Assembly: GCF_002741945.1 (NCBI RefSeq)
Contig: NZ_MDVN01000003.1
Span: forward strand, 310,001-374,000
Reading direction: 5' to 3'
DNA from: Gaetbulibacter sp. 4G1
GTDB lineage: Bacteria; Bacteroidota; Bacteroidia; Flavobacteriales; Flavobacteriaceae
Length of the DNA stretch: 64,000 nt
The translations under genes were made by a program, and so were the position numbers. Below are positions 1-64,000 of this stretch, piece after piece (position 1 is the first letter of the stretch; every line of letters begins with the position of its first letter). The notes beneath the pieces were generated by a model. It did not search any database. It saw only the letters and a program-made list of their open reading frames with translations, and was not told the DNA's origin.

Positions 1-437
1 CTATTTTGTCAACTATATTACCAGATTTTGATGTTATAGGTTTTAAATTTGGTATTCCATATACGCACCCTTTAGGGCATAGAGGTTTTACACATTCTAT
101 AATTTTTGCAGTATTATGGGCACTTATTTTAATGTTTACAATAGGTAAAAAAAATAAGCTCATGTGGTTTCTGGTTATTTTTTTATCCACATTGTCTCAT
201 GGTATATTAGATGCTATGACATCTGGTGGCGAAGGTGTTGGGTTTTTAATTCCATTTGATAATAATCGATTTTTCTTTCCTTTTAGAAAAATAATAGTGT
301 CGCCACTTGGAATAAAAAACTTTTTCTCAGAATGGGGTTTGCAAGTCGTTTTTAGTGAAATAAAATATGTGATTCTCCCATGTTTTTTTATATTAGCTGT
401 AAGAATTTTAATTAAAAGGGTAAAGAAAAATTTTTAG
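1..437 (+). CDS. YdjM/DUF457-family membrane metal-dependent hydrolase, 5' partial
   Basis: The reading frame is already open at the left edge, so the true start lies upstream; the TTG at position 6 is only an internal codon. The visible part has the HRGFTHS motif and a later LSHGILDAMTSGG motif, whose His and Asp residues are typical of the YdjM/DUF457 family of inner-membrane proteins annotated as metal-dependent hydrolases. At least three hydrophobic stretches are visible (after HRGFTHS, around the second His motif, and near the C terminus). Substrate and function are unknown for the family in general. The gene is followed by a 77-bp gap before the DUF3857 pair. Confidence 0.8.
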   Translation, partial: ILSTILPDFDVIGFKFGIPYTHPLGHRGFTHSIIFAVLWALILMFTIGKKNKLMWFLVIFLSTLSHGILDAMTSGGEGVGFLIPFDNNRFFFPFRKIIVSPLGIKNFFSEWGLQVVFSEIKYVILPCFFILAVRILIKRVKKNF

Positions 438-514
438 TGAATATGATTTTTCTCATATTAGTATAGATTATATTCCTATAAATTCACCTTTTAATCTTGT
501 TTAAAAAATAAACC

Positions 515-2425
515 ATGATATTAAAGCCAATTGCGAGTATTTTAATGCTATTCGTAACACTAACCATTTTTTCACAAGATAACCTATATTCCAGTTTAAC
601 AATTCCTGAAGATTTAAAAGAAAATGCAAACGCAGTAGTAAGGCTTAATGAAATTGTTGTTTCATTAAAATCTTCTAGCGAAATGTCTGTTAAAGAAAAA
701 AGAATTATAACCGTATTAAATAAACAAGGGAATAGAGCTATTGATGCCTACGTGCATTACGATGAAAATGTAAAAATAAAGGCCCTTGATGTACTTGCCT
801 ATGATGCATTAGGGAATGAAATAAAAAAAATAAAAAAGAATGATTTTAAAGATGTTAGTGCCGTTGATGGCGGTACTTTATACTCAGATTCAAGAGTTAA
901 ATATTTAGAGTATACAGCTATTAATTATCCATATACGATTGAGTTTACTTATGAAACTATTACAAGTAACACAGCTTTTATTCCTTCATTTATGCCAATT
1001 GATGATTATTTTGTTAGTGCAGAAATTAGTTCTTATACAATAAATTACCCTGAGAATATTACTATCAGAAAAAAGGAAAAAAATATTGAAGGGTTAGATG
1101 TTGAACAAGAAATTACTGCTGGAAAGTTTTTTTATAAAGCTAAAAATTTATCTGCATACAAGCCAGAAGAATATAGTCCATCTTTGGATGCATTTGCTCC
1201 AAAAATTTTATTTGCGTCAAAACAATTTACTTTAGAAGGAGTGCATACTGTTGTTGAAAACTGGGACGATTTTGCTAAATGGATGTATCATGATTTAATT
1301 AAAGTTACTCATGATTTACCAGAAGGTACAATTGCAGACATTCAAAATTTGGTTAAAGATGAAAGTAATGATATTAATAAGGCGAAAAAAATTTATCAAT
1401 ATGTTCAAGATAAAGTAAGGTATATAAGTGTGCAAGTTGGTATAGGTGGTTGGAAGCCTTTTAATGCTTCAGAAGTAGATAAGTTGGGATATGGAGACTG
1501 TAAAGCGTTAACAAATTATACAATGGCGCTTTTAAAATCGGTAAATGTTGAATCAAATTATAGCGTGGTATATGCTGGGAGTACTCAAAGAAGCATAGAG
1601 CAAGATTTTACATCAATTCAAGGTAATCATGTTATTCTTTCAATTCCAAATAATGAAGAAATAGTTTGGTTAGAATGTACAAGTCAAAAACTGCCTTTTG
1701 GCTTTATTGGTGATTTTACTGATGATAGAGATGTATTAGTGATTACTCCAGACGGAGGAGAAATTAAGCATACAAAAAAGTATACAACGGAAGAGAATAC
1801 TCAAATTATTAAAGGGAATTATATTGTATCTAATGAAGGAAGTATTGATGTAGAAGTCAAAATTGAATCTAAAGGAATTCAATATGATGATAAATACTGG
1901 TTAGAGTCTGAAACAGAAAGAGATTTGGATGAAGGCTATAAAAAACGTTGGAGGTATATTAATAATGTGGTTATTAATAGGATGAGTATTGAGAATGATA
2001 AAGATAGCATTGTGTTTAACGAAACTATAAATTTTAAAGCTTCAAACTATCCTAAAGTTGTTGCGAATAGAATGCTTTTAACGGTTAATGCATTAAACAG
2101 AAACACCCATATTCCAGACCGATATAGAAACAGAAAATTGCCATTAAAAATAAAGAGAGGATTTAAGGACATTGATGAGGTTGTGATAGCATTACCAAAA
2201 GATTATAAAATAGAATCGTTGCCAAATAAAAAAGTAATTGAAAACAAGTTTGGAAATTATGTAGCAGAGGTAATTGCTAAAGATGAAAATACGCTACTTT
2301 ATAAAAGAGAGTTTATTGTTAACGATGGTGAATTTCCTAAAGAAGATTATGCCGATTTTAGAAAATTTTATAAAGAAGTTTCAAAACAAGATAACGCAAA
2401 AGTAGCACTAATTAAAAAGGAATAA
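515..2425 (+). CDS. DUF3857 / transglutaminase-like exported protein with intact Cys
   Basis: Predicted exported protein of 636 residues with a hydrophobic N-terminal signal ending near FSQ (residues 1-21). A DUF3857 domain fills about residues 45-230 and a transglutaminase-like core about 270-400. The core keeps the GDCKALT motif with the presumed nucleophile Cys329, and a downstream NHVIL segment that could supply the His. A beta-rich C-terminal region follows. It is probably periplasmic or surface-associated. Only 3 bp separate it from a second, homologous gene, so the two are surely co-transcribed. The real substrate is unknown; the family can be protease-like or a cross-linking enzyme. 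Confidence 0.85.
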   Translation: MILKPIASILMLFVTLTIFSQDNLYSSLTIPEDLKENANAVVRLNEIVVSLKSSSEMSVKEKRIITVLNKQGNRAIDAYVHYDENVKIKALDVLAYDALGNEIKKIKKNDFKDVSAVDGGTLYSDSRVKYLEYTAINYPYTIEFTYETITSNTAFIPSFMPIDDYFVSAEISSYTINYPENITIRKKEKNIEGLDVEQEITAGKFFYKAKNLSAYKPEEYSPSLDAFAPKILFASKQFTLEGVHTVVENWDDFAKWMYHDLIKVTHDLPEGTIADIQNLVKDESNDINKAKKIYQYVQDKVRYISVQVGIGGWKPFNASEVDKLGYGDCKALTNYTMALLKSVNVESNYSVVYAGSTQRSIEQDFTSIQGNHVILSIPNNEEIVWLECTSQKLPFGFIGDFTDDRDVLVITPDGGEIKHTKKYTTEENTQIIKGNYIVSNEGSIDVEVKIESKGIQYDDKYWLESETERDLDEGYKKRWRYINNVVINRMSIENDKDSIVFNETINFKASNYPKVVANRMLLTVNALNRNTHIPDRYRNRKLPLKIKRGFKDIDEVVIALPKDYKIESLPNKKVIENKFGNYVAEVIAKDENTLLYKREFIVNDGEFPKEDYADFRKFYKEVSKQDNAKVALIKKE

Positions 2426-2428
2426 TAA

Positions 2429-4450
2429 ATGAAAAATATAATTAACCTATTAGTAGTATTGTTTGTTAGTCAACTAATAATAGCCCAAGACTATAAGTTT
2501 GGTAAGGTCTCAAAAGAAGAACTGCAAGAAAAATTCAACTCTTTAGATTCATCGGCAAGTGCTACTTACTTATATAAGTATAGAAAAACGTTTTATGAAT
2601 ATCAGGAACAAAAAGGGTTCCAATTAATAACTGAAATTCACGAACGCATAAAAATATATAATCAAGAAGGTTTCGATTATGCAACAAAAGCAATAAACCT
2701 TCATAAAAGCGGGTCATATCATGAAACGGTAACTGGTTTAAAAGCTTATACTTATAATTTAGCCGAAGGTAAAATTGAAGACACTAAATTAAAGAAAGAC
2801 GGCATTTTTAAAACAGAAAAATCAAAATATCGTAATGAAACGAAATTTACTATGCCTAACATTAAGGAAGGTTCAGTTTTAGAGTATGAATACAAAATAA
2901 TATCTCCTTTTTATCAAAACGTTGATGAATTTCATTTTCAGTATGCGATTCCAGTAAAAAAACTTGAAGCACAATTTCAAGCCCCAGAATATTATAACTT
3001 TAAAGTGAATGTAAAAGGGTATTTGCGAATAACCCCTAAAGTAGAAAACAAAAGAGATAAGATAGTATTTAGAAATAAAAGTAGATCAGGAGGAACAGGA
3101 TTTGGAAATCCTACATCTAAAACAACATTTAGTTCTTCAACTTTAGAGTTTAATAAAGAGGTATCAACTTATAATTTAGAAAATATTCCTGCTTTAAAAG
3201 AAGAACCTTATGTGAATAATATCAATAATTATAGATCTTCAGTTAAATATGAATTATCATACAAAAAATTACCGCAATCTACTATAGAATATTACTCCAC
3301 TACTTGGGAAGATGTTGTTAAAACTATATATAAAAGCTCTAGTTTTGGTGCAGAATTAAATAAGTCTGGATATTATGAAGACGATATAGATAATCTTATA
3401 AGTTCTACCTCAGATCCTAAAAAAAGAATAGCTTTAATTTTCGATTTTGTAAAATCTAAAGTAAAATGGAACGAATATTATGGCTATCATACAGATGATG
3501 GTGTTAGAAAAGCATACAAAGAACAGGTTGGTAATGTTGCTGAAATTAATTTGATGTTAACATCAATGTTACGTTATGCGGGTTTAAAAGCAAACCCAGT
3601 TTTAGTAAGTACAAGACAAAATGGGATTCCAATATTTCCAACAAGAGAAGGTTATAATTATGTGATTTCTTGTGTTGAACTACCAACCGGGAATGTTTTG
3701 TTAGATGCTACCAATAAATACGGCTCGCCAAATATATTACCATATAGAACTTTAAATTGGGAAGGAAGAATTATTAAAAAAGGAGGAGCATCTAGTCAAA
3801 TTAATTTGTATCCTAATGAAAACTCTAAAAACTCAATTTTAATGATGATTGATTTATCTGAAGAAGGCGATATTGAAGGGAATTACAGAAGTGTAAAAAC
3901 AAATCATTCTGCTTTATCGTACAGAAACAGGTACAATAACTCTGATAAAGATGACTTTTTAGAGAAGTTAGAAAATAAGTATGGTGGTCTAGAGGTGTCC
4001 GACTTTAAAGTAACAAATACTACTAATCTATCTAAACCAATAATGGAATCGTATAAATTTGCAAAAGAAAGTCAAGCAGATATTATAGGAGATAAAATAT
4101 ATTTTTCACCGTTATTTTTTTTATGTACAAAAGAGAATCCTTTTAAACTAGAAAAAAGGGAGTTTCCTGTAGATTTTGGTTACCCATCATCAAGTACATA
4201 TAGAATTACAATTAATTTACCAGATGGCTATAAAGTAGAATCTTTACCGGAAGCTTCGGCTTTAGTTTTACCAGAAAATTTGGGGTCGTTTAAATATATT
4301 TTATCCCAAAATCAATCAACAATACAGTTGTTAATTGATACTAAAATGAATACTTCAATTGTATCACCTTTGTATTATGAAACTTTAAAATCGTATTTTA
4401 AGCAATTCATAGAAAAAGAAAATGAACAAATAGTTTTAACCAAAATATAA
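2429..4450 (+). CDS. DUF3857 protein with degenerate transglutaminase-like core
   Basis: Exported protein of 673 residues, signal peptide ending near IAQ (residue 20), with the same DUF3857 plus transglutaminase-like layout as its upstream neighbour. Aligned by eye, the GDC motif of the neighbour reads GNV here (Val370 in place of the catalytic Cys), followed by AEINLMLTSMLRYAG. It is therefore unlikely to be an active cysteine enzyme and may act as a binding or scaffold partner. Its stop overlaps the next start by one base (TAATG), coupling it to the mazG-like gene. Function is not established. Confidence 0.85.
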   Translation: MKNIINLLVVLFVSQLIIAQDYKFGKVSKEELQEKFNSLDSSASATYLYKYRKTFYEYQEQKGFQLITEIHERIKIYNQEGFDYATKAINLHKSGSYHETVTGLKAYTYNLAEGKIEDTKLKKDGIFKTEKSKYRNETKFTMPNIKEGSVLEYEYKIISPFYQNVDEFHFQYAIPVKKLEAQFQAPEYYNFKVNVKGYLRITPKVENKRDKIVFRNKSRSGGTGFGNPTSKTTFSSSTLEFNKEVSTYNLENIPALKEEPYVNNINNYRSSVKYELSYKKLPQSTIEYYSTTWEDVVKTIYKSSSFGAELNKSGYYEDDIDNLISSTSDPKKRIALIFDFVKSKVKWNEYYGYHTDDGVRKAYKEQVGNVAEINLMLTSMLRYAGLKANPVLVSTRQNGIPIFPTREGYNYVISCVELPTGNVLLDATNKYGSPNILPYRTLNWEGRIIKKGGASSQINLYPNENSKNSILMMIDLSEEGDIEGNYRSVKTNHSALSYRNRYNNSDKDDFLEKLENKYGGLEVSDFKVTNTTNLSKPIMESYKFAKESQADIIGDKIYFSPLFFLCTKENPFKLEKREFPVDFGYPSSSTYRITINLPDGYKVESLPEASALVLPENLGSFKYILSQNQSTIQLLIDTKMNTSIVSPLYYETLKSYFKQFIEKENEQIVLTKI

Positions 4451-4776
4451 TGGGTATTAAAAACGCACAAAAAATAGTAGACGATTGGATTAACCAGCAC
4501 GGTGTACGTTATTTTAACGAGCTTACTAATATGGCGCAACTTACTGAAGAAGTTGGTGAGGTGGCACGTATTATAGCACGCCGTTATGGAGAGCAAAGCG
4601 AAAAAGAAAGCGATAAAAACAAAGACTTAGGAGAAGAATTAGCAGATGTATTATTTGTAGTTTTATGCTTAGCTAATCAAACTGGAGTAGATTTACAAAA
4701 AGCATTTGATAAAAGAATGGATAAGAAAGCAAAACGTGATCACGATAGACACCATAATAACGAAAAATTAAAGTAA
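4450..4776 (+). CDS. MazG-like nucleotide pyrophosphohydrolase
   Basis: A 108-residue all-alpha protein of the MazG/dUTPase-like superfamily. The EEVGE motif (residues 33-37) and the downstream GEELAD motif (61-66) supply the acidic residues that bind Mg2+ in this fold. Such enzymes hydrolyse NTPs to NMP and pyrophosphate, often removing non-canonical nucleotides. This is a single-domain short form, unlike the two-domain E. coli MazG, so the exact substrate is open. It is translationally coupled to the preceding DUF3857 gene (one-base overlap) and lies 35 bp upstream of aroA. Confidence 0.85.
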   Translation: MGIKNAQKIVDDWINQHGVRYFNELTNMAQLTEEVGEVARIIARRYGEQSEKESDKNKDLGEELADVLFVVLCLANQTGVDLQKAFDKRMDKKAKRDHDRHHNNEKLK

Positions 4777-4811
4777 ATTTGCATCTTCTTTAAATTAGAA
4801 TTTATTCGAAT

Positions 4812-6035
4812 ATGTACATTACTCTTCAAAAATCTAAAACAGCTAAACAATCATCAATTCAAATTACAGGTTCTAAAAGCGAATCTAATAGGTTGTTGTT
4901 GCTAAAAGCATTATATCCTGAGATAAGTTTAGATAATGTTTCAAATTCTGATGACAGTCAACTTATGGCAAAAGCTTTGGCTTCTTCTTCCAATATTGTT
5001 GACATTAATCATGCAGGAACAGCAATGCGATTCTTAACCGCTTTTTTTGCAGTACTAGAGGGTAGAGAAGTTGTATTAACAGGCTCTAAAAGAATGAAAG
5101 AGCGACCAATTAAAATTTTGGTTAACGCCTTACAAGATTTAGGAGCAGATATTAGCTATGTTGAAAATGAAGGTTTTCCACCAATAAAAATAAAAGGCAA
5201 AAAGCTAATTAAAAATAAAGTATCACTAAAAGCAAATGTTAGCAGTCAGTATATATCTGCATTATTACTTATAGCTTCAAAGCTTGAAAATGGATTAGAA
5301 TTAACGCTTGAAGGAGAAGTTACTTCTATCCCATATATAAAAATGACTTTGAGCTTACTAGATGAAATAGGTGTAGAGTCATCTTTTATAAACAACACAA
5401 TTACAGTAAAACCCAATACAAAAACCCAAAAACCTAAGACGTTAACCGTAGAATCAGATTGGTCTTCAGCATCCTATTATTTTAGTATTGTGGCATTAAG
5501 CGATGTAGGTACAGAAATCACATTATCATCTTATAAAGAGAATTCGCTTCAAGGAGATTCAGCATTAATTGATATTTATAAAGCGTTTGGGGTTGAAACA
5601 GTTTCTTATAAAAATACAATCACCTTAAAAAAGTTTTCAGAAAATAGAGAACCAAAAAGTTTCAATTTAGTTAATGCTCCAGATATTGCTCAAACCATTG
5701 CAGTAACTTGTTTTGCTTTAGGAATCGCTTGCGATTTAACAGGGTTGCATACCTTGAAAATAAAAGAAACAGATAGACTAGTAGCATTAAAAGTAGAGAT
5801 TGAAAAATTAGGCGGTAAAGTAGATATAACAAACGATTCGTTGTATTTGCACCCATCAAGTTCTATTAAAGAAATGGTTTCAATTGCAACATATCACGAC
5901 CATAGAATGGCTATGGCTTTTGCGCCCTTAGCTTTAAAAACAACAATTATTATAGAAGATGCTATGGTAGTTTCTAAATCTTATCCTACGTTTTGGGACG
6001 ATTTAAAATCTGTAGGATTTAAAATAACTCAATAA
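4812..6035 (+). CDS. aroA: 3-phosphoshikimate 1-carboxyvinyltransferase (EPSP synthase)
   Basis: Sixth step of the shikimate pathway: joins shikimate-3-phosphate and phosphoenolpyruvate to give EPSP in the cytoplasm. Motifs seen: SKSESNR near the N terminus (21-27), GTAMRF (69-74, in place of the usual NAGTAMRP), KETDR (318-322) and HDHRMAMAF (362-370). At 407 residues it is slightly shorter than the roughly 427 of E. coli. The GTAMRF rather than GTAMRP sequence is a divergence in the PEP-binding loop. A TAAATTTG box overlaps the stop codon of the preceding gene (4774-4781), so aroA may also have its own promoter. Confidence 0.95.
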   Translation: MYITLQKSKTAKQSSIQITGSKSESNRLLLLKALYPEISLDNVSNSDDSQLMAKALASSSNIVDINHAGTAMRFLTAFFAVLEGREVVLTGSKRMKERPIKILVNALQDLGADISYVENEGFPPIKIKGKKLIKNKVSLKANVSSQYISALLLIASKLENGLELTLEGEVTSIPYIKMTLSLLDEIGVESSFINNTITVKPNTKTQKPKTLTVESDWSSASYYFSIVALSDVGTEITLSSYKENSLQGDSALIDIYKAFGVETVSYKNTITLKKFSENREPKSFNLVNAPDIAQTIAVTCFALGIACDLTGLHTLKIKETDRLVALKVEIEKLGGKVDITNDSLYLHPSSSIKEMVSIATYHDHRMAMAFAPLALKTTIIIEDAMVVSKSYPTFWDDLKSVGFKITQ

Positions 6036-6050
6036 TAATTAGCTATTTAC

Positions 6051-6082
6051 TTGACAACCCCTATTTGCAGATTGTATATTTG
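6051..6082 (+). promoter_or_regulatory. Bacteroidota-type promoter of queA
   Basis: TTG at 6051-6053 and TATATTTG at 6075-6082, separated by 21 bp, match the TTG (-33) / TAnnTTTG (-7) pattern of the main Bacteroidota sigma factor. The queA start codon lies 35 bp further on. Confidence 0.6.
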
Positions 6083-6117
6083 CAACTTTCCAAAAAATAA
6101 TAATAAAAATAATTTAG

Positions 6118-7167
6118 ATGAAATTATCACATTTTGGCTTCGAATTACCAGAAGAGTTATTAGCAGAATATCCAGCAGAAAATAGAGATGAGTCTCGTTT
6201 AATGGTTTTAAACAGAAAAGAACAAACCATTGAACATAAAATGTTTAAAGATATAATTGACTATTTTGATGAAGAAGATGTATTAGTACTTAACAATACT
6301 AAAGTTTTTCCTGCGAGATTATACGGGAATAAAGAAAAAACTGGAGCTAGAATAGAAGTATTTTTATTAAGAGAATTAAACGAAGAGCAACGCCTTTGGG
6401 ATGTTTTAGTAGACCCTGCAAGAAAAATTAGAATTGGTAACAAACTATATTTTGGTGACGATGATACTTTGGTTGCAGAAGTTATAGATAATACTACTTC
6501 AAGAGGGCGTACGTTACGCTTTTTGTATGATGGATCGTATAATGAGTTCCGCAGAAAATTAACAGAACTTGGAGAAACACCATTACCTAAGTATATTAAA
6601 AGAGATGTTGAGCCAGAAGATGAAAATCGTTATCAAACTATTTTTGCAAAAAATGAAGGCGCTGTAGCAGCACCAACAGCAGGGTTACACTTTTCAAGAC
6701 ACTTATTAAAACGTTTAGAAATTAAAGGTGTCGATTTTGCAGAGGTAACACTTCATGTAGGTTTAGGAACCTTTAATCCAGTTGAGGTAGAAGATCTTTC
6801 TAAGCACAAAATGGATAGCGAAGAATTAAGTATTAATGAAAAAGCTGTAAACATTGTTAATACAGCAAAAAATAACAAAAAGCGTGTTTGTGCTGTAGGT
6901 ACAACTGCAATGAGAGCTATTGAAAGTGCAGTATCATCAAACGGAGAATTAAATGAATTCGAGGGTTGGACTAATAAATTTATATTTCCACCATACGATT
7001 TTAGCATTGCTAATTGCATGATTACTAATTTTCACACGCCAAAATCTACACTGTTAATGATGGTTTCTGCATTTGCAGGCCACGATTTTATAAAACGAGC
7101 TTACGAAGAAGCTGTAAAAGAAAAATACAAGTTTTATAGTTATGGTGATGCCATGTTAATCATTTAA
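6118..7167 (+). CDS. queA: S-adenosylmethionine:tRNA ribosyltransferase-isomerase
   Basis: Penultimate enzyme of queuosine synthesis: transfers the ribosyl part of SAM to 7-aminomethyl-deazaguanine at tRNA position 34, giving epoxyqueuosine. Full length at 349 residues and recognisable throughout: the N-terminal [21 protein letters not shown] block, then [38 protein letters not shown] and the C-terminal [20 protein letters not shown]. It has its own promoter and a strong intrinsic terminator, so it is probably a single-gene transcript. No other queuosine gene is in the window. Confidence 0.97.
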
Positions 7168-7180
7168 TTTAAAAAGTATA

Positions 7181-7208
7181 AAAGCCTCTTTTTTAAGAGG
7201 CTTTTTTA
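7181..7208 (+). terminator. Intrinsic terminator of queA
   Basis: Perfect 10-bp stem (AAAGCCTCTT at 7181-7190 with AAGAGGCTTT at 7195-7204), TTTT loop, followed by a run of T. It begins 13 bp after the queA stop. Confidence 0.85.
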
Positions 7209-7210
7209 TT

Positions 7211-7300
7211 GGGCATTCCCCAAATGGGTCGGGCTTTCGCTACTCGCTTCCCGATAGAAAAACTGGGAGAGCTTAAACAGACCGCTCAATCCCTAATGCA
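7211..7300 (+). repeat. Intergenic repeat family R1, copy 1
   Basis: About 90 bp between the queA terminator and rlmN. It carries GGGTCGGGCTTT (7226-7237) and ends CAATCCCTAATGC (7287-7299); the ends GCATT (7213-7217) and AATGC (7295-7299) are complementary. The same blocks recur, inverted, at 24084-24166 and more loosely at 25484-25573. GC content is clearly higher than the surrounding spacer. No open frame is seen in it. Confidence 0.7.
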
Positions 7301-7359
7301 AAATTTTAACACCAATTAAAAATCGTTAATAGTAATTCGTCAATCGAAATTCCTTTCAC

Positions 7360-7367
7360 TATTTTTG
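7360..7367 (+). promoter_or_regulatory. TATTTTTG -7 box before rlmN
   Basis: TATTTTTG matches TAnnTTTG and lies only 7 bp before the rlmN ATG, which would give a leaderless or nearly leaderless mRNA. No good -33 TTG is visible at the right spacing. Confidence 0.4.
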
Positions 7368-7374
7368 CAATCAA

Positions 7375-8415
7375 ATGGAAATCAAGAAAAAAGACATACG
7401 CGCTTTAACCAAAGAGCAATTAAGAGAATTCTTTGTCAATCAAGGGGATAAGGCTTTTAGAGGCAATCAGGTTTACGAATGGTTATGGCAAAAATCGGCA
7501 CACAATTTTGAGGATATGACTAATGTTTCAAAAGAAACACGTCAAATGCTCGAAGCTAATTTTGTAATAAACCACATAAAGGTTGATACCATGCAACGCA
7601 GTAACGATGGCACAGTAAAAAATGCTGTGCGATTACATGATGGTTTAATAGTAGAGTCGGTGTTAATTCCAACCGCAACTCGAACAACAGCTTGTGTGTC
7701 AAGTCAAGTTGGCTGTAGTTTAGATTGTAAGTTTTGTGCAACAGCACGTTTAAAACGCATGCGTAATTTAAATCCAGATGAAATTTACGATCAAGTAGTT
7801 GCTATCGATAAAGAAAGCAGATTATATCATAACCGCCCGTTAAGTAATATTGTTTTTATGGGAATGGGAGAACCACTCATGAATTATAATAACGTTATTA
7901 AAGCCATCGATAAAATAACATCGCCTGAAGGTTTAGGGATGTCTCCAAAACGTATAACGGTTTCAACATCTGGTGTACCAAAAATGATTAAAAAAATGGC
8001 AGATGATGAAGTTAAATTTAATTTAGCAGTATCGTTACATTCGGCCATTGATGAAGTTCGAACTACCATTATGCCTTTTAATGAAACCTTTCCTTTAAAA
8101 GATTTAAAAGAATCTCTTGAATATTGGTATTTAAAAACCAATAGAAAGATAAGTTACGAATATGTAGTTTGGAAAGGAATAAATGATACCCAAAAAGATA
8201 TTGATGCTTTTGTTAAGTTTTGTAAATATGTACCTTGTAAAGTTAATATTATAGAATATAACCCCATTGATGATGGTGATTTTCAGCAAGCTAGTAATCT
8301 GGCTTTAGAAAATTATATCAATACCTTAGAGAAAAATAGAATAGTGGTTAATGTACGTCGAAGCAGAGGGAAAGATATTGATGCTGCTTGCGGACAATTA
8401 GCAAATAAATCTTAG
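7375..8415 (+). CDS. rlmN: Dual-specificity 23S rRNA/tRNA adenine-C2 methyltransferase
   Basis: Radical-SAM enzyme that methylates C2 of A2503 in 23S rRNA and A37 of some tRNAs. The iron-sulfur cluster motif CxxxCxxC is Cys114, Cys118, Cys121 (CSLDCKFC). The second essential cysteine, which carries the methyl group, is Cys339 in ACGQLA. GMGEPLMN and the SLHSAID block are also typical. At 346 residues the length fits the family. The gene is monocistronic or co-transcribed with the polyprenyl synthase 46 bp downstream. Confidence 0.97.
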   Translation: MEIKKKDIRALTKEQLREFFVNQGDKAFRGNQVYEWLWQKSAHNFEDMTNVSKETRQMLEANFVINHIKVDTMQRSNDGTVKNAVRLHDGLIVESVLIPTATRTTACVSSQVGCSLDCKFCATARLKRMRNLNPDEIYDQVVAIDKESRLYHNRPLSNIVFMGMGEPLMNYNNVIKAIDKITSPEGLGMSPKRITVSTSGVPKMIKKMADDEVKFNLAVSLHSAIDEVRTTIMPFNETFPLKDLKESLEYWYLKTNRKISYEYVVWKGINDTQKDIDAFVKFCKYVPCKVNIIEYNPIDDGDFQQASNLALENYINTLEKNRIVVNVRRSRGKDIDAACGQLANKS

Positions 8416-8434
8416 AATATAATTTACTAAAACT

Positions 8435-8442
8435 TATATTTG
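8435..8442 (+). promoter_or_regulatory. TATATTTG -7 box before the polyprenyl synthase gene
   Basis: TATATTTG in the short rlmN-polyprenyl synthase spacer matches TAnnTTTG. A -33 TTG is not evident, so the call rests on one box. Confidence 0.3.
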
Positions 8443-8461
8443 ATACTTCTTAATTTATAGT

Positions 8462-9439
8462 TTGAAAATAGTAGAACAAATAAAGCAACCAATAGCCTAT
8501 GAGATGGATCTTTTCGAGCAAAAGTTCCAGCTGTCAATGTCTAGTAAAGTAGCTTTGTTAAACAGAATTACGCACTATATAGTAAACCGAAAAGGGAAAC
8601 AAATGCGACCAATGTTTGTGTTTTTGGTAGCTAAAATGGTGTCGAATGGAGAAGTAAGCGAACGTACATACAGAGGAGCCTCTGTTATTGAGCTAATTCA
8701 TACAGCTACTTTGGTGCATGATGATGTAGTTGACGATAGTAATCGTCGTCGAGGTTTCTTTTCAATAAATGCACTTTGGAAAAATAAAATAGCCGTTTTA
8801 ATAGGTGATTATTTATTGTCGAAAGGATTATTACTTTCTATTGATAATAACGATTTTGATTTACTTAAAATCATATCGATTGCTGTACGCGAAATGAGCG
8901 AAGGCGAGCTATTACAGATTGAAAAAGCTCGAAAATTAGATATTACAGAAGCCATTTATTACGAGATAATCCGTCAAAAAACAGCAACACTTATTGCTGC
9001 CTGTTGTAGTTTGGGTGCAGCATCCGTTAAGCCAGAATCTCAAGACGTAGAAAAGATGCGAAAGTTTGGAGGGCTTATTGGCATGGCATTTCAAATTAAA
9101 GATGATTTGTTTGATTATGGCGACACGCAAATTGGTAAGCCAACAGGCATTGATATTAAGGAACAAAAAATGACTTTGCCTTTAATTTATGTATTAAATC
9201 AAGCTAATAAAAAAGACAAACGCTGGTTGATTAACTCTATTAAGAACCATAATAAAGATACCAAACGAGTAAAAGAAGTTATTGCTTTTGTAAAAGCAAA
9301 CGGAGGTTTAGAGTATGCTATTAGTAAGATGAAAGCATTTCAAACAGAAGCTTTACAATTGTTAGAAACTTACCCAGATTCAGAGTATAAAAATTCACTA
9401 AAACTTATGGTGAATTATGTTATTGAAAGGAAGAAATAA
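8462..9439 (+). CDS. Long-chain polyprenyl diphosphate synthase
   Basis: Trans-prenyltransferase that extends allylic diphosphates with isopentenyl diphosphate; in this phylum the product is most likely the side chain of menaquinone. The first aspartate-rich motif is DDVVDD (87-92), the second KDDLFD (213-218), and the chain-length region precedes the first. At 325 residues it matches IspB/octaprenyl synthase types; exact chain length cannot be read from sequence. The start is a TTG at 8462, chosen because the frame opens there with MKIVEQIKQPI and no ATG lies near. A flavobacterial-type repeat follows. Confidence 0.9.
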   Translation: MKIVEQIKQPIAYEMDLFEQKFQLSMSSKVALLNRITHYIVNRKGKQMRPMFVFLVAKMVSNGEVSERTYRGASVIELIHTATLVHDDVVDDSNRRRGFFSINALWKNKIAVLIGDYLLSKGLLLSIDNNDFDLLKIISIAVREMSEGELLQIEKARKLDITEAIYYEIIRQKTATLIAACCSLGAASVKPESQDVEKMRKFGGLIGMAFQIKDDLFDYGDTQIGKPTGIDIKEQKMTLPLIYVLNQANKKDKRWLINSIKNHNKDTKRVKEVIAFVKANGGLEYAISKMKAFQTEALQLLETYPDSEYKNSLKLMVNYVIERKK

Positions 9440-9525
9440 TTTAATTTTTTCAAAGGTTCGTTTAACGGTCTCGGCTATGAGTAGTTGCGTGGTTTAGCAC
9501 TTAACTTTGCAAGTACGCACCAAAC

Positions 9526-9547
9526 TGAAAATCCACGAGGATTTTCA
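9526..9547. repeat. Perfect hairpin inside intergenic repeat R2
   Basis: TGAAAATCC (9526-9534) and GGATTTTCA (9539-9547) form a perfect 9-bp stem with an ACGA loop. It lies within a roughly 120-bp, comparatively GC-rich segment (about 9463-9590) that also contains a 14-bp perfect palindrome, TAAGTAATTACTTA (9562-9575). The segment looks like an intergenic repeat of a type common in flavobacterial genomes, though only this copy is in the window. It has no T-run, so a terminator is unlikely. Confidence 0.6.
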
Positions 9548-9594
9548 GAAGTAGGCGAGAATAAGTAATTACTTACAACCATTGTTAGAAAATG

Positions 9595-10833
9595 TTATTC
9601 TTCTATATATTTCCATAAATCTCCAAATAGCCAAACATGCTTTGGTGTAGTTAAGTCATGACTATTATAATAGAAACTTGATGGAGACCAATAATCTTTC
9701 CATGAATCACCCCCATCAATAGTCTTGTAAAAAACTTCGAGACTGTTAGGGTCAGAAGGGTTCTGATTATGGATAGCAAAGCCAATATTTTCATTTAAAA
9801 AATGATAGTCTAGAATGATGCGATTTAAAAAATCGATTTTTGACCAAGAATTTCCTAGATCAGTAGTTTTATACAAATCAATATTTGATGTAGTATATCC
9901 AATATCACCAAAAAATATTGGTGTTTCAGGCCCAATGTCGAATTCTGAATACGTAATATTCGGAAAATTAATTTTTATTAGAAAATTACCCTCATTTGGA
10001 TTAAGAAAAATTAAGTCATCATTTATTGCATTAAAGTCCCAAATCTTTATTTTTCCAAACGGTAAAGAGCTTAAGTTTGGATAGTAATCATAAATATTTT
10101 CAAAAGAATTATTATCGCTAACATACATTTCTTGATTGTTATCCACGAAAAAACCTTTCGTCAGAGATGTGAACTTGATTTTTCTAATAAATTGTCCAGG
10201 AGTATAAGGTATTTGGAATTTCGTGTCAAAATTAGTTCCCCCATTACTAGAATAACGAATTGTTACTTCGGGTATTGTACCTTCCTTATAAACTCCCAGC
10301 CAACAATTACTCTCATCAAGAAAATTAAAAGAAGTTATATGGTAACCGTTCTCTATAGTATAAATTACCTCCCATGTATAATAACCATCTTCAGATTTGT
10401 ATAATTTTTTACCATCTGTTATTATTGCTACTTGATCACTAAGTGTTTGTAATTGATTAATATCAATATCATTTTTGATAGGTATAAAACCTACTAATTT
10501 TAAATCATATCCCCCTGTTTTAGAACCAGCTGATATAGCTATGTCCTCATGAAAAAGATTTTTGTTTGGAACTCTTATGGTAATTTTTTCATTAGTTTTT
10601 GTTATAAACGAGGATGTTTCAACACTCAAATTACTAAAAGAAGGGTGCGTGTGATTGAAATAAAATTGGCTAATTTTATCTAAATTAACACCAGTAATTG
10701 TAACAGTATCACCAAGTTTTACTCTAAATGGATTAACTTGATTAATACTAGTTTTTTCTTCTGAATCTATAGAATCATTGCTTGAACAACCGATTATGAT
10801 TATGAAAAATAAAATTTTTAAAATTAGTTTCAT
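9595..10833 (-). CDS. Lipoprotein with IPT/TIG domain and BNR/Ycf48-like repeats
   Basis: 412 residues with a type II signal peptide and lipobox IIGC (Cys16). Residues about 30-120 look like an IPT/TIG immunoglobulin-like domain (VNPFRVKLGDTVTITGVNL). The rest resembles a BNR/photosystem-assembly (Ycf48-like) beta-propeller: Asp-box-like units include KSEDGYYTWE, YSSNGGTNF, KTTDLGNSWSK and KTIDGGDSWKD. Likely an outer-membrane or periplasmic lipoprotein; no catalytic function is evident. It is a lone gene inside the inverted-repeat interval and unrelated to its neighbours, which suggests transfer. Confidence 0.75.
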   Translation of the reverse strand: MKLILKILFFIIIIGCSSNDSIDSEEKTSINQVNPFRVKLGDTVTITGVNLDKISQFYFNHTHPSFSNLSVETSSFITKTNEKITIRVPNKNLFHEDIAISAGSKTGGYDLKLVGFIPIKNDIDINQLQTLSDQVAIITDGKKLYKSEDGYYTWEVIYTIENGYHITSFNFLDESNCWLGVYKEGTIPEVTIRYSSNGGTNFDTKFQIPYTPGQFIRKIKFTSLTKGFFVDNNQEMYVSDNNSFENIYDYYPNLSSLPFGKIKIWDFNAINDDLIFLNPNEGNFLIKINFPNITYSEFDIGPETPIFFGDIGYTTSNIDLYKTTDLGNSWSKIDFLNRIILDYHFLNENIGFAIHNQNPSDPNSLEVFYKTIDGGDSWKDYWSPSSFYYNSHDLTTPKHVWLFGDLWKYIEE

Positions 10834-10859
10834 GTTTTAATATTTTCCAATGTTTTTTA

Positions 10860-10914
10860 CGGATATGCGTCGTTTTAATACTGAAATAAATTCAGTACAT
10901 GTGATTTATATCCG
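10860..10914. repeat. Nested inverted repeats upstream of the BNR lipoprotein gene
   Basis: CGGATAT (10860-10866) pairs with ATATCCG (10908-10914), and inside it TACTGAA (10879-10885) pairs with TTCAGTA (10891-10897) around a 5-base loop. Read on the minus strand this cruciform lies in the 5' untranslated region or promoter of the lipoprotein gene. It could be a cassette end, an operator or an RNA hairpin. Confidence 0.5.
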
Positions 10915-11025
10915 ACGTTAAACGAAGTTAGCTAAATTTTCTGATAGAGTCAAGTAAGCTAATTTTCATTCTTATTTAATATTTTTTCATTTAACATTTT
11001 GTTGAATAATTTCAACTATAAGTTG

Positions 11026-12363
11026 TTACTTCGATACTAAACTCACTCCCGCTTTAACCTCTTTTTTCCATAGTTGGAGCTTGTTTGAGAGTTTCTTAAC
11101 TAAATCGGGGTTAATTAAACTAACATCATTCGTTTCTTGTAAGTCATTAGATAAATTGTAGAGTTCAATTTTATCATCATTCTTATTCTTTTTATAAACT
11201 AATTTCCAATCTCCACTTCTAACAAAGCTATTATTACCATAAGCAAAAAAAACATCTCTTTCAGGTAGATTAGTTTGATGTATTAAATTCTCTTTAATAC
11301 TAATTCCATCAATGTGGGTTGAACTTGGCTTTTGGTCAATAAAATCTAAAAACGTAGGCAATAAATCCATAGTGAGAACGATTTGATTATTAATCATTCC
11401 TTTTTTTACTTTATCGGGATAACTAAAAATAGCAGGAACACGACTGCCTCCTTCATAAACACCACCTTTATGTCCCTTAAGTACACCATTACTGCCAAAA
11501 CGATTAGCGCCATTGTCAGATAAGAAAACAATTATAGTATTTTCATATTGTTTTGTTTCTTTAAGTACCTGAATTATTTTACCAATCCCTTCATCCATTA
11601 CTTCTACCATTTCTTTGTATACAGACGGAATACTATTCTTGCTTATAGGTTTTGTTCCCGCTTTACCAACTGTTCTTAAAATACTATCTATACGCCTTTG
11701 GTAGGGGCCATGTGGGGCTTCGTGTGGTAAATAAAGAAAAAATGGTTTAGCTGTATTTTTAGGATTATTTTTTTCGATATATTTTACTCCATACTGTGTT
11801 ATCAAATCAGTTGAATAACCCTCTTCATTTTCAATTTTAGTGCCTTTCCACCAGTCAAGGTAACCTTCTTGGTCAATATGAGCATGATAATCAATGTTTC
11901 CACTCACAAATCCAGTATAATCATCAAAACCTTGTAATGTAGGGTTATATTCTTTAGAATATCCTAAATGCCATTTCCCAAACATCCCACAATTATAACC
12001 ATGTTTTTTTAATTCCTCTGCAATAGTAATTTCATTTAAATTTAAACCAACATCTCTATGGCTTTTTGCGGTAATAACACCTTCAACACCTGTGCGTTGT
12101 TGGTATTTGCCTGTCATTAAAGCTGCACGGGTAGGACTGCAAACAGCTCCATTAGAATGAAAATCTGTGAACTTAATACCTTCTGAAGCTAAAAATTCTA
12201 AATTTGGTGTATGGATAGTTGTACTACCATATGGTTGAATATCTCCGTAGCCCAAATCATCAGCCATGATTAACACTATGTTAGGGGGCAAATTTGTGGC
12301 ATCCTCTTTTTTAATACAAGATAGTACAAAAACAAAGCTAATAAGAAGTATTATTTTTTTCAT
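11026..12363 (-). CDS. S1-family sulfatase, lipoprotein (445 aa)
   Basis: Secreted type I sulfatase that would remove sulfate esters from carbohydrate or aryl substrates. The lipobox LSC is near residue 16, then the metal-binding MADDLGYGD block. The active-site motif CSPTR (Cys75) is the signal for conversion of Cys to formylglycine. FGKWHLGYS and the FLSDNGAN block, which binds Ca2+, are also present. The closest functional class cannot be decided, but the fold resembles arylsulfatases A/B. It is the last gene of a four-sulfatase minus-strand run, 33 bp after the next one. Confidence 0.93.
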   Translation of the reverse strand: MKKIILLISFVFVLSCIKKEDATNLPPNIVLIMADDLGYGDIQPYGSTTIHTPNLEFLASEGIKFTDFHSNGAVCSPTRAALMTGKYQQRTGVEGVITAKSHRDVGLNLNEITIAEELKKHGYNCGMFGKWHLGYSKEYNPTLQGFDDYTGFVSGNIDYHAHIDQEGYLDWWKGTKIENEEGYSTDLITQYGVKYIEKNNPKNTAKPFFLYLPHEAPHGPYQRRIDSILRTVGKAGTKPISKNSIPSVYKEMVEVMDEGIGKIIQVLKETKQYENTIIVFLSDNGANRFGSNGVLKGHKGGVYEGGSRVPAIFSYPDKVKKGMINNQIVLTMDLLPTFLDFIDQKPSSTHIDGISIKENLIHQTNLPERDVFFAYGNNSFVRSGDWKLVYKKNKNDDKIELYNLSNDLQETNDVSLINPDLVKKLSNKLQLWKKEVKAGVSLVSK

Positions 12364-12396
12364 TTTGAGATATAAGCATGTAAGTCTCTTAATAAT

Positions 12397-13956
12397 TTAA
12401 TCCAAGTTAGGTTTTACCCATGCTTTGACCCCATCTAATTCTTTTTGCTTATTATATTCTATCCAAAAAGGTTTTTCCTCTGCCAAAGGTGTATTTTCGT
12501 TAACCAAGTATGGTTTAATGTTGCTCCACCAATTGTTATAAGCTGTTCTCATTTGAGAAACAATTTCAGGATTATTTGAAGCGATATCAAGAGTTTGTCC
12601 AGGATCGTTAATGACGTCATATAATTCTTTATTATTTATATAGCGATAGCGCTCATTTCTTATTGCGCAGTTTTTGTATTTAGAGTTATCAGGATTAGAG
12701 CTTTCTAGTGTTCCAACCCAGCGTTCACTTCCTTTTTGTTTTGACGCGTTTTTTGGGTTTAATGCCCATCTTCCTCCATGGAAAAACCGATAGCGATCGT
12801 CAGTTTTATAAGATTCACTTTTTAAATAGGGAAGAAAACTTTGTCCGTCTATATCTGGTATATCTGAAATGTCAATTCCAGCAATATCAGCAAGTGTTGG
12901 TAAAATATCGTAATGATTTAGTAAAGCATCAACTTTTCTTCCAGAACTAAATTTATCTGGCCATCTTATAAAAAAAGGTACCCTTGTACCTCCTTCATGA
13001 GCACTACCTTTGAATCCTTTCATTCCAGCATTGTAAGTACTACCATGAACATTGTTTTGTCCACCATATGTTTTTCCGTTATCTGACATAAATATTAAAA
13101 TGGTGTTGTCAGCAATTCCCCATAAATCAAGTTTTTCCATCAGTCTACCCAAATTATCATCTATATTTTCAATCATACCATAAAAACCTTGAGCCTTTTC
13201 AGGGTAACCTTGTTCAATAAACTTTTTTTTATATTTTTCTGGCGCTATAAAAGGGCCGTGTGGGGCGTTAGTTGCTATGTAAGCAAAAAAGGGTTTACTT
13301 TCTTTAGATTTATTTTTTAACCATGATAGTGCTTGGGTGAAAAAAATATCAGTACAGTATCCTTTGGTTTTGACAAACGTACCATTATGTTTAATGGTAG
13401 GGTCAAAATATTTATTATCAGGAACATCGGCACAGGAACCAGCATAAGCTTGACCAATACCTCCAGCACCGTGAATAAAAACCTCGTCAAACCCACGATT
13501 TTCTGGTTGATAATCTGATTCATCACCTAAATGCCATTTACCAAATATACCACTAGTATACCCTCCTTTTTTTAAAACTTGTGGTAAGGTTGTTATTCCC
13601 AACGCCATACGTTCTCTTTCCAAAATAGTATGTGTAATTCCATTTTTAAAAGGGTGTCTTCCTGTCATTATTGCCGACCTTGTTGGGGCACAGGTTGGAC
13701 TAACTTGAAAGTCTTCTAAGCTAATACCTTGAGATTTTAGTTTGTCCATATTAGGTGTAGATACATCAGGACTTCCATGTGCGGAGATATCTGCGTAGCC
13801 TTGATCGTCTGTCATCACAACAATTACATTAGGCTTATTTAGTGATACTAATTGTTGTGATGATTTATCTTTGCATGAATACAAAGACAACAAAACGAAT
13901 AATAGTGAACAATAAGAAATTATATTGATGTTATATATTTGCGATATTGATTTCAT
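12397..13956 (-). CDS. S1-family sulfatase, lipoprotein (519 aa)
   Basis: Sulfatase with an unusually long N-terminal hydrophobic stretch and a lipobox-like YSC (near residue 28). MTDDQGYAD supplies metal ligands; CAPTR (Cys89) is the formylglycine motif; FGKWHLGDE and FMSDNGKTY follow. The C-terminal subdomain holds RWALNPKNASKQKG and RYRYINNKELYD. Its substrate is not identifiable from motifs alone. Located between two other sulfatases on the same strand, most likely one transcription unit, although the upstream gap of 119 bp could hold an extra promoter. Confidence 0.93.
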   Translation of the reverse strand: MKSISQIYNINIISYCSLLFVLLSLYSCKDKSSQQLVSLNKPNVIVVMTDDQGYADISAHGSPDVSTPNMDKLKSQGISLEDFQVSPTCAPTRSAIMTGRHPFKNGITHTILERERMALGITTLPQVLKKGGYTSGIFGKWHLGDESDYQPENRGFDEVFIHGAGGIGQAYAGSCADVPDNKYFDPTIKHNGTFVKTKGYCTDIFFTQALSWLKNKSKESKPFFAYIATNAPHGPFIAPEKYKKKFIEQGYPEKAQGFYGMIENIDDNLGRLMEKLDLWGIADNTILIFMSDNGKTYGGQNNVHGSTYNAGMKGFKGSAHEGGTRVPFFIRWPDKFSSGRKVDALLNHYDILPTLADIAGIDISDIPDIDGQSFLPYLKSESYKTDDRYRFFHGGRWALNPKNASKQKGSERWVGTLESSNPDNSKYKNCAIRNERYRYINNKELYDVINDPGQTLDIASNNPEIVSQMRTAYNNWWSNIKPYLVNENTPLAEEKPFWIEYNKQKELDGVKAWVKPNLD

Positions 13957-14075
13957 TTGGTTAAAATTTTGTTATTTTTTTACAGGTTAGAGTTAGTGAC
14001 TATTGAATCATTTCTTGGATATCAAGATTTAATTATGGATGCATCATAAGTTTATTTGAATTAGCTAATGTGTTT

Positions 14076-15581
14076 CTATTTTTTTTGATCCCATTTTATA
14101 TTTCTGTCAAATAGTACTACATATTTTTCGTATCCATTACGTTTCACACCCTCTTTTTTCCAATGTTTCAATTGCTCATCATACAATATTCTCATTTTAG
14201 TTAGTTGAAGGTTGTAATCAGACTGTTCAACAAGGTTTACCATTTCATAAGGGTCGTCTTTAATATTGAACAATTCCTCGCTAGCAAATATTTTTTCATC
14301 CTCATTTTGAAAATACCAATAAATGTATTTGTACTCTTCATCCATTACCGTTAGACAGTGTGTTTCTTTCGGTCCCCAAACTTGAATAATAGGTAAGGAT
14401 TTTCTAACCTGCTTGTTAGGTTTATTTATTATAGGAAGAAGGCTTTTACCATCATAAACAGAAGGGATTTTAATACCTGCAACATCCAATATGGTAGCAG
14501 CTATATCCACATTACCAGACAAAGCATATGTTTTTTTGATTTTTTTATCATTTTTTATACGAGGATCAACAATAATAAGCGGAACACGAGAACCTTCTTC
14601 ATAAGGAAGTACCTTTGAACCCAATCCATGAGAACCATTAAAGTAACCATTGTCTGAGGATAAGATAATAACTGTATTATTATCTATTTTTAACCTTTTA
14701 AGCTCTTCTAAAACCATCCCAATGGCATAATCAACACCATAAATGAGTTGATTGTATTTCCGCAGGGCATTTTGATACGATTCCTCTTTGTCATAGCCCC
14801 ATTGAAAAAATCGTGGATATTGCCTCCCCATTCTAGATTGTGGTGCCAGATGTTCTCCTGCTTTTCTTCCATAATTAGGAAGCTTTCTAAAATCAGTATC
14901 CTTATAAATATTATCGAATATAGAATCTGGTTTAACAGGTCTGTGAGGTGCCTTAAAAAAAACACTCATACAAAACGGTTTGTTTTTGTTTGTTGATTCC
15001 CTAATAAAGTCTATGGTGGCAGCTCCATAGGCACGTGTACTATGAGGATACTTTTCGGCGTATTTGGCTAAAGTTTTATTTTGCGATGTAACATATGATG
15101 TTTGACCAGGGCCACCAACCCAAAAATCAAAATCGTGTCGGGCAATTTCTCCTTCCTTATTTTCAGTTTTGGAACCATCATCTGATATTGCAAAACCAAA
15201 TTTTCCACCAAAACCCACACGATAACCAGCTTGTCGCAATAAAATTGGATAGGAGGTAGACCATTGCTTCGTTCCTAAAGCTCCTCGATTAAAGTTACAA
15301 CCTGTTTTGTATTCATATTGGCCAGTCATAACATTTGCTCTGCTTGCCATACAGATAGCTGTAGTGTTATAATGTCTATAAAACACAGTACCCTTATCTA
15401 CCAATTTATCCATGCTGGGTGTTTTGGTGTTTGGATTACCATAAGCTTTTTGGGTGTCATAAGCTTGATCATCGGTAAAGAAGAAAATAATATTGGGTGT
15501 TTTATTTTTTTGAGCCCACACAATTGCGCTTGCACATATGATTAGAATTAGAGTCCCTATTCTTAAAGTTGATTTTTTCAT
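14076..15581 (-). CDS. S1-family sulfatase with CxAxR active-site motif (501 aa)
   Basis: Exported by a type I signal peptide ending near VWA-Q (residues 1-23) rather than a lipobox, unlike its neighbours. FTDDQAYD gives the metal-binding Asp pair. The formylglycine motif is CMASR (Cys77): the third position is Ala rather than Pro, a variant accepted by the C-x-[PA]-x-R rule of the formylglycine-generating enzyme. GFGGKFGF replaces the usual GKWHLG, so the lysine is kept but the histidine is missing. KAPHRPVKPD and LSSDNGYF follow. It is clearly the most divergent of the block and probably acts on a different linkage. Confidence 0.92.
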   Translation of the reverse strand: MKKSTLRIGTLILIICASAIVWAQKNKTPNIIFFFTDDQAYDTQKAYGNPNTKTPSMDKLVDKGTVFYRHYNTTAICMASRANVMTGQYEYKTGCNFNRGALGTKQWSTSYPILLRQAGYRVGFGGKFGFAISDDGSKTENKEGEIARHDFDFWVGGPGQTSYVTSQNKTLAKYAEKYPHSTRAYGAATIDFIRESTNKNKPFCMSVFFKAPHRPVKPDSIFDNIYKDTDFRKLPNYGRKAGEHLAPQSRMGRQYPRFFQWGYDKEESYQNALRKYNQLIYGVDYAIGMVLEELKRLKIDNNTVIILSSDNGYFNGSHGLGSKVLPYEEGSRVPLIIVDPRIKNDKKIKKTYALSGNVDIAATILDVAGIKIPSVYDGKSLLPIINKPNKQVRKSLPIIQVWGPKETHCLTVMDEEYKYIYWYFQNEDEKIFASEELFNIKDDPYEMVNLVEQSDYNLQLTKMRILYDEQLKHWKKEGVKRNGYEKYVVLFDRNIKWDQKK

Positions 15582-15635
15582 TTTTTACTCTTTTATTTTA
15601 ATAATTACTTATAAAGAGTATTATCTGTATTATGT

Positions 15636-17225
15636 TTATAAATCAGTATTTATAAATTTTGTTTGTTTCCAATCAAATGTAATCGAATCATTTTGTTGAG
15701 ATTTCCCAGGTGTACTTCTACCTTCAACTATATATTTGGTAAGCAAAGTTTTTAATTCTTTAACTTTTTTGGAATTTGTTGCTATTAAATTATTAGTTTC
15801 ACTTGGATCATCTTTTAAATTATAAAGTTGGTATTTTGGTAAAGAGTCTATAGCAGCTTTATTGCCAGGTCTTGGAAAGCTCCAGCCTCCAGAGCCTGCA
15901 CACATAATAAGTTTCCAGTCATCTTTTCTAATAGCAAAGCTTCCGTTAATGGAATGATGTACAGTAGCTTCTCTAAACGGCTTATTAAGTTCTTTTTGGT
16001 TGAGTATTGGCATTAAACTGTAGCTGTCTTCAGCTTCATTATCTAAAAGCTTGTACCCAGATATTTCGGCACAAGTTGCCATAAAATCGGTTGTGCAAAT
16101 TGTTTCTTTGGATGTAATTCCTTGCTTTATCTTATTTGGCCATTTAACTATAAAAGGGACACGGTGTCCGCCTTCAAAAATATCAGCTTTATGACCGCGA
16201 TATATGTAACTTGGATTATGGTTTTTTTCTTTCAAAATGTTATAGTCTGCTTGTGGAGAGCAGCCATTGTCACTTGTAAAAACAATAAGAGTATTATCTT
16301 CAATACCAGCTTGTTTTAAAGTCTCGGTAAGTTGTCCCATATATGCATCTATCATCATCATAAAATCTGCATATGGGTTTAAATTGCTTTTACCCAACCA
16401 TTCTTTAGTAGGCAAAATAGGTGTGTGAGGTGACGGCAATGCTAAATATAAAAAAAAGGGCTTGTCTTCTTTTGCTTTCTCGTTAATGTACTTAAATGAT
16501 TTTCTGAAAAAATTAGGTGTTACATCATCATGTATAAAATCTTTAGATGTAGGACCCTTCCGCCACCACGAATATTTACCTGTATTTTCAGTAATTGAAT
16601 CTGGAACTACCGTAATATTTCCATTTTCAACATATACATAAGGCGCCATATCTAAAGAGCCAGAGTGCCCGTATGCATAAGTAAACCCCAAATCGTTTGG
16701 ACCATTCTTAATAGGTTTAGTAAAATCAATATTATCAAAATCTTTTGCATTCCAACCGCTTCCGCCTAAACTGTCTATATTCTTTAAAGCCCAGTCCCAA
16801 CCTAAATGCCATTTACCAATAAAGGCCGTATTGTATCCTTGTTTTTTTAACATAGAAGCTACAGTACTTCTGGAATTGGGAATTAATGCTTTAGACTTCC
16901 CCGTTAATACACTACTTTTTAGTGTGCTTCTCCAATTATATCGTCCGGTTAAAATACCGTATCGTGTAGGAGTACAAACAGCAGATGATGTATGTGCATC
17001 AGTAAATTTGATACCCTGATTTGCTAATTGATCGATATTTGGAGTTTTAATCTTTCCATTTTCATTAAAGCTAGAGATATCTCCATAGCCTAAATCGTCT
17101 GCTAATACATAAATAATATTTGGTTTTTGTTCTGCTACTGAATCATTTTTAGGTTGCTTGCAAGATAGAGAGAGGGTTAAAAAAAGGAAAATACTAAAAG
17201 CTGTTTTTAAACTTGTTTTTTCCAT
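15636..17225 (-). CDS. S1-family sulfatase, lipoprotein (529 aa)
   Basis: First gene of the block. The frame is open to an ATG at 17270, but a signal peptide fits best from the ATG at 17225 (MEKTSLKTAFSIFLFL, lipobox LSC about residue 20); that start is used here. LADDLGYGD, CTPTR (Cys84), IGKWHLGWD and FTSDNGCSP are intact. A SGWNAKDFDNIDF insertion follows the GKWHLG motif. Secreted and lipid-anchored, acting on an unknown sulfated substrate. A promoter should lie in 17226-17421, but no clean TAnnTTTG box is visible there. Confidence 0.92.
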   Translation of the reverse strand: MEKTSLKTAFSIFLFLTLSLSCKQPKNDSVAEQKPNIIYVLADDLGYGDISSFNENGKIKTPNIDQLANQGIKFTDAHTSSAVCTPTRYGILTGRYNWRSTLKSSVLTGKSKALIPNSRSTVASMLKKQGYNTAFIGKWHLGWDWALKNIDSLGGSGWNAKDFDNIDFTKPIKNGPNDLGFTYAYGHSGSLDMAPYVYVENGNITVVPDSITENTGKYSWWRKGPTSKDFIHDDVTPNFFRKSFKYINEKAKEDKPFFLYLALPSPHTPILPTKEWLGKSNLNPYADFMMMIDAYMGQLTETLKQAGIEDNTLIVFTSDNGCSPQADYNILKEKNHNPSYIYRGHKADIFEGGHRVPFIVKWPNKIKQGITSKETICTTDFMATCAEISGYKLLDNEAEDSYSLMPILNQKELNKPFREATVHHSINGSFAIRKDDWKLIMCAGSGGWSFPRPGNKAAIDSLPKYQLYNLKDDPSETNNLIATNSKKVKELKTLLTKYIVEGRSTPGKSQQNDSITFDWKQTKFINTDL

Positions 17226-17421
17226 TGTAAGGCCTTTTTTCATAATTAAATTAGTTATTAAGTGAATCATAATCTAAGAGATTCTTTTAATTGTTGTAAT
17301 TTATTTATTAAAACAGGTAATAACTACTTAATTATCTACCATTCTTGATACTTTTTTTACTTGATGTGAGTAAGGGAATAGTATAAATGACTTACAAAAA
17401 AAGGGAATTGCGTTTTATTAA

Positions 17422-18018
17422 TTAGAAGATCTCGTCTAAAAAAGTATTTATATTTTCTTTACTTTTCTTTAAAAGCTCAGCTTTAGCATTTTCCATGTCA
17501 CTTTTCTTTTTGTCTTGAGAAAGTTTGAATTTTCCTTCCCAAGATGTAATATCAATCTCGAAACCCTTAATGTAATTAATTAAACCGTGCATTCTTGGGT
17601 TATCCATTTTTAGTTTGTATTTATGGTATGGAGCTTCAAGAAAATCAGTCATGTCTACTAAACTTTGCTTTACTTTTTTTTCATCATTTACTTCAATTAC
17701 TGAGCCTTTTAAGTGCACTTTTATATAATTCCAAGTTGGTAATTGTGTGGTTGTGTAAACATTTGGAGAAATATAACATTGAGGTCCAGAAAAAATAATA
17801 GTTACTGAGTTATTGTCTTTAAGTAATTCGGCTTGCGGATTGTAAATGTCGATATGTCCTATTAATTTTTTGTCGGTTTCACGATAAATTAAGGGTAGGT
17901 GTGTTATTAAAGATTCATTGTCTTTTATCGAAATAACAGTGGCTAAAGGATACTTTTTAATCACTTTAATCATGTTATTAATGTTCGAGTCTTGATGGTG
18001 TTTTGGTGGGTAAGTCAT
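17422..18018 (-). CDS. PaiB-family FMN-binding protein
   Basis: 198 residues matching the PaiB/FMN-binding split-barrel family over their whole length. The N-terminal MTYPPKHHQ and the LPLIY, AQCYISPNVY-type stretch (GPQCYISPNVY) and VPTWNYI-like TQLPTWNYIKVHLKG motif are diagnostic. In Bacillus PaiB is described as a negative transcriptional regulator, but many homologues are simply flavin-binding enzymes, so the role here is open. It is followed closely by the DUF1569 gene; the two are co-oriented with a 5-bp gap and probably form an operon in which DUF1569 comes first. Confidence 0.88.
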   Translation of the reverse strand: MTYPPKHHQDSNINNMIKVIKKYPLATVISIKDNESLITHLPLIYRETDKKLIGHIDIYNPQAELLKDNNSVTIIFSGPQCYISPNVYTTTQLPTWNYIKVHLKGSVIEVNDEKKVKQSLVDMTDFLEAPYHKYKLKMDNPRMHGLINYIKGFEIDITSWEGKFKLSQDKKKSDMENAKAELLKKSKENINTFLDEIF

Positions 18019-18023
18019 AAGCG

Positions 18024-18476
18024 TTAAGCACCAAATTGAGTTAAATGATGGTCTAAATGTTTGTATTGCATTTTACCCCATTGCTCTGTTGTAAAATCTC
18101 CAAAAAGAGGATGTGTAGGCCAATTGGTTTTTTCTTTTAATTGTGAAAAGTCATTGATAACTTGTATTAATTTGTTCTTTTGACTTACAAATTCTTGAGG
18201 ATCTGTTATTCTAAATTCTCGAACAGTTCCTAAATTTTTTTGCCATGGTTTATCATTATACATAGCAGATTTAAAAAGCTTAAACATGAGTTTTTTTGCA
18301 AAGCCAATTTTTGTGTTTAAATGCAAAGTCCCGTTCGCAACTTCTAACGGTTTTTGGCAATGCGTTAGCATTTGTGCAACATCCATTTTCCCCCAATTTG
18401 CTTGAGTTTTTTCATTTAAATTTTCTATTCTTTTTAAAATGAGTTGTTGTGTTTCAGTTTCAAATAATGACTTCAT
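18024..18476 (-). CDS. DUF1569 (DinB-like) protein
   Basis: 150 residues with the DUF1569 pattern: KMDVAQMLTHCQKPLEVA in the N-terminal half and GKMQYKHLDHHLTQFG at the end. The histidines (His38 in LTHC; HLDHHL at the end) sit in positions used by DinB-like four-helix bundles to bind a metal. No reaction is known. It reads away from radC, with a 49-bp intergenic promoter region between them. Confidence 0.85.
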   Translation of the reverse strand: MKSLFETETQQLILKRIENLNEKTQANWGKMDVAQMLTHCQKPLEVANGTLHLNTKIGFAKKLMFKLFKSAMYNDKPWQKNLGTVREFRITDPQEFVSQKNKLIQVINDFSQLKEKTNWPTHPLFGDFTTEQWGKMQYKHLDHHLTQFGA

Positions 18477-18525
18477 AATAAATATTTTAATTGCACTTGA
18501 AATTTACAATATTTATCTTTAACCA

Positions 18526-19224
18526 ATGCAAGAAAAACCATCATCGTTTTCAATAAAAAATTGGGCACAAGACGATCAACCTCGTGAGAAATTATTATAT
18601 AAAGGGAAAAACACTTTAAGTGATGCAGAGCTAGTAGCTATTTTAATTGGATCTGGTAATAGAGAAGAAAGCGCTGTAGCCTTAAGCAAGCGTATTTTGG
18701 CAAGTGTTGATAATAATTTAACTGAACTTGGAAAGCTCTCGATTAAAGAACTAATGGGGTTTAAAGGTATTGGAGAAGCTAAAGCAATTACTATTACCGC
18801 AGCTTTAGAACTAGGTAGAAGACGGAGAAGCGAAGATGCTTTACAGAAAAGTAAAATTACTTCAAGTGGTTCAGTATTTGAGTTAATGCAACCCATTATT
18901 GGAGAATTACAACATGAAGAGTTTTGGATTATTTATTTGAATAATTCTAATAAGGTTATTCAAAAAAAGCAATTAAGTAAAGGCGGAATTACAGGTACTT
19001 TAGTAGATGTGCGTTTGGTGTTAAAAAATGCGCTGCAAGTTGGAGCAACAGGTTTAATTTTAGTTCATAATCACCCATCTGGAACTATAAAACCTAGTGA
19101 AGCAGATAAGCAAATTACTCAAAAATTAAAAATAGCAGCACAAAGTTTAGATATAAAAGTATTAGATCACTTAATTATAACAGAAAAAGCATACTTTAGT
19201 TTTGCTGATGAAACTTTATTGTAA
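18526..19224 (+). CDS. radC: RadC family JAB-domain protein
   Basis: 232 residues: an N-terminal UPF0758 region with a helix-hairpin-helix-like GFKGIGEAKA (78-87) and a C-terminal MPN+/JAB metalloprotease-like domain. The JAMM motif is complete: HNHPSGTIKPSEAD with His181, His183 and Asp194. The historical role in DNA repair is not well supported; metal-dependent hydrolase activity is only implied by the motif. The stop codon is directly followed, with no gap, by the ATG of the next gene, implying an operon of at least three genes with the deacetylase-like and yjjG genes. Confidence 0.95.
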   Translation: MQEKPSSFSIKNWAQDDQPREKLLYKGKNTLSDAELVAILIGSGNREESAVALSKRILASVDNNLTELGKLSIKELMGFKGIGEAKAITITAALELGRRRRSEDALQKSKITSSGSVFELMQPIIGELQHEEFWIIYLNNSNKVIQKKQLSKGGITGTLVDVRLVLKNALQVGATGLILVHNHPSGTIKPSEADKQITQKLKIAAQSLDIKVLDHLIITEKAYFSFADETLL

Positions 19225-20526
19225 ATGCTTTTAATTTATACCCATAAAATATCACCAAGATTAAAATATATTTTCAAGCATATATGCACAAGAATATTAG
19301 ATGTTAATGTTTCGTTTACCACAAAAATTGAAGAATTTATAGCTCACGATAGTTTAAAAATGTCGTATACAAGACAGCAACTAGGGAATGAGTTTTTTAT
19401 TAAGAGTCATGATATTTTATTTGAGCAAGGTCTATCAGATGTAGAAATACATGTGCACGACTGGGGTGATACTAAAGGGTTCTTTTCTAATGGAGACAAA
19501 AGTGCTATACCATTTGATATCTTTGCAGCATCATTTTATTTATTGTCAAGGTATGAAGAGTATTTACCACAAGTAAGAGATGAGTTTGGACGTTTTTTAG
19601 CAACCGAAAGTGTGGCATTTAAACACGATTTTTTACACCAACCTGTTGTAGATATTTGGGCATTTAAGTTTAAAGATGCATTACAATCCCATTTCCCAGA
19701 TTTTAATTTCCCAAAAAGAACATATAGTATTAAACCTGTAATAGATATACCTAGTGCATATAATTATAAATTAAAGGGAATTATTAGAACTTTTGGTGGT
19801 GCCATTAAAGATTTGTTACGATTAAGGCTTAAGAATTTGTACGACAGGTTTATGGTGATTTTTGGTTTAAAACATGACCCATTCGATACGTTTAAGTATA
19901 TAATAAATAAGCAAAAACAAAGCCGTTTTAAATTTGTGTTTTTCTTTTTAATTGGTTCGTATTCTACATATGATAAAGGGATAAATGCGAATAAAAAGAA
20001 GTTTGTATCACTTATAAAACAAGTTGCAGATTACTGTATTGTTGGGTTAAAAACTTCCTTTTTTGCTATTGATAACATAACTGTTTTAAAGAAGGAAAAG
20101 GTACAAATGGAAGCTATTATAAATACCTCACTAACAGCTTCAAAGCAATCATATTCAAAGCTTAATTTACCAGAAACATACAGAAATCTTATAGAGCTAG
20201 AAATTGAAGAAGATTATACTATGGGATATGTAAATCATATCGGTTTTAGAGCTGGTTCGTGTACACCATTTTTATTTTATGATTTAGACTACGAAATACA
20301 AACCCCTTTAAAAGTGCATTCATACCACTTAATGGATTTTGCCTTGTTAAAAAATCATTCATTATTAGATAAAAAGATGGTTTTAAATCAAATTATGAAT
20401 GAAGTAAAGCAAGTAAATGGAACGTTTATTCCTGTATTTCATAACTATACTTTTAGTAATGACCAGCGTTGGTTTGGATTTAAGGAATTGTTTAATATTA
20501 TTTTAGAATCAGTAAATGAAGATTAA
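19225..20526 (+). CDS. Polysaccharide deacetylase-like protein (DUF7033 type) with degenerate active site
   Basis: 433 residues matching flavobacterial proteins annotated as polysaccharide deacetylase family, with an N-terminal DUF7033-like part (IHVHDWGD, FAASFYLLSRYEEY) and a C-terminal NodB-like barrel. The usual metal motifs look damaged: DIDNAY is DIPSAY (Asp174 kept, second Asp lost) and the HPSY-type motif is KTSF (Lys276 in the His position), while the GFRAGSCTPFLFYDL block is kept. Enzyme activity is therefore doubtful. It abuts radC and overlaps yjjG by 11 bp. No signal peptide is seen, so it is probably cytoplasmic. Confidence 0.75.
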   Translation: MLLIYTHKISPRLKYIFKHICTRILDVNVSFTTKIEEFIAHDSLKMSYTRQQLGNEFFIKSHDILFEQGLSDVEIHVHDWGDTKGFFSNGDKSAIPFDIFAASFYLLSRYEEYLPQVRDEFGRFLATESVAFKHDFLHQPVVDIWAFKFKDALQSHFPDFNFPKRTYSIKPVIDIPSAYNYKLKGIIRTFGGAIKDLLRLRLKNLYDRFMVIFGLKHDPFDTFKYIINKQKQSRFKFVFFFLIGSYSTYDKGINANKKKFVSLIKQVADYCIVGLKTSFFAIDNITVLKKEKVQMEAIINTSLTASKQSYSKLNLPETYRNLIELEIEEDYTMGYVNHIGFRAGSCTPFLFYDLDYEIQTPLKVHSYHLMDFALLKNHSLLDKKMVLNQIMNEVKQVNGTFIPVFHNYTFSNDQRWFGFKELFNIILESVNED

Positions 20527-21205
20527 AAACATTACAGACATTTTTTTTGATTTAGATCATACACTTTGGGATTTTGATAAAAACTCTGCCCTTACATTCG
20601 ATAAAATTTTCAAACAAAATAATATTGAAATTAATTTAAAAGAATTTTTATCTTATTATGAACCCATAAATTTAAACTATTGGAAGCTATACAGAGAAGA
20701 GAGAATAGATAAAGAATCATTACGATTTGGAAGATTAAATGATGCCTTTACTGCGATAAACTTTACAGTTGAAAAACATTTAATCAATAAGCTTTCTGAA
20801 GATTATATAATGCACTTAAGTAGTTTTAATCATTTGTTTGAAAATACTTTTGAAATTCTAGAGTATTTAAATCCCATGTATAATCTACATATCATAACAA
20901 ATGGATTTAGCGAAGTTCAACATGGTAAGTTAACAAATTCTAATATTGATCATTATTTTGAAACGGTAACAAATTCAGAAATGGTAGGAGTTAAAAAACC
21001 AAATCCCAAAATTTTTAATCATGCTTTGAAAGTTGCAAATGTAAATGTAGACCAATCAATAATGATTGGAGATAATTATGAAGCAGATGTACTTGGAGCA
21101 CTAAATATTGGAATGGATGCTATTTTTTTTGGTACTTATAACGATAAGCTAGAAGCAACAGTTAAGCAAATTGACAACCTAATTCACCTCAAGAAATATT
21201 TGTAG
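20516..21205 (+). CDS. YjjG-family HAD pyrimidine nucleotidase
   Basis: 229-residue haloacid dehalogenase phosphatase. Motif I is FFDLDHTLWDF (Asp12 and Asp14), the Thr/Ser motif II is HIITNGF, motif III is VGVKKPNPKIF and motif IV is GDNYEADVLGA. LWDFDKNS fits the YjjG group, which removes phosphate from non-canonical pyrimidine nucleotides and acts as a house-cleaning enzyme. The start codon lies inside the end of the preceding gene (11-bp overlap), so translation is coupled. Substrate assignment rests on family resemblance only. Confidence 0.87.
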   Translation: MKIKNITDIFFDLDHTLWDFDKNSALTFDKIFKQNNIEINLKEFLSYYEPINLNYWKLYREERIDKESLRFGRLNDAFTAINFTVEKHLINKLSEDYIMHLSSFNHLFENTFEILEYLNPMYNLHIITNGFSEVQHGKLTNSNIDHYFETVTNSEMVGVKKPNPKIFNHALKVANVNVDQSIMIGDNYEADVLGALNIGMDAIFFGTYNDKLEATVKQIDNLIHLKKYL

Positions 21206-21246
21206 CTTCATAATATGTTTATGATATTATTCGTTTAACTTAACCT

Positions 21247-21813
21247 ATGATAAAGAAAATTGTTAAATACTTAGCTGTAGCTGCCTTTTATGGTTTTTTT
21301 ATAACTTCATGTACTGAAGAGGTAGATTTTAATCAAGCAAAGGATTTAACATTAGAACCTGTTTTAGCTTCAGATTTAATTTTTTTTAATGCACCAGCTA
21401 CTAAATTTTTTATTGACGGTAGTGAATTAAGTACGATTAGAGATTCTGTTATTATTGATTTATTTAATCGCGATTTTGTTGTAGATAATGTAGTTAAGGC
21501 AGAATTTGTTTTTGAAACTACGAACTCTATTAATAGAGCATTTAGTGTTCAAATTGACTTTTTAGATGATACAGATTTGCTCAAGCATTCTTTTACAATT
21601 TCTTCCCTAGCGTCTCCAACTAATACAGATATTGTATCCACGCATACTGAAGTATTTGAAAACACATTACTTGATGCTTTAAAGGCGTCAAATAAGGTAA
21701 TATTGACTGTGCAGGCACTATCTGGAGGGTCGCCTCTTAATGATAATACACCTGGAAGAATCCAATTAAAATCAAAAGGTATATTCTATTTAAAAATTGA
21801 AGAATCTGAATGA
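21247..21813 (+). CDS. Small lipoprotein of unknown function
   Basis: 188 residues with a signal sequence and lipobox-like ITSC (near residue 22). The mature part is beta-rich, with no recognised domain. It starts a tight three-gene operon: its stop overlaps the start of the DUF5723 gene (ATGA). A periplasmic or outer-membrane anchored partner of that beta-barrel protein is the natural guess, not an established one. Confidence 0.75.
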   Translation: MIKKIVKYLAVAAFYGFFITSCTEEVDFNQAKDLTLEPVLASDLIFFNAPATKFFIDGSELSTIRDSVIIDLFNRDFVVDNVVKAEFVFETTNSINRAFSVQIDFLDDTDLLKHSFTISSLASPTNTDIVSTHTEVFENTLLDALKASNKVILTVQALSGGSPLNDNTPGRIQLKSKGIFYLKIEESE

Positions 21814-23210
21814 GAAAAGCTAGTTTGTTATTTGGTTTAATAACCTGCTTGTCTTTTTCGCAGAATAAGCAAATATTATATGGTTTTTCAGAAATACCAC
21901 AAGCACTATTACAAAACCCTGGAGGAAAAATAAGTAATGATTGGTATTTTGGCATACCACTACTTTCTCATATTCATGTAAATGGGGGGGCGTCTGGAAT
22001 ATCTGTCTACGACCTTTTTGCTAAAGACGGAGTTGATTTCAATGTAAAGCTTCAAAATGCAGTAAATAAAATGAAGTCAACAGATTTTTTTACATTTAAT
22101 CAGCAACTTGAAATATTTTCTGCCGGATTTGCAATGGGGCCTAGTTATGAAAAAAAAGAATATTTAAGTTTTGGTTTATATCAAGAAACAGATTTTATAG
22201 CCTATTTTCCTAAAGATATTGCAGTTTTAGCTTTAGAAGGAAATGCAAATAATATTAACAGACGGTTTAACTTAAATCATGTAAATGTTAATGCCGAAGT
22301 TATTTCAGTCTTACACGTGGGATACAACAAAAAAGTTAACTCAAGTTTTACTTATGGAGTAAGAGGCAAGATATATTCAAATATTATCAATTTAAATTCA
22401 ACAAATAATAAAGGGGTATTTGTTACTATTCCAGGAGAAAACAATTTTTATAATCATATTTTTAATTTAGATTTAGAGTTAAGAACATCTGGGTTGAATA
22501 GTATAACTGAAGAGGATTCAGATTTTTCAGGAAAAGATTTAGTTAAACGTACATTATTAGGAGGGAATTTGGGTTTGGGTTTTGATATAGGTTTTACTTA
22601 TAATTTAACAAAACAGTGGTCTTTAGATGCCAGTTTATTGGATGTTGGTTTTGTTAGACACAGTAAAGACATAAAAAACTATGTAGTAGATGGTGTTTAT
22701 AGTTTTGAAGGGATAAACCCGCTTTTTCCAGAAACAGATACCGGGCAAACAGCCGAAGATTATTGGAATGAAGTAGGTGAAGACTTTGAAGACCTTTTTG
22801 AATTGGATAGCACTGCAACAAAGTACACTACTTGGCGACCTGTAAAATTAAATGCATCATTAAATTATTCGTTTGGTAAGAAGCAAAGTGAAGATTGTAA
22901 TTGTTTAAAAGAAGATAATGGTTATTTAAATGCAGTAGGGATGCAACTTTATGCGATTAATAGACCTAAGCAACCACAATTAGCTTTAACAGCTTATTAT
23001 TACAGAAGATTATTTAATAATTTAAGAGTTAAAGCTACTTATACTATAGATTCTTATTCATTTAATAATGTAGGTTTAGGTATCTCTACCCACTTAGGAG
23101 GTTTCAATTTTTATGTAATGGCAGATAATTTTTTACAATATAAAAACATTTATGACGCACAAAGTGTATCTTTACAATTAGGTTTTAACTATATATTTAA
23201 TAAAAAATGA
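21810..23210 (+). CDS. DUF5723 outer-membrane protein
   Basis: 466 residues, signal peptide ending near FSQ, then GFSEIPQALLQNPGG and a beta-strand-rich region with alternating hydrophobics, ending QLGFNYIFNKK, consistent with an outer-membrane beta-barrel. The N-terminal block and the WSLDASLLDVGFV section match DUF5723 proteins common in Bacteroidota. Function is unknown. Both ends overlap neighbouring genes by 4 bp (ATGA), which implies coordinated translation of the three-gene unit. Confidence 0.78.
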   Translation: MRKASLLFGLITCLSFSQNKQILYGFSEIPQALLQNPGGKISNDWYFGIPLLSHIHVNGGASGISVYDLFAKDGVDFNVKLQNAVNKMKSTDFFTFNQQLEIFSAGFAMGPSYEKKEYLSFGLYQETDFIAYFPKDIAVLALEGNANNINRRFNLNHVNVNAEVISVLHVGYNKKVNSSFTYGVRGKIYSNIINLNSTNNKGVFVTIPGENNFYNHIFNLDLELRTSGLNSITEEDSDFSGKDLVKRTLLGGNLGLGFDIGFTYNLTKQWSLDASLLDVGFVRHSKDIKNYVVDGVYSFEGINPLFPETDTGQTAEDYWNEVGEDFEDLFELDSTATKYTTWRPVKLNASLNYSFGKKQSEDCNCLKEDNGYLNAVGMQLYAINRPKQPQLALTAYYYRRLFNNLRVKATYTIDSYSFNNVGLGISTHLGGFNFYVMADNFLQYKNIYDAQSVSLQLGFNYIFNKK

Positions 23211-24061
23211 AAACAAAATTATTCACAACACTTTTAGCTTGTTTTATTATAACAAGTGTGTTTTCTCAATCTAATTTAAATGATTATAAATACATAATAG
23301 TACCCAAAAAATTCGATTTTTTAAAACAAGAAAACCAATATCGTTTAAATGCTTTAACTAAATTCTTATTTGAAAAAAATGGATTTACAACAGTAGTTGA
23401 AGGAGAACAATATCCAGATGATTTAGCAGGGAATGTATGCATGGGACTAACTTCTGATGTAGAAAAAGGGAAGGGGATGTTTAAAACAAAATTGAGTATA
23501 GTTTTAAAAAATTGCCAAGGAGGAGTAATTTATAAATCTGAAGTTGGAGAAAGTAGAATAAAGGAATACGATAAATCTTATGCTGAAGCACTACGAAATG
23601 CTTTTAAATCGTTCGAAACTGTTGATTATAAATATACACCTAATGGTAATAATAGTGTAATTGCTTCAAATAAAGTAGAAACTAAGAACGAAGTCTCTCA
23701 AGAGCTCCAGAAGTTAAAAGAAGAAATAAAATCTTTAAAAGAAGAGAAGAAAGAGGCTGTTAAAGTTGCAGAAAATAAGGTTTCTGAAATTGTTGAAGTG
23801 CCAGCAGAAGCTACGAAAACAGTACAGGAAAATGTTATAGAAGGCGCATCTAATATTTTATATGCTCAAGAAATGGCAAATGGTTTTCAGTTAGTAGATA
23901 GCTCCCCTAAAGTGGTTTACAGAATTAAAAAAACAAATCTAAATAACGTATTTTTGGTGGAAAACAAGAACGCAATTATTTACAAAAAAGGAGATGATTG
24001 GGTTTTAGAGTTTTACTCAAATAACTCTTTAATACAGGAAACTTTAAATATTAAATTCTAA
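23207..24061 (+). CDS. Exported protein with coiled coil, unknown function
   Basis: 284 residues with a signal peptide ending near VFSQ. The first 140 residues form an unrecognised domain starting NLNDYKYIIVPKKFDFL; a charged coiled coil follows (QELQKLKEEIKSLKEEKKEA, about 164-184) and then a short C-terminal beta domain (about 225-284, YRIKKTNLNNVFLVENK). It is the last gene of the lipoprotein-DUF5723 operon, overlapping it by 4 bp. Exported, probably periplasmic; a structural role is possible but not shown. Confidence 0.7.
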   Translation: MKTKLFTTLLACFIITSVFSQSNLNDYKYIIVPKKFDFLKQENQYRLNALTKFLFEKNGFTTVVEGEQYPDDLAGNVCMGLTSDVEKGKGMFKTKLSIVLKNCQGGVIYKSEVGESRIKEYDKSYAEALRNAFKSFETVDYKYTPNGNNSVIASNKVETKNEVSQELQKLKEEIKSLKEEKKEAVKVAENKVSEIVEVPAEATKTVQENVIEGASNILYAQEMANGFQLVDSSPKVVYRIKKTNLNNVFLVENKNAIIYKKGDDWVLEFYSNNSLIQETLNIKF

Positions 24062-24083
24062 AGTTTTTTAAAAATCTGATGTC

Positions 24084-24166
24084 GCGTTAGGGATTGGAGT
24101 GGAAATCCTTTTTGAGAGGTACGAACAAAAAGATTGTATCGTAAAGCCCGACCCTTGTGGTAACGC
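24084..24166 (-). repeat. Intergenic repeat family R1, copy 2 (inverted)
   Basis: Read on the minus strand it starts GCGTTACCACAAGGGTCGGGC and ends CAATCCCTAACGC, the same order of blocks as copy 1 at 7211-7300. GGGTCGGGCTTT is identical in both. The ends GCGTTA (24084-24089) and TAACGC (24161-24166) are complementary. It fills the gap between convergent gene ends, with the rarA stop 8 bp beyond. Confidence 0.7.
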
Positions 24167-24173
24167 CCTAAAT

Positions 24174-25451
24174 TTAATAACCATATTTATCTTTCCAACG
24201 TTGTTTTAAAAATTCACGATGTGCGTTTTCTCTAGCATTATTCCCAGGATCGTAAAGCTTAGAGTTTTTTATTTCATCTGGTAAAAACTCTTGATTTGCA
24301 AAGTTTGAGTCATAATTATGTGCGTATTTATAATTGTCGCCATAACCAAGCTCTTTCATGAGTTTTGTTGGTGCATTTCTAACTTCCAAGGGCACACTTA
24401 AATCGCCAGTTTCTTTAACCAATTGTTGTGCCTTCCCAATGGCCATGTAAGCGGCATTACTTTTTGGAGAACATGCTAAATATGTAGCACACTGGCTTAA
24501 AATAATTCTAGATTCTGGGTATCCAATTGTTGATACTGCTTGAAATGTATTGTTAGCAATAACTAAAGCTGTTGGGTTTGCGTTACCAATATCTTCGCTA
24601 GCGAGAATAAGTAAGCGGCGCGCTATAAATTTTACATCTTCACCACCTTCTACCATGCGAGCTAACCAATAAACAGCAGCATTTGGATCGCTACCACGAA
24701 TAGACTTTATAAATGCTGAAATAATATCGTAATGTTGTTCGCCTGTTTTATCGTATCGTACCGTATTATTCTGGATTTTTTTTAAAACGGTCTCATCAGT
24801 AACTTCAACAGTATTGGTACTATACGAATTTACAATAAGCTCAAAAATATTAAGTAGTTTTCTAGCATCGCCACCAGATAGCTTTAAAAGAGCATTAGTT
24901 TCTTTTAAAGTAATGTTTTTTTTAGAAATTAATTCATCTTTTTCAATGGCACGTTTTAAAAGTGTTTCTAAATCTTTTTTGTTAAAAGCATTTAAAATAT
25001 AAACCTGACAACGAGATAAAAGCGCAGAAATTACTTCAAAACTAGGGTTTTCGGTGGTTGCTCCAATTAATGTGATCCAACCTTTTTCAACAGCTTGTAG
25101 TAACGAATCTTGCTGTGATTTACTAAACCTATGAATTTCGTCAATAAATAAAATTGGGTTTTTGGTAGTAAACAAACCGCCACTTTGTTTAGCTTTATTA
25201 ATAACATCTCGAATATCTTTAACGCCCGAGTTTATAGCACTAAGCGTATAAAATGGTCTGCCAGATTCGGTAGCTATAATGTTAGCAAGAGTTGTTTTTC
25301 CAGTACCAGGTGGCCCCCAAAAAATCATTGAAGGAATTAATCCTTGCTTAATATGCTGTGTTAAAGAACCATGTTTGCCAACCAAATGGGTTTGACTCAC
25401 ATAATCTTCTAAAGTTTTAGGTCTTAAACGTTCAGCTAAAGGCTCATTCAT
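24174..25451 (-). CDS. rarA: Replication-associated recombination protein A (AAA+ ATPase)
   Basis: 425-residue AAA+ ATPase of the RarA/MgsA/WRNIP1 family, which loads at stalled forks and is related to clamp-loader subunits. Walker A is GPPGTGKT (46-53), Walker B LFIDEIH (101-107), and the sensor 1 region is GATTEN. The C-terminal half contains RGSDPNAAVYWLARMVEGGED, a highly conserved RarA block. The gene stands alone between two copies of repeat R1 in opposite orientation. It starts with ATG at 25451 in a long MNEPLAERLRP segment typical of the family. Confidence 0.96.
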   Translation of the reverse strand: MNEPLAERLRPKTLEDYVSQTHLVGKHGSLTQHIKQGLIPSMIFWGPPGTGKTTLANIIATESGRPFYTLSAINSGVKDIRDVINKAKQSGGLFTTKNPILFIDEIHRFSKSQQDSLLQAVEKGWITLIGATTENPSFEVISALLSRCQVYILNAFNKKDLETLLKRAIEKDELISKKNITLKETNALLKLSGGDARKLLNIFELIVNSYSTNTVEVTDETVLKKIQNNTVRYDKTGEQHYDIISAFIKSIRGSDPNAAVYWLARMVEGGEDVKFIARRLLILASEDIGNANPTALVIANNTFQAVSTIGYPESRIILSQCATYLACSPKSNAAYMAIGKAQQLVKETGDLSVPLEVRNAPTKLMKELGYGDNYKYAHNYDSNFANQEFLPDEIKNSKLYDPGNNARENAHREFLKQRWKDKYGY

Positions 25452-25483
25452 AATGTAAAATTAAAGTAAATTTTTCGTTTTGA

Positions 25484-25573
25484 GCATGCCCTAAAGAAAA
25501 TTCGGGGTCGTGTTTTTTAGTACAATCTTTTTTTTTGGCCTCAAAAAAGGATTTTCTTTACAATCATTCATGC
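25484..25573 (+). repeat. Intergenic repeat family R1, degenerate copy 3
   Basis: Between rarA and the rhomboid gene. It keeps the TACAATCTTTTT and CTCAAAAAAGGATTT blocks found in the reverse complement of copy 2, plus GGGTCG (25505-25510). The ends GCATG (25484-25488) and CATGC (25569-25573) are complementary although their bases differ from those of the other copies. Similarity is partial, so membership is probable, not certain. Confidence 0.55.
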
Positions 25574-25636
25574 ACACATATCTGCCATTTTAGCATTAAA
25601 ATAAAACATGGTTAACTATTTGCTATATTTATTTCA

Positions 25637-26362
25637 ATGAATAATAAAGAACATTTTAAATTTTCAACAGGGGTAGTTGCTTACCCTATATTATTTGTAT
25701 TAATAATATGGATTGTGTTTTGGGCCGAGGTGCGTTTTGGGTTTAATTTCAGTAAATATGGAGTTTATCCTCAAACTTTAAAAGGGCTAAGAGGTATTGT
25801 TTTAAGTCCGTTTATTCATGGTGATATTCAGCATATTTATCATAACACCATTCCATTATTGGTTTTATCAACGTCTTTGTTTTATTTCTATAGGCCAATA
25901 GCTTGGAAGGTATTGGTTTTTGGAATTTTACTTTCAGGGTTTTTTACTTGGTGTATTGGAAGACCATCATATCATATTGGCATTAGCGGATTAATTTATG
26001 TTTTAGTTAGTTTTACTTTTTTTAAAGGTGTTTTTGCTAAACATTATAGACTGATTGCTTTATCGTTATTAGTGGTATTTCTTTATGGGAGCATGATTTG
26101 GTATGCTATACCCATTGAAAAAGGGATTTCTTGGGAAGGGCATCTATCTGGTTTAATTACAGGTTTATTATTTGCTTTGTTTTTTAGAAAAGAAATAGCA
26201 AAACCTAAAAAATATGTTTGGGAGCAAGAGGGTTATAATGAAGATAACGACCCTTTTTTAAAGCACTTTGATGATGATGGAAATTTTATTGAACAACTAG
26301 AATCTGATGAAAGTCAAGAATCATCAACTATAAGTTATACTTTTAAAGAAAATAAAAAATAA
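25637..26362 (+). CDS. Rhomboid-family intramembrane serine protease
   Basis: 241-residue polytopic membrane protein. The Ser-His dyad is present: Ser117 in GISG and His169 in WEGHLSG; HNTIPLLVLS supplies the family's N-terminal His-Asn motif. About six membrane segments fit, with an acidic soluble tail (EDNDPFLKHFDDDGN) after residue 195. It cleaves transmembrane proteins, target unknown. It is convergent with rlmB, with just 2 bp between stops and no terminator. Confidence 0.9.
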   Translation: MNNKEHFKFSTGVVAYPILFVLIIWIVFWAEVRFGFNFSKYGVYPQTLKGLRGIVLSPFIHGDIQHIYHNTIPLLVLSTSLFYFYRPIAWKVLVFGILLSGFFTWCIGRPSYHIGISGLIYVLVSFTFFKGVFAKHYRLIALSLLVVFLYGSMIWYAIPIEKGISWEGHLSGLITGLLFALFFRKEIAKPKKYVWEQEGYNEDNDPFLKHFDDDGNFIEQLESDESQESSTISYTFKENKK

Positions 26363-26364
26363 GA

Positions 26365-27108
26365 TTAGTTTTTATCTAGGCGTTGCCTAACAGCTTCATA
26401 TAAAAAAGCACCACAAGCTACAGATACATTTAGCGATTCAATATCTCCTAATAGAGGTAATTTGGCTTTTGCATCAACCACTTTTAAAGTAGATGGATTG
26501 ATACCTCGACCTTCAGAGCCCATAATAATTGCACAAGGCTCAGTAAATGAAACATCGTATAAAGTATCATTAGTTTTTTCAGTAGCTGCAATTACTTTTA
26601 TACCAGATGCTTGCATGTAAAATACAGCATCTTTTATATGATCTACTTTGCAAATAGGAATTTTAAATACTGCTCCAGCACTTGTTTTAATAGTATCTCC
26701 GTTTACAGGAGCACCACCTTTTTTTTGTATTACTATACCATTAACTCCAGTACATTCTGCAGTTCTAATGATTGCTCCAAAATTTCGGACATCACTTAAT
26801 TGATCTAACAACAAGAATAATGGTGTTTTTCCAGATTCAATAACACTTAAAACTAAAGTTTCAAGATTATGAAATTCAATTGGTGAAATTTGAGCAACAA
26901 CACCTTGGTGGTTCTTTTTTGTTAAACGATTAAGTTTTTCAATAGGAACGTAAGATTTGTTAATAGATTTTCTATTTAATAAGGATTCTAATTCACTAAA
27001 TAATTCACCTTTTAGGCCCTTTTGAAGAAAAGCTTTATCTATGTTTTTGCCAGCATTTATAGCTTCTATCACTGCTCTTATGCCAAAAATTTGAGTTTGA
27101 TCTTGCAT
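26365..27108 (-). CDS. rlmB: 23S rRNA Gm2251-type 2'-O-methyltransferase
   Basis: 247-residue SPOUT (TrmH-like) methyltransferase. The N-terminal substrate-binding domain has FGIRAVIEAI and LNRLTKKNHQGVVAQ; the knot domain has LDQLSDVRNFGAIIRTAE, KTSAGAVF and MGSEGRGIN with the C-terminal LNVSVACGAFLYEA. These signatures match RlmB, which methylates G2251 of 23S rRNA, although TrmH-family specificity cannot be proved by motif alone. Single-gene transcript from a 200-bp divergent region shared with the T9SS protein gene. Confidence 0.88.
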   Translation of the reverse strand: MQDQTQIFGIRAVIEAINAGKNIDKAFLQKGLKGELFSELESLLNRKSINKSYVPIEKLNRLTKKNHQGVVAQISPIEFHNLETLVLSVIESGKTPLFLLLDQLSDVRNFGAIIRTAECTGVNGIVIQKKGGAPVNGDTIKTSAGAVFKIPICKVDHIKDAVFYMQASGIKVIAATEKTNDTLYDVSFTEPCAIIMGSEGRGINPSTLKVVDAKAKLPLLGDIESLNVSVACGAFLYEAVRQRLDKN

Positions 27109-27311
27109 GGGGGTAAATGTATAAAAAAGTTATTGGTCTAAGAAGTTTAACTTACAAAGAGTTTATTTTGAGCTCCAGAGCCTTTGTGTTAACTTTAATC
27201 GATATTTTGACCATAAAAAAGTAGAAATTAGAGGCAAAAAACCTTTAAACCTCTTATAATCAGAGCAAATATGACTATATTTACAATAGTCAATCAAAAT
27301 TAATCAAAAAA

Positions 27312-30065
27312 TTGAAAACTAAGTTATTATTTATAATATTAGGATTTAGCGTATGCTTTGTTTTTTCTCAAAAACAATCAGCAAATTGGTATTTCGGAGA
27401 ATTTGCAGGTCTTAATTTTAACACTCCAAATCCTACCCCTCTTTTAGATGGACAATTAATTACAAAAGAAGGTTGTGCTACTATTTCTGACCCTAACGGA
27501 AATTTGTTGTTTTATACAGATGGCGTTACAGTTTGGGATAGGCGTCATCAAATTATGCCTAATGGTCAAGGACTTTTAGGACACAGCTCTAGTACAGAAT
27601 CTGCCTTAATAGTTCCTAAACCAGGAAGTACCTCAAAGTATTATTTGTTTACTATTGATAAACCAAGTTACTATTTAACAGAAGGAGAACCCATTGATGG
27701 GGTTAATTACTCTGAGGTTGATTTGTCATTAAATAGTAGTTTTGGAGATATTGTTCCTGGAGTTAAAAACATGCATTTAGTAACTTATGATGTTAATGAT
27801 GCTACACAAAACGAATATAAATCTTCAGAAAAAATCACTGCGGTTTCGCATAGTGATGGGAGTTCTGTTTGGGTTATTACTCAATTTATGGACAAGTTTT
27901 ATTCGTTTCTAATTGATGGAAATGGAGTTAATGAAACCCCAATTATATCTACCGTGTCGCAAATGGTTCGACCAGTTTTTAATAGTGACGGTGCGAATAT
28001 CAGTGCTATTGGTTATTTGAAGGCCTCACCAGATGGAAAGAAAGTTGCTATTGCACATAGTTCTACTAACATTGGTGGTGGAGGACCAAGATCTCCAAGA
28101 AGAGAGTCTGGAAGGGTTTTGTTATATGATTTTAATAACACAACAGGAATAGTTGCTAATGATAATATTATAATTGATAATACATACCCTTATGGTGTTG
28201 AGTTTTCACCAAATTCAAAATTGTTATATATTACTAATAACGTGTTTGATGATAATAACATTTTCGATCATAGTCACGTTTATCAGTATAATTTAGAAAG
28301 CTCTGACATAGTAGGATCTAGAGAAGCTATTAGTAATTCTCAAAATGTAGCAGGGGCATTGCAATTAGCAATAAACGGTAAGATATATAGAGCAGGGTTT
28401 AGGTCTTCTTCAGTTGGTTTAAGTTTATCGGTTATTAATAACCCTAATGAAATTGGGAATGCTGCAGGATATTCGGAAAATTTTGTTGATTTGGGAGGCA
28501 AAGCTGTTCAGTTAGGGCTTCCTCCATTTGTACAATCTATATTCTTGTATACTTTTGATTTTGAAGATACTTGTTTAGGTGATCAAACTCATTTTTTCGT
28601 CACTTCTGAAGAACCTTATGACAGTGTGCTTTGGGATTTTGGGGATGGACAAACATCGACACTTATAGAACCATTGCACACCTATGCACAATCAGGTGTC
28701 TATACTGTTAGTTTAACCATGTATTTAAATGGTATTGAACAAGGACCCTTTTTAAAACAAGTAATAATTTCTCAACCGCCAGATGTATTGCAAACGACTT
28801 TTGATTTAGTTCAATGTGATTCTGCTGACAATAACCCTAACGATGGAATAGCTCCATTTAATTTACAACAAGCTAATGCTCCTTTGAGCTTGTATACTCA
28901 AGATGCGATTCAAGTTTATTATTATTACTCAATGGCAGATGCTATTAATGATTTAGATAATTCTAACTCTATTGATGAAATTTACACGAATCAATATCAA
29001 GGAGAAATATTACATGCCAAAGTATTTAAAACAAATACGGATTGTTTTAGTATGGCAACAGTAAGATTAAATACAACTCAGGCAGTAGATATTAGTACTC
29101 ATGAATTGGGAGCTTGTGACCCTGATGAAGATAACTTCGCTGATTTTGACTTAGAATCAGAAGGTTTAAGAATTGCAACAGCATTAAATTTACCAACTAA
29201 TGTTACAATTTCGTTTCATGATGATGAAAATGATGCAGCTATAGGTATTGATGCGCTTCCTAGTATTTATACATCATCAGATAGAACAGTATACATAAGA
29301 GCTGAAAGTGATAGCGCATGTTATGGAACAGGGGTTTTAAATTTAGAAGTAAGATCATTTCCTCAATTAGAAGATCAAGTTATAAATGTATGCCTTTCAG
29401 ATTTCCCGATATCGATTAATGCTGGACTTAATGCTAGCCAAGTAAATAGTTATGATTATAGTTGGAGTACAAATCAAAATTTAGATGAAATTTTGATTTC
29501 TCAAGCTGGCATTTATACGGTTAATGTTATTGATCCTTTGCTTAATTGCGAAGATTCTGTGACTATTACTGTTAACCAAAACGAAATACCTATTATACAA
29601 GATTTAGTTATAAATGATAGAAATTTAACTGTTGTTCTAGATAATAATAGCGAGAATTTTGTTTACGCAGTTAATGATGAATTTGGTGCTTACCAAGACA
29701 GTAATTCTTTTTTAAATTTACCTCATGGAAAGCATACGCTTTATATTATGGATGGTTTGAATTGTGAAAGAATTTCGAGAGATTTTTATATACTAGGATT
29801 TCCTAAGTATTTTACTCCAAATAATGATAGCTCTAATGATACATGGAACGTAGCAGGTTTAGACCCTACATTATTTGATTCACAACTATTAACTGTAGAA
29901 ATCTATAATCGTTATGGAAAGCTTTTAAAAACATTTAACCCAAACCAATCTATTGGTTGGAATGGTGAGTTTAATGGTAACCTTTTAACTGATGACGATT
30001 ATTGGTATTGTTTAAAACTTCCTAATGGGGAAGAATTTAGAGGTCATTTCTCATTAAAAAGATAA
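27312..30065 (+). CDS. Large PKD-domain protein with T9SS type-B sorting domain
   Basis: 917-residue extracellular protein. The signal peptide ends near VFSQ. Residues about 20-400 resemble a beta-propeller (repeated SPDGKKVAIAHS, FSPNSKLLYITNN units). A PKD domain is centred on the WDFGDG motif (Asp442). Ig-like repeats with QCD/ACD.. spacing follow at 490-760, and the C-terminal about 85 residues (FPKYFTPNNDSSNDTWN to the end) form a gliding-motility/type IX secretion type-B sorting domain. Start is a TTG at 27312, since no ATG fits the signal peptide. The role is probably adhesion or binding. Confidence 0.88.
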   Translation: MKTKLLFIILGFSVCFVFSQKQSANWYFGEFAGLNFNTPNPTPLLDGQLITKEGCATISDPNGNLLFYTDGVTVWDRRHQIMPNGQGLLGHSSSTESALIVPKPGSTSKYYLFTIDKPSYYLTEGEPIDGVNYSEVDLSLNSSFGDIVPGVKNMHLVTYDVNDATQNEYKSSEKITAVSHSDGSSVWVITQFMDKFYSFLIDGNGVNETPIISTVSQMVRPVFNSDGANISAIGYLKASPDGKKVAIAHSSTNIGGGGPRSPRRESGRVLLYDFNNTTGIVANDNIIIDNTYPYGVEFSPNSKLLYITNNVFDDNNIFDHSHVYQYNLESSDIVGSREAISNSQNVAGALQLAINGKIYRAGFRSSSVGLSLSVINNPNEIGNAAGYSENFVDLGGKAVQLGLPPFVQSIFLYTFDFEDTCLGDQTHFFVTSEEPYDSVLWDFGDGQTSTLIEPLHTYAQSGVYTVSLTMYLNGIEQGPFLKQVIISQPPDVLQTTFDLVQCDSADNNPNDGIAPFNLQQANAPLSLYTQDAIQVYYYYSMADAINDLDNSNSIDEIYTNQYQGEILHAKVFKTNTDCFSMATVRLNTTQAVDISTHELGACDPDEDNFADFDLESEGLRIATALNLPTNVTISFHDDENDAAIGIDALPSIYTSSDRTVYIRAESDSACYGTGVLNLEVRSFPQLEDQVINVCLSDFPISINAGLNASQVNSYDYSWSTNQNLDEILISQAGIYTVNVIDPLLNCEDSVTITVNQNEIPIIQDLVINDRNLTVVLDNNSENFVYAVNDEFGAYQDSNSFLNLPHGKHTLYIMDGLNCERISRDFYILGFPKYFTPNNDSSNDTWNVAGLDPTLFDSQLLTVEIYNRYGKLLKTFNPNQSIGWNGEFNGNLLTDDDYWYCLKLPNGEEFRGHFSLKR

Positions 30066-30090
30066 TAGTTTTATAAGTAGAGAATTGTTA

Positions 30091-31089
30091 TTAATGGTAA
30101 ACTAATTCTTTAAATATATCTTTAAAAGCCCATTCAGCTGCCACGTAAGACTTTGGACTGTCTAGTTTTTGACCTTGTCTATTACCCGAAACAGCATATC
30201 CAAAGGCATCCCATATATTGCCTTCATTATCTGTAAGTACATTAGGGAATTCGCTTGTGTCTAATGCAGTGAATGTTAAATTACTTGGTAAATAAAATGC
30301 GTTAAAGTAAACTTTTTCTTTACTACCCACAACAATTACATTTTTACTGTTTACAGAGGTATAATCTATTTCTATTCCGTTTGCAAAATTACTATAGCTA
30401 AATAAATGTACTATGTCATCAAATACATGTTCATGCATTACACCTAACAAATTATTAAAATCTATCGGAACAGGTGTCTCATCACAATTGCAATTTGCAA
30501 CATCAGGATGATTAAATACCATTGCATTAGGAAAATGTGTTTTAACTCCGAGCCAGTAAGATTCAATAATGTTATAAGTATTTAACCTTATATCTTTAGT
30601 AGATTCTCTAAGACCACGTATAGCCATCTGCGACCAATAATAATTTAAATCTGCATCAGTAGCGATAAGGTTGTCTTTGTACAAAAAACCAGAGGCTTTC
30701 ATTGTAATGGTTTCTCCGTTAGGCAACCTTCTGTCAAAAGATAAAGCACTTTCTGTTATTGGACAATAAGTTATAGCCAAAGGAATATCTCCAAACGTAT
30801 CGTTTATAACTTCAAAATTATTTGTGTAATCATAAGGATAAGCATAAACTTGTCCATTTATTTTTAAAAGTGCAAGCCTAGAATTGTCATTTAAAAAACC
30901 AGTAGCATCAATTTCTGATATACTTTTATAATCTGGGTTTTCTTTTATTTCATATGATCCGCCTCCAGCAATATCCGTTTTTGGAACGCACCATAAATTG
31001 TCTGCGACTTCATCTGTATTATCTTTTACGCTAGTTTCTGTTGAACAATTAACTAGTAAAATGAAAGTTAATATTATGAATCGTTTCAT
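30091..31089 (-). CDS. DUF3179 lipoprotein
   Basis: 332 residues with lipobox VNC (Cys15). The DUF3179 signature is strong: a SEIDATGFLNDNSRLAL segment, a YAYPYDYTNN segment, DTFGDIPLAITYCPITES, then a SGFLYKDNLIATD block. Function is unknown. It lies 3' of the SusC/SusD operon but behind a strong terminator, so it is likely a separate transcript. The gene ends 25 bp from the convergent T9SS protein gene. Confidence 0.85.
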   Translation of the reverse strand: MKRFIILTFILLVNCSTETSVKDNTDEVADNLWCVPKTDIAGGGSYEIKENPDYKSISEIDATGFLNDNSRLALLKINGQVYAYPYDYTNNFEVINDTFGDIPLAITYCPITESALSFDRRLPNGETITMKASGFLYKDNLIATDADLNYYWSQMAIRGLRESTKDIRLNTYNIIESYWLGVKTHFPNAMVFNHPDVANCNCDETPVPIDFNNLLGVMHEHVFDDIVHLFSYSNFANGIEIDYTSVNSKNVIVVGSKEKVYFNAFYLPSNLTFTALDTSEFPNVLTDNEGNIWDAFGYAVSGNRQGQKLDSPKSYVAAEWAFKDIFKELVYH

Positions 31090-31132
31090 ATTTAATACAT
31101 TTATATTTAAGTCGGTGTTTGTAAATGTTTCT

Positions 31133-31173
31133 TACAAAAAAAGCCCTATAAGTTATATAACTTATAGGGCTTT
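31133..31173 (-). terminator. Terminator of the SusC/SusD operon
   Basis: Two perfect 17-base arms (31140-31156 and 31157-31173, AAAGCCCTATAAGTTAT and its complement) with a short ATAT turn. On the minus strand the stem is followed by a T-run (the A-run 31133-31140 on the plus strand), so it acts on the susD transcript. Confidence 0.85.
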
Positions 31174-31196
31174 AAATATTTATAAAGGAACTAAAA

Positions 31197-32624
31197 CTAG
31201 TTTACATCCCAGAATAATTTTGTTTGTTGTGAATCTCCACCAATGGCAGTAGATGCAGCAGTCCAATTATCCTCATTTAAGTTTTGTTCATCAATTGGAT
31301 ATGTATATCTGTAAGGTAATGGATTTCCTTGATCAACTGGAAGTTGAAAAGTTGGAGTATCATATCTTCTCCATGCAGTAAATCCTTCAAACCCTCTGTT
31401 GTACATTGCTATCCATAATTGGTTACCAATTTTTTCTTTATCAGTACCAGGAGCAGTAGCCCAAGCTACATCTGGATTAGCCATATATGTAGCTAAATCA
31501 CTTGCACCCCAATTATCAAAAGATGCCATAATTCCATTGTTATAATGCTGTTCAGCTGTACCGCCAACAGACCATCCTTCTAGAGCAGCTTCAGCTAAGT
31601 AAAAAGATACTTCAGCGAAATCTAGTAATGAAGCAGGGTTAGTTGCTTCATAGATTGGATCACCAAAATGAGTATGTGAAGCAAAACTAGCTACTGTACC
31701 AAAATTTCCACCAGTATAAACACCAGCACCTAAGTTATCGTCAAAATAAACTGCTCTCCTTGGATCATCAAGATTATTCATGAAATTAACAATAGTATTT
31801 GCAGGAATATGATCAGAACGACCAGATTGAACTATATCAACCCAAACAGGGTTGGTGTTAGGTGTTGTACCTTCGTACTGTATAGTTGCATTATCAGCAT
31901 TTGATGTAAATGCACCTCCACTGTATCCAGCTAAAATTGTAGATTGAGCTAACGAAGGGTTAACATCTACAAGGCGGTTACCTATACGAATTAATAAAGA
32001 GTTTGCAAATTTCACCCAACCAGCAGAGTTACCTCCGTATAATTGGTCCGATCCACTATAACCAGATCCGCTTAATCCAGAAATTGCAGCTGTTAAACGT
32101 GTAATTAAATCTGAATAAATTGTTGCAGCATCGTCATATTTTGGTAATGCAATATCTCCTAAAGCTTCACTGTAAGGAATATCTCCCCAAGTATCAACCA
32201 TTTGTTGGAATGTATATACCATTAAAACTTCAGCTTGAGAAACTCTAGCAGTTTGCTCAGACCCGCTTAAAGTAGCATCAGCCATAGCAACTTCTTTAGA
32301 AGTTTGTAAATCTAGTAATACATCTCTGTACATTTCAGACCAGTGGTAACCAGGAATTGTTCTAGTTACTAAATCAAAGTTAGGTTCTTCTGTATATGTA
32401 GTTGTTGTACTATATTGTGCAAAAAATCTAAAACTATTACGGTTTACATTAATTTGCGTCATTTGATCAATTAAACTCTTAGTAGCAGAATTAAATAAAA
32501 AGTCTGCAGCAACTTGAGTTGGGTTCTTTGGATCTCTGTTTAAGTTTTCGTATTGCTCATCACTTTTACAAGATGTTAACACAATAACTACAGAGAGAAC
32601 AGCTGTTAATAATATTTTTTTCAT
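31197..32624 (-). CDS. SusD-like nutrient-binding lipoprotein
   Basis: 475-residue SusD/RagB-type outer-membrane lipoprotein of the SusD-like 2 type. Lipobox-like LTSC is near residue 19, then the ENLNRDPKNPTQVAADFL opening and a helical TPR-like scaffold. MVYTFQQMVDTWGDIPYSEAL is the most diagnostic segment, as is GFEGFTAWRRYDTPTF near the C terminus. It caps the SusC channel and captures glycan or peptide. It follows susC with an 11-bp gap, and the pair shares one terminator. Confidence 0.93.
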   Translation of the reverse strand: MKKILLTAVLSVVIVLTSCKSDEQYENLNRDPKNPTQVAADFLFNSATKSLIDQMTQINVNRNSFRFFAQYSTTTTYTEEPNFDLVTRTIPGYHWSEMYRDVLLDLQTSKEVAMADATLSGSEQTARVSQAEVLMVYTFQQMVDTWGDIPYSEALGDIALPKYDDAATIYSDLITRLTAAISGLSGSGYSGSDQLYGGNSAGWVKFANSLLIRIGNRLVDVNPSLAQSTILAGYSGGAFTSNADNATIQYEGTTPNTNPVWVDIVQSGRSDHIPANTIVNFMNNLDDPRRAVYFDDNLGAGVYTGGNFGTVASFASHTHFGDPIYEATNPASLLDFAEVSFYLAEAALEGWSVGGTAEQHYNNGIMASFDNWGASDLATYMANPDVAWATAPGTDKEKIGNQLWIAMYNRGFEGFTAWRRYDTPTFQLPVDQGNPLPYRYTYPIDEQNLNEDNWTAASTAIGGDSQQTKLFWDVN

Positions 32625-32635
32625 TTTCTCTTTTT

Positions 32636-35600
32636 TTAAAATTGTAATTTAATACTTGCTCCTATTTCTTTAACAGCAGGATATGATCCTGATTGATTTC
32701 CTTGGAAATTACCAGCACTCAAACCAGCCTCTGGATCAGCATATGGTACATGTTTTTCAATTATCCATAAGTTTCTTCCAATAAGAGATACCGAAGCAGA
32801 AGTAAATGGTAATTTATCTAAAATTTTAGAATCGAATTTATAAGATAAAGTAGCTTCACGTAATTTTACATATCCTGCATCATAAACGTGATTAGCTTGT
32901 GGTTGACGGTAACCCCAAAGACCAGCAGATGTTGCTGAAGCTCTAATGTTATTAGGCGATCCATCAGCCAAAACACCTTCGAAAAGAACACCACCACTAT
33001 CAGCACCATAGTTTCCTGGAGTTCCAGTTACAGGATCTCTGTAAGGATTTCCTAACTCATTGTTACCAGCTGTAAAGTCATATAAACCAGTACCAAAACC
33101 GTAGTATGTATCTAATGAGAATATGTCTCCACCTTTTTGGATGTCAATTAAGAAACTTAAATTAAAGTTTTTGTATGTAAAGCTATTAAAAATACCAGCT
33201 TTCCAATCAGGGTTAATATCTCCAATATTATTGTTACTAGTTGCAGTTCTTAAATAGCGACCATTAGTACCTATAGTTTTTTGTCCATTAGTATAAACAA
33301 AATCACGTCCTCTAATAGTTCCATAAGGCTGACCAACTACAGCGTTTATTGTAAGACCAGTTTGGAAACTAGCTAACTCTAAAGTATTAATACCATCAGC
33401 TAAAGATAAAACTTCACTTTCGTTTTTATCCCAGTTTAAAGAAAGGTTCCATTCAAAATCTTCACTTTTTAATGGTGTTGCGTTAAGTTGTAACTCAATA
33501 CCCTTGTTTTGAATTGTACCTGCATTTAAAAGTAATCTTGAATATCCAGTAGATCTAGTTACAGGAACTCGTGTAATTTGATCTTCATTTTTAGTATTAA
33601 AATATGTTACATCAAAACCAAGACGGTTATTTAAAAACTTCACTTCCATACCAACTTCCCAGTTTTTTTGAGTTTCTGGTTTTAAGTTTAAGTTGTTTTT
33701 ATTAGTAGGATTTGATGCACTACCTGAACCACCAAAAGGAGGATTAATACCATAGGTGTTAAATACTCTAAATGGAACTGTACCATTACCAACTGTACCA
33801 TAATTGGCTCTTAATTTACCAAATGATAACCAATCTGCTTCAATAAGTTTAGAGAATAATAAAGTACCAGTAACAGACCAATAATTGTATGCATTTTTAG
33901 CTCTAGGTAAGCTAGAGTTACGGTCTCTTCTAAAAGTTCCTTCTATAAAAGCTGTATTGTCAAAACCAAGGCTAGCACGACCAAATACACCATCTACCAT
34001 TCTTGATGCTTCATATTCTGTAGGAGCATTTATTGGACTTACACTATTTGCTAAAGTATAAACACTAGCTAAGTTTAAACCACCATTAGTAAGAGCATAA
34101 ATATTACTCCAATCTTTTCTACTTAAATTCATTCCCACGGTTCCTTCTAAATTTAACTTTTCAGTCAAATCTCTATTAAAGTTAAGGAATAAATCATAGT
34201 TGTATTCAGAAACAGCATTATTAAACCTTGTGTATAAAGGAACATTAGAACTACCAACGTTAGTTCTTTCTTCTTGTAATTCAGTATACGTATCATACGT
34301 AAATCTACCCATGGCATTTAACCAATCGTTGATTTCATAATTTAAAACTACATTACCAAAAAATCTTGAACGTGTATCTGTTTCAAAGTTTTCGTAAAAA
34401 GTCCAATATGGATTATCAGAATAAATAGGTGTTCTATTTGTATATGAATTAGGGTTCCAAGTAATGTTTTCACGAGTAGCAAAATAAGCCTCTTGTTGTT
34501 CTTTAACATCAACATTAACTTGCCACCACTGTCTAAATTGTTGCATTACGTTGTTTGCATCGTAACCAGTACCGTAACGACCTCTACCATCAGTTTTAGT
34601 AAAAGTAAAAGAAGTTGATACAGATAATTTTTCACTTAAGTCTTGACTACCGTTGAAATTAATACTATTTCTTTTAATTTCACTATTAGGTAAGTTACCT
34701 TCTTGTAACATGTTTGTAAAACCTAATCTAAAAGAGCCAGTTTCGCTACCACCATCAAGAGAAACAGAGTTAACTAAAGTGCTAGATGTTTCCCATATAT
34801 AGTTAGGATCGTTTACACCAGCCAACCAAGGAGTTGGTTGTAAATAACCATCTAATTGAGGGTAAATACTATTCCATTGATAAACTAATAAGTTAGGATC
34901 GAACTCACCACCGTAAGATGCATCCTCTGTAAATGGAGTTGCTAAATCAACAGTTCCATCACCATCAACATCAATATCATCAAAATATCCAGTTGATCCG
35001 TAGAATGGACCATAACCAGCACCATATTTCTTTTGATAAACTGGTAATGTAGACTTGTCTACCTCACCAACAGTAATACTAGAGTTTATTGTAACTCCTA
35101 ATCCTTTTTTTCTTGCTCCTTTTTTTGTTGTAATCATAATTACACCATTAGCAGCACGAGATCCGTATAAAGCCGATGCAGCTGCACCTTTTAATACGTT
35201 GATTGATTCAATGTCGTCAGGGTTAATATCTGATGCAGCATTACCGTAATCGTAACCTCCTCTACCACTAGTCTGAGATCTCTGCTCAGAAGCAATAGCT
35301 GTTACAATTTGATTGTTAACGCCATTATCGATAGGAACACCATCAATAACAAATAAAGCTTGATTGTTTCCAGAAATAGAAGCATTACCTCTAATAATTA
35401 CTTGGGTAGAACCACCCATAGTACCTGAAGGCTTAATTTGCAGACCAGCTACTTTACCAGATAATGAGTTTACAAAGTTTTGGCTTTTTACTGCTGATAC
35501 AGCTTCACCTTTAACTTCTTGAGTGGCATAACCCAAACTCTTTTTATCTCTCTTAATACCTAATGCAGTTACAACAACTTCATCTAATACAGCTGCATCC

Positions 35601-35890
35601 TCTTCCATTGTGACATCAAGCGTATTAGAAGCTCCAACTGTTGCTTCTTGCGTTTTTAACCCTACATAACTAAATACAAGAACATCTCCTGCATTAGCAT
35701 TGATAGAATACTTTCCATCAAAATCGGTTTGTGTACCGTTAGTAGTGTTTTTTACAATAATGTTAACTCCAGGGAGCGGCATACCAGAATTATCTGAAAT
35801 CGTACCTGAAATTGTTTTTTCTTGCGCAAAAGAAAATTGCACAACAAACGCTAGTAATAGCGTTAGAATTCCACTAAACTTTGTTTTCAT
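32636..35890 (-). CDS. SusC/RagA-family TonB-dependent outer-membrane transporter
   Basis: 1,084 residues. Signal peptide 1-22 (FAQ), then a carboxypeptidase-regulatory-like domain (about 25-110, SGTISDNSGMPLPGVNIIVK). A plug domain (about 115-250) starts at the VVVTALGIKRDKKSLGYATQ segment and ends near the GVIMITTKKG motif; a long barrel follows with a C-terminal aromatic residue (KLQF). It imports a substrate captured by the SusD-like partner using TonB energy. No glycoside hydrolase, regulator or sulfatase is next to it, so the substrate is unknown. The 120-bp upstream spacer should hold the promoter. Confidence 0.95.
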   Translation of the reverse strand: MKTKFSGILTLLLAFVVQFSFAQEKTISGTISDNSGMPLPGVNIIVKNTTNGTQTDFDGKYSINANAGDVLVFSYVGLKTQEATVGASNTLDVTMEEDAAVLDEVVVTALGIKRDKKSLGYATQEVKGEAVSAVKSQNFVNSLSGKVAGLQIKPSGTMGGSTQVIIRGNASISGNNQALFVIDGVPIDNGVNNQIVTAIASEQRSQTSGRGGYDYGNAASDINPDDIESINVLKGAAASALYGSRAANGVIMITTKKGARKKGLGVTINSSITVGEVDKSTLPVYQKKYGAGYGPFYGSTGYFDDIDVDGDGTVDLATPFTEDASYGGEFDPNLLVYQWNSIYPQLDGYLQPTPWLAGVNDPNYIWETSSTLVNSVSLDGGSETGSFRLGFTNMLQEGNLPNSEIKRNSINFNGSQDLSEKLSVSTSFTFTKTDGRGRYGTGYDANNVMQQFRQWWQVNVDVKEQQEAYFATRENITWNPNSYTNRTPIYSDNPYWTFYENFETDTRSRFFGNVVLNYEINDWLNAMGRFTYDTYTELQEERTNVGSSNVPLYTRFNNAVSEYNYDLFLNFNRDLTEKLNLEGTVGMNLSRKDWSNIYALTNGGLNLASVYTLANSVSPINAPTEYEASRMVDGVFGRASLGFDNTAFIEGTFRRDRNSSLPRAKNAYNYWSVTGTLLFSKLIEADWLSFGKLRANYGTVGNGTVPFRVFNTYGINPPFGGSGSASNPTNKNNLNLKPETQKNWEVGMEVKFLNNRLGFDVTYFNTKNEDQITRVPVTRSTGYSRLLLNAGTIQNKGIELQLNATPLKSEDFEWNLSLNWDKNESEVLSLADGINTLELASFQTGLTINAVVGQPYGTIRGRDFVYTNGQKTIGTNGRYLRTATSNNNIGDINPDWKAGIFNSFTYKNFNLSFLIDIQKGGDIFSLDTYYGFGTGLYDFTAGNNELGNPYRDPVTGTPGNYGADSGGVLFEGVLADGSPNNIRASATSAGLWGYRQPQANHVYDAGYVKLREATLSYKFDSKILDKLPFTSASVSLIGRNLWIIEKHVPYADPEAGLSAGNFQGNQSGSYPAVKEIGASIKLQF

Positions 35891-36010
35891 TTTATGATTT
35901 ATTTGAATTAGTCAATGCCAAAAATCATAATAAAAAGTTAATAAAACAATAAATAATGGTTAAAATTTAGTTTTTAAGGCAAAAAATTATGAAAATCATA
36001 ATTTAAACTC

Positions 36011-37702
36011 TTAAAAACCAGCTATTAAACTAAGATGTATTTTTGAGTTGGAAAACTTAAAAGGTTGATTCTCAGTTTTACCATTAGCATAATTAAACTT
36101 AAAAAGGCCAGCTTTAGTTAAAATACCAAATCCGAAACCATAACCAAAAAGCTTTTCTTTCTTGTTTACGATTTTATTTTCAAAGTATGCCAAATCTGTT
36201 ATAGTGTGAATATATATGGTGTTGTTAAGCTGATATCTGTATTCAGTATTTAAAACCCCAAAAAGAGATGCGAATAAGCTATTTTCTTCAAAGCCTCGAA
36301 TAGAATTTATGCCTCCAAAACGGAAAAGCTCATTTTGAAAATATGAGTTTGAATTTAAATTAGAGCCATTCATTCTTAGGTAAAAACTATTTTTGTTATT
36401 TAGATTGAAAATTTTAAAAGCATCAATGCTATAATAAGATTGTTTCTCATTTGAATTAGTTGTTTTTCTATTGCCAAAATTTGTTTCTAGTAAAACACTC
36501 GATTTTATAGGGAAAAGTAAATTATTAGCTTGTAATTTTAAAAATTGATAGGAGACCGAAAAAAAGTTTGAGTCATAATCGGTTATGCCTTGTAAATTGT
36601 TTGTGGATAATAAATTGTTTGAAGTGGTGGAAGTAATACCACCATATACTTTATGTTTTGAGTTTATTTGATAATGTAATTTGGCAGATTGGTTTATTGT
36701 AGTAAAAGAGGAATCTTTTTTAAAGATTTGTAAACCTAAATCTAGACCTATTGGCGACCTAAACAAATAGGGTAGAGTTAAATCTGTTCTAAATGTTTTT
36801 TGATCGTTTTCATCACTCTTGTAAAGCAAACTAAATGACTCACCAAAATTTAAATTGTTGGTTAAGTTTAAATTTAAATAACCGTCAAACTCTAATTTAT
36901 TTGTGTCTTCATTAGTGCCGAAACCCAAAAAGCCATCAAATGAATTGCTTTTAGCTTTTTCCGTGTATATATATAAGGTTGTAGAATCTTTAGAAAAAAG
37001 AACCTCTGGAGGTTTTATTTGATTAGCAAACTTTAAGTTGCCTAATAGATTCGTTTTTTGTTTAATCTTGTTTAAATTAAAAGTTTGATTTTGTTTAATT
37101 TTCAAATAATACTTCAGATATGACTTTGGGAATTTATCATAGCCTTTTATTATTATCCTATTTATAGATCTTTTTTGTTTTTGAGAATCAATTATTAAAT
37201 CAGCTTTTAAATTACCCTTGTCAATTTGAATATTTGATAATTTTAATTTTGAAAAAGGATTTCCCGTTTCTGAAGTTTTTGAGTTAATAAAATTCAAACT
37301 GTTTTCTAAAGTGCTAAATGGAAGAATAAAATAGTCGTCAAAAACGTCATCTGAAACTAATTTTATAATTGAGGTTTCAACAACCGAATTATTATAATAT
37401 ATATATATGGTGTTGTATTTTTTTTTAAGGTGAAATTTTGCGGTAAAAAATGAATCGTTTTTTTTGATGATGCCTTTTAAATCATTTTCAATGTAACCTG
37501 TCTTATAAAGTAGATTTTGAATAGAGTCTACTTCAGCTTTAATTGATGCGTAATTTTTGTGAGATTTTTGATAGCTTAATGAGTCTATTGCTCTGGTTTC
37601 AAACTTATTATTTCCTAAAACTCTTAAGTTTAAATTTTGAGAATATAGCTTAGGAGAAAAAAGTATATATATAATAAGGAGTAAAAAAGAAGTTTTTTGC
37701 AC
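36011..37702 (-). CDS. Omp85 (BamA/TamA-like) outer-membrane protein
   Basis: 563 residues. Signal peptide 1-21, with GTG the only fitting start codon (37700-37702). Residues about 20-240 resemble POTRA-like repeats (YASIKAEVDSIQNLLYKTGYI; NRIIIKGYDKFPKSYLKYYLK). The rest is a 16-strand-type barrel with the loop-6 signature IRGF (468-471) and a C-terminal aromatic Phe. The short form and its position apart from lpxA/skp suggest a TamA- or FhaC-like accessory protein, not the essential BamA. The stop lies 120 bp from the susC start, on the same strand. Confidence 0.82.
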   Translation of the reverse strand: MQKTSFLLLIIYILFSPKLYSQNLNLRVLGNNKFETRAIDSLSYQKSHKNYASIKAEVDSIQNLLYKTGYIENDLKGIIKKNDSFFTAKFHLKKKYNTIYIYYNNSVVETSIIKLVSDDVFDDYFILPFSTLENSLNFINSKTSETGNPFSKLKLSNIQIDKGNLKADLIIDSQKQKRSINRIIIKGYDKFPKSYLKYYLKIKQNQTFNLNKIKQKTNLLGNLKFANQIKPPEVLFSKDSTTLYIYTEKAKSNSFDGFLGFGTNEDTNKLEFDGYLNLNLTNNLNFGESFSLLYKSDENDQKTFRTDLTLPYLFRSPIGLDLGLQIFKKDSSFTTINQSAKLHYQINSKHKVYGGITSTTSNNLLSTNNLQGITDYDSNFFSVSYQFLKLQANNLLFPIKSSVLLETNFGNRKTTNSNEKQSYYSIDAFKIFNLNNKNSFYLRMNGSNLNSNSYFQNELFRFGGINSIRGFEENSLFASLFGVLNTEYRYQLNNTIYIHTITDLAYFENKIVNKKEKLFGYGFGFGILTKAGLFKFNYANGKTENQPFKFSNSKIHLSLIAGF

Positions 37703-37861
37703 GGGTAAAGATTACTAAAATAATTTAATAAAATGGTTTTAGGCTTCAGTTTTCAAACTTCTAGCTTCTAACTTTTCGGTATAAATCTAACGGAAAATCT
37801 ACGCTTATAATATAGGTAATGATATAATTTTTGAAAACTCTTAAAAATTAATGATTTAGGG

Positions 37862-37892
37862 TTTGAATTATTCATTTTAATTTCTACCTTTG
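37862..37892 (+). promoter_or_regulatory. Promoter of the ribosomal super-operon
   Basis: TTTG (37862-37865) and TACCTTTG (37885-37892), 19 bp apart, match the Bacteroidota consensus well. Transcription would start near 37899, giving a leader of about 37 nt that begins with the palindromic CCTCTTAGAAGAGG. Confidence 0.65.
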
Positions 37893-37935
37893 CAGCCCTC
37901 TTAGAAGAGGATAATAAAATTTATATATAATATAT

Positions 37936-38310
37936 ATGCCAACAATTTCGCAATTAGTAAGAAAAGGAAGAGCCAAAATAACCAAGAAGAGTAAATCGGC
38001 TGCTTTAGATTCTTGTCCGCAAAGACGTGGTGTGTGTACTCGTGTTTACACAACAACTCCTAAAAAACCTAACTCAGCAATGCGTAAGGTAGCAAGGGTT
38101 CGTTTAACAAACGGAAACGAGGTTAATGCATACATCGGTGGAGAAGGGCATAATCTACAAGAGCACTCGATAGTATTGGTTAGAGGTGGAAGGGTAAAAG
38201 ATTTACCAGGAGTTAGATATCACATTGTACGTGGTGCTTTAGACACAGCAGGTGTTTCAGGTAGAACGCAACGTAGATCTAAGTATGGTGCAAAACGCCC
38301 TAAAAAGTAA
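37936..38310 (+). CDS. rpsL: 30S ribosomal protein S12
   Basis: 124 residues; decoding-centre protein. The [15 protein letters not shown] and [28 protein letters not shown] segments are essentially invariant. The lysine in KKPNS corresponds to E. coli Lys42, a known streptomycin-resistance site, and is wild type here. It opens the str gene order rpsL-rpsG-fusA. Confidence 0.99.
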
Positions 38311-38331
38311 TTAAAACTTTAAGAAGAAGAC

Positions 38332-38808
38332 ATGAGAAAAAGAGCAGCAAAAAAGAGACCGCTTTTACCGGATCCACGTTTTAACGACCAGTTAGTAACT
38401 CGTTTCGTTAACATGATGATGTGGGATGGTAAAAAGTCTGTAGCTTTTAAAGTATTCTATGATGCTATTGACATTGTGGAAGAAAAGAAAACTGACGAAG
38501 AAAAAACAGCTTTAGAAACCTGGAAAGATGCTTTATCAAACGTTATGCCTCACGTAGAAGTACGTAGTCGTAGAGTTGGTGGTGCAACATTTCAAATTCC
38601 TATGCAAATTCGTCCAGATCGTAAAGTTTCAACAGCTATGAAATGGCTTATTAGCTATTCACGTAAAAGAAACGAAAAATCTATGGCTAATCGTTTAGCA
38701 GCAGAAATATTAGCTGCAGCTAAAGAAGAAGGAGCAGCGGTTAAGAAAAGAGTAGATACTCACAAAATGGCTGAAGCAAACAAAGCATTCTCTCACTTTA
38801 GATTTTAA
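38332..38808 (+). CDS. rpsG: 30S ribosomal protein S7
   Basis: 158 residues; binds the 3' domain of 16S rRNA and organises the head of the small subunit. [29 protein letters not shown] and [13 protein letters not shown] are typical. Located 21 bp after rpsL and 6 bp before fusA, within one transcription unit. Confidence 0.99.
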
Positions 38809-38814
38809 TACGAC

Positions 38815-40941
38815 ATGGCAAGAGATTTAAAATTCACTAGAAATATAGGTATTGCTGCACATATTGATGCAGGAAAAACTACTACTACAGAACGTATTCT
38901 TTATTATACAGGTGTATCTCATAAAATTGGAGAAGTACATGATGGTGCGGCTACAATGGATTGGATGGAGCAAGAACAGGAAAGAGGTATTACAATTACT
39001 TCTGCTGCAACAACTTGTGAGTGGAAATTTCCAATTGAAAATGGAGAGCCAACACCAGAAACTAAAGGATATCATTTTAATATAATTGATACACCGGGTC
39101 ACGTAGATTTTACAGTTGAGGTAAATCGTTCATTACGTGTACTTGATGGTTTAGTGTTTTTATTTAGTGCAGTTGATGGTGTTGAACCACAATCTGAAAC
39201 TAACTGGAGGCTAGCCGATAACTATAAAGTTCCTAGAATTGGTTTCGTTAATAAAATGGACCGTCAAGGATCTGACTTTTTAGGTGTATGTCAACAAGTA
39301 AAAGATATGTTAAAGTCTAACGCGGTGCCAATCGTTTTAAATATTGGTGACGAAGAAGATTTTAAAGGAATTATCGATTTAGTAAAAAACCGTGCTATTG
39401 TATGGCATGATGAAACTCAAGGAGCAACCTTTGATGTTGTTGAAATTCCAGAAGAGTTAAAAGAAGAAGCTCGTAAATATCGTGCACTACTTATTGAAGA
39501 AGTTGCTGGTTATGATGAGAATCTTTTAGAAAAATTCATGGAAGATGAAGACTCTATTACAGAAGAAGAGGTGCATGCTGCACTTAGAGCTGCTGTAATG
39601 GATATGGCTATCATTCCAATGATTTGTGGTTCTGCATTTAAAAATAAAGGGGTACAATTCTTATTAGATGCTGTATGTCGTTACTTGCCTTCTCCAACGG
39701 ATAAAGAAGGTATTGTAGGTACAGATCCAGATTCAGGAGAAGAAATTTTACGTAAGCCAGATGTAAAGGAACCATTTGCAGCTTTAGCATTTAAAATTGC
39801 TACAGATCCTTTTGTAGGTCGTTTAGCATTTTTTAGAGCATATTCAGGTCGTTTAGATGCAGGTTCTTATGTTTTAAATAACCGTTCTGGTAAAAAAGAA
39901 CGTATTTCAAGAATTTATCAAATGCATGCTAACAAGCAAAACGCAATTGATTTTATTGAAGCTGGAGATATTGGAGCTGCTGTTGGATTTAAATCTATCA
40001 AAACAGGAGATACACTTTCATCTGAAAAGCATCCAATAGTTTTGGAATCTATGGACTTTCCAGATCCAGTAATTGGTATTGCCGTTGAGCCAAAAACTAA
40101 AGCTGACGTTGATAAATTGGGTATGGGCTTAGCTAAATTAGCTGAAGAAGATCCTACATTTACAGTACGTTCAGATGAAGCTTCTGGGCAAACTATTATA
40201 TCTGGAATGGGTGAGCTTCACTTAGATGTAATTGTTGATCGCTTAAAACGTGAGTTTAAAGTTGAAGTAAATCAAGGTCAACCACAAGTTGAATATAAAG
40301 AAGCAATTACTCAATCTGCTGATCATAGAGAAGTTTATAAAAAACAATCTGGTGGTCGTGGTAAGTTTGCTGATATCGTATTTACTGTTGAGCCAGCAGA
40401 TGAAGGAGCAGTAGGACTTCAATTTGAATCTATAATTAAAGGTGGTAATGTTCCTAAAGAATTTATTCCTTCAATTGAAAAAGGATTTAAAATGGCAATG
40501 GTAAATGGTCCATTAGCAGGTTACGAAATCGATGCTATGAAAGTTACATTGAAAGATGGATCTTACCACGATGTGGATTCGGATCAATTATCTTTCGAAT
40601 TAGCAGCTAAATTAGGATTTAAAGCTTGTGCAAAAGCAGCAAAAGCTGTAATAATGGAGCCTATTATGAAGTTAGAAGTTATTACTCCTGAAGAAAACAT
40701 GGGTGATATTGTAGGTGACTTAAATAGAAGAAGAGGACAAGTAAGTGATATGGGTGATAGAGCTGGAGCAAAAACTGTGAAAGCTACTGTGCCATTATCA
40801 GAAATGTTTGGATATGTTACTACATTAAGAACATTGTCTTCAGGTAGAGCAACATCAACAATGGAATTTTCACACTATGCTGAAACGCCTTCAAATATAT
40901 CTGAAGAAGTAATTAAAGCAGCTAAAGGGGAGCAATCTTAA
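38815..40941 (+). CDS. fusA: Elongation factor G
   Basis: 708-residue translational GTPase that drives ribosomal translocation. Motifs: [13 protein letters not shown] (15-27) for the P-loop, DTPGHVDF for switch II, NKMDRQG for guanine recognition, and C-terminal domains IV/V intact. The next gene is rpsJ rather than tuf, as is usual for Bacteroidota. Some species also have an alternative EF-G2, but this copy has the ribosomal-operon location of the main factor. Confidence 0.98.
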
Positions 40942-40952
40942 AAGTTAAGAAA

Positions 40953-41258
40953 ATGAGTCAAAAAATCAGAATAAAATTAAAGTCTTACGATCATAACTTA
41001 GTAGATAAGTCTGCTGATAAGATTGTAAAAACAGTAAAAAGTACTGGTGCAGTTGTGACGGGACCAATCCCTTTACCAACTCACAAGAAAATTTTCACTG
41101 TATTACGTTCTCCACACGTAAACAAGAAATCAAGAGAACAATTTCAATTAAGCTCTTATAAGAGATTACTAGATATTTACTCTTCGTCATCAAAAACAAT
41201 TGATGCGTTAATGAAACTTGAATTGCCAAGTGGTGTTGAAGTAGAAATCAAAGTTTAG
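40953..41258 (+). CDS. rpsJ: 30S ribosomal protein S10
   Basis: 101 residues. [27 protein letters not shown] and [17 protein letters not shown] are family hallmarks. In E. coli S10 (NusE) also joins the antitermination complex. It is the first S10-region gene and is separated from rplC by a 122-bp gap with a strong hairpin. Confidence 0.98.
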
Positions 41259-41310
41259 TAATAAGCTTACATGTCCTAAGCTGCGAGCGAGGGAAAAACG
41301 GTAAAAATAC

Positions 41311-41345
41311 AATTCAAGGCTGAAACGTATTTTCAGCCTTGAATT
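41311..41345 (+). terminator. Hairpin between rpsJ and rplC (possible attenuator)
   Basis: AATTCAAGGCTGAAA (41311-41325) pairs perfectly with TTTCAGCCTTGAATT (41331-41345) over 15 bp, 5-base loop. The following sequence is TTTAATAAC rather than a long T-run, so termination would be partial. It could instead be an r-protein-responsive leader before rplC. Confidence 0.5.
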
Positions 41346-41380
41346 TTAATAACTAATAGTAATAAATTAAATTAATAAAT

Positions 41381-41998
41381 ATGTCTGGGTTAATTGGAAA
41401 AAAAATCGGTATGACCAGCATCTTTGATGAAAACGGGAAGAATGTTCCTTGTACTGTAATCGAAGCTGGACCATGTATCGTTACCCAAGTCAGAACCGAT
41501 GAGGTTGACGGCTATGAAGCTGTACAACTTGGTTTCGATGACGCGACAGAAAAAAGCGCTACAAAAGCAGACTTAGGTCATGCTAAAAAAGCGGGTACTT
41601 CTGTAAAACGCAAAGTTGTTGAATTCAAAGGTTTTGATGAGGAGTACAAATTAGGAGATGCAATCACTGTAGAGCATTTTAACGAAGGAGAATTCGTTGA
41701 TGTAGCAGGAACATCTAAAGGTAAAGGATTTCAAGGTGTTGTAAAACGTCATGGTTTCGGTGGTGTAGGTCAAGCTACTCATGGTCAACATAACCGTTTA
41801 AGAGCACCAGGATCTATTGGAGCTGCATCTTATCCTGCTCGTGTTTTTAAAGGCATGAAAATGGCAGGAAGAATGGGTGGTGAAAAAGTGAAAGTTCAAA
41901 ATTTAAGAGTTTTAAAAGTAGTTGCTGAAAAGAATTTACTTGTTGTTAAAGGGTGTGTACCTGGACACAAAAACGCTTATGTAATTATTAGAAAATAA
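41381..41998 (+). CDS. rplC: 50S ribosomal protein L3
   Basis: 205 residues; begins [19 protein letters not shown] and contains the conserved [14 protein letters not shown] and HRAPGSIGA-like [10 protein letters not shown] loop near the peptidyl-transferase centre. The stop overlaps the rplD start by one base (TAATG). It is the first gene after the rpsJ-rplC hairpin. Confidence 0.98.
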
Positions 41999-42627
41999 TG
42001 AAAGTAGCAGTTTTAGATATAAACGGAAAAGACACAGGTAGAAAGGCAGACCTTTCTAAAGATGTGTTTGCTATTGAGCCTAATAATCATGCTGTATATT
42101 TGGATGTTAAACAATATTTAGCAAACCAACGTCAAGGAACTCATAAATCGAAAGAAAGAGCTGAGATTTCTGGAAGTACACGTAAGATTAAAAAGCAAAA
42201 AGGAACTGGTACGGCAAGAGCAGGTAGTATTAAGTCTGGTGTATTTAAAGGAGGTGGACGTATGTTTGGTCCAAGACCTAGAAATTACAGCTTCAAACTT
42301 AATAAAAACTTAAAGCGTTTAGCGCGTAAATCTGCCTTAAGTATCAAAGCTGGAGAGAAGTCAATTACTGTTTTAGAAGACTTTAATTTTGACGCTCCAA
42401 AAACTAAAAATTTTACAGCAGTTTTAAAGGCTTTAGAGCTTGAAAACAAAAAATCTCTGTTTGTGTTGGGTGGGTCAAATAATAACGTATATTTGTCATC
42501 GCGCAATTTAAAAGACTCTGAAGTTATAATAGCTTCAGAATTAAGCACTTACAAGATTTTAAATGCAAATCAAGTTGTGCTTTTAGAAGGTGCTTTAGAA
42601 GGAATTGAAACAAACTTAAGTAAATAA
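41998..42627 (+). CDS. rplD: 50S ribosomal protein L4
   Basis: 209 residues; exit-tunnel protein. KGTGTARAGSIKSGVFKGGG and FGPRPRNYSFKLNKN carry the long loop that reaches into the tunnel. In E. coli L4 represses the S10 operon, but whether that applies here is unknown. Translationally coupled to rplC through a one-base overlap. Confidence 0.98.
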   Translation: MKVAVLDINGKDTGRKADLSKDVFAIEPNNHAVYLDVKQYLANQRQGTHKSKERAEISGSTRKIKKQKGTGTARAGSIKSGVFKGGGRMFGPRPRNYSFKLNKNLKRLARKSALSIKAGEKSITVLEDFNFDAPKTKNFTAVLKALELENKKSLFVLGGSNNNVYLSSRNLKDSEVIIASELSTYKILNANQVVLLEGALEGIETNLSK

Positions 42628-42634
42628 GAAACAG

Positions 42635-42925
42635 ATGAGTATCTTAATTAAACCTATAATCACAGAAAAAGCGACTGCAGATAGCGAGTTAAGAAACTGC
42701 TATACTTTCGCGGTGAATACAAAGGCGAACAAGGTAGAAATCAAAAAAGCGGTGGAAGCTGCTTATGGCGTTTCTGTTGAAAAAGTTCGTACTATAAATG
42801 TCCGTCCAGATAGAAGTACTAAGTTTACAAAAACTGGTATTCAACATGGTAAAACAAATGCTGTTAAAAAAGCAATTGTACAACTGGCGGAAGGTGAAAT
42901 GATTGATTTATACAGTAACATGTAA
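42635..42925 (+). CDS. rplW: 50S ribosomal protein L23
   Basis: 96 residues; sits at the tunnel exit and docks signal recognition particle and trigger factor in bacteria. It opens ILIKPIITEKATADSE and has the TFAVNTKANKVEIKKAVEAAY block. Seven bp separate it from rplD. Confidence 0.97.
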   Translation: MSILIKPIITEKATADSELRNCYTFAVNTKANKVEIKKAVEAAYGVSVEKVRTINVRPDRSTKFTKTGIQHGKTNAVKKAIVQLAEGEMIDLYSNM

Positions 42926-42935
42926 TTAAAGACTA

Positions 42936-43763
42936 ATGTCAGTAAGAAAATTAAAACCAATCACACCAGGACAGCGTTTTAGAGTAGTAAACGGTTACGA
43001 TGCCATTACTACTGATAAGCCGGAAAAGAGTTTACTTGTTCCGAATAAAAGGTCTGGTGGTAGAAACAATCGAGGAAAAATGACCATGCGCTATATTGGT
43101 GGAGGTCATAAGAAAAAGTATCGTATTATCGATTTTAAAAGAGACAAAGCAGGAGTTCCTGGTGAAGTAGCTTCAATTCAATACGATCCAAACAGAACAG
43201 CTTTTATCGCATTATTGAATTATCAAGATGGTGAAAAAAGATATATTATTGCTCAAAATGGACTTCAGGTTGGGCAAAATGTAGTGTCTGGTAAAGAAGG
43301 CGTAGCTCCAGAAATTGGAAATGCAATGCCGCTTAGTGAAATTCCATTAGGAACTATTATTTCTTGTTTAGAGTTGCGTCCAGGACAAGGAGCTGTTATG
43401 GCTCGTAGTGCTGGTGCATTTGCTCAGTTAATGGCAAGAGATGGTAAATTTGCTACGGTTAAATTACCTTCAGGAGAAACAAGATTAGTGCTTGCAAATT
43501 GTATGGCTACAATAGGTGTTGTTTCTAACTCAGATCATCAATTATTAGTTGGTGGTAAAGCAGGTAGAACAAGATGGTTAGGAAGAAGACCACGTACTAG
43601 ACCGGTAGTTATGAATCCAGTTGATCACCCAATGGGTGGTGGTGAAGGTAAATCTTCAGGTGGACACCCTCGTTCTAGAAACGGTATTCCTGCTAAAGGT
43701 TACAGAACCCGTTCTAAGACAAAAGCAAGTAATAAATATATTGTAGAACGTAGAAAGAAATAA
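42936..43763 (+). CDS. rplB: 50S ribosomal protein L2
   Basis: 275 residues; helps form the peptidyl-transferase centre. [20 protein letters not shown] and [17 protein letters not shown], with the conserved His close to the active centre, are present. Ten bp after rplW. Confidence 0.99.
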
Positions 43764-43766
43764 GAC

Positions 43767-44045
43767 ATGGCAAGATCATTAAAAAAAGGACCTTACGTTC
43801 ATTATAAATTAGAAAGAAAAGTAGCTGCAAATGTTGAAGCTAACAAAAAGACTGTAATTAAAACTTGGTCTAGAGCAAGTATGATTACACCAGATTTTGT
43901 TGGACAAACTATAGCAGTGCACAATGGCCGTCAATTTGTTCCAGTATATGTTACTGAAAACATGGTAGGTCATAAATTAGGAGAATTTTCACCAACACGT
44001 TCATTCCGTGGACATGCAGGTGCTAAAAATAAAGGTAAAAAGTAG
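43767..44045 (+). CDS. rpsS: 30S ribosomal protein S19
   Basis: 92 residues; binds the head of the small subunit with S13. [34 protein letters not shown] and [12 protein letters not shown] are typical. Three bp after rplB. Confidence 0.98.
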
Positions 44046-44051
44046 TAAGCT

Positions 44052-44459
44052 ATGGGAAGTCGTAAAAAACAAATGGCAGACGCTATTAAGGAAGCAAAAA
44101 AGCATGTTGCTTTTGCAAAACTTAATAACTGTCCTACGTCACCAAGAAAAATGCGCTTAGTAGCCGATTTAGTAAGAGGTGAAAAGGTAGAAAACGCACT
44201 TAATATCTTGAAATTCAACAATAAAGAAGCTTCTGGTCGATTAGAAAAGCTGTTATTATCAGCTATTGCTAACTGGCAATCAAAAAATGAAGACGCTGAT
44301 GTTGAATCTGCAGAATTATTTGTAAAAGAGATTAGAGTTGATGGTGGATCTATGTTAAAAAGATTACGTCCAGCACCTCAAGGTCGTGCACACAGAATTA
44401 GAAAACGTTCTAACCATGTTACATTAGTGGTTGGAGCTAACAATAACACACAAGCTTAA
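44052..44459 (+). CDS. rplV: 50S ribosomal protein L22
   Basis: 135 residues; tunnel-lining protein. [18 protein letters not shown] and [22 protein letters not shown] mark the family; the latter is the beta-hairpin that macrolide resistance often affects, and it looks ordinary here. The N terminus is longer than in E. coli L22 (110 aa) by a charged, lysine-rich stretch. The stop is 7 bp before the rpsC start. Confidence 0.97.
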
Positions 44460-44466
44460 TAAGAGT

Positions 44467-45189
44467 ATGGGACAAAAAACAAATCCAATCGGAAATCGCT
44501 TAGGAATTATCAGAGGATGGGAATCTAACTGGTACGGAGGAAACGATTATGGTGATAAACTTGCCGAAGACGATAAGATTAGAAAATACGTTCACGCGCG
44601 TTTATCTAAAGCTAGTGTAAGTAGAGTAATTATTGAGAGAACTTTAAAACTTGTAACCGTTACTATCACTACTGCAAGACCTGGTATTATTATCGGTAAA
44701 GGCGGACAAGAGGTAGACAAGTTAAAAGAAGAGCTTAAAAAGATTACTGGTAAAGAAGTTCAGATTAACATCTTTGAAATTAAGAGACCTGAACTAGATT
44801 CATTTTTAGTAGCATCAAGTATTGCTCGTCAAATTGAAAATAGAATTTCATACAGACGTGCAATAAAAATGGCTATCGCTGCTACAATGAGAATGAATGC
44901 TGAAGGAATTAAAATCCAGATTTCTGGTCGTTTAAACGGAGCTGAAATGGCACGTTCTGAACACTATAAAGAAGGACGTATTCCTTTATCAACCTTTAGA
45001 GCCGATATTGATTATGCTTTAGTTGAGGCACACACTACTTATGGTAGATTGGGTGTTAAAGTATGGATCATGAAAGGTGAAGTATATGGTAAAAGAGAAC
45101 TTTCTCCGCTTGTTGGTTTATCTAAGAAGCAAGGAAAAGGTGGAGCCGGAGGACGTGGTGGAAATAAAGGACCTCGTCGTAGAAAGTAA
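44467..45189 (+). CDS. rpsC: 30S ribosomal protein S3
   Basis: 240 residues when started at the ATG at 44467 ([18 protein letters not shown]), the family start. An upstream in-frame ATG at 44431 lies within rplV and would add 12 unrelated residues, so it was rejected. The KH domain [11 protein letters not shown] and the C-terminal [12 protein letters not shown] are intact; a Gly-rich tail ([14 protein letters not shown]) follows. Confidence 0.98.
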
Positions 45190-45210
45190 TTTTTTATAAA
45201 GTAAAGAAAA

Positions 45211-45630
45211 ATGTTACAGCCTAAAAGAACAAAATTTCGTAAACAACAAAAAGGACGTATGAAAGGTATCTCTGGTAGAGGTCATCAACTTTCAAGCGGA
45301 ACTTTTGGAATAAAATCATTAGACTCGAATTTTTTAACATCGCGTCAAATTGAAGCAGCTCGTATAGCCGCTACACGTTACATGAAAAGAGAAGGACAAC
45401 TTTGGATTAAAATATTTCCAGACAAGCCTATTACAAAAAAGCCTCTTGAAGTACGTATGGGTAAAGGTAAAGGTGCTGTTGAATATTGGGTAGCTGTTGT
45501 TAAGCCAGGAAGAGTTTTATTTGAAATTGGTGGTGTGCCATTAGACGTTGCTAAAGAAGCATTGCGTTTAGCAGCACAGAAGCTACCAGTTAAAACTAAG
45601 TTTTTAATCGCTAGAGATTACGAAGCATAA
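45211..45630 (+). CDS. rplP: 50S ribosomal protein L16
   Basis: 139 residues; near the A site of the large subunit. [39 protein letters not shown] and [19 protein letters not shown] are diagnostic. The arginine in GKGKG... region is unchanged from the family. Twenty-one bp after rpsC. Confidence 0.98.
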
Positions 45631-45643
45631 TTTATTTGATATT

Positions 45644-45835
45644 ATGAAACAATCAGAAATTAAAGAATTATCTGTAGCTGAGTTACAAGAGAAACTTGGT
45701 GAAACAAAAAAGAGTTATTCAGACCTAAAATTAGCGCATGCAATATCTCCTTTAGAAAATCCAATTCAACTACGTTCAATAAGACGTACTGTAGCTAGAA
45801 TTGCGACTGAATTAACTAAAAGAGAATTACAATAA
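45644..45835 (+). CDS. rpmC: 50S ribosomal protein L29
   Basis: 63 residues, all helical: IKELSVAELQEKLGETKKSYSDLK then NPIQLRSIRRTVARIATELTKRE. A small protein near the tunnel exit. It starts 13 bp after rplP and precedes rpsQ by 12 bp. Confidence 0.97.
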   Translation: MKQSEIKELSVAELQEKLGETKKSYSDLKLAHAISPLENPIQLRSIRRTVARIATELTKRELQ

Positions 45836-45847
45836 TTCTGCTGAAAG

Positions 45848-46105
45848 ATGGAAACAAGAAATTTAAGAAAAGAACGTATAGGAGTTGTTACTAGTAATAA
45901 AATGCAGAAATCAATTGTGGTTTCTGAAGTTAAAAAAGTAAAACATCCTATGTATGGAAAATTCGTTTTAAAAACGAAAAAGTACGTAGCACACGACGAA
46001 CAAAACGATTGCAACGAAGGTGATACTGTAAGAATCATGGAAACAAGACCTTTAAGTAAATCTAAATGTTGGAGATTAGTTGAAATTTTAGAAAGAGCTA
46101 AATAA
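45848..46105 (+). CDS. rpsQ: 30S ribosomal protein S17
   Basis: 85 residues of the OB-fold S17 family: [21 protein letters not shown] and [18 protein letters not shown]. The C-terminal [19 protein letters not shown] is typical. Two bp before rplN. Confidence 0.97.
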
Positions 46106-46107
46106 TT

Positions 46108-46476
46108 ATGTTACAACAAGAATCAAGAATAAAAGTAGCAGACAATACTGGAGCAAAAGAAGTCTTAGTTATCCGTGTTTTAGGAGGAACTAAAAGAAGA
46201 TATGCTTCTGTAGGAGATAAGATAGTTGTTTCTGTTAAAGATGCAACTCCTAATGGAAACATTAAGAAAAAAGCAGTTTCTACAGCAGTAGTTGTTCGTA
46301 CTAAGAAAGAAGTAAGAAGACCAGACGGATCTTATATAAGGTTTGACGATAACGCTTGTGTTTTATTAAACCCAACGGGTGAAATGAGAGGAACACGTGT
46401 TTTTGGTCCTGTTGCTAGAGAACTTCGTGATAAACAATTCATGAAAATTGTATCATTAGCACCAGAAGTGCTTTAA
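46108..46476 (+). CDS. rplN: 50S ribosomal protein L14
   Basis: 122 residues, the most conserved type of large-subunit protein: [29 protein letters not shown] and [24 protein letters not shown]. It forms part of the intersubunit surface. Sixteen bp before rplX. Confidence 0.99.
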
Positions 46477-46491
46477 TACAGAATAATTAAG

Positions 46492-46803
46492 ATGGGAAAG
46501 CTTAAAATAAAAACTGGAGATACTGTAAAAGTAATTGCTGGAGATCATAAAGGATCAGAAGGGAAAGTACAAAAAGTATTTATAGCAAAGAACAAAGCGA
46601 TTATTGAAGGAGTAAACATGGTTAAGAAACATACTAAACCAAGTGCACAAAACCCTCAAGGCGGAATCGTAGAAAAAGAAGCAGCTATTCATATATCTAA
46701 CTTATCATTGTTAACTTCAAAAGGAGAAACTACAAGAGTTGGTTATAGATTAGAAGGCGATAAAAAAGTAAGATTTTCATTAAAATCTAATGAAGTAATA
46801 TAG
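46492..46803 (+). CDS. rplX: 50S ribosomal protein L24
   Basis: 103 residues with the KOW motif [20 protein letters not shown] (7-26). Assembly initiator of the large subunit. Two bp before rplE. Confidence 0.98.
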
Positions 46804-46805
46804 TT

Positions 46806-47357
46806 ATGGCATATTCACCAAGACTTAAAGAAGAGTATAAAAGCAGAGTAATTGCAGCTCTTACAGACGAATTTGGATATAAGAATGTAATGCAAGTTCC
46901 TAAACTTACTAAGATAGTTATATCTAAAGGTGTAGGTGCAGCGGTTGCAGACAAAAAGTTAATTGACTACGCTGTAGAAGAATTAACAACTATATCTGGA
47001 CAAAAAGCTATTTCAACATTATCTAAAAAAGATGTTGCATCCTTCAAATTACGTAAAGGTATGCCAATTGGCGCTAAAGTTACTTTACGTGGTGAGCGCA
47101 TGTACGAGTTTTTAGATCGTTTAGTTACTTCAGCACTTCCACGTGTTAGAGACTTTAACGGAATTAAAGCTACAGGATTTGATGGACGTGGTAACTACAA
47201 TTTAGGAGTTACTGAACAAATTATATTCCCAGAAATTAACATTGATAAAGTGAATAAAATTTCTGGTATGGATATTACATTTGTAACGACTGCAGATACT
47301 GATAAAGAAGCAAAATCATTATTAACTGAACTAGGGTTACCTTTTAAAAAGAACTAA
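46806..47357 (+). CDS. rplE: 50S ribosomal protein L5
   Basis: 183 residues; binds 5S rRNA and bridges to S13. [35 protein letters not shown] and [10 protein letters not shown] with [20 protein letters not shown] are typical. Three bp before rpsN. Confidence 0.98.
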
Positions 47358-47360
47358 GTT

Positions 47361-47630
47361 ATGGCTAAAGAATCAATGAAAGCCCGTGAGGTAAAAAGAG
47401 CAAAAACAGTAGCTAAATATGCTGAAAAACGTAAAGCTTTAAAAGAAGCTGGAGATTATGAAGCATTACAAAAGTTGCCAAAAAATGCTTCTCCAATTCG
47501 TATGCATAATAGATGTAAATTAACTGGAAGACCTAAAGGTTATATGAGAACATTTGGAATATCTCGTGTAACATTCAGAGAAATGGCAAACCAAGGTTTA
47601 ATACCTGGTGTTAAAAAAGCAAGTTGGTAA
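47361..47630 (+). CDS. rpsN: 30S ribosomal protein S14, zinc-independent form
   Basis: 89 residues. Contains [20 protein letters not shown] but only a single Cys, so the CxxC...CxxC zinc site of the short S14 type is absent and this is the C-minus form. Length is short compared with the 101 residues of E. coli S14, as expected for this phylum. A 68-bp gap precedes rpsH. Confidence 0.97.
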
Positions 47631-47698
47631 TATTATTAAAATAATCAGGTTTAAGGTTCAAAATAGTTTGAAAACCAAAACCACAAAATCAATTCATT

Positions 47699-48097
47699 AT
47701 GTACTCAGATCCAATAGCGGATTATTTGACAAGAATTAGAAATGCAGTGCGTGCTAACCACAGAGTGGTTGAGATTCCTGCTTCTAATTTGAAAAAAGAC
47801 ATAACTAAAATCTTATTCGAACAAGGATATATTTTAAGTTATAAATTTGATGATTCAACTGTACAAGGAACAATTAAAATTGCTCTTAAGTATAATAAAG
47901 AAACAAAAGAACCAGTAATTAAGAAACTTCAACGCATTAGTACACCAGGTTTACGTAAGTATGCAGGGTCTAACGAGTTACCACGTATTTTAAACGGTCT
48001 TGGTATTGCTATTATCTCAACTTCTCACGGAGTGATGACAGGCAAGCAAGCTAAAAGAGATAATGTTGGTGGCGAAGTTTTATGTTACGTTTACTAA
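47699..48097 (+). CDS. rpsH: 30S ribosomal protein S8
   Basis: 132 residues; a central-domain assembly protein. MYSDPIADYLTRIRNA and ISTSHGVMTGKQAKRDNVGGEVLCYVY are diagnostic. In E. coli S8 regulates the spc operon by binding its mRNA; no such element has been identified here. Nineteen bp before rplF. Confidence 0.98.
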   Translation: MYSDPIADYLTRIRNAVRANHRVVEIPASNLKKDITKILFEQGYILSYKFDDSTVQGTIKIALKYNKETKEPVIKKLQRISTPGLRKYAGSNELPRILNGLGIAIISTSHGVMTGKQAKRDNVGGEVLCYVY

Positions 48098-48115
48098 TTT
48101 TAATACCAGAAAGAA

Positions 48116-48658
48116 ATGTCAAGAATAGGAAATAATCCAGTAGCCATTCCAGAAGGTGTAACAGTTGACGTTAAAGAAAACGTAGTAACTGTAAAAGGAA
48201 AATTAGGAGAATTAACACAGAATTTCGATGCTGTTGAAATTAAAGTTGAAGACGGAAATGTTTTAGTTACACGTTCTTCTGATTCTAAAGAGCAAAAAGC
48301 AAAACACGGTTTATACAGATCGTTAATGAATAATATGATTGCTGGTGTATCTAAAGGATGGACTAAAGAATTAGAATTGGTAGGTGTTGGTTATAGAGCA
48401 TCAAACCAAGGACAAAAATTAGATTTAGCTTTAGGTTTTTCTCATAATATTGTATTGAACTTAGCTCCAGAAGTTAAAGTAGAAACAATAAGTGAAAAAG
48501 GTAAAAACCCAATTATTAAACTTACTTCTCATGATAAACAACTTGTAGGACAAGTTGCTGCAAAGATTCGTGGTTTTAGAAAACCAGAACCTTACAAAGG
48601 AAAAGGAATTAAGTTTGTTGGCGAAGAATTAAGAAGAAAAGCAGGTAAATCAGCTTAA
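48116..48658 (+). CDS. rplF: 50S ribosomal protein L6
   Basis: 180 residues: two similar domains starting MSRIGNNPVAIPEGV, with EPYKGKGIKFVGEELRRKAGK near the end. Located near the factor-binding site. Eleven bp before rplR. Confidence 0.98.
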   Translation: MSRIGNNPVAIPEGVTVDVKENVVTVKGKLGELTQNFDAVEIKVEDGNVLVTRSSDSKEQKAKHGLYRSLMNNMIAGVSKGWTKELELVGVGYRASNQGQKLDLALGFSHNIVLNLAPEVKVETISEKGKNPIIKLTSHDKQLVGQVAAKIRGFRKPEPYKGKGIKFVGEELRRKAGKSA

Positions 48659-48668
48659 TAATTAAGTT

Positions 48669-49025
48669 ATGGCATTAACAAAGAACCAAAGAAGAATAAG
48701 AATAAAAAACAGAATTCGTAAGGTAGTTTCTGGTACAGAAGCTAGACCGAGATTAACTGTTTTTAGAAGTAATAAAGAAATTTATGCTCAAATAGTTGAT
48801 GATGTTAATGGTAAAACCATTAGCGCTGCATCTTCAAGAGATAAAGATATTAGTTCTGCAAAAGGAAATAAATCAGAAGTAGCTACCTTAGTTGGTAAAG
48901 CTGTTGCTGAAAAGGCTTTAAAGGCAGGCGTTGAAACTATTGCTTTCGATAGAGGTGGTTATTTATACCATGGTAGAGTAAAATCATTAGCCGAAGGTGC
49001 TAGAGAAGCAGGACTTAAATTCTAA
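48669..49025 (+). CDS. rplR: 50S ribosomal protein L18
   Basis: 118 residues; 5S rRNA-binding protein. [49 protein letters not shown]. Six bp before rpsE. Confidence 0.98.
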
Positions 49026-49031
49026 GAAATT

Positions 49032-49556
49032 ATGTTTAAAAAATATAAAAGTGCAGAATTAGTAAAACCAGGTGGATTAGATCTTAAAGATCGTTTGGTT
49101 GGTGTACAAAGAGTTACAAAAGTAACTAAAGGTGGTAGAGCATTTGGCTTTTCAGCAATTGTTGTAGTTGGTGATGAGGCAGGTGTTGTAGGACAAGGTT
49201 TAGGAAAATCTAAAGACGTTGCTAGTGCAATTGCAAAAGCTGTTGAAGATGCTAAGAAAAACCTAGTTCGTATTCCTATTATTAAAGGAACATTGCCACA
49301 TGAGCAAAAAGGTAAATACGGTGGGGCAAGAGTAAACATTATTCCTGCTGCTCCTGGTACAGGAGTTATTGCTGGTGGTGCAGTTAGAACGGTTTTAGAG
49401 GCAGTTGGAGTACATGATGTATTGTCAAAATCTCAAGGATCTTCAAACCCTCATAATGTAGTAAAAGCAACTTTTGATGCTTTATTACAATTAAGAGACG
49501 CTAACGCTATAGCGAAAGACAGAGGTATTTCACTTGAACAGGTTTTTAACGCTTAA
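49032..49556 (+). CDS. rpsE: 30S ribosomal protein S5
   Basis: 174 residues; accuracy-related protein. [19 protein letters not shown] (double-stranded-RNA-binding start), then [19 protein letters not shown] and [16 protein letters not shown]. Twelve bp before rpmD. Confidence 0.98.
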
Positions 49557-49568
49557 TAAAAGACAGAA

Positions 49569-49748
49569 ATGGCAAAGATTAAAGTAACAAAAGTTAAAAG
49601 CGCAATCAATCGTACGCAAAGACAAAAAAGAACTTTAGAAGCTCTAGGTCTTAAAAAGATTGGTCAAGTAAAAGAGCATGAAGCTACACCAAATATACTT
49701 GGTATGGTTGCTAAAGTTTCACATTTAGTTTCTGTAGAAGAAGCTTAA
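49569..49748 (+). CDS. rpmD: 50S ribosomal protein L30
   Basis: 59 residues starting MAKIKVTKVKSAINRTQRQ and ending LVSVEEA; LEALGLKKIGQVKEHEATPN fits the L30 family. Too short for a length cut-off of 60 residues, found by reading the gap between rpsE and rplO in the + frame at 49569. Sixteen bp before rplO. Confidence 0.96.
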   Translation: MAKIKVTKVKSAINRTQRQKRTLEALGLKKIGQVKEHEATPNILGMVAKVSHLVSVEEA

Positions 49749-49764
49749 AAATATAAACTGAAAA

Positions 49765-50217
49765 ATGGATTTAAGTAATTTAAAACCTGCAGAAGGTTCA
49801 GTAAAAAACCAAGGTAAAAGAATAGGTAGAGGACAAGGTTCTGGAAAAGGAGGTACGGCAACTCGTGGTCACAAAGGGGCTAAATCTCGTTCTGGTTATT
49901 CTAAGAAACTAGGATTTGAGGGTGGTCAAATGCCACTTCAAAGACGTGTGCCTAAGTTTGGTTTTACTAACATTAACCGTGTAGAGTATCAAGGTGTAAA
50001 CTTAGATACATTACAACAATTGGTTGATGATAAGAAAATAAAAGAGACAGTAGATTTTGAAACATTATTTGCTAATAGATTAGTTGGGAAAAATGACCTA
50101 GTTAAAATTTTAGGAAGAGGTGAGTTAAAAGCAAAATTAAAAGTGTCTGCTCATAAGTTTACTGCTTCAGCAAAAGCTGCTATTGAAGCTGCTGGAGGAG
50201 AAGCAATAACATTATAA
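49765..50217 (+). CDS. rplO: 50S ribosomal protein L15
   Basis: 150 residues; late assembly protein. MDLSNLKPAEGSVKN, RIGRGQGSGKGGTATRGHKGAKSR and GFEGGQMPLQRRVPKFGF match strongly. Fifteen bp before secY. Confidence 0.98.
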   Translation: MDLSNLKPAEGSVKNQGKRIGRGQGSGKGGTATRGHKGAKSRSGYSKKLGFEGGQMPLQRRVPKFGFTNINRVEYQGVNLDTLQQLVDDKKIKETVDFETLFANRLVGKNDLVKILGRGELKAKLKVSAHKFTASAKAAIEAAGGEAITL

Positions 50218-50232
50218 TATTTTATTATAAGC

Positions 50233-51582
50233 ATGAAATTTATAGAATCATTAAAAAATGTTTGGAAAATAGAAGAGCTGAGAAACAGAATCATTGTTAC
50301 ATTGGGTCTGTTATTAGTTTATCGTTTTGGTGCACAAGTTACATTACCTGGTATTGACGCAGGTCAACTTGCTGAATACGAAGGTAATTTTGGCGGCGGC
50401 GGTTTAGGAGCTATTCTTAATATGTTTACTGGAGGAGCCTTAGCAAGAGCATCTGTATTTGCACTAGGTATTATGCCATACATTTCTGCTTCTATTGTTG
50501 TGCAATTAATGGGTATAGCTATACCTTACCTTCAAAAATTACAAAAAGAAGGGGCTAGCGGACAAAAGAAAATAACTCAGATTACACGATGGTTAACCAT
50601 AGCAATCTGTTTATTACAAGCGCCAGGGTACTTAGCAAGCTTACCAAGTTTAGGTGTTCCACAAAGTGCATTTTTGTTAGGAACAGGTCCATTGTTTTAT
50701 TTCTCATCAGTTACTATATTAGTTACAGGGTGTATTTTTGCAATGTGGTTAGGTGAAAAAATTACTGATAAAGGTATTGGTAACGGTATTTCATTATTAA
50801 TTATGGTAGGTATTATAGCTACTTTACCACAGTCATTTATTCAAAATGCGGCAACTAGATTAGAAGGTAATAATGTAATGTTAATTCTTTTTGAACTAGT
50901 GGTTTGGTTTGTAATTATACTAGCTTCAATAATGTTAGTAATGGGTGTCAGAAAAATAGCTGTCCAATATGCTAGAAGAACTGCTTCTGGTGGTTATGAG
51001 AAAAGTGCTATGGCTGGGTCAAGACAATACATTCCTTTAAAGCTTAATGCTTCAGGAGTAATGCCAATTATATTTGCGCAAGCTATAATGTTTGTGCCTA
51101 GTTTAATAGGAGGGTCATCTTTTTTGAAAGACACTACTGTTGGAGCATGGATGCAGACTAACTATTCTGATGTTTTTGGATTTTGGTATAATGTAACTTT
51201 TGCTTTATTAATTATAGTTTTTACATACTTTTATACAGCTATCACTGTACCTACCAATAAAATGGCAGACGACTTAAAGCGTAGTGGCGGTTTTATTCCT
51301 GGTATTCGTCCAGGTTCTGAAACCTCTGAGTATCTTGATAAAATAATGTCTCAAATAACCTTACCAGGTTCTATATTTTTAGCACTTATTGCTGTGTTCC
51401 CAGCATTTATTGTTAAGCTTATGGGAGTAGGTCAAGGATGGGCTTTGTTTTTCGGAGGGACATCACTATTAATTATGGTTGGAGTTGCAATCGATACTAT
51501 GCAACAGATAAATTCTTATCTGTTAAATAGACATTATGATGGCTTGATGAAAACGGGTAAAAATAGAAAGGCAGTAGCTTAA
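50233..51582 (+). CDS. secY: Protein translocase subunit SecY
   Basis: 449-residue inner-membrane channel of the Sec translocon, ten membrane helices by inspection. GIMPYISASIVVQLM, EKITDKGIGNGISLLIM and MADDLKRSGGFIPGIRPG are diagnostic. Position after rplO is the normal spc-operon site. adk and map, which in many bacteria lie between secY and infA, are missing: infA follows after 11 bp. Confidence 0.98.
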   Translation: MKFIESLKNVWKIEELRNRIIVTLGLLLVYRFGAQVTLPGIDAGQLAEYEGNFGGGGLGAILNMFTGGALARASVFALGIMPYISASIVVQLMGIAIPYLQKLQKEGASGQKKITQITRWLTIAICLLQAPGYLASLPSLGVPQSAFLLGTGPLFYFSSVTILVTGCIFAMWLGEKITDKGIGNGISLLIMVGIIATLPQSFIQNAATRLEGNNVMLILFELVVWFVIILASIMLVMGVRKIAVQYARRTASGGYEKSAMAGSRQYIPLKLNASGVMPIIFAQAIMFVPSLIGGSSFLKDTTVGAWMQTNYSDVFGFWYNVTFALLIIVFTYFYTAITVPTNKMADDLKRSGGFIPGIRPGSETSEYLDKIMSQITLPGSIFLALIAVFPAFIVKLMGVGQGWALFFGGTSLLIMVGVAIDTMQQINSYLLNRHYDGLMKTGKNRKAVA

Positions 51583-51593
51583 TATTATAAACT

Positions 51594-51809
51594 ATGGCAA
51601 AACAAGCAGCAATAGAACAAGACGGAACCATTATAGAAGCATTATCAAATGCTATGTTTCGTGTTGAATTAGAAAATGGTCATATTGTGACTGCACACAT
51701 CTCAGGTAAAATGCGTATGCATTATATTAAACTATTACCAGGAGATAAAGTTAAATTAGAAATGAGTCCTTATGATTTATCAAAGGCTCGAATAACTTAT
51801 AGATATTAA
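51594..51809 (+). CDS. infA: Translation initiation factor IF-1
   Basis: 71-residue OB-fold factor that binds the ribosomal A site during initiation. [37 protein letters not shown] and ILPGDKV-type [16 protein letters not shown] are present. Placed between secY and rpmJ. Confidence 0.98.
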
Positions 51810-51865
51810 ATTAATTTGTCGGTGGCGCTTAGTCGACACTAATAAATTGATAAAACTTAATTAAG

Positions 51866-51982
51866 ATGAAAGTAAGAGCATCAGTTAAAAAAAGAAGTGC
51901 AGATTGTAAAATCGTGCGCAGAAAAGGTAGACTTTACGTAATAAACAAAAAGAATCCTAGATTCAAACAAAGACAAGGATAA
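51866..51982 (+). CDS. rpmJ: 50S ribosomal protein L36, zinc-ligand-poor form
   Basis: 38 residues read directly from the sequence: [14 protein letters not shown] then [24 protein letters not shown]. Compared with the zinc-binding L36 of E. coli, ligand positions 11, 27 and 33 are Ser, Asn and Phe, and only Cys14 remains, so it does not bind zinc the usual way. Four bp before rpsM. Confidence 0.95.
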
Positions 51983-51985
51983 GCT

Positions 51986-52360
51986 ATGGCAAGAATTGCA
52001 GGTGTAGACATACCAAAACAAAAAAGAGGAGTTATCTCTTTAACTTATATCTACGGAGTAGGTAGAAGTAGAGCAAAAGAAATTTTAGCTTCAGCTAAAG
52101 TTGATGAAAGTATTAAAGTTCAAGATTGGACAGATGATCAAATAGCTGGTATTCGTGAAGCTGTTGGTACATTTACAATTGAAGGTGAATTACGTTCTGA
52201 AACACAATTAAACATTAAGCGATTAATGGATATTGGATGTTACAGAGGTATTCGTCATAGAGCGAGTCTTCCATTAAGAGGGCAACGTACTAAAAACAAC
52301 TCTAGAACAAGAAAAGGTAGAAGAAAAACAGTTGCTAACAAGAAAAAAGCAACTAAATAA
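51986..52360 (+). CDS. rpsM: 30S ribosomal protein S13
   Basis: 124 residues; head protein contacting L5. [46 protein letters not shown] and [14 protein letters not shown] are typical. A 101-bp gap to rpsK follows, with no terminator. Confidence 0.98.
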
Positions 52361-52461
52361 TTAATTAGTCTTTAGTATTTAGACGTTGGAAGGAATCTGT
52401 TTGAAATTATTAAGGTTTAGGATTCTAGCGACTATCAACTAAAACTAAGAACTAAAAGAAT

Positions 52462-52845
52462 ATGGCAAAAACAAGCACAAAAAAACGCAAAGTTATTGTA
52501 GACGCTGTTGGAGAAGCTCATGTTACAGCATCTTTTAACAACATTATTATTTCATTAACCAATAAAAAAGGCGATGTAATTTCATGGTCTTCAGCTGGTA
52601 AAATGGGATTTAGAGGTTCAAAGAAAAACACACCTTATGCTGCTCAATTAGCTGCTGAAGATGCTGCTGGAGTAGCTCAAGAAGCTGGGTTAAAGAAAGT
52701 AAAGGTTTATGTTAAAGGACCAGGAAATGGTAGAGAGTCTGCTATTCGTTCAATTCATAATGCAGGTATTGAAGTGACAGAAATTATCGATGTTACTCCA
52801 TTACCACACAATGGTTGTCGCCCTCCAAAACGTAGAAGAGTTTAA
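52462..52845 (+). CDS. rpsK: 30S ribosomal protein S11
   Basis: 127 residues; platform protein. [43 protein letters not shown] and [18 protein letters not shown] are diagnostic. It is followed by an intrinsic terminator, so transcription from the main promoter probably ends largely here. Confidence 0.98.
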
Positions 52846-52919
52846 TAAAATACGATGATAGATTTATGTTTTTTTTAGATTGTTTTAAATCATAAACCAT
52901 AAATCAAAATCGTCAATAA

Positions 52920-52958
52920 AATTAATATCATCTGTTTGTCAGATGGTATTAATTTTTT
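52920..52958 (+). terminator. Intrinsic terminator between rpsK and rpsD
   Basis: AATTAATATCATCTG (52920-52934) pairs with CAGATGGTATTAATT (52940-52954), one wobble, loop TTTGT, followed by TTTT. This is a clear intrinsic terminator inside the alpha region. Confidence 0.8.
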
Positions 52959-52961
52959 GCA

Positions 52962-52969
52962 TAAATTTG
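52962..52969 (+). promoter_or_regulatory. TAAATTTG -7 box before rpsD
   Basis: TAAATTTG lies immediately after the terminator, 105 bp before the rpsD ATG. The best -33-like TTTG is 23 bp upstream, longer than usual and inside the terminator loop. It supports a second transcript starting with rpsD. Confidence 0.45.
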
Positions 52970-53074
52970 CAAACTGAAAAATAATAAATTAACAAGTATC
53001 AACAAGAGATAAAATGGTTATCGAAGGATAAGATTAAGACCTTAATTCATAATCACTCTTAAAAACAATTTAAA

Positions 53075-53680
53075 ATGGCAAGATATACTGGTCCTAAAAC
53101 TAAAATAGCTCGAAAATTTGGTGAAGCTATTTTTGGAGATGATAAATCTTTTGAAAAAAGAAATTATCCTCCAGGTCAACACGGAAATGCAAGAAGACGT
53201 GGAAAAAAATCTGAATACGCAATCCAGTTAATGGAGAAACAAAAAGCTAAATATACATATGGTATTTTAGAGCGTCAATTTAGAGGTTTGTTTAAAAAAG
53301 CAAGAGCAGCACAAGGTATTACAGGTGAAGTTTTATTACAACTTTGCGAGTCTAGATTAGACAACGTAGTTTTCAGAATGGGAATTTCTCCTTCTAGAAG
53401 TGGTGCTAGACAATTAGTATCTCACAGACACATTACAGTAAATGGAGAGTTGGTAAACATACCATCTTACCAATTAAAAGCTGGAGATGTAGTTGCAGTA
53501 AGAGAAAAATCAAAATCACTTGAAGCAATTGAAAGATCGCTTTCAAATTCAAGTCACGTTTACGAATGGATTACTTGGAATAACGATACTAAATCTGGAA
53601 CATACGTTTCTGTTCCTGCTAGAATTCAAATCCCAGAAAACATAAACGAACAATTCATAGTAGAATTATATTCTAAATAA
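53075..53680 (+). CDS. rpsD: 30S ribosomal protein S4
   Basis: 201 residues; primary 16S-binding protein. [29 protein letters not shown], and an S4 RNA-binding domain ([33 protein letters not shown]). In E. coli S4 represses the alpha operon. Separate promoter and terminator positions suggest that rpsD-rpoA-rplQ forms its own unit. Confidence 0.98.
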
Positions 53681-53774
53681 TATATTAATCATATTGGTAT
53701 TTAGCCAAAGGGTTTGTTGGTCTTCTTCAAACTTATAAACCGCGCAACTAAATAACAATTAAAACGAAGAAAAT

Positions 53775-54767
53775 ATGGCAGTATTTAATTTTCAAAAGCC
53801 CGACAAAGTAATCATGATTGATTCTACTGATTTCGAAGGAAAGTTCGAATTCAGACCGTTAGAACCTGGTTACGGATTAACTGTAGGTAACGCATTAAGA
53901 AGAGTTTTACTTTCTTCTTTAGAAGGATTTGCAATCACTTCTGTTAGAATAGAAGGTGTAGATCACGAGTTTTCTGCAATTGCTGGTGTAGTTGAAGATG
54001 TTACAGAAATCATTTTAAATTTAAAACAAATACGTTTTAAAAGACAAATTGAAGATATTGATAACGAATCAATTTCAATTTCAATTTCTGGACAAGAACA
54101 AATTACAGCGGGAGATTTTCAAAAATTCATCTCAGGATTTCAAGTGTTAAATACAGAATTAGTAATCTGTAACTTAGATCCTAAGGTTAATTTTAACATG
54201 GAAATTACAATTGAAAAGGGTAGAGGTTATGTACCAGCAGAGGAAAATAAAAAGACAGCTGCACCTATAGGTACAATTTTTACAGATTCAATTTATACAC
54301 CAATAAAAAATGTAAAATATAGCATTGAGAATTATCGTGTTGAGCAAAAAACCGATTACGAAAAATTAGTTTTCGAAATCATTACAGATGGTTCAATTAC
54401 ACCTCAAGATGCTTTAACAGAAGCTGCTAAAACGTTAATTCACCACTTCATGTTATTCTCAGATGAGCGTATTACATTAGAAGCTGATGAAATTGCTCAA
54501 ACTGAAACTTATGATGAAGAATCGCTTCATATGCGTCAGTTACTTAAAACGAAATTAATTGACATGGACTTATCTGTACGTGCATTAAATTGTTTAAAAG
54601 CAGCAGAAGTTGATACTTTAGGAGACTTAGTATCATTCAATAAAAATGATTTAATGAAATTCAGAAACTTTGGTAAGAAATCTTTAACAGAGCTTGAAGA
54701 GCTTGTTAACGTTAAGGGATTAAATTTCGGAATGGATTTAAGTAAATATAAATTAGATAAAGATTAA
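53775..54767 (+). CDS. rpoA: RNA polymerase alpha subunit
   Basis: 330 residues; dimerises to nucleate polymerase assembly. The N-terminal part includes [28 protein letters not shown]; the C-terminal domain (about 250-325) has the helix-hairpin-helix [19 protein letters not shown] and [15 protein letters not shown] typical length and full architecture. A 94-bp gap from rpsD and a 59-bp gap to rplQ contain no clear terminator. Confidence 0.99.
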
Positions 54768-54826
54768 TTAATCATATTTTGCTCCTCGCAGGTCGAGTTT
54801 GGTAGCAAGATGATAAAACAAATGTC

Positions 54827-55297
54827 ATGAGACACGGAAAAAAATTCAATCACTTAGGAAGAAAAACTGCTCACAGAAAATCAATGTTGGCAAATATGGC
54901 TTGTTCGTTAATAGAACACAAGCGTATTAATACAACCGTTGCTAAAGCAAAAGCATTAAAGCAATTTGTTGAACCAATGATTACAAAGTCTAAAACTGAT
55001 ACAACTCATAACAGACGTATTGTTATGGCTAAGTTAAGGCAAAAAGATGCTGTAACAGAATTATTTAGAGATGTAGCAACTAAGATTGGAGATAGACCAG
55101 GAGGTTATACAAGAATTATTAAGCTTGGTAACCGTTTAGGTGATAATGCAGATATGGCAATGATAGAGCTTGTTGATTACAACGAGATTTATAATGCTGG
55201 TAAGAAAGAGAAGAAAACAACAAGAAGAAGTAGAAGAGGTGGAAGTAAACCTGCTGCTGCTCCAGTTGAAACTCAAGCATCAAACGAAGAAGAATAA
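54827..55297 (+). CDS. rplQ: 50S ribosomal protein L17
   Basis: 156 residues; [24 protein letters not shown] and [27 protein letters not shown] are typical. The C-terminal Lys/Arg-rich and Ala/Pro tail ([21 protein letters not shown]) is longer than in E. coli (127 aa), as in other Bacteroidota. Last gene of the cluster; strong terminator follows. Confidence 0.98.
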
Positions 55298-55319
55298 ATG
55301 TTAATAAGCATTTAAATAT

Positions 55320-55353
55320 AAAGGATAAACTATTTTAGTTTATCCTTTTTTTT
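55320..55353 (+). terminator. Intrinsic terminator of the alpha-region operon
   Basis: AAAGGATAAACTA (55320-55332) pairs with TAGTTTATCCTTT (55336-55348) with loop TTT, followed by TTTTT. Confidence 0.9.
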
Positions 55354-55385
55354 ATGCAATTTTGTAAAACTTTTTTAGGAAAAAT

Positions 55386-56489
55386 ATGAAATATCAAAAA
55401 CGACAAAAAGCCATTGTACTTTTAGCAGATGGTACTATTTTTTACGGAAAAGCAGTTGGTAATAAACAAGGAACTGCATTTGGCGAAGTATGTTTTAATA
55501 CGGGAATGACTGGTTACCAAGAAATTTTTACTGACCCTTCGTACTATGGACAACTTATGGTTGCCACCAATGCACATATTGGTAATTATGGAACTAATAA
55601 AGATGAAGTAGAGTCGGATTCAATTAAAATTTCAGGTCTTATAGTAAAAAACTTTAGCTATGAGTACTCTAGAGAAATTGCAGATAAATCATTAGAAGAA
55701 TTTTTAGAAGACAATAACCTACTAGCAATTTCAGATGTTGATACTCGAGCTCTAGTTAGTTATATAAGAGATCATGGTGCTATGAATGCTGTTATTTCTA
55801 CTGATGTTGATAATATTGAAGCTTTAAAAAAACAATTGAGTGAGGTGCCAGAAATGAATGGATTAGAATTGGCATCAAAAGTATCAACTAAAGAGCCATA
55901 TTATTTTGGTAATGAAAATGCTACCTATAAAGTAGCTGCTTTAGATATAGGAATTAAAAAGAACATTCTTAGAAATATTGCTCAAAGAGATGCTTATATA
56001 AAAGTATTTCCATATAATTCAAAGTTCGAAGATTTAGAAGCTTTTAACCCAGACGGGTATTTCTTATCCAATGGACCTGGAGATCCAGAACCTCTTATAG
56101 AAGCTCAAGAAGTTGCAAAAGAAATTATTAAAAGAGACTTGCCATTATTTGGGATTTGTTTAGGGCACCAAGTTATTGCATTAGCTAATGGGGTGTCAAC
56201 TTATAAAATGCATAATGGGCATAGAGGTATTAATCATCCTGTTAAAAATCTAAAAACAGGAAAGGGAGAAATTACTTCACAAAACCATGGTTTTGCTGTT
56301 AACAGAGAAGAGTCAGAATCTCATCCTGATTTAGAGATTACGCATGTGCATTTAAATGATCATACCGTAGCTGGTTTAGCCATGAAGAATAAGAATTGCT
56401 TTTCGGTACAATACCATCCAGAAGCAAGTCCTGGTCCACACGATTCATCGTATCTTTTCGATCAGTTTATAGAAAACATAAAAAAATAA
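55386..56489 (+). CDS. carA: Carbamoyl-phosphate synthase small subunit
   Basis: 367-residue glutaminase subunit that feeds ammonia to CarB for carbamoyl phosphate (arginine and pyrimidine synthesis). The class I glutamine amidotransferase triad is intact: Cys258 in GICLGHQ, His344 and Glu346 in QYHPEASPGP. The N-terminal FGEVCFNTGMTGYQE and SNGPGDPEP are conserved. carB is not adjacent. The gene has its own terminator 5 bp after its stop; a CAATTTTG box at 55357-55364 is a near match to a -7 promoter element. Confidence 0.98.
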   Translation: MKYQKRQKAIVLLADGTIFYGKAVGNKQGTAFGEVCFNTGMTGYQEIFTDPSYYGQLMVATNAHIGNYGTNKDEVESDSIKISGLIVKNFSYEYSREIADKSLEEFLEDNNLLAISDVDTRALVSYIRDHGAMNAVISTDVDNIEALKKQLSEVPEMNGLELASKVSTKEPYYFGNENATYKVAALDIGIKKNILRNIAQRDAYIKVFPYNSKFEDLEAFNPDGYFLSNGPGDPEPLIEAQEVAKEIIKRDLPLFGICLGHQVIALANGVSTYKMHNGHRGINHPVKNLKTGKGEITSQNHGFAVNREESESHPDLEITHVHLNDHTVAGLAMKNKNCFSVQYHPEASPGPHDSSYLFDQFIENIKK

Positions 56490-56493
56490 AACT

Positions 56494-56536
56494 AAAATAA
56501 ACCCAAAAATAGATTTCTGTTTTTGGGTTTATTTTT
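56494..56536 (+). terminator. Intrinsic terminator of carA
   Basis: A 16-bp stem: AAAATAAACCCAAAAA (56494-56509) with TTTTTGGGTTTATTTT (56520-56535), 10-base loop, T-run. Confidence 0.85.
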
Positions 56537-56585
56537 ACTAAAACGTTGTAGGTGTCATTTAATAAAATTCTACAATAACATTTAA

Positions 56586-57938
<1,353 letters not shown>

Positions 57939-57956
57939 GTAGTTTTTAAAAAATTT

Positions 57957-57997
57957 ATAAAAAGAGCGGTTATTATTTTAATAATCGCTCTTTTTTG
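57957..57997 (+). terminator. Intrinsic terminator of eno
   Basis: AAAGAGCGGTTATTA (57961-57975) pairs with TAATAATCGCTCTTT (57979-57993), one G-T pair, loop TTT, followed by TTTT. Confidence 0.85.
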
Positions 57998-58122
57998 TAC
58001 TATCAATTTTTTTAATATTTAAATTAGCTAAATCATTAGCTATAAGCTTTAGAAATAGTAAGATATTTTGTAAATTCGTAAGGTCAATTTCGACAAAAAA
58101 TCAAACATGAAAATTTTACTAT

Positions 58123-59409
58123 ATGTCAGATAAAGCTACGTTAGAAATTAACGGTAACAAGCATGAGTTTCCATTAATTGTTGGAACAGAAAATGAAGTT
58201 GCAATAGATATTAAAACATTAAGAGGTGTTACTGGAGGTGTTACAACTATTGATGCTGGTTATAAAAACACAGGTTCTTGTGAAAGCGAAATTACATTTT
58301 TAGATGGTGAAAAAGGAATTTTAAGATATAGAGGGTATAGCATTGAAGAATTAGCAGAAGAAGCAGATTTTTTAGAAGTTGCTTATTTATTAATATTTGG
58401 AGAATTACCTACAAAAGAACAACACGATAAATTTCATGCAGACATTAAATCAAAATCTATAGTAGATGATGATGTAAGAAAGATTATTGATGCATTTCCT
58501 AAGTCGGCTCACCCTATGGGAGTTTTGTCGTCACTTACAAGTGCCTTAACTGCTTTTAACCCTTCTTCAGTAAATGTTGACTCTGAAGAAGATATGTATA
58601 ATTCTGTCGTAAAAATACTTGGAAAGTTTCCTGTGTTAGTTGCTTGGACTATGCGCAAAAAACAAGGACTCCCTCTAGATTATGGATCTAATACTCTAGG
58701 TTATGTTGAAAATGTCTTAAAAATGATGTTTAAACAACCTAATGAGAAGTATGTTCAAAATAAAATAATAGTAGATGCTTTAGATAAGTTATTGATTCTT
58801 CACGCAGACCATGAGCAAAACTGCTCTACTTCCACAGTTAGAATTGTAGGATCGTCTCATGCTGGATTATTTGCTTCGTTATCTGCTGGAATCTCAGCAT
58901 TATGGGGGCCACTTCACGGTGGTGCAAATCAGGCTGTATTAGAAATGCTTGAGGCTATTAAAGAAGATGGAGGAGATACTAAAAAGTATATGGCAAAAGC
59001 TAAAGATAAAAACGACCCGTTTAGATTAATGGGCTTTGGTCATCGTGTATATAAAAACTTCGACCCTCGTGCAAGAATTATTAAAAAAGCTGCCGATGAA
59101 GTATTAGCCGATTTAGGAGTAGAAGACCCAATTTTAGAAATTGCTAAAGGACTTGAACAAGAAGCATTAAACGATGATTATTTTGTGAAACGTAAATTAT
59201 ACCCTAACGTAGATTTTTATTCAGGAATAATTTATAGAGCTATGGGTATTCCTACCGATATGTTTACTGTAATGTTTGCATTGGGACGATTACCAGGTTG
59301 GATAGCACAGTGGCGCGAAATGCGATTAAGAAAAGAGCCAATTGGAAGACCAAGGCAGTTATATGTTGGAGAAACGTTAAGACCTTTTAAAAAGTTAGAA
59401 AAAAGATAG
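58123..59409 (+). CDS. gltA: Citrate synthase
   Basis: 428 residues; condenses oxaloacetate and acetyl-CoA at the entry of the TCA cycle. HADHEQNCSTSTVR, LHGGANQAVLEML and GFGHRVYKNFDPRA carry the catalytic His and the Asp block. Length and NADH-type architecture fit the Gram-negative type. Own terminator follows. The 184-bp spacer before it holds the eno terminator and an A/T-rich promoter region with no clear consensus. Confidence 0.98.
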   Translation: MSDKATLEINGNKHEFPLIVGTENEVAIDIKTLRGVTGGVTTIDAGYKNTGSCESEITFLDGEKGILRYRGYSIEELAEEADFLEVAYLLIFGELPTKEQHDKFHADIKSKSIVDDDVRKIIDAFPKSAHPMGVLSSLTSALTAFNPSSVNVDSEEDMYNSVVKILGKFPVLVAWTMRKKQGLPLDYGSNTLGYVENVLKMMFKQPNEKYVQNKIIVDALDKLLILHADHEQNCSTSTVRIVGSSHAGLFASLSAGISALWGPLHGGANQAVLEMLEAIKEDGGDTKKYMAKAKDKNDPFRLMGFGHRVYKNFDPRARIIKKAADEVLADLGVEDPILEIAKGLEQEALNDDYFVKRKLYPNVDFYSGIIYRAMGIPTDMFTVMFALGRLPGWIAQWREMRLRKEPIGRPRQLYVGETLRPFKKLEKR

Positions 59410-59434
59410 TAAGTATTTAATTATCTAAGAAATC

Positions 59435-59462
59435 AAAGCTTCATATTTTATGAAGCTTTTTT
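59435..59462 (+). terminator. Intrinsic terminator of gltA
   Basis: AAAGCTTCATA (59435-59445) pairs with TATGAAGCTTT (59449-59459), loop TTT, T-run. Confidence 0.85.
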
Positions 59463-59544
59463 ATTTTATATTTGCTCGTTTTTAATGAATTAATGGAAAT
59501 TGAATATTATTAATAATAATTTCTAAAAAAAAGAATATAATTTT

Positions 59545-59552
59545 TACGTTTG
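59545..59552 (+). promoter_or_regulatory. TACGTTTG box, possible leaderless promoter
   Basis: TACGTTTG matches TAnnTTTG just 4 bp before the ATG at 59557, so the start site would fall within the start codon region. A -33 TTG is unclear in the A/T-rich upstream region. Confidence 0.4.
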
Positions 59553-59556
59553 TCGC

Positions 59557-60471
59557 ATGTTAGAGTTAAATATTAAAAATGAAACCTCTCGCTTAAGAGC
59601 GGTTGTTTTAGGCACAGCAGAAAGTAATGGTCCAACGCCTAAGGTAGAAGATTGTTACGATCCTAAAAGTATTGAACATGTTATAGCAGGGACATATCCT
59701 AAAGAAGAAGACATGATACAAGAAATGGAAGCTGTTGCAGCAGTTTTTAAAAAGTATGGTGTTAAGGTATATAGACCAGAAGTTATAAAAGATTGTAATC
59801 AGATATTTTCGCGAGATATAGCTTTTGTTATTGATAATAAAATGATAAGAGCCAACATTCTTCCCAACAGAGAAGAAGAAGTTGAGGCTATAGATTATAT
59901 TTGGAACCAAGTAGAAACTAATAATAGAATCATTCTACCTGAAGAATGTCATGTTGAAGGAGGCGATGTTATGCCTTGGAACGATTATATTTTTATTGGG
60001 ACTTATTCAGGAGATGATTATCCAGATTATATAACAGCTCGTACTAACACGGATGCGGTAATTGCTATACAAGAATTGTTTCCAGAAAAAACTGTTAAAG
60101 CATTCGAGTTAAGAAAATCTAATACAAATGCTAAAGATAATGCTCTACATTTAGACTGTTGTTTTCAGCCTATAGGTAAAGATAAAGCTATACTTCATAA
60201 AAACGGATTTTTAGTAGAAAGTGAATACGAATGGTTGCTTAATTTTTTTGGAAAAGATAATGTATTTGAAATCACAAAAGATGAAATGTATGATATGAAT
60301 AGTAATGTATTTTCAATTTCCGAAGATGTTATTATTTCAGAACAAAATTTTACACGCTTAAATACGTGGTTGCGAGAACAAGGTTTTACGGTTGAAGAAG
60401 TGCCTTATGCAGAAATAGCAAAACAGGAAGGATTATTAAGATGCTCAACTATGCCTTTAATTAGAGATTAA
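59557..60471 (+). CDS. Arginine-deiminase-superfamily (DDAH-like) hydrolase
   Basis: 304 residues of the guanidine-modifying fold. The HVEGGD motif (132-137), the His in LHLD (His198) and the nucleophile Cys296 near the C terminus (LLRCSTMP) are in family order. The best match is the dimethylarginine dimethylaminohydrolase-like group, but substrates (methylarginine, arginine or another guanidine) cannot be distinguished. The 3' end overlaps the stop of the convergent sulfatase gene by 4 bp (TTAATTA), with no terminator. Confidence 0.87.
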   Translation: MLELNIKNETSRLRAVVLGTAESNGPTPKVEDCYDPKSIEHVIAGTYPKEEDMIQEMEAVAAVFKKYGVKVYRPEVIKDCNQIFSRDIAFVIDNKMIRANILPNREEEVEAIDYIWNQVETNNRIILPEECHVEGGDVMPWNDYIFIGTYSGDDYPDYITARTNTDAVIAIQELFPEKTVKAFELRKSNTNAKDNALHLDCCFQPIGKDKAILHKNGFLVESEYEWLLNFFGKDNVFEITKDEMYDMNSNVFSISEDVIISEQNFTRLNTWLREQGFTVEEVPYAEIAKQEGLLRCSTMPLIRD

Positions 60472-61892
60472 TTATAATCCGCTCCAGTGTTACTATTTTC
60501 AACCGATTTTTGCCACATTCTTAAATCTGTTTTTAGTTTGTTTACTAGCTGAGGGTTATTTTTACTTATATCCTTTTTTTCTGATTTGTCATTTATTAAA
60601 TCATAAAGTTCAAAATTTCCATCTTTTTTATCGCCAATCAATTTGTATTGATTAGTTACCCAAGATATTTTTGGGTTACATATAAATCCAATAGGTTTTG
60701 TTCTTTCTTTATCAATTCCTTTAATAGCGTTAAATAAGCTAGTACCATCAATAGGTCTATTGTCAGAGTATTCAATATTTAAAATGTCTAGTATTGTGGG
60801 AAGGTAATCACTTGTAACAGCTGGAAAATCTATTCTTTTACCACCTATAAGATTGTTTTTCCATATTACAAATGCAGGTACTCTTACTCCACCTTCATAA
60901 AGGCTTCTTTTTCGATTTCTAAATATTCCAGCACTTCCAGGAGTTTTATTCTCGGGACCATTATCACTACAGAAAAATATGATAGTCTCATCATCGATAC
61001 CAGAATTTTCTAATGTGTTCCACAACCTTCCAATTTGCTCATCTAAAGCAGTAAGTGTTCCATAATAAATTTGTTTAGTTAAATCCATGCCATCGTAATA
61101 AGAACGATGAATGCTATCGCTAACTACAGGTAAGTGAGGCGTATGAAACCAAATTGTTGTAAAAAACGGTTGTTTTTTTTGATCAGCTTTTTCAATAAAA
61201 GGAATAACCCGGTCCATTATAATACGGGAATCATCACCTTTTAAATTGGCAGTTTCTTTTTGTCCAGAATTTTTCCAATATGAAGTACCATATACGCTTG
61301 CTGAATCAGTATTTTTTATAGCTCTCCATCCATAGTGTTTGCTTTCTCCATTTATAAATGAAGTTGGATAAAGCATAGGATCAAACGTAGGGACTTTAGA
61401 TTCGGTACAAAAGAAATTATCATAACCGTGTTCAGATGGGAGGGTATAATCACTTAAGAATTTTTCTTTTCCTCCTCTGTTAGCATCTAGCTCATCTTTT
61501 GTTAATGTTCCTAGATGCCATTTGCCAAAATGACCTGTAGTATATCCTTGATCTTTTAAAATTTCTGGTATTGTAATTTCTTCACTTTTCATGTGACCAG
61601 AGTTAGCATATGGGATATTCATTCTTAAAGGGTTTCTTCCTGTAATTAAACTGGCTCTAGTTGGAGAACAGACTGCCGAAGCTGAATAAAACCTATCAAA
61701 AATAACTCCATTTGAGGCTAATGAATCTAACCAAGGTGTTTTAATTTCGGTATTTCCATTAAACCCTACATCATACCAACCTTGATCATCCGTCATAATT
61801 AATATAATATTAGGCTTTTTAGAAGTCTTGTTGCAAGAAGTTAACACAGTAATTAGAAACAAAGTAAATGTGATTCTAATTAAATTGGTCAT
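60468..61892 (-). CDS. S1-family sulfatase, lipoprotein (474 aa)
   Basis: Fifth sulfatase, far from the others. The frame is open to 61931, but the signal peptide (MTNLIRITFTLFLITV, lipobox LTSC) fits the ATG at 61892. MTDDQGWYD, CSPTR (Cys75), FGKWHLGT and FCSDNGPEN are intact. It is followed upstream on the same strand by the Kelch gene (166 bp away), and its 3' end overlaps the DDAH-like gene. Likely an arylsulfatase-A-like enzyme, substrate unknown. Confidence 0.93.
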   Translation of the reverse strand: MTNLIRITFTLFLITVLTSCNKTSKKPNIILIMTDDQGWYDVGFNGNTEIKTPWLDSLASNGVIFDRFYSASAVCSPTRASLITGRNPLRMNIPYANSGHMKSEEITIPEILKDQGYTTGHFGKWHLGTLTKDELDANRGGKEKFLSDYTLPSEHGYDNFFCTESKVPTFDPMLYPTSFINGESKHYGWRAIKNTDSASVYGTSYWKNSGQKETANLKGDDSRIIMDRVIPFIEKADQKKQPFFTTIWFHTPHLPVVSDSIHRSYYDGMDLTKQIYYGTLTALDEQIGRLWNTLENSGIDDETIIFFCSDNGPENKTPGSAGIFRNRKRSLYEGGVRVPAFVIWKNNLIGGKRIDFPAVTSDYLPTILDILNIEYSDNRPIDGTSLFNAIKGIDKERTKPIGFICNPKISWVTNQYKLIGDKKDGNFELYDLINDKSEKKDISKNNPQLVNKLKTDLRMWQKSVENSNTGADYN

Positions 61893-62058
61893 GGTGTTTG
61901 TTTTAAAATAAAATGAGAAGCCTTTTGACATAATGTGCTACGTATTAGTAATATTGATTCAGAAGCTAAGTTACTTTTTTTTGAAGAAAAGACTTTTGTA
62001 GTAATATGTTTAAAAACCAAAAGGGAGCTTATGTATTTGTAGTAAAGTGCTTTGGATA

Positions 62059-63408
62059 TTACATCTTTTTTGATTGTTGTACTTCAGTAGTTTCAAATTC
62101 CAGTAAGTCTATACTGTATGTTTGAGAAGATGGTGTTTTGGAATATTCATTTTCAATATACCCTCCTATTATATATAATTTGTTTTTATAATAATGAATT
62201 TTTGAAGCTTTTAAATTCAGGTGTATATTATATTCATTTAAAATTTTAGTGGAAATGTTATATGTTAAAATTTTTGAATCATTAAAAATATATATAGTAT
62301 CATTAAAATAGGTTAGTGAAGGGTTTGCAATTCCGTTAAATAAATGCCCTTCATTTTCCCATTCCCCACTATTTATACTATAAGACTCTATTTCTGATAA
62401 CGGTTTTCCATTAAAACCGCCAATTAAGTAAATGGTATTATTAATCAAAACACCTTTTACTTCTTTAGCTTTAGTCATTTTTTTTAATTCGTACCAATAG
62501 CCAGATTCTAAATTAAAAAGGTGAGATTTGTTTGTATAAGTTTTTTCCCCTTTTTTGTTTATTTTGGTAGAACCTCCCATAATAATTAGATTTTTATTGT
62601 AATTAAAAGAGGCAAAATTAACTGCTTGATGAGGGTTTGTTTTGTCTAAAATTATACTATCTTTTTTTAAGTTATAAACTTCAATAGTTTCATCTAAATA
62701 CTCTTTTTTTTGGTTTACAGATATTCTTTTTCCTCCTAATACATATATATTGTCATCAACTAGATTTATATTATGATATGCTCGTTTTCTGAAATCTAAG
62801 TCAGATTTAGACCATTCGTTATTTTCAATATTATATACAAAAAGATTATCTCTATAATTATTCCATGTAGGGTTTATAATTAATCTTTTTAGCAAATCAC
62901 TTAATGTTGGGTTAGCAAAGCTTTGTACTTCAAGTAAGGCTTTTTTGCCTGTATCTTCAATATAGGAACCATCACCACTAACTAAGTATATATAATCGCC
63001 AATTAAGACAGAACCAAAAGAATGAACCCCTTTTTTAATAGGTTTTAATTTTCTAAAAGATATTTCTTTTTTTAACCCCTGATTTGAATGAACAGTTATT
63101 TCCCTAAGCTGTTCAGTTTTTTTAGAAAGATTAACTATAAAATTTTGCTTTTTTAATTTTGATAAGGTTATTTTTTTTGAATAATAACCAATAATTGAAA
63201 AAGTAATACTGTCAGACACATTATGATTGAAATTACTTTTTAAATGAAACAACCCTTTTTTATTTGTTGTTGTTCCTTTTTTTAAGTTTTCGAGGTATAC
63301 AGATACATTTTCTATTGGTACTTTAGTGTCTATATCAATAACCTTACCTTTTATGCTTTGGCCTAATAAAGAAAAAGTTGATAATAAAAAGAGTATAAAA
63401 AGTTTCAT
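62059..63408 (-). CDS. Kelch-repeat protein with carboxypeptidase-regulatory-like domain
   Basis: 449 residues from the ATG at 63408 (an earlier frame start at 63441 adds 11 residues before the signal peptide MKLFILFLLSTFSLLGQ). First a CarboxypepD_reg-like beta-sandwich (about 20-110), then five Kelch-type units with GG motifs (SGDGS, LGGKR, MGGST, IGGFNG, IGGYI), making a beta-propeller. Secreted; probably a binding protein. Co-oriented with the sulfatase, so a functional link is possible but unproved. Confidence 0.8.
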   Translation of the reverse strand: MKLFILFLLSTFSLLGQSIKGKVIDIDTKVPIENVSVYLENLKKGTTTNKKGLFHLKSNFNHNVSDSITFSIIGYYSKKITLSKLKKQNFIVNLSKKTEQLREITVHSNQGLKKEISFRKLKPIKKGVHSFGSVLIGDYIYLVSGDGSYIEDTGKKALLEVQSFANPTLSDLLKRLIINPTWNNYRDNLFVYNIENNEWSKSDLDFRKRAYHNINLVDDNIYVLGGKRISVNQKKEYLDETIEVYNLKKDSIILDKTNPHQAVNFASFNYNKNLIIMGGSTKINKKGEKTYTNKSHLFNLESGYWYELKKMTKAKEVKGVLINNTIYLIGGFNGKPLSEIESYSINSGEWENEGHLFNGIANPSLTYFNDTIYIFNDSKILTYNISTKILNEYNIHLNLKASKIHYYKNKLYIIGGYIENEYSKTPSSQTYSIDLLEFETTEVQQSKKM

Positions 63409-63526
63409 GGGTTGGTTTTTGATTACTTTTTTTATTACCACAAAAAATACGCCAAGACTAATTTTTTTTAAAATATTTCTAATGAAAGTAAAGTTTAGTA
63501 TATCATTATTGTTTAATAATTAATTA

Positions 63527-63534
63527 TATTTTTG
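63527..63534 (+). promoter_or_regulatory. TATTTTTG box before the amidinotransferase gene
   Basis: TATTTTTG matches TAnnTTTG and lies 18 bp before the ATG at 63553. A TTG 15 bp upstream is too close for the normal spacing. Confidence 0.35.
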
Positions 63535-63552
63535 CGAAACAAATTTTCAATC

Positions 63553-64000
63553 ATGCAACAAACAACCAATACTATATTAATGATTCGCCCTGTTAATTTT
63601 AGGATGAATGAGCAAACAGCTGTAAACAATTATTACCAAAAAGTAATTGATAATTTATTACCAGAAACGGTTAATACAAAAGCACAACAAGAGTTTGATG
63701 CGTATGTTGAAAAACTCAAAACAATTGGTGTAAATGTGGTTGTTGTAAATGACACTAAAGAGTTTGATACACCAGATTCAATTTTTCCTAATAACTGGGT
63801 ATCGTTTCATGAAAACGGCAACGTAGGGTTATATCCTATGTTTGCTAAAAATAGGCGTTTAGAACGGAGAGAAGATGTTTTAATTCGGTTAGAAGAAGAA
63901 GGTTTTACAATTAACCAAATAGTAGATTATACGAGCGCAGAAGATGAAGAAGTGTTTCTAGAAGGTACCGGTAGCGTTATTTTAGATAGAGTAAATAGAA
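63553..64000 (+). CDS. Amidinotransferase/CtlX-like protein, 3' partial
   Basis: Only the first 149 codons are in the window; no stop is reached. It starts MQQTTNTILMIRPVNFRMN and includes SIFPNNWVSFHENGNVGLYPM and LEGTGS, as in the CtlX/arginine-deiminase-like family (citrulline-related). It is most likely the partner of the DDAH-like gene at 59557, from which the sulfatase and Kelch genes separate it. The C-terminal nucleophile is not visible. Confidence 0.85.
   Translation, partial: MQQTTNTILMIRPVNFRMNEQTAVNNYYQKVIDNLLPETVNTKAQQEFDAYVEKLKTIGVNVVVVNDTKEFDTPDSIFPNNWVSFHENGNVGLYPMFAKNRRLERREDVLIRLEEEGFTINQIVDYTSAEDEEVFLEGTGSVILDRVNR

Follow-up and report, generated by a model that had tools for sequence, protein, structure and literature searches.

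A probable integron-type gene cassette in a chromosomal docking site of Gaetbulibacter sp. 4G1, and a probable distributed cassette system in Flavobacteriaceae

Introduction

A stretch of 64,000 nucleotides from Gaetbulibacter sp. 4G1 (hereafter the window) contains a lone lipoprotein gene enclosed by a short inverted repeat, which raises the question of what kind of unit this is and how it came to lie there. An earlier note on this DNA had proposed a transferable cassette without its own enzyme, or a MITE-like unit, and had called an integron reading tempting. The results presented here support that interpretation in part. The interval is very probably an integron-type cassette inserted into a chromosomal docking site (a dock), presumably by way of a recombinase that heads a cassette array on another contig and acts in trans.

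Inverted repeat and spacers

The 11-mer TTCGTTTAACG has exactly two copies in the window, at 9457-9467 on the forward strand and 10916-10926 on the reverse strand, which face inwards and have one main ORF between them (412 aa; two opposite-strand ORFs within it, of 89 and 90 aa, were disregarded). The reported interval, a single gene within an 11-bp inverted repeat, is therefore real. The note had also described two structured spacers. For the left one, single-stranded DNA has a strong fold (-26.3 kcal/mol, z = -5.2, reached by 0 of 200 shuffles), whereas the right one, folded alone, does not stand out (z = -1.2, reached by 24 of 200 shuffles); given this poor fold, the claim of structure in the right spacer rests on covariation. 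The 14-bp palindrome TAAGTAATTACTTA is present in the interval, yet the arms of the left-spacer hairpin (CTGAAAATCC/GGATTTTCAG) measure 10 bp rather than 9 bp. Neither spacer matches Rfam at gathering thresholds.

Both spacers are dispersed repeats. The left element has 9 matches in its own genome and matches in 31 of 60 genomes, its own included, and the right element is found at 13 places in its own genome with E <1e-3 (14 hits, two of which are one site and one of which is a 24-base match). Of consecutive inward-facing pairs of the 10-mer TTCGTTTAAC at most 4 kb apart, 10 were observed against 0.52 expected, with a maximum of 4 in 5,000 random placements, which ignore contig ends. The 10-mer count alone is uninformative genome-wide (46 matches against 35 for the reversed control).

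Docking site and cassette

The features of the interval are presented in Table 1.

Table 1. Features of the docking site and its cassette in the window.
Feature	Position	Strand	Sequence or layout	Basis and remarks
Docking site including the promoter-like box; 3' end interrupted by the cassette	10851..10956	-		Covariance model R1, 97.8 bits, E 3e-16; one of the 13 sites used to build R1
Promoter-like box	10923..10953	-	TTG (10953-10951), 20 nt, TAACTTCG (10930-10923)	Overlaps R'' arm
Docking-site R'' arm, first half of inverted repeat	10917..10926	-	TTCGTTTAAC	
Docking hairpin L'' box	10908..10914	-	CGGATAT	Pairs with L'; covariation
Docking hairpin L' box	10860..10866	-	ATATCCG	Pairs with L''; covariation
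Inserted gene cassette, 1,385 bp	9466..10850	-	TTGGAAAATATT to the G before the core	Junctions from empty site L132 and other occupied sites
Cargo gene, 412-aa lipoprotein, IPT/TIG-like and BNR/sortilin-like repeats	9595..10833	-		Weak Pfam matches
Cassette attC R'' box	9584..9590	-	TTCTAAC	Complementary to cassette start, 7/9 positions match; adjoins stop codon
Cassette attC, hairpin-forming	9466..9592	-		Fold z -5.2; identity to copies elsewhere
R' arm, second half of inverted repeat	9457..9466	-	GTTAAACGAA	Docking-site half displaced to the cassette's far end

The promoter-like box and the R'' arm keep a fixed spacing across 13 aligned sites, and the box resembles what we take to be the Bacteroidetes -33/-7 consensus, TTG/TAnnTTTG; by its sequence, it is a candidate cassette promoter (Pc). 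The L''/L' stem shows 9 double-changed cells in the 13 sites (0 of 500 shuffles) and 82 among 91 matches in other genomes (again 0 of 500 shuffles), although the latter pair counts lean towards the model, since the alignment was fitted to it. For a folded attC substrate, the evidence consists of the hairpin fold and the covariation of the stem. Since the covarying hairpin lies just 3' of the promoter-like box, the right spacer could also be a regulatory leader RNA that merely precedes unrelated genes, but such an RNA would leave the closing arm, the empty sites and the cassette turnover described below unexplained, and we assign this reading next to no probability.

Site L132, on contig C17 of the same genome, is an empty form in which the hairpin closes directly: TTCGTTTAACGTCGGATAT...ATATCCGTAAAAAACA|TTAAACGAACC, with the arm's TTAAACGAA directly 3' of ...ACA. 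In occupied units the cassette begins after ...ACA or a variant of it, and in 12 of the 13 occupied-looking units inspected (the exception being L137) it ends with ...CG right before the closing arm TTAAACGAA at the far end. The inverted repeat thus consists of the R'' and R' arms that belong to a single host site and are split by the insert. The far core's fit to GTTRRRY, judged poor in the note, is poor because the host junction A|TT precedes the cassette's own start. Placing the upstream end of the cassette at the 11-mer (10926) was considered and rejected, given that L132 puts this end at 10850/10851.

The cargo gene starts 17 nt past the cassette junction. Its protein matches Pfam Sortilin-Vps10 (E 2.3e-5) and TIG (E 0.02), both below the curated cut-offs, and has no match in NCBIfam. 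Other genomes have copies of the cassette attC with up to 94% identity, and many of these copies lie in arrays; three copies in the array of its own genome are 76-79% identical to it. In the arrays of relatives, an attC-like copy typically follows a same-strand gene, and the window's BNR gene with the left spacer after it therefore shows the usual cassette order of gene, then attC.

In integrons, the start of a cassette is complementary to its own R'' box. Across 12 occupied units, cassette starts matched their own end regions at a mean of 7.0 of 9 positions, against 4.4 when mispaired, and none of 2,000 permutations reached the observed sum; 2 of 130 mispaired units reached 8/9 matches. This set excludes L132 and L137 and counts the same BNR cassette in two species as two units, and its boundaries were taken from host motifs picked by eye. 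With an automatic rule, 38 occupied sites of other genomes gave 6.8 matches of the start to its own R'', against 5.3 mispaired (0 of 5,000 permutations). The sequences of docked cassettes thus show start/R'' complementarity and are consistent with recombination at G|TT in R'. The tempting integron reading proves right in kind, and the true partner for the start of the window's cassette is the cassette's own R'' box.

Ten proteins from other docks of this genome were tested, four of which have no match in either library. Two of the docked cassettes carry defence-like proteins: L133 979-2819 has an AAA ATPase similar to proteins of defence systems (PDC-M55A/NsnB models), and L127 993-2978 has a PDC-M38A-like protein next to a second protein that carries an Mrr endonuclease domain. 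The other matches are to a membrane protein with DUF418, a secreted FG-GAP protein and a sigma-factor-like protein.

Cassette arrays and their integrase

Many relatives have series of left-spacer copies that all lie on one strand. In 16 stretches selected for attC-like clusters there are 78 attC-like matches, on a single strand in each stretch and with a median spacing of 1.9 kb; a same-strand ORF ends at most 150 nt 5' of 68 of the 78, and the attC strand carries 245 of the 261 ORFs that reach 80 aa or more. These stretches, as well as the array of the studied genome, are thus one-orientation arrays of genes each with an attC. The latter array, on contig C23, comprises an integrase, an attI-like site and 17 attC-like places in one direction, from C23:48108 to C23:60103, a count that is partly a product of construction because fifteen attC queries were cut from this array. 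Three short attC matches in this genome are on the other strand, one of them within the array. As to the unlinked integrase that the note suggested looking for, a tyrosine recombinase heads this cassette array on another contig.

The attI-like site, which ends ACAAG|TTGGCAG, lies directly 3' of the integrase, and the R'' of the first cassette is its complement. By sequence, a putative attI is thus present beside the integrase gene. Of 19 integrase loci (one per genome in 19 genomes), 18 show a G|TT junction after the integrase when judged by eye, G009 being the exception. Same-strand attC sites are found downstream of the integrase in 14 of the 19 loci, and attC sites upstream of it or on the other strand in none of the 19. 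The integrase loci of G009, G010, G034, G035 and G055 have no attC; at those of G010 and G034, less than 1 kb of sequence was left.

The array-head integrase belongs to the phage-integrase (tyrosine recombinase) family. Residues 102-267 and 295-368 of the protein from the studied genome align with residues 8-174 and 245-318 of PDB 2A3V (IntI4 of V. cholerae), leaving about 28 aa where IntI has about 71. This short region is presumably the place of the IntI extra domain, and 19 integrases of this kind align with no insert at that position. Three of them score 196-211 bits against the IntI model TIGR02249, whose cut-off is 265, and 212-242 bits against the XerA model, whose cut-off is 220 and whose NCBI name is "site-specific tyrosine recombinase/integron integrase". 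No integrase exceeds the IntI cut-off in any of the 60 genomes; the raw E-values of TIGR02249 are uninformative, because 59 of the 60 genomes and all 14 controls match it, none over the cut-off. In the Methods of PMC2426708, intI genes were selected by the extra domain or the IntI patch. With no extra domain, the array-head integrase is, by the standard given there, not an IntI. It resembles IntI in position and surroundings, and presumably acts on the docks.

Among other features of these arrays, a tRNA-Ser lies just upstream of the array-head integrase (L086 14401-14486, on C23). DDE transposases are found inside arrays, on the strand opposite to the cassettes (L060 6711-8225, L061 10706-12220, L073 6778-8355 and 9777-11351); the two tested with NCBIfam are of the IS1182 family. 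In another order of Bacteroidota, the 404-kb plasmid pPP2 of Persicobacter psychrovividus (NZ_AP025294.1, L350) has 16 places with a window-like attC, the best 92% identical, and the annotated genes in the viewed stretch are one-directional and mostly hypothetical.

Docking sites in related genomes

The covariance model has 23 matches in the studied genome, 18, 24 and 24 in three congeners (G001, G002 and G003), and 14, 7, 2, 1 and 1 in five other genera, that is, in 9 of the 60 genomes overall; dock counts used stricter filters, and weak matches may be false. In these congeneric genomes, 74 of 89 sites were examined. Seven are empty with an exact arm (10 when three near-exact arms are included), 32 are occupied with an exact arm and 35 have no exact arm, the latter suggesting that many are decayed or mutated docks or false matches of the model. 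In 41 of 43 docked-cassette ORFs of at least 80 aa, the direction is that of the promoter.

Orthologous docks, defined by their upstream flanks, form 30 cross-species pairs in 18 groups. By rule, the cassettes differ in 20 pairs, one of the two species has an empty dock in 6, the content is the same in 2, and 2 are unclear; in one same-content pair, G000:C3:270285 lacks an exact arm and is perhaps not a functional dock. In the pair G000:C17:190134 and G003:C3:190292, the former holds 814 bp and the latter is empty, and the downstream DNA resumes at base 815 versus base 1, with 91.8% identity over 3.2 kb. Similarly, G001:C37:103817 holds 1,849 bp and its orthologue G002:C1:3051372 is empty. As far as sequence can tell, marine flavobacteria would thus have some 20 scattered docks, each with a promoter-like sequence, that hold cassettes differing by species, which points to capture over many slots rather than in a single array.

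These comparisons bear on the MITE-like unit proposed in the note. Ten consecutive inward pairs with inverted repeats around one or a few genes could be produced by a MITE or transposon whose terminal inverted repeats are 11 bp long, but this is extremely unlikely here. No target-site duplication was seen past the shared TT core, a second and cassette-specific inverted repeat lies inside, and orthologous contents differ. Nor are the terminal repeats mobile, given that the outer element stays when the site is empty, with the whole hairpin kept at G003:C3:190292 and G002:C1:3051372. The fixed, repeated unit is the docking site, and the variable part is the cassette. The idea of a transferable cassette with no enzyme of its own, in turn, was right in kind, and empty sites of the same docking-site family exist, albeit none at the window's own position in the three congeners.

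At that position, Wocania ichthyoenteri (G002) has an orthologous dock with a different gene (264 aa, DUF4238) between the same arms and with a different upstream neighbour. The uncultured Flaviramulus N17-2-Z (G003) has the same BNR gene at 99.7% identity, while its flanking genes are 93.0% and 89.7% identical. In G001, the synthase gene is not followed by a dock. The gene and its spacers are hence not syntenic and co-evolving in the absence of an empty site, a pattern that the note had named as fatal to the cassette idea.

The attC of the BNR cassette shared with G003 (L115 4561 onward, G003:C4) is a mosaic there, the inner half being window-like (90%) and the outer half 61% identical; by eye, the outer half resembles the G002 cassette. 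This suggests that homologous recombination also moves cassettes. Docks could even be hypervariable loci at fixed places, where homologous recombination between the promoter/hairpin and attC repeats exchanges the contents with no integrase involved, as these sites are repeated and conserved and the G003 attC looks like a mosaic of window-type and G002-type attC. We consider this unlikely, however, because clean A/G|TT junctions, precise empty sites and cassette-specific start/R'' complementarity are signatures of a recombinase and would not arise from homologous exchange.

An exact search of GTDB genomes for the promoter box and the R'' arm yielded at least 119 stretches with that spacing. Among the matches listed, the genera include Algibacter, Lacinutrix, Hyunsoonleella, Flaviramulus, Wocania, Mariniflexile, Olleya, Winogradskyella and an uncultured Tenacibaculum. 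Eighty loci were taken on, containing 81 sites: among the matches listed, 13 are empty, 38 are occupied, 29 show no arm within the stretch (with less than 2 kb of sequence available in 13 cases) and one is outside these classes. A closing arm was observed at 38 of 56 sites, but 201 of 790 random positions in the listed loci also have an arm at most 2.5 kb away, a background high enough to make its presence alone a weak statistic. Docked-cassette ORFs of at least 80 aa again follow the promoter direction, in 46 of 48 cases among the matches listed.

Direct sharing of genes between docks and the compared arrays is sparse. Of the proteins from the docks of four congeners, 2 of 44 match the 36 array-region loci; from the docks of other genomes, 5 of 46 do so among the matches listed. 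This thin overlap and the many sites with no clear closing arm are among the weakest links of the explanation proposed below.

Proposed mechanism and relation to known systems

In the proposed explanation, the docking site is a short hairpin that resembles attC; its promoter-like box faces outwards, and the -7 element of this box overlaps the R'' arm. Most likely, the tyrosine recombinase at the head of the C23 array cuts the R' box between A/G and TT in trans, presumably with the single-stranded hairpin as its substrate, and a circular cassette would be joined by recombination between its attC and the docking site. Insertion would split the hairpin, so that the cassette comes to be bounded on either side by the inverted repeat, and would place the promoterless cassette gene just downstream of the putative dock promoter, from which it may be expressed.

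Class 1 and sedentary chromosomal integrons share with this system promoterless cassettes with attC, the G|TT core, the R''/L''/L'/R' architecture, and a one-direction array beside a tyrosine recombinase with an attI-like site. They differ from it in two respects: here, the integrase has no IntI extra domain and scores below the IntI cut-off, and attC-like docks are dispersed, with 18-24 model matches per genome in the genus, each with a promoter-like box. Given that cassettes, attC, attI-like site and arrays agree and the integrase domain does not, this is a variant of the integron kind, which would work like an integron with a non-IntI integrase and dispersed slots. We think it rather likely that many Flavobacteriaceae have a distributed integron, in which a central array and about 20 fixed, promoter-bearing, attC-like docks as parallel expression slots are served in trans by a XerA-like tyrosine recombinase that lacks the IntI domain.

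Loot et al. (2024) reportedly described attG sites, at which cassettes enter the chromosome outside the array. The docks likewise hold cassettes outside the array, and ordinary off-target insertion of the attG type might account for them, as such insertion is known in integron biology (PMC12444791). In that paper, attG sites are described as neither attC nor attI and insertions are broadly spread, whereas the targets here form one conserved, structured family with R''/R' arms, a promoter-like box, L''/L' covariation, empty forms and conserved positions. Off-target insertion is therefore very unlikely.

Integrons and intI genes have been reported from Bacteroidota, as PMC2426708 and PMC8618304 indicate, with integrons also covered in PMC9668308 and PMC9024848; the last, the IntegronFinder 2.0 paper, gives one complete integron in Bacteroidetes proper, in Salinibacter. 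CALIN clusters (PMC9668308, PMC9024848) are similar in having attC with no adjoining integrase, but each dock has one insert, a promoter-like box and a host hairpin of its own. The accessible part of the work on Treponema chromosomal integrons (PMC3607928) does not mention dispersed docks such as those found here. A search of literature outside preprints and most subscription journals, in part through incomplete texts, returned no description of flavobacterial docks or of such an integrase, and as far as these searches go, dispersed promoter-bearing docks are undescribed.

Integrons are presented in PMC11023631 as a single platform whose first positions are expressed. If the proposed mechanism is correct, single cassettes would be expressed independently at many chromosomal places and not only at the first position of an array. 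A lineage of this kind would store, express and exchange its cassette genes, which here include defence-like, surface and lipoprotein genes, in a different way. Likewise, if an integrase that lacks the IntI domain acts on folded attC, the need for that domain becomes testable, and its absence could explain why such integrons escaped IntI-based surveys.

Surroundings of the docking site in the window

Three sulfatase-like genes lie in a row beside the dock (11026-15581, reverse strand; Pfam was run on the first), and this stretch is absent beside the orthologous dock in G002. Elsewhere in the window, two Rfam families exceed their gathering scores on the forward strand: the Flavo-1 RNA at 24079-24157 and the S4-Flavobacteria ribosomal leader at 53016-53054.
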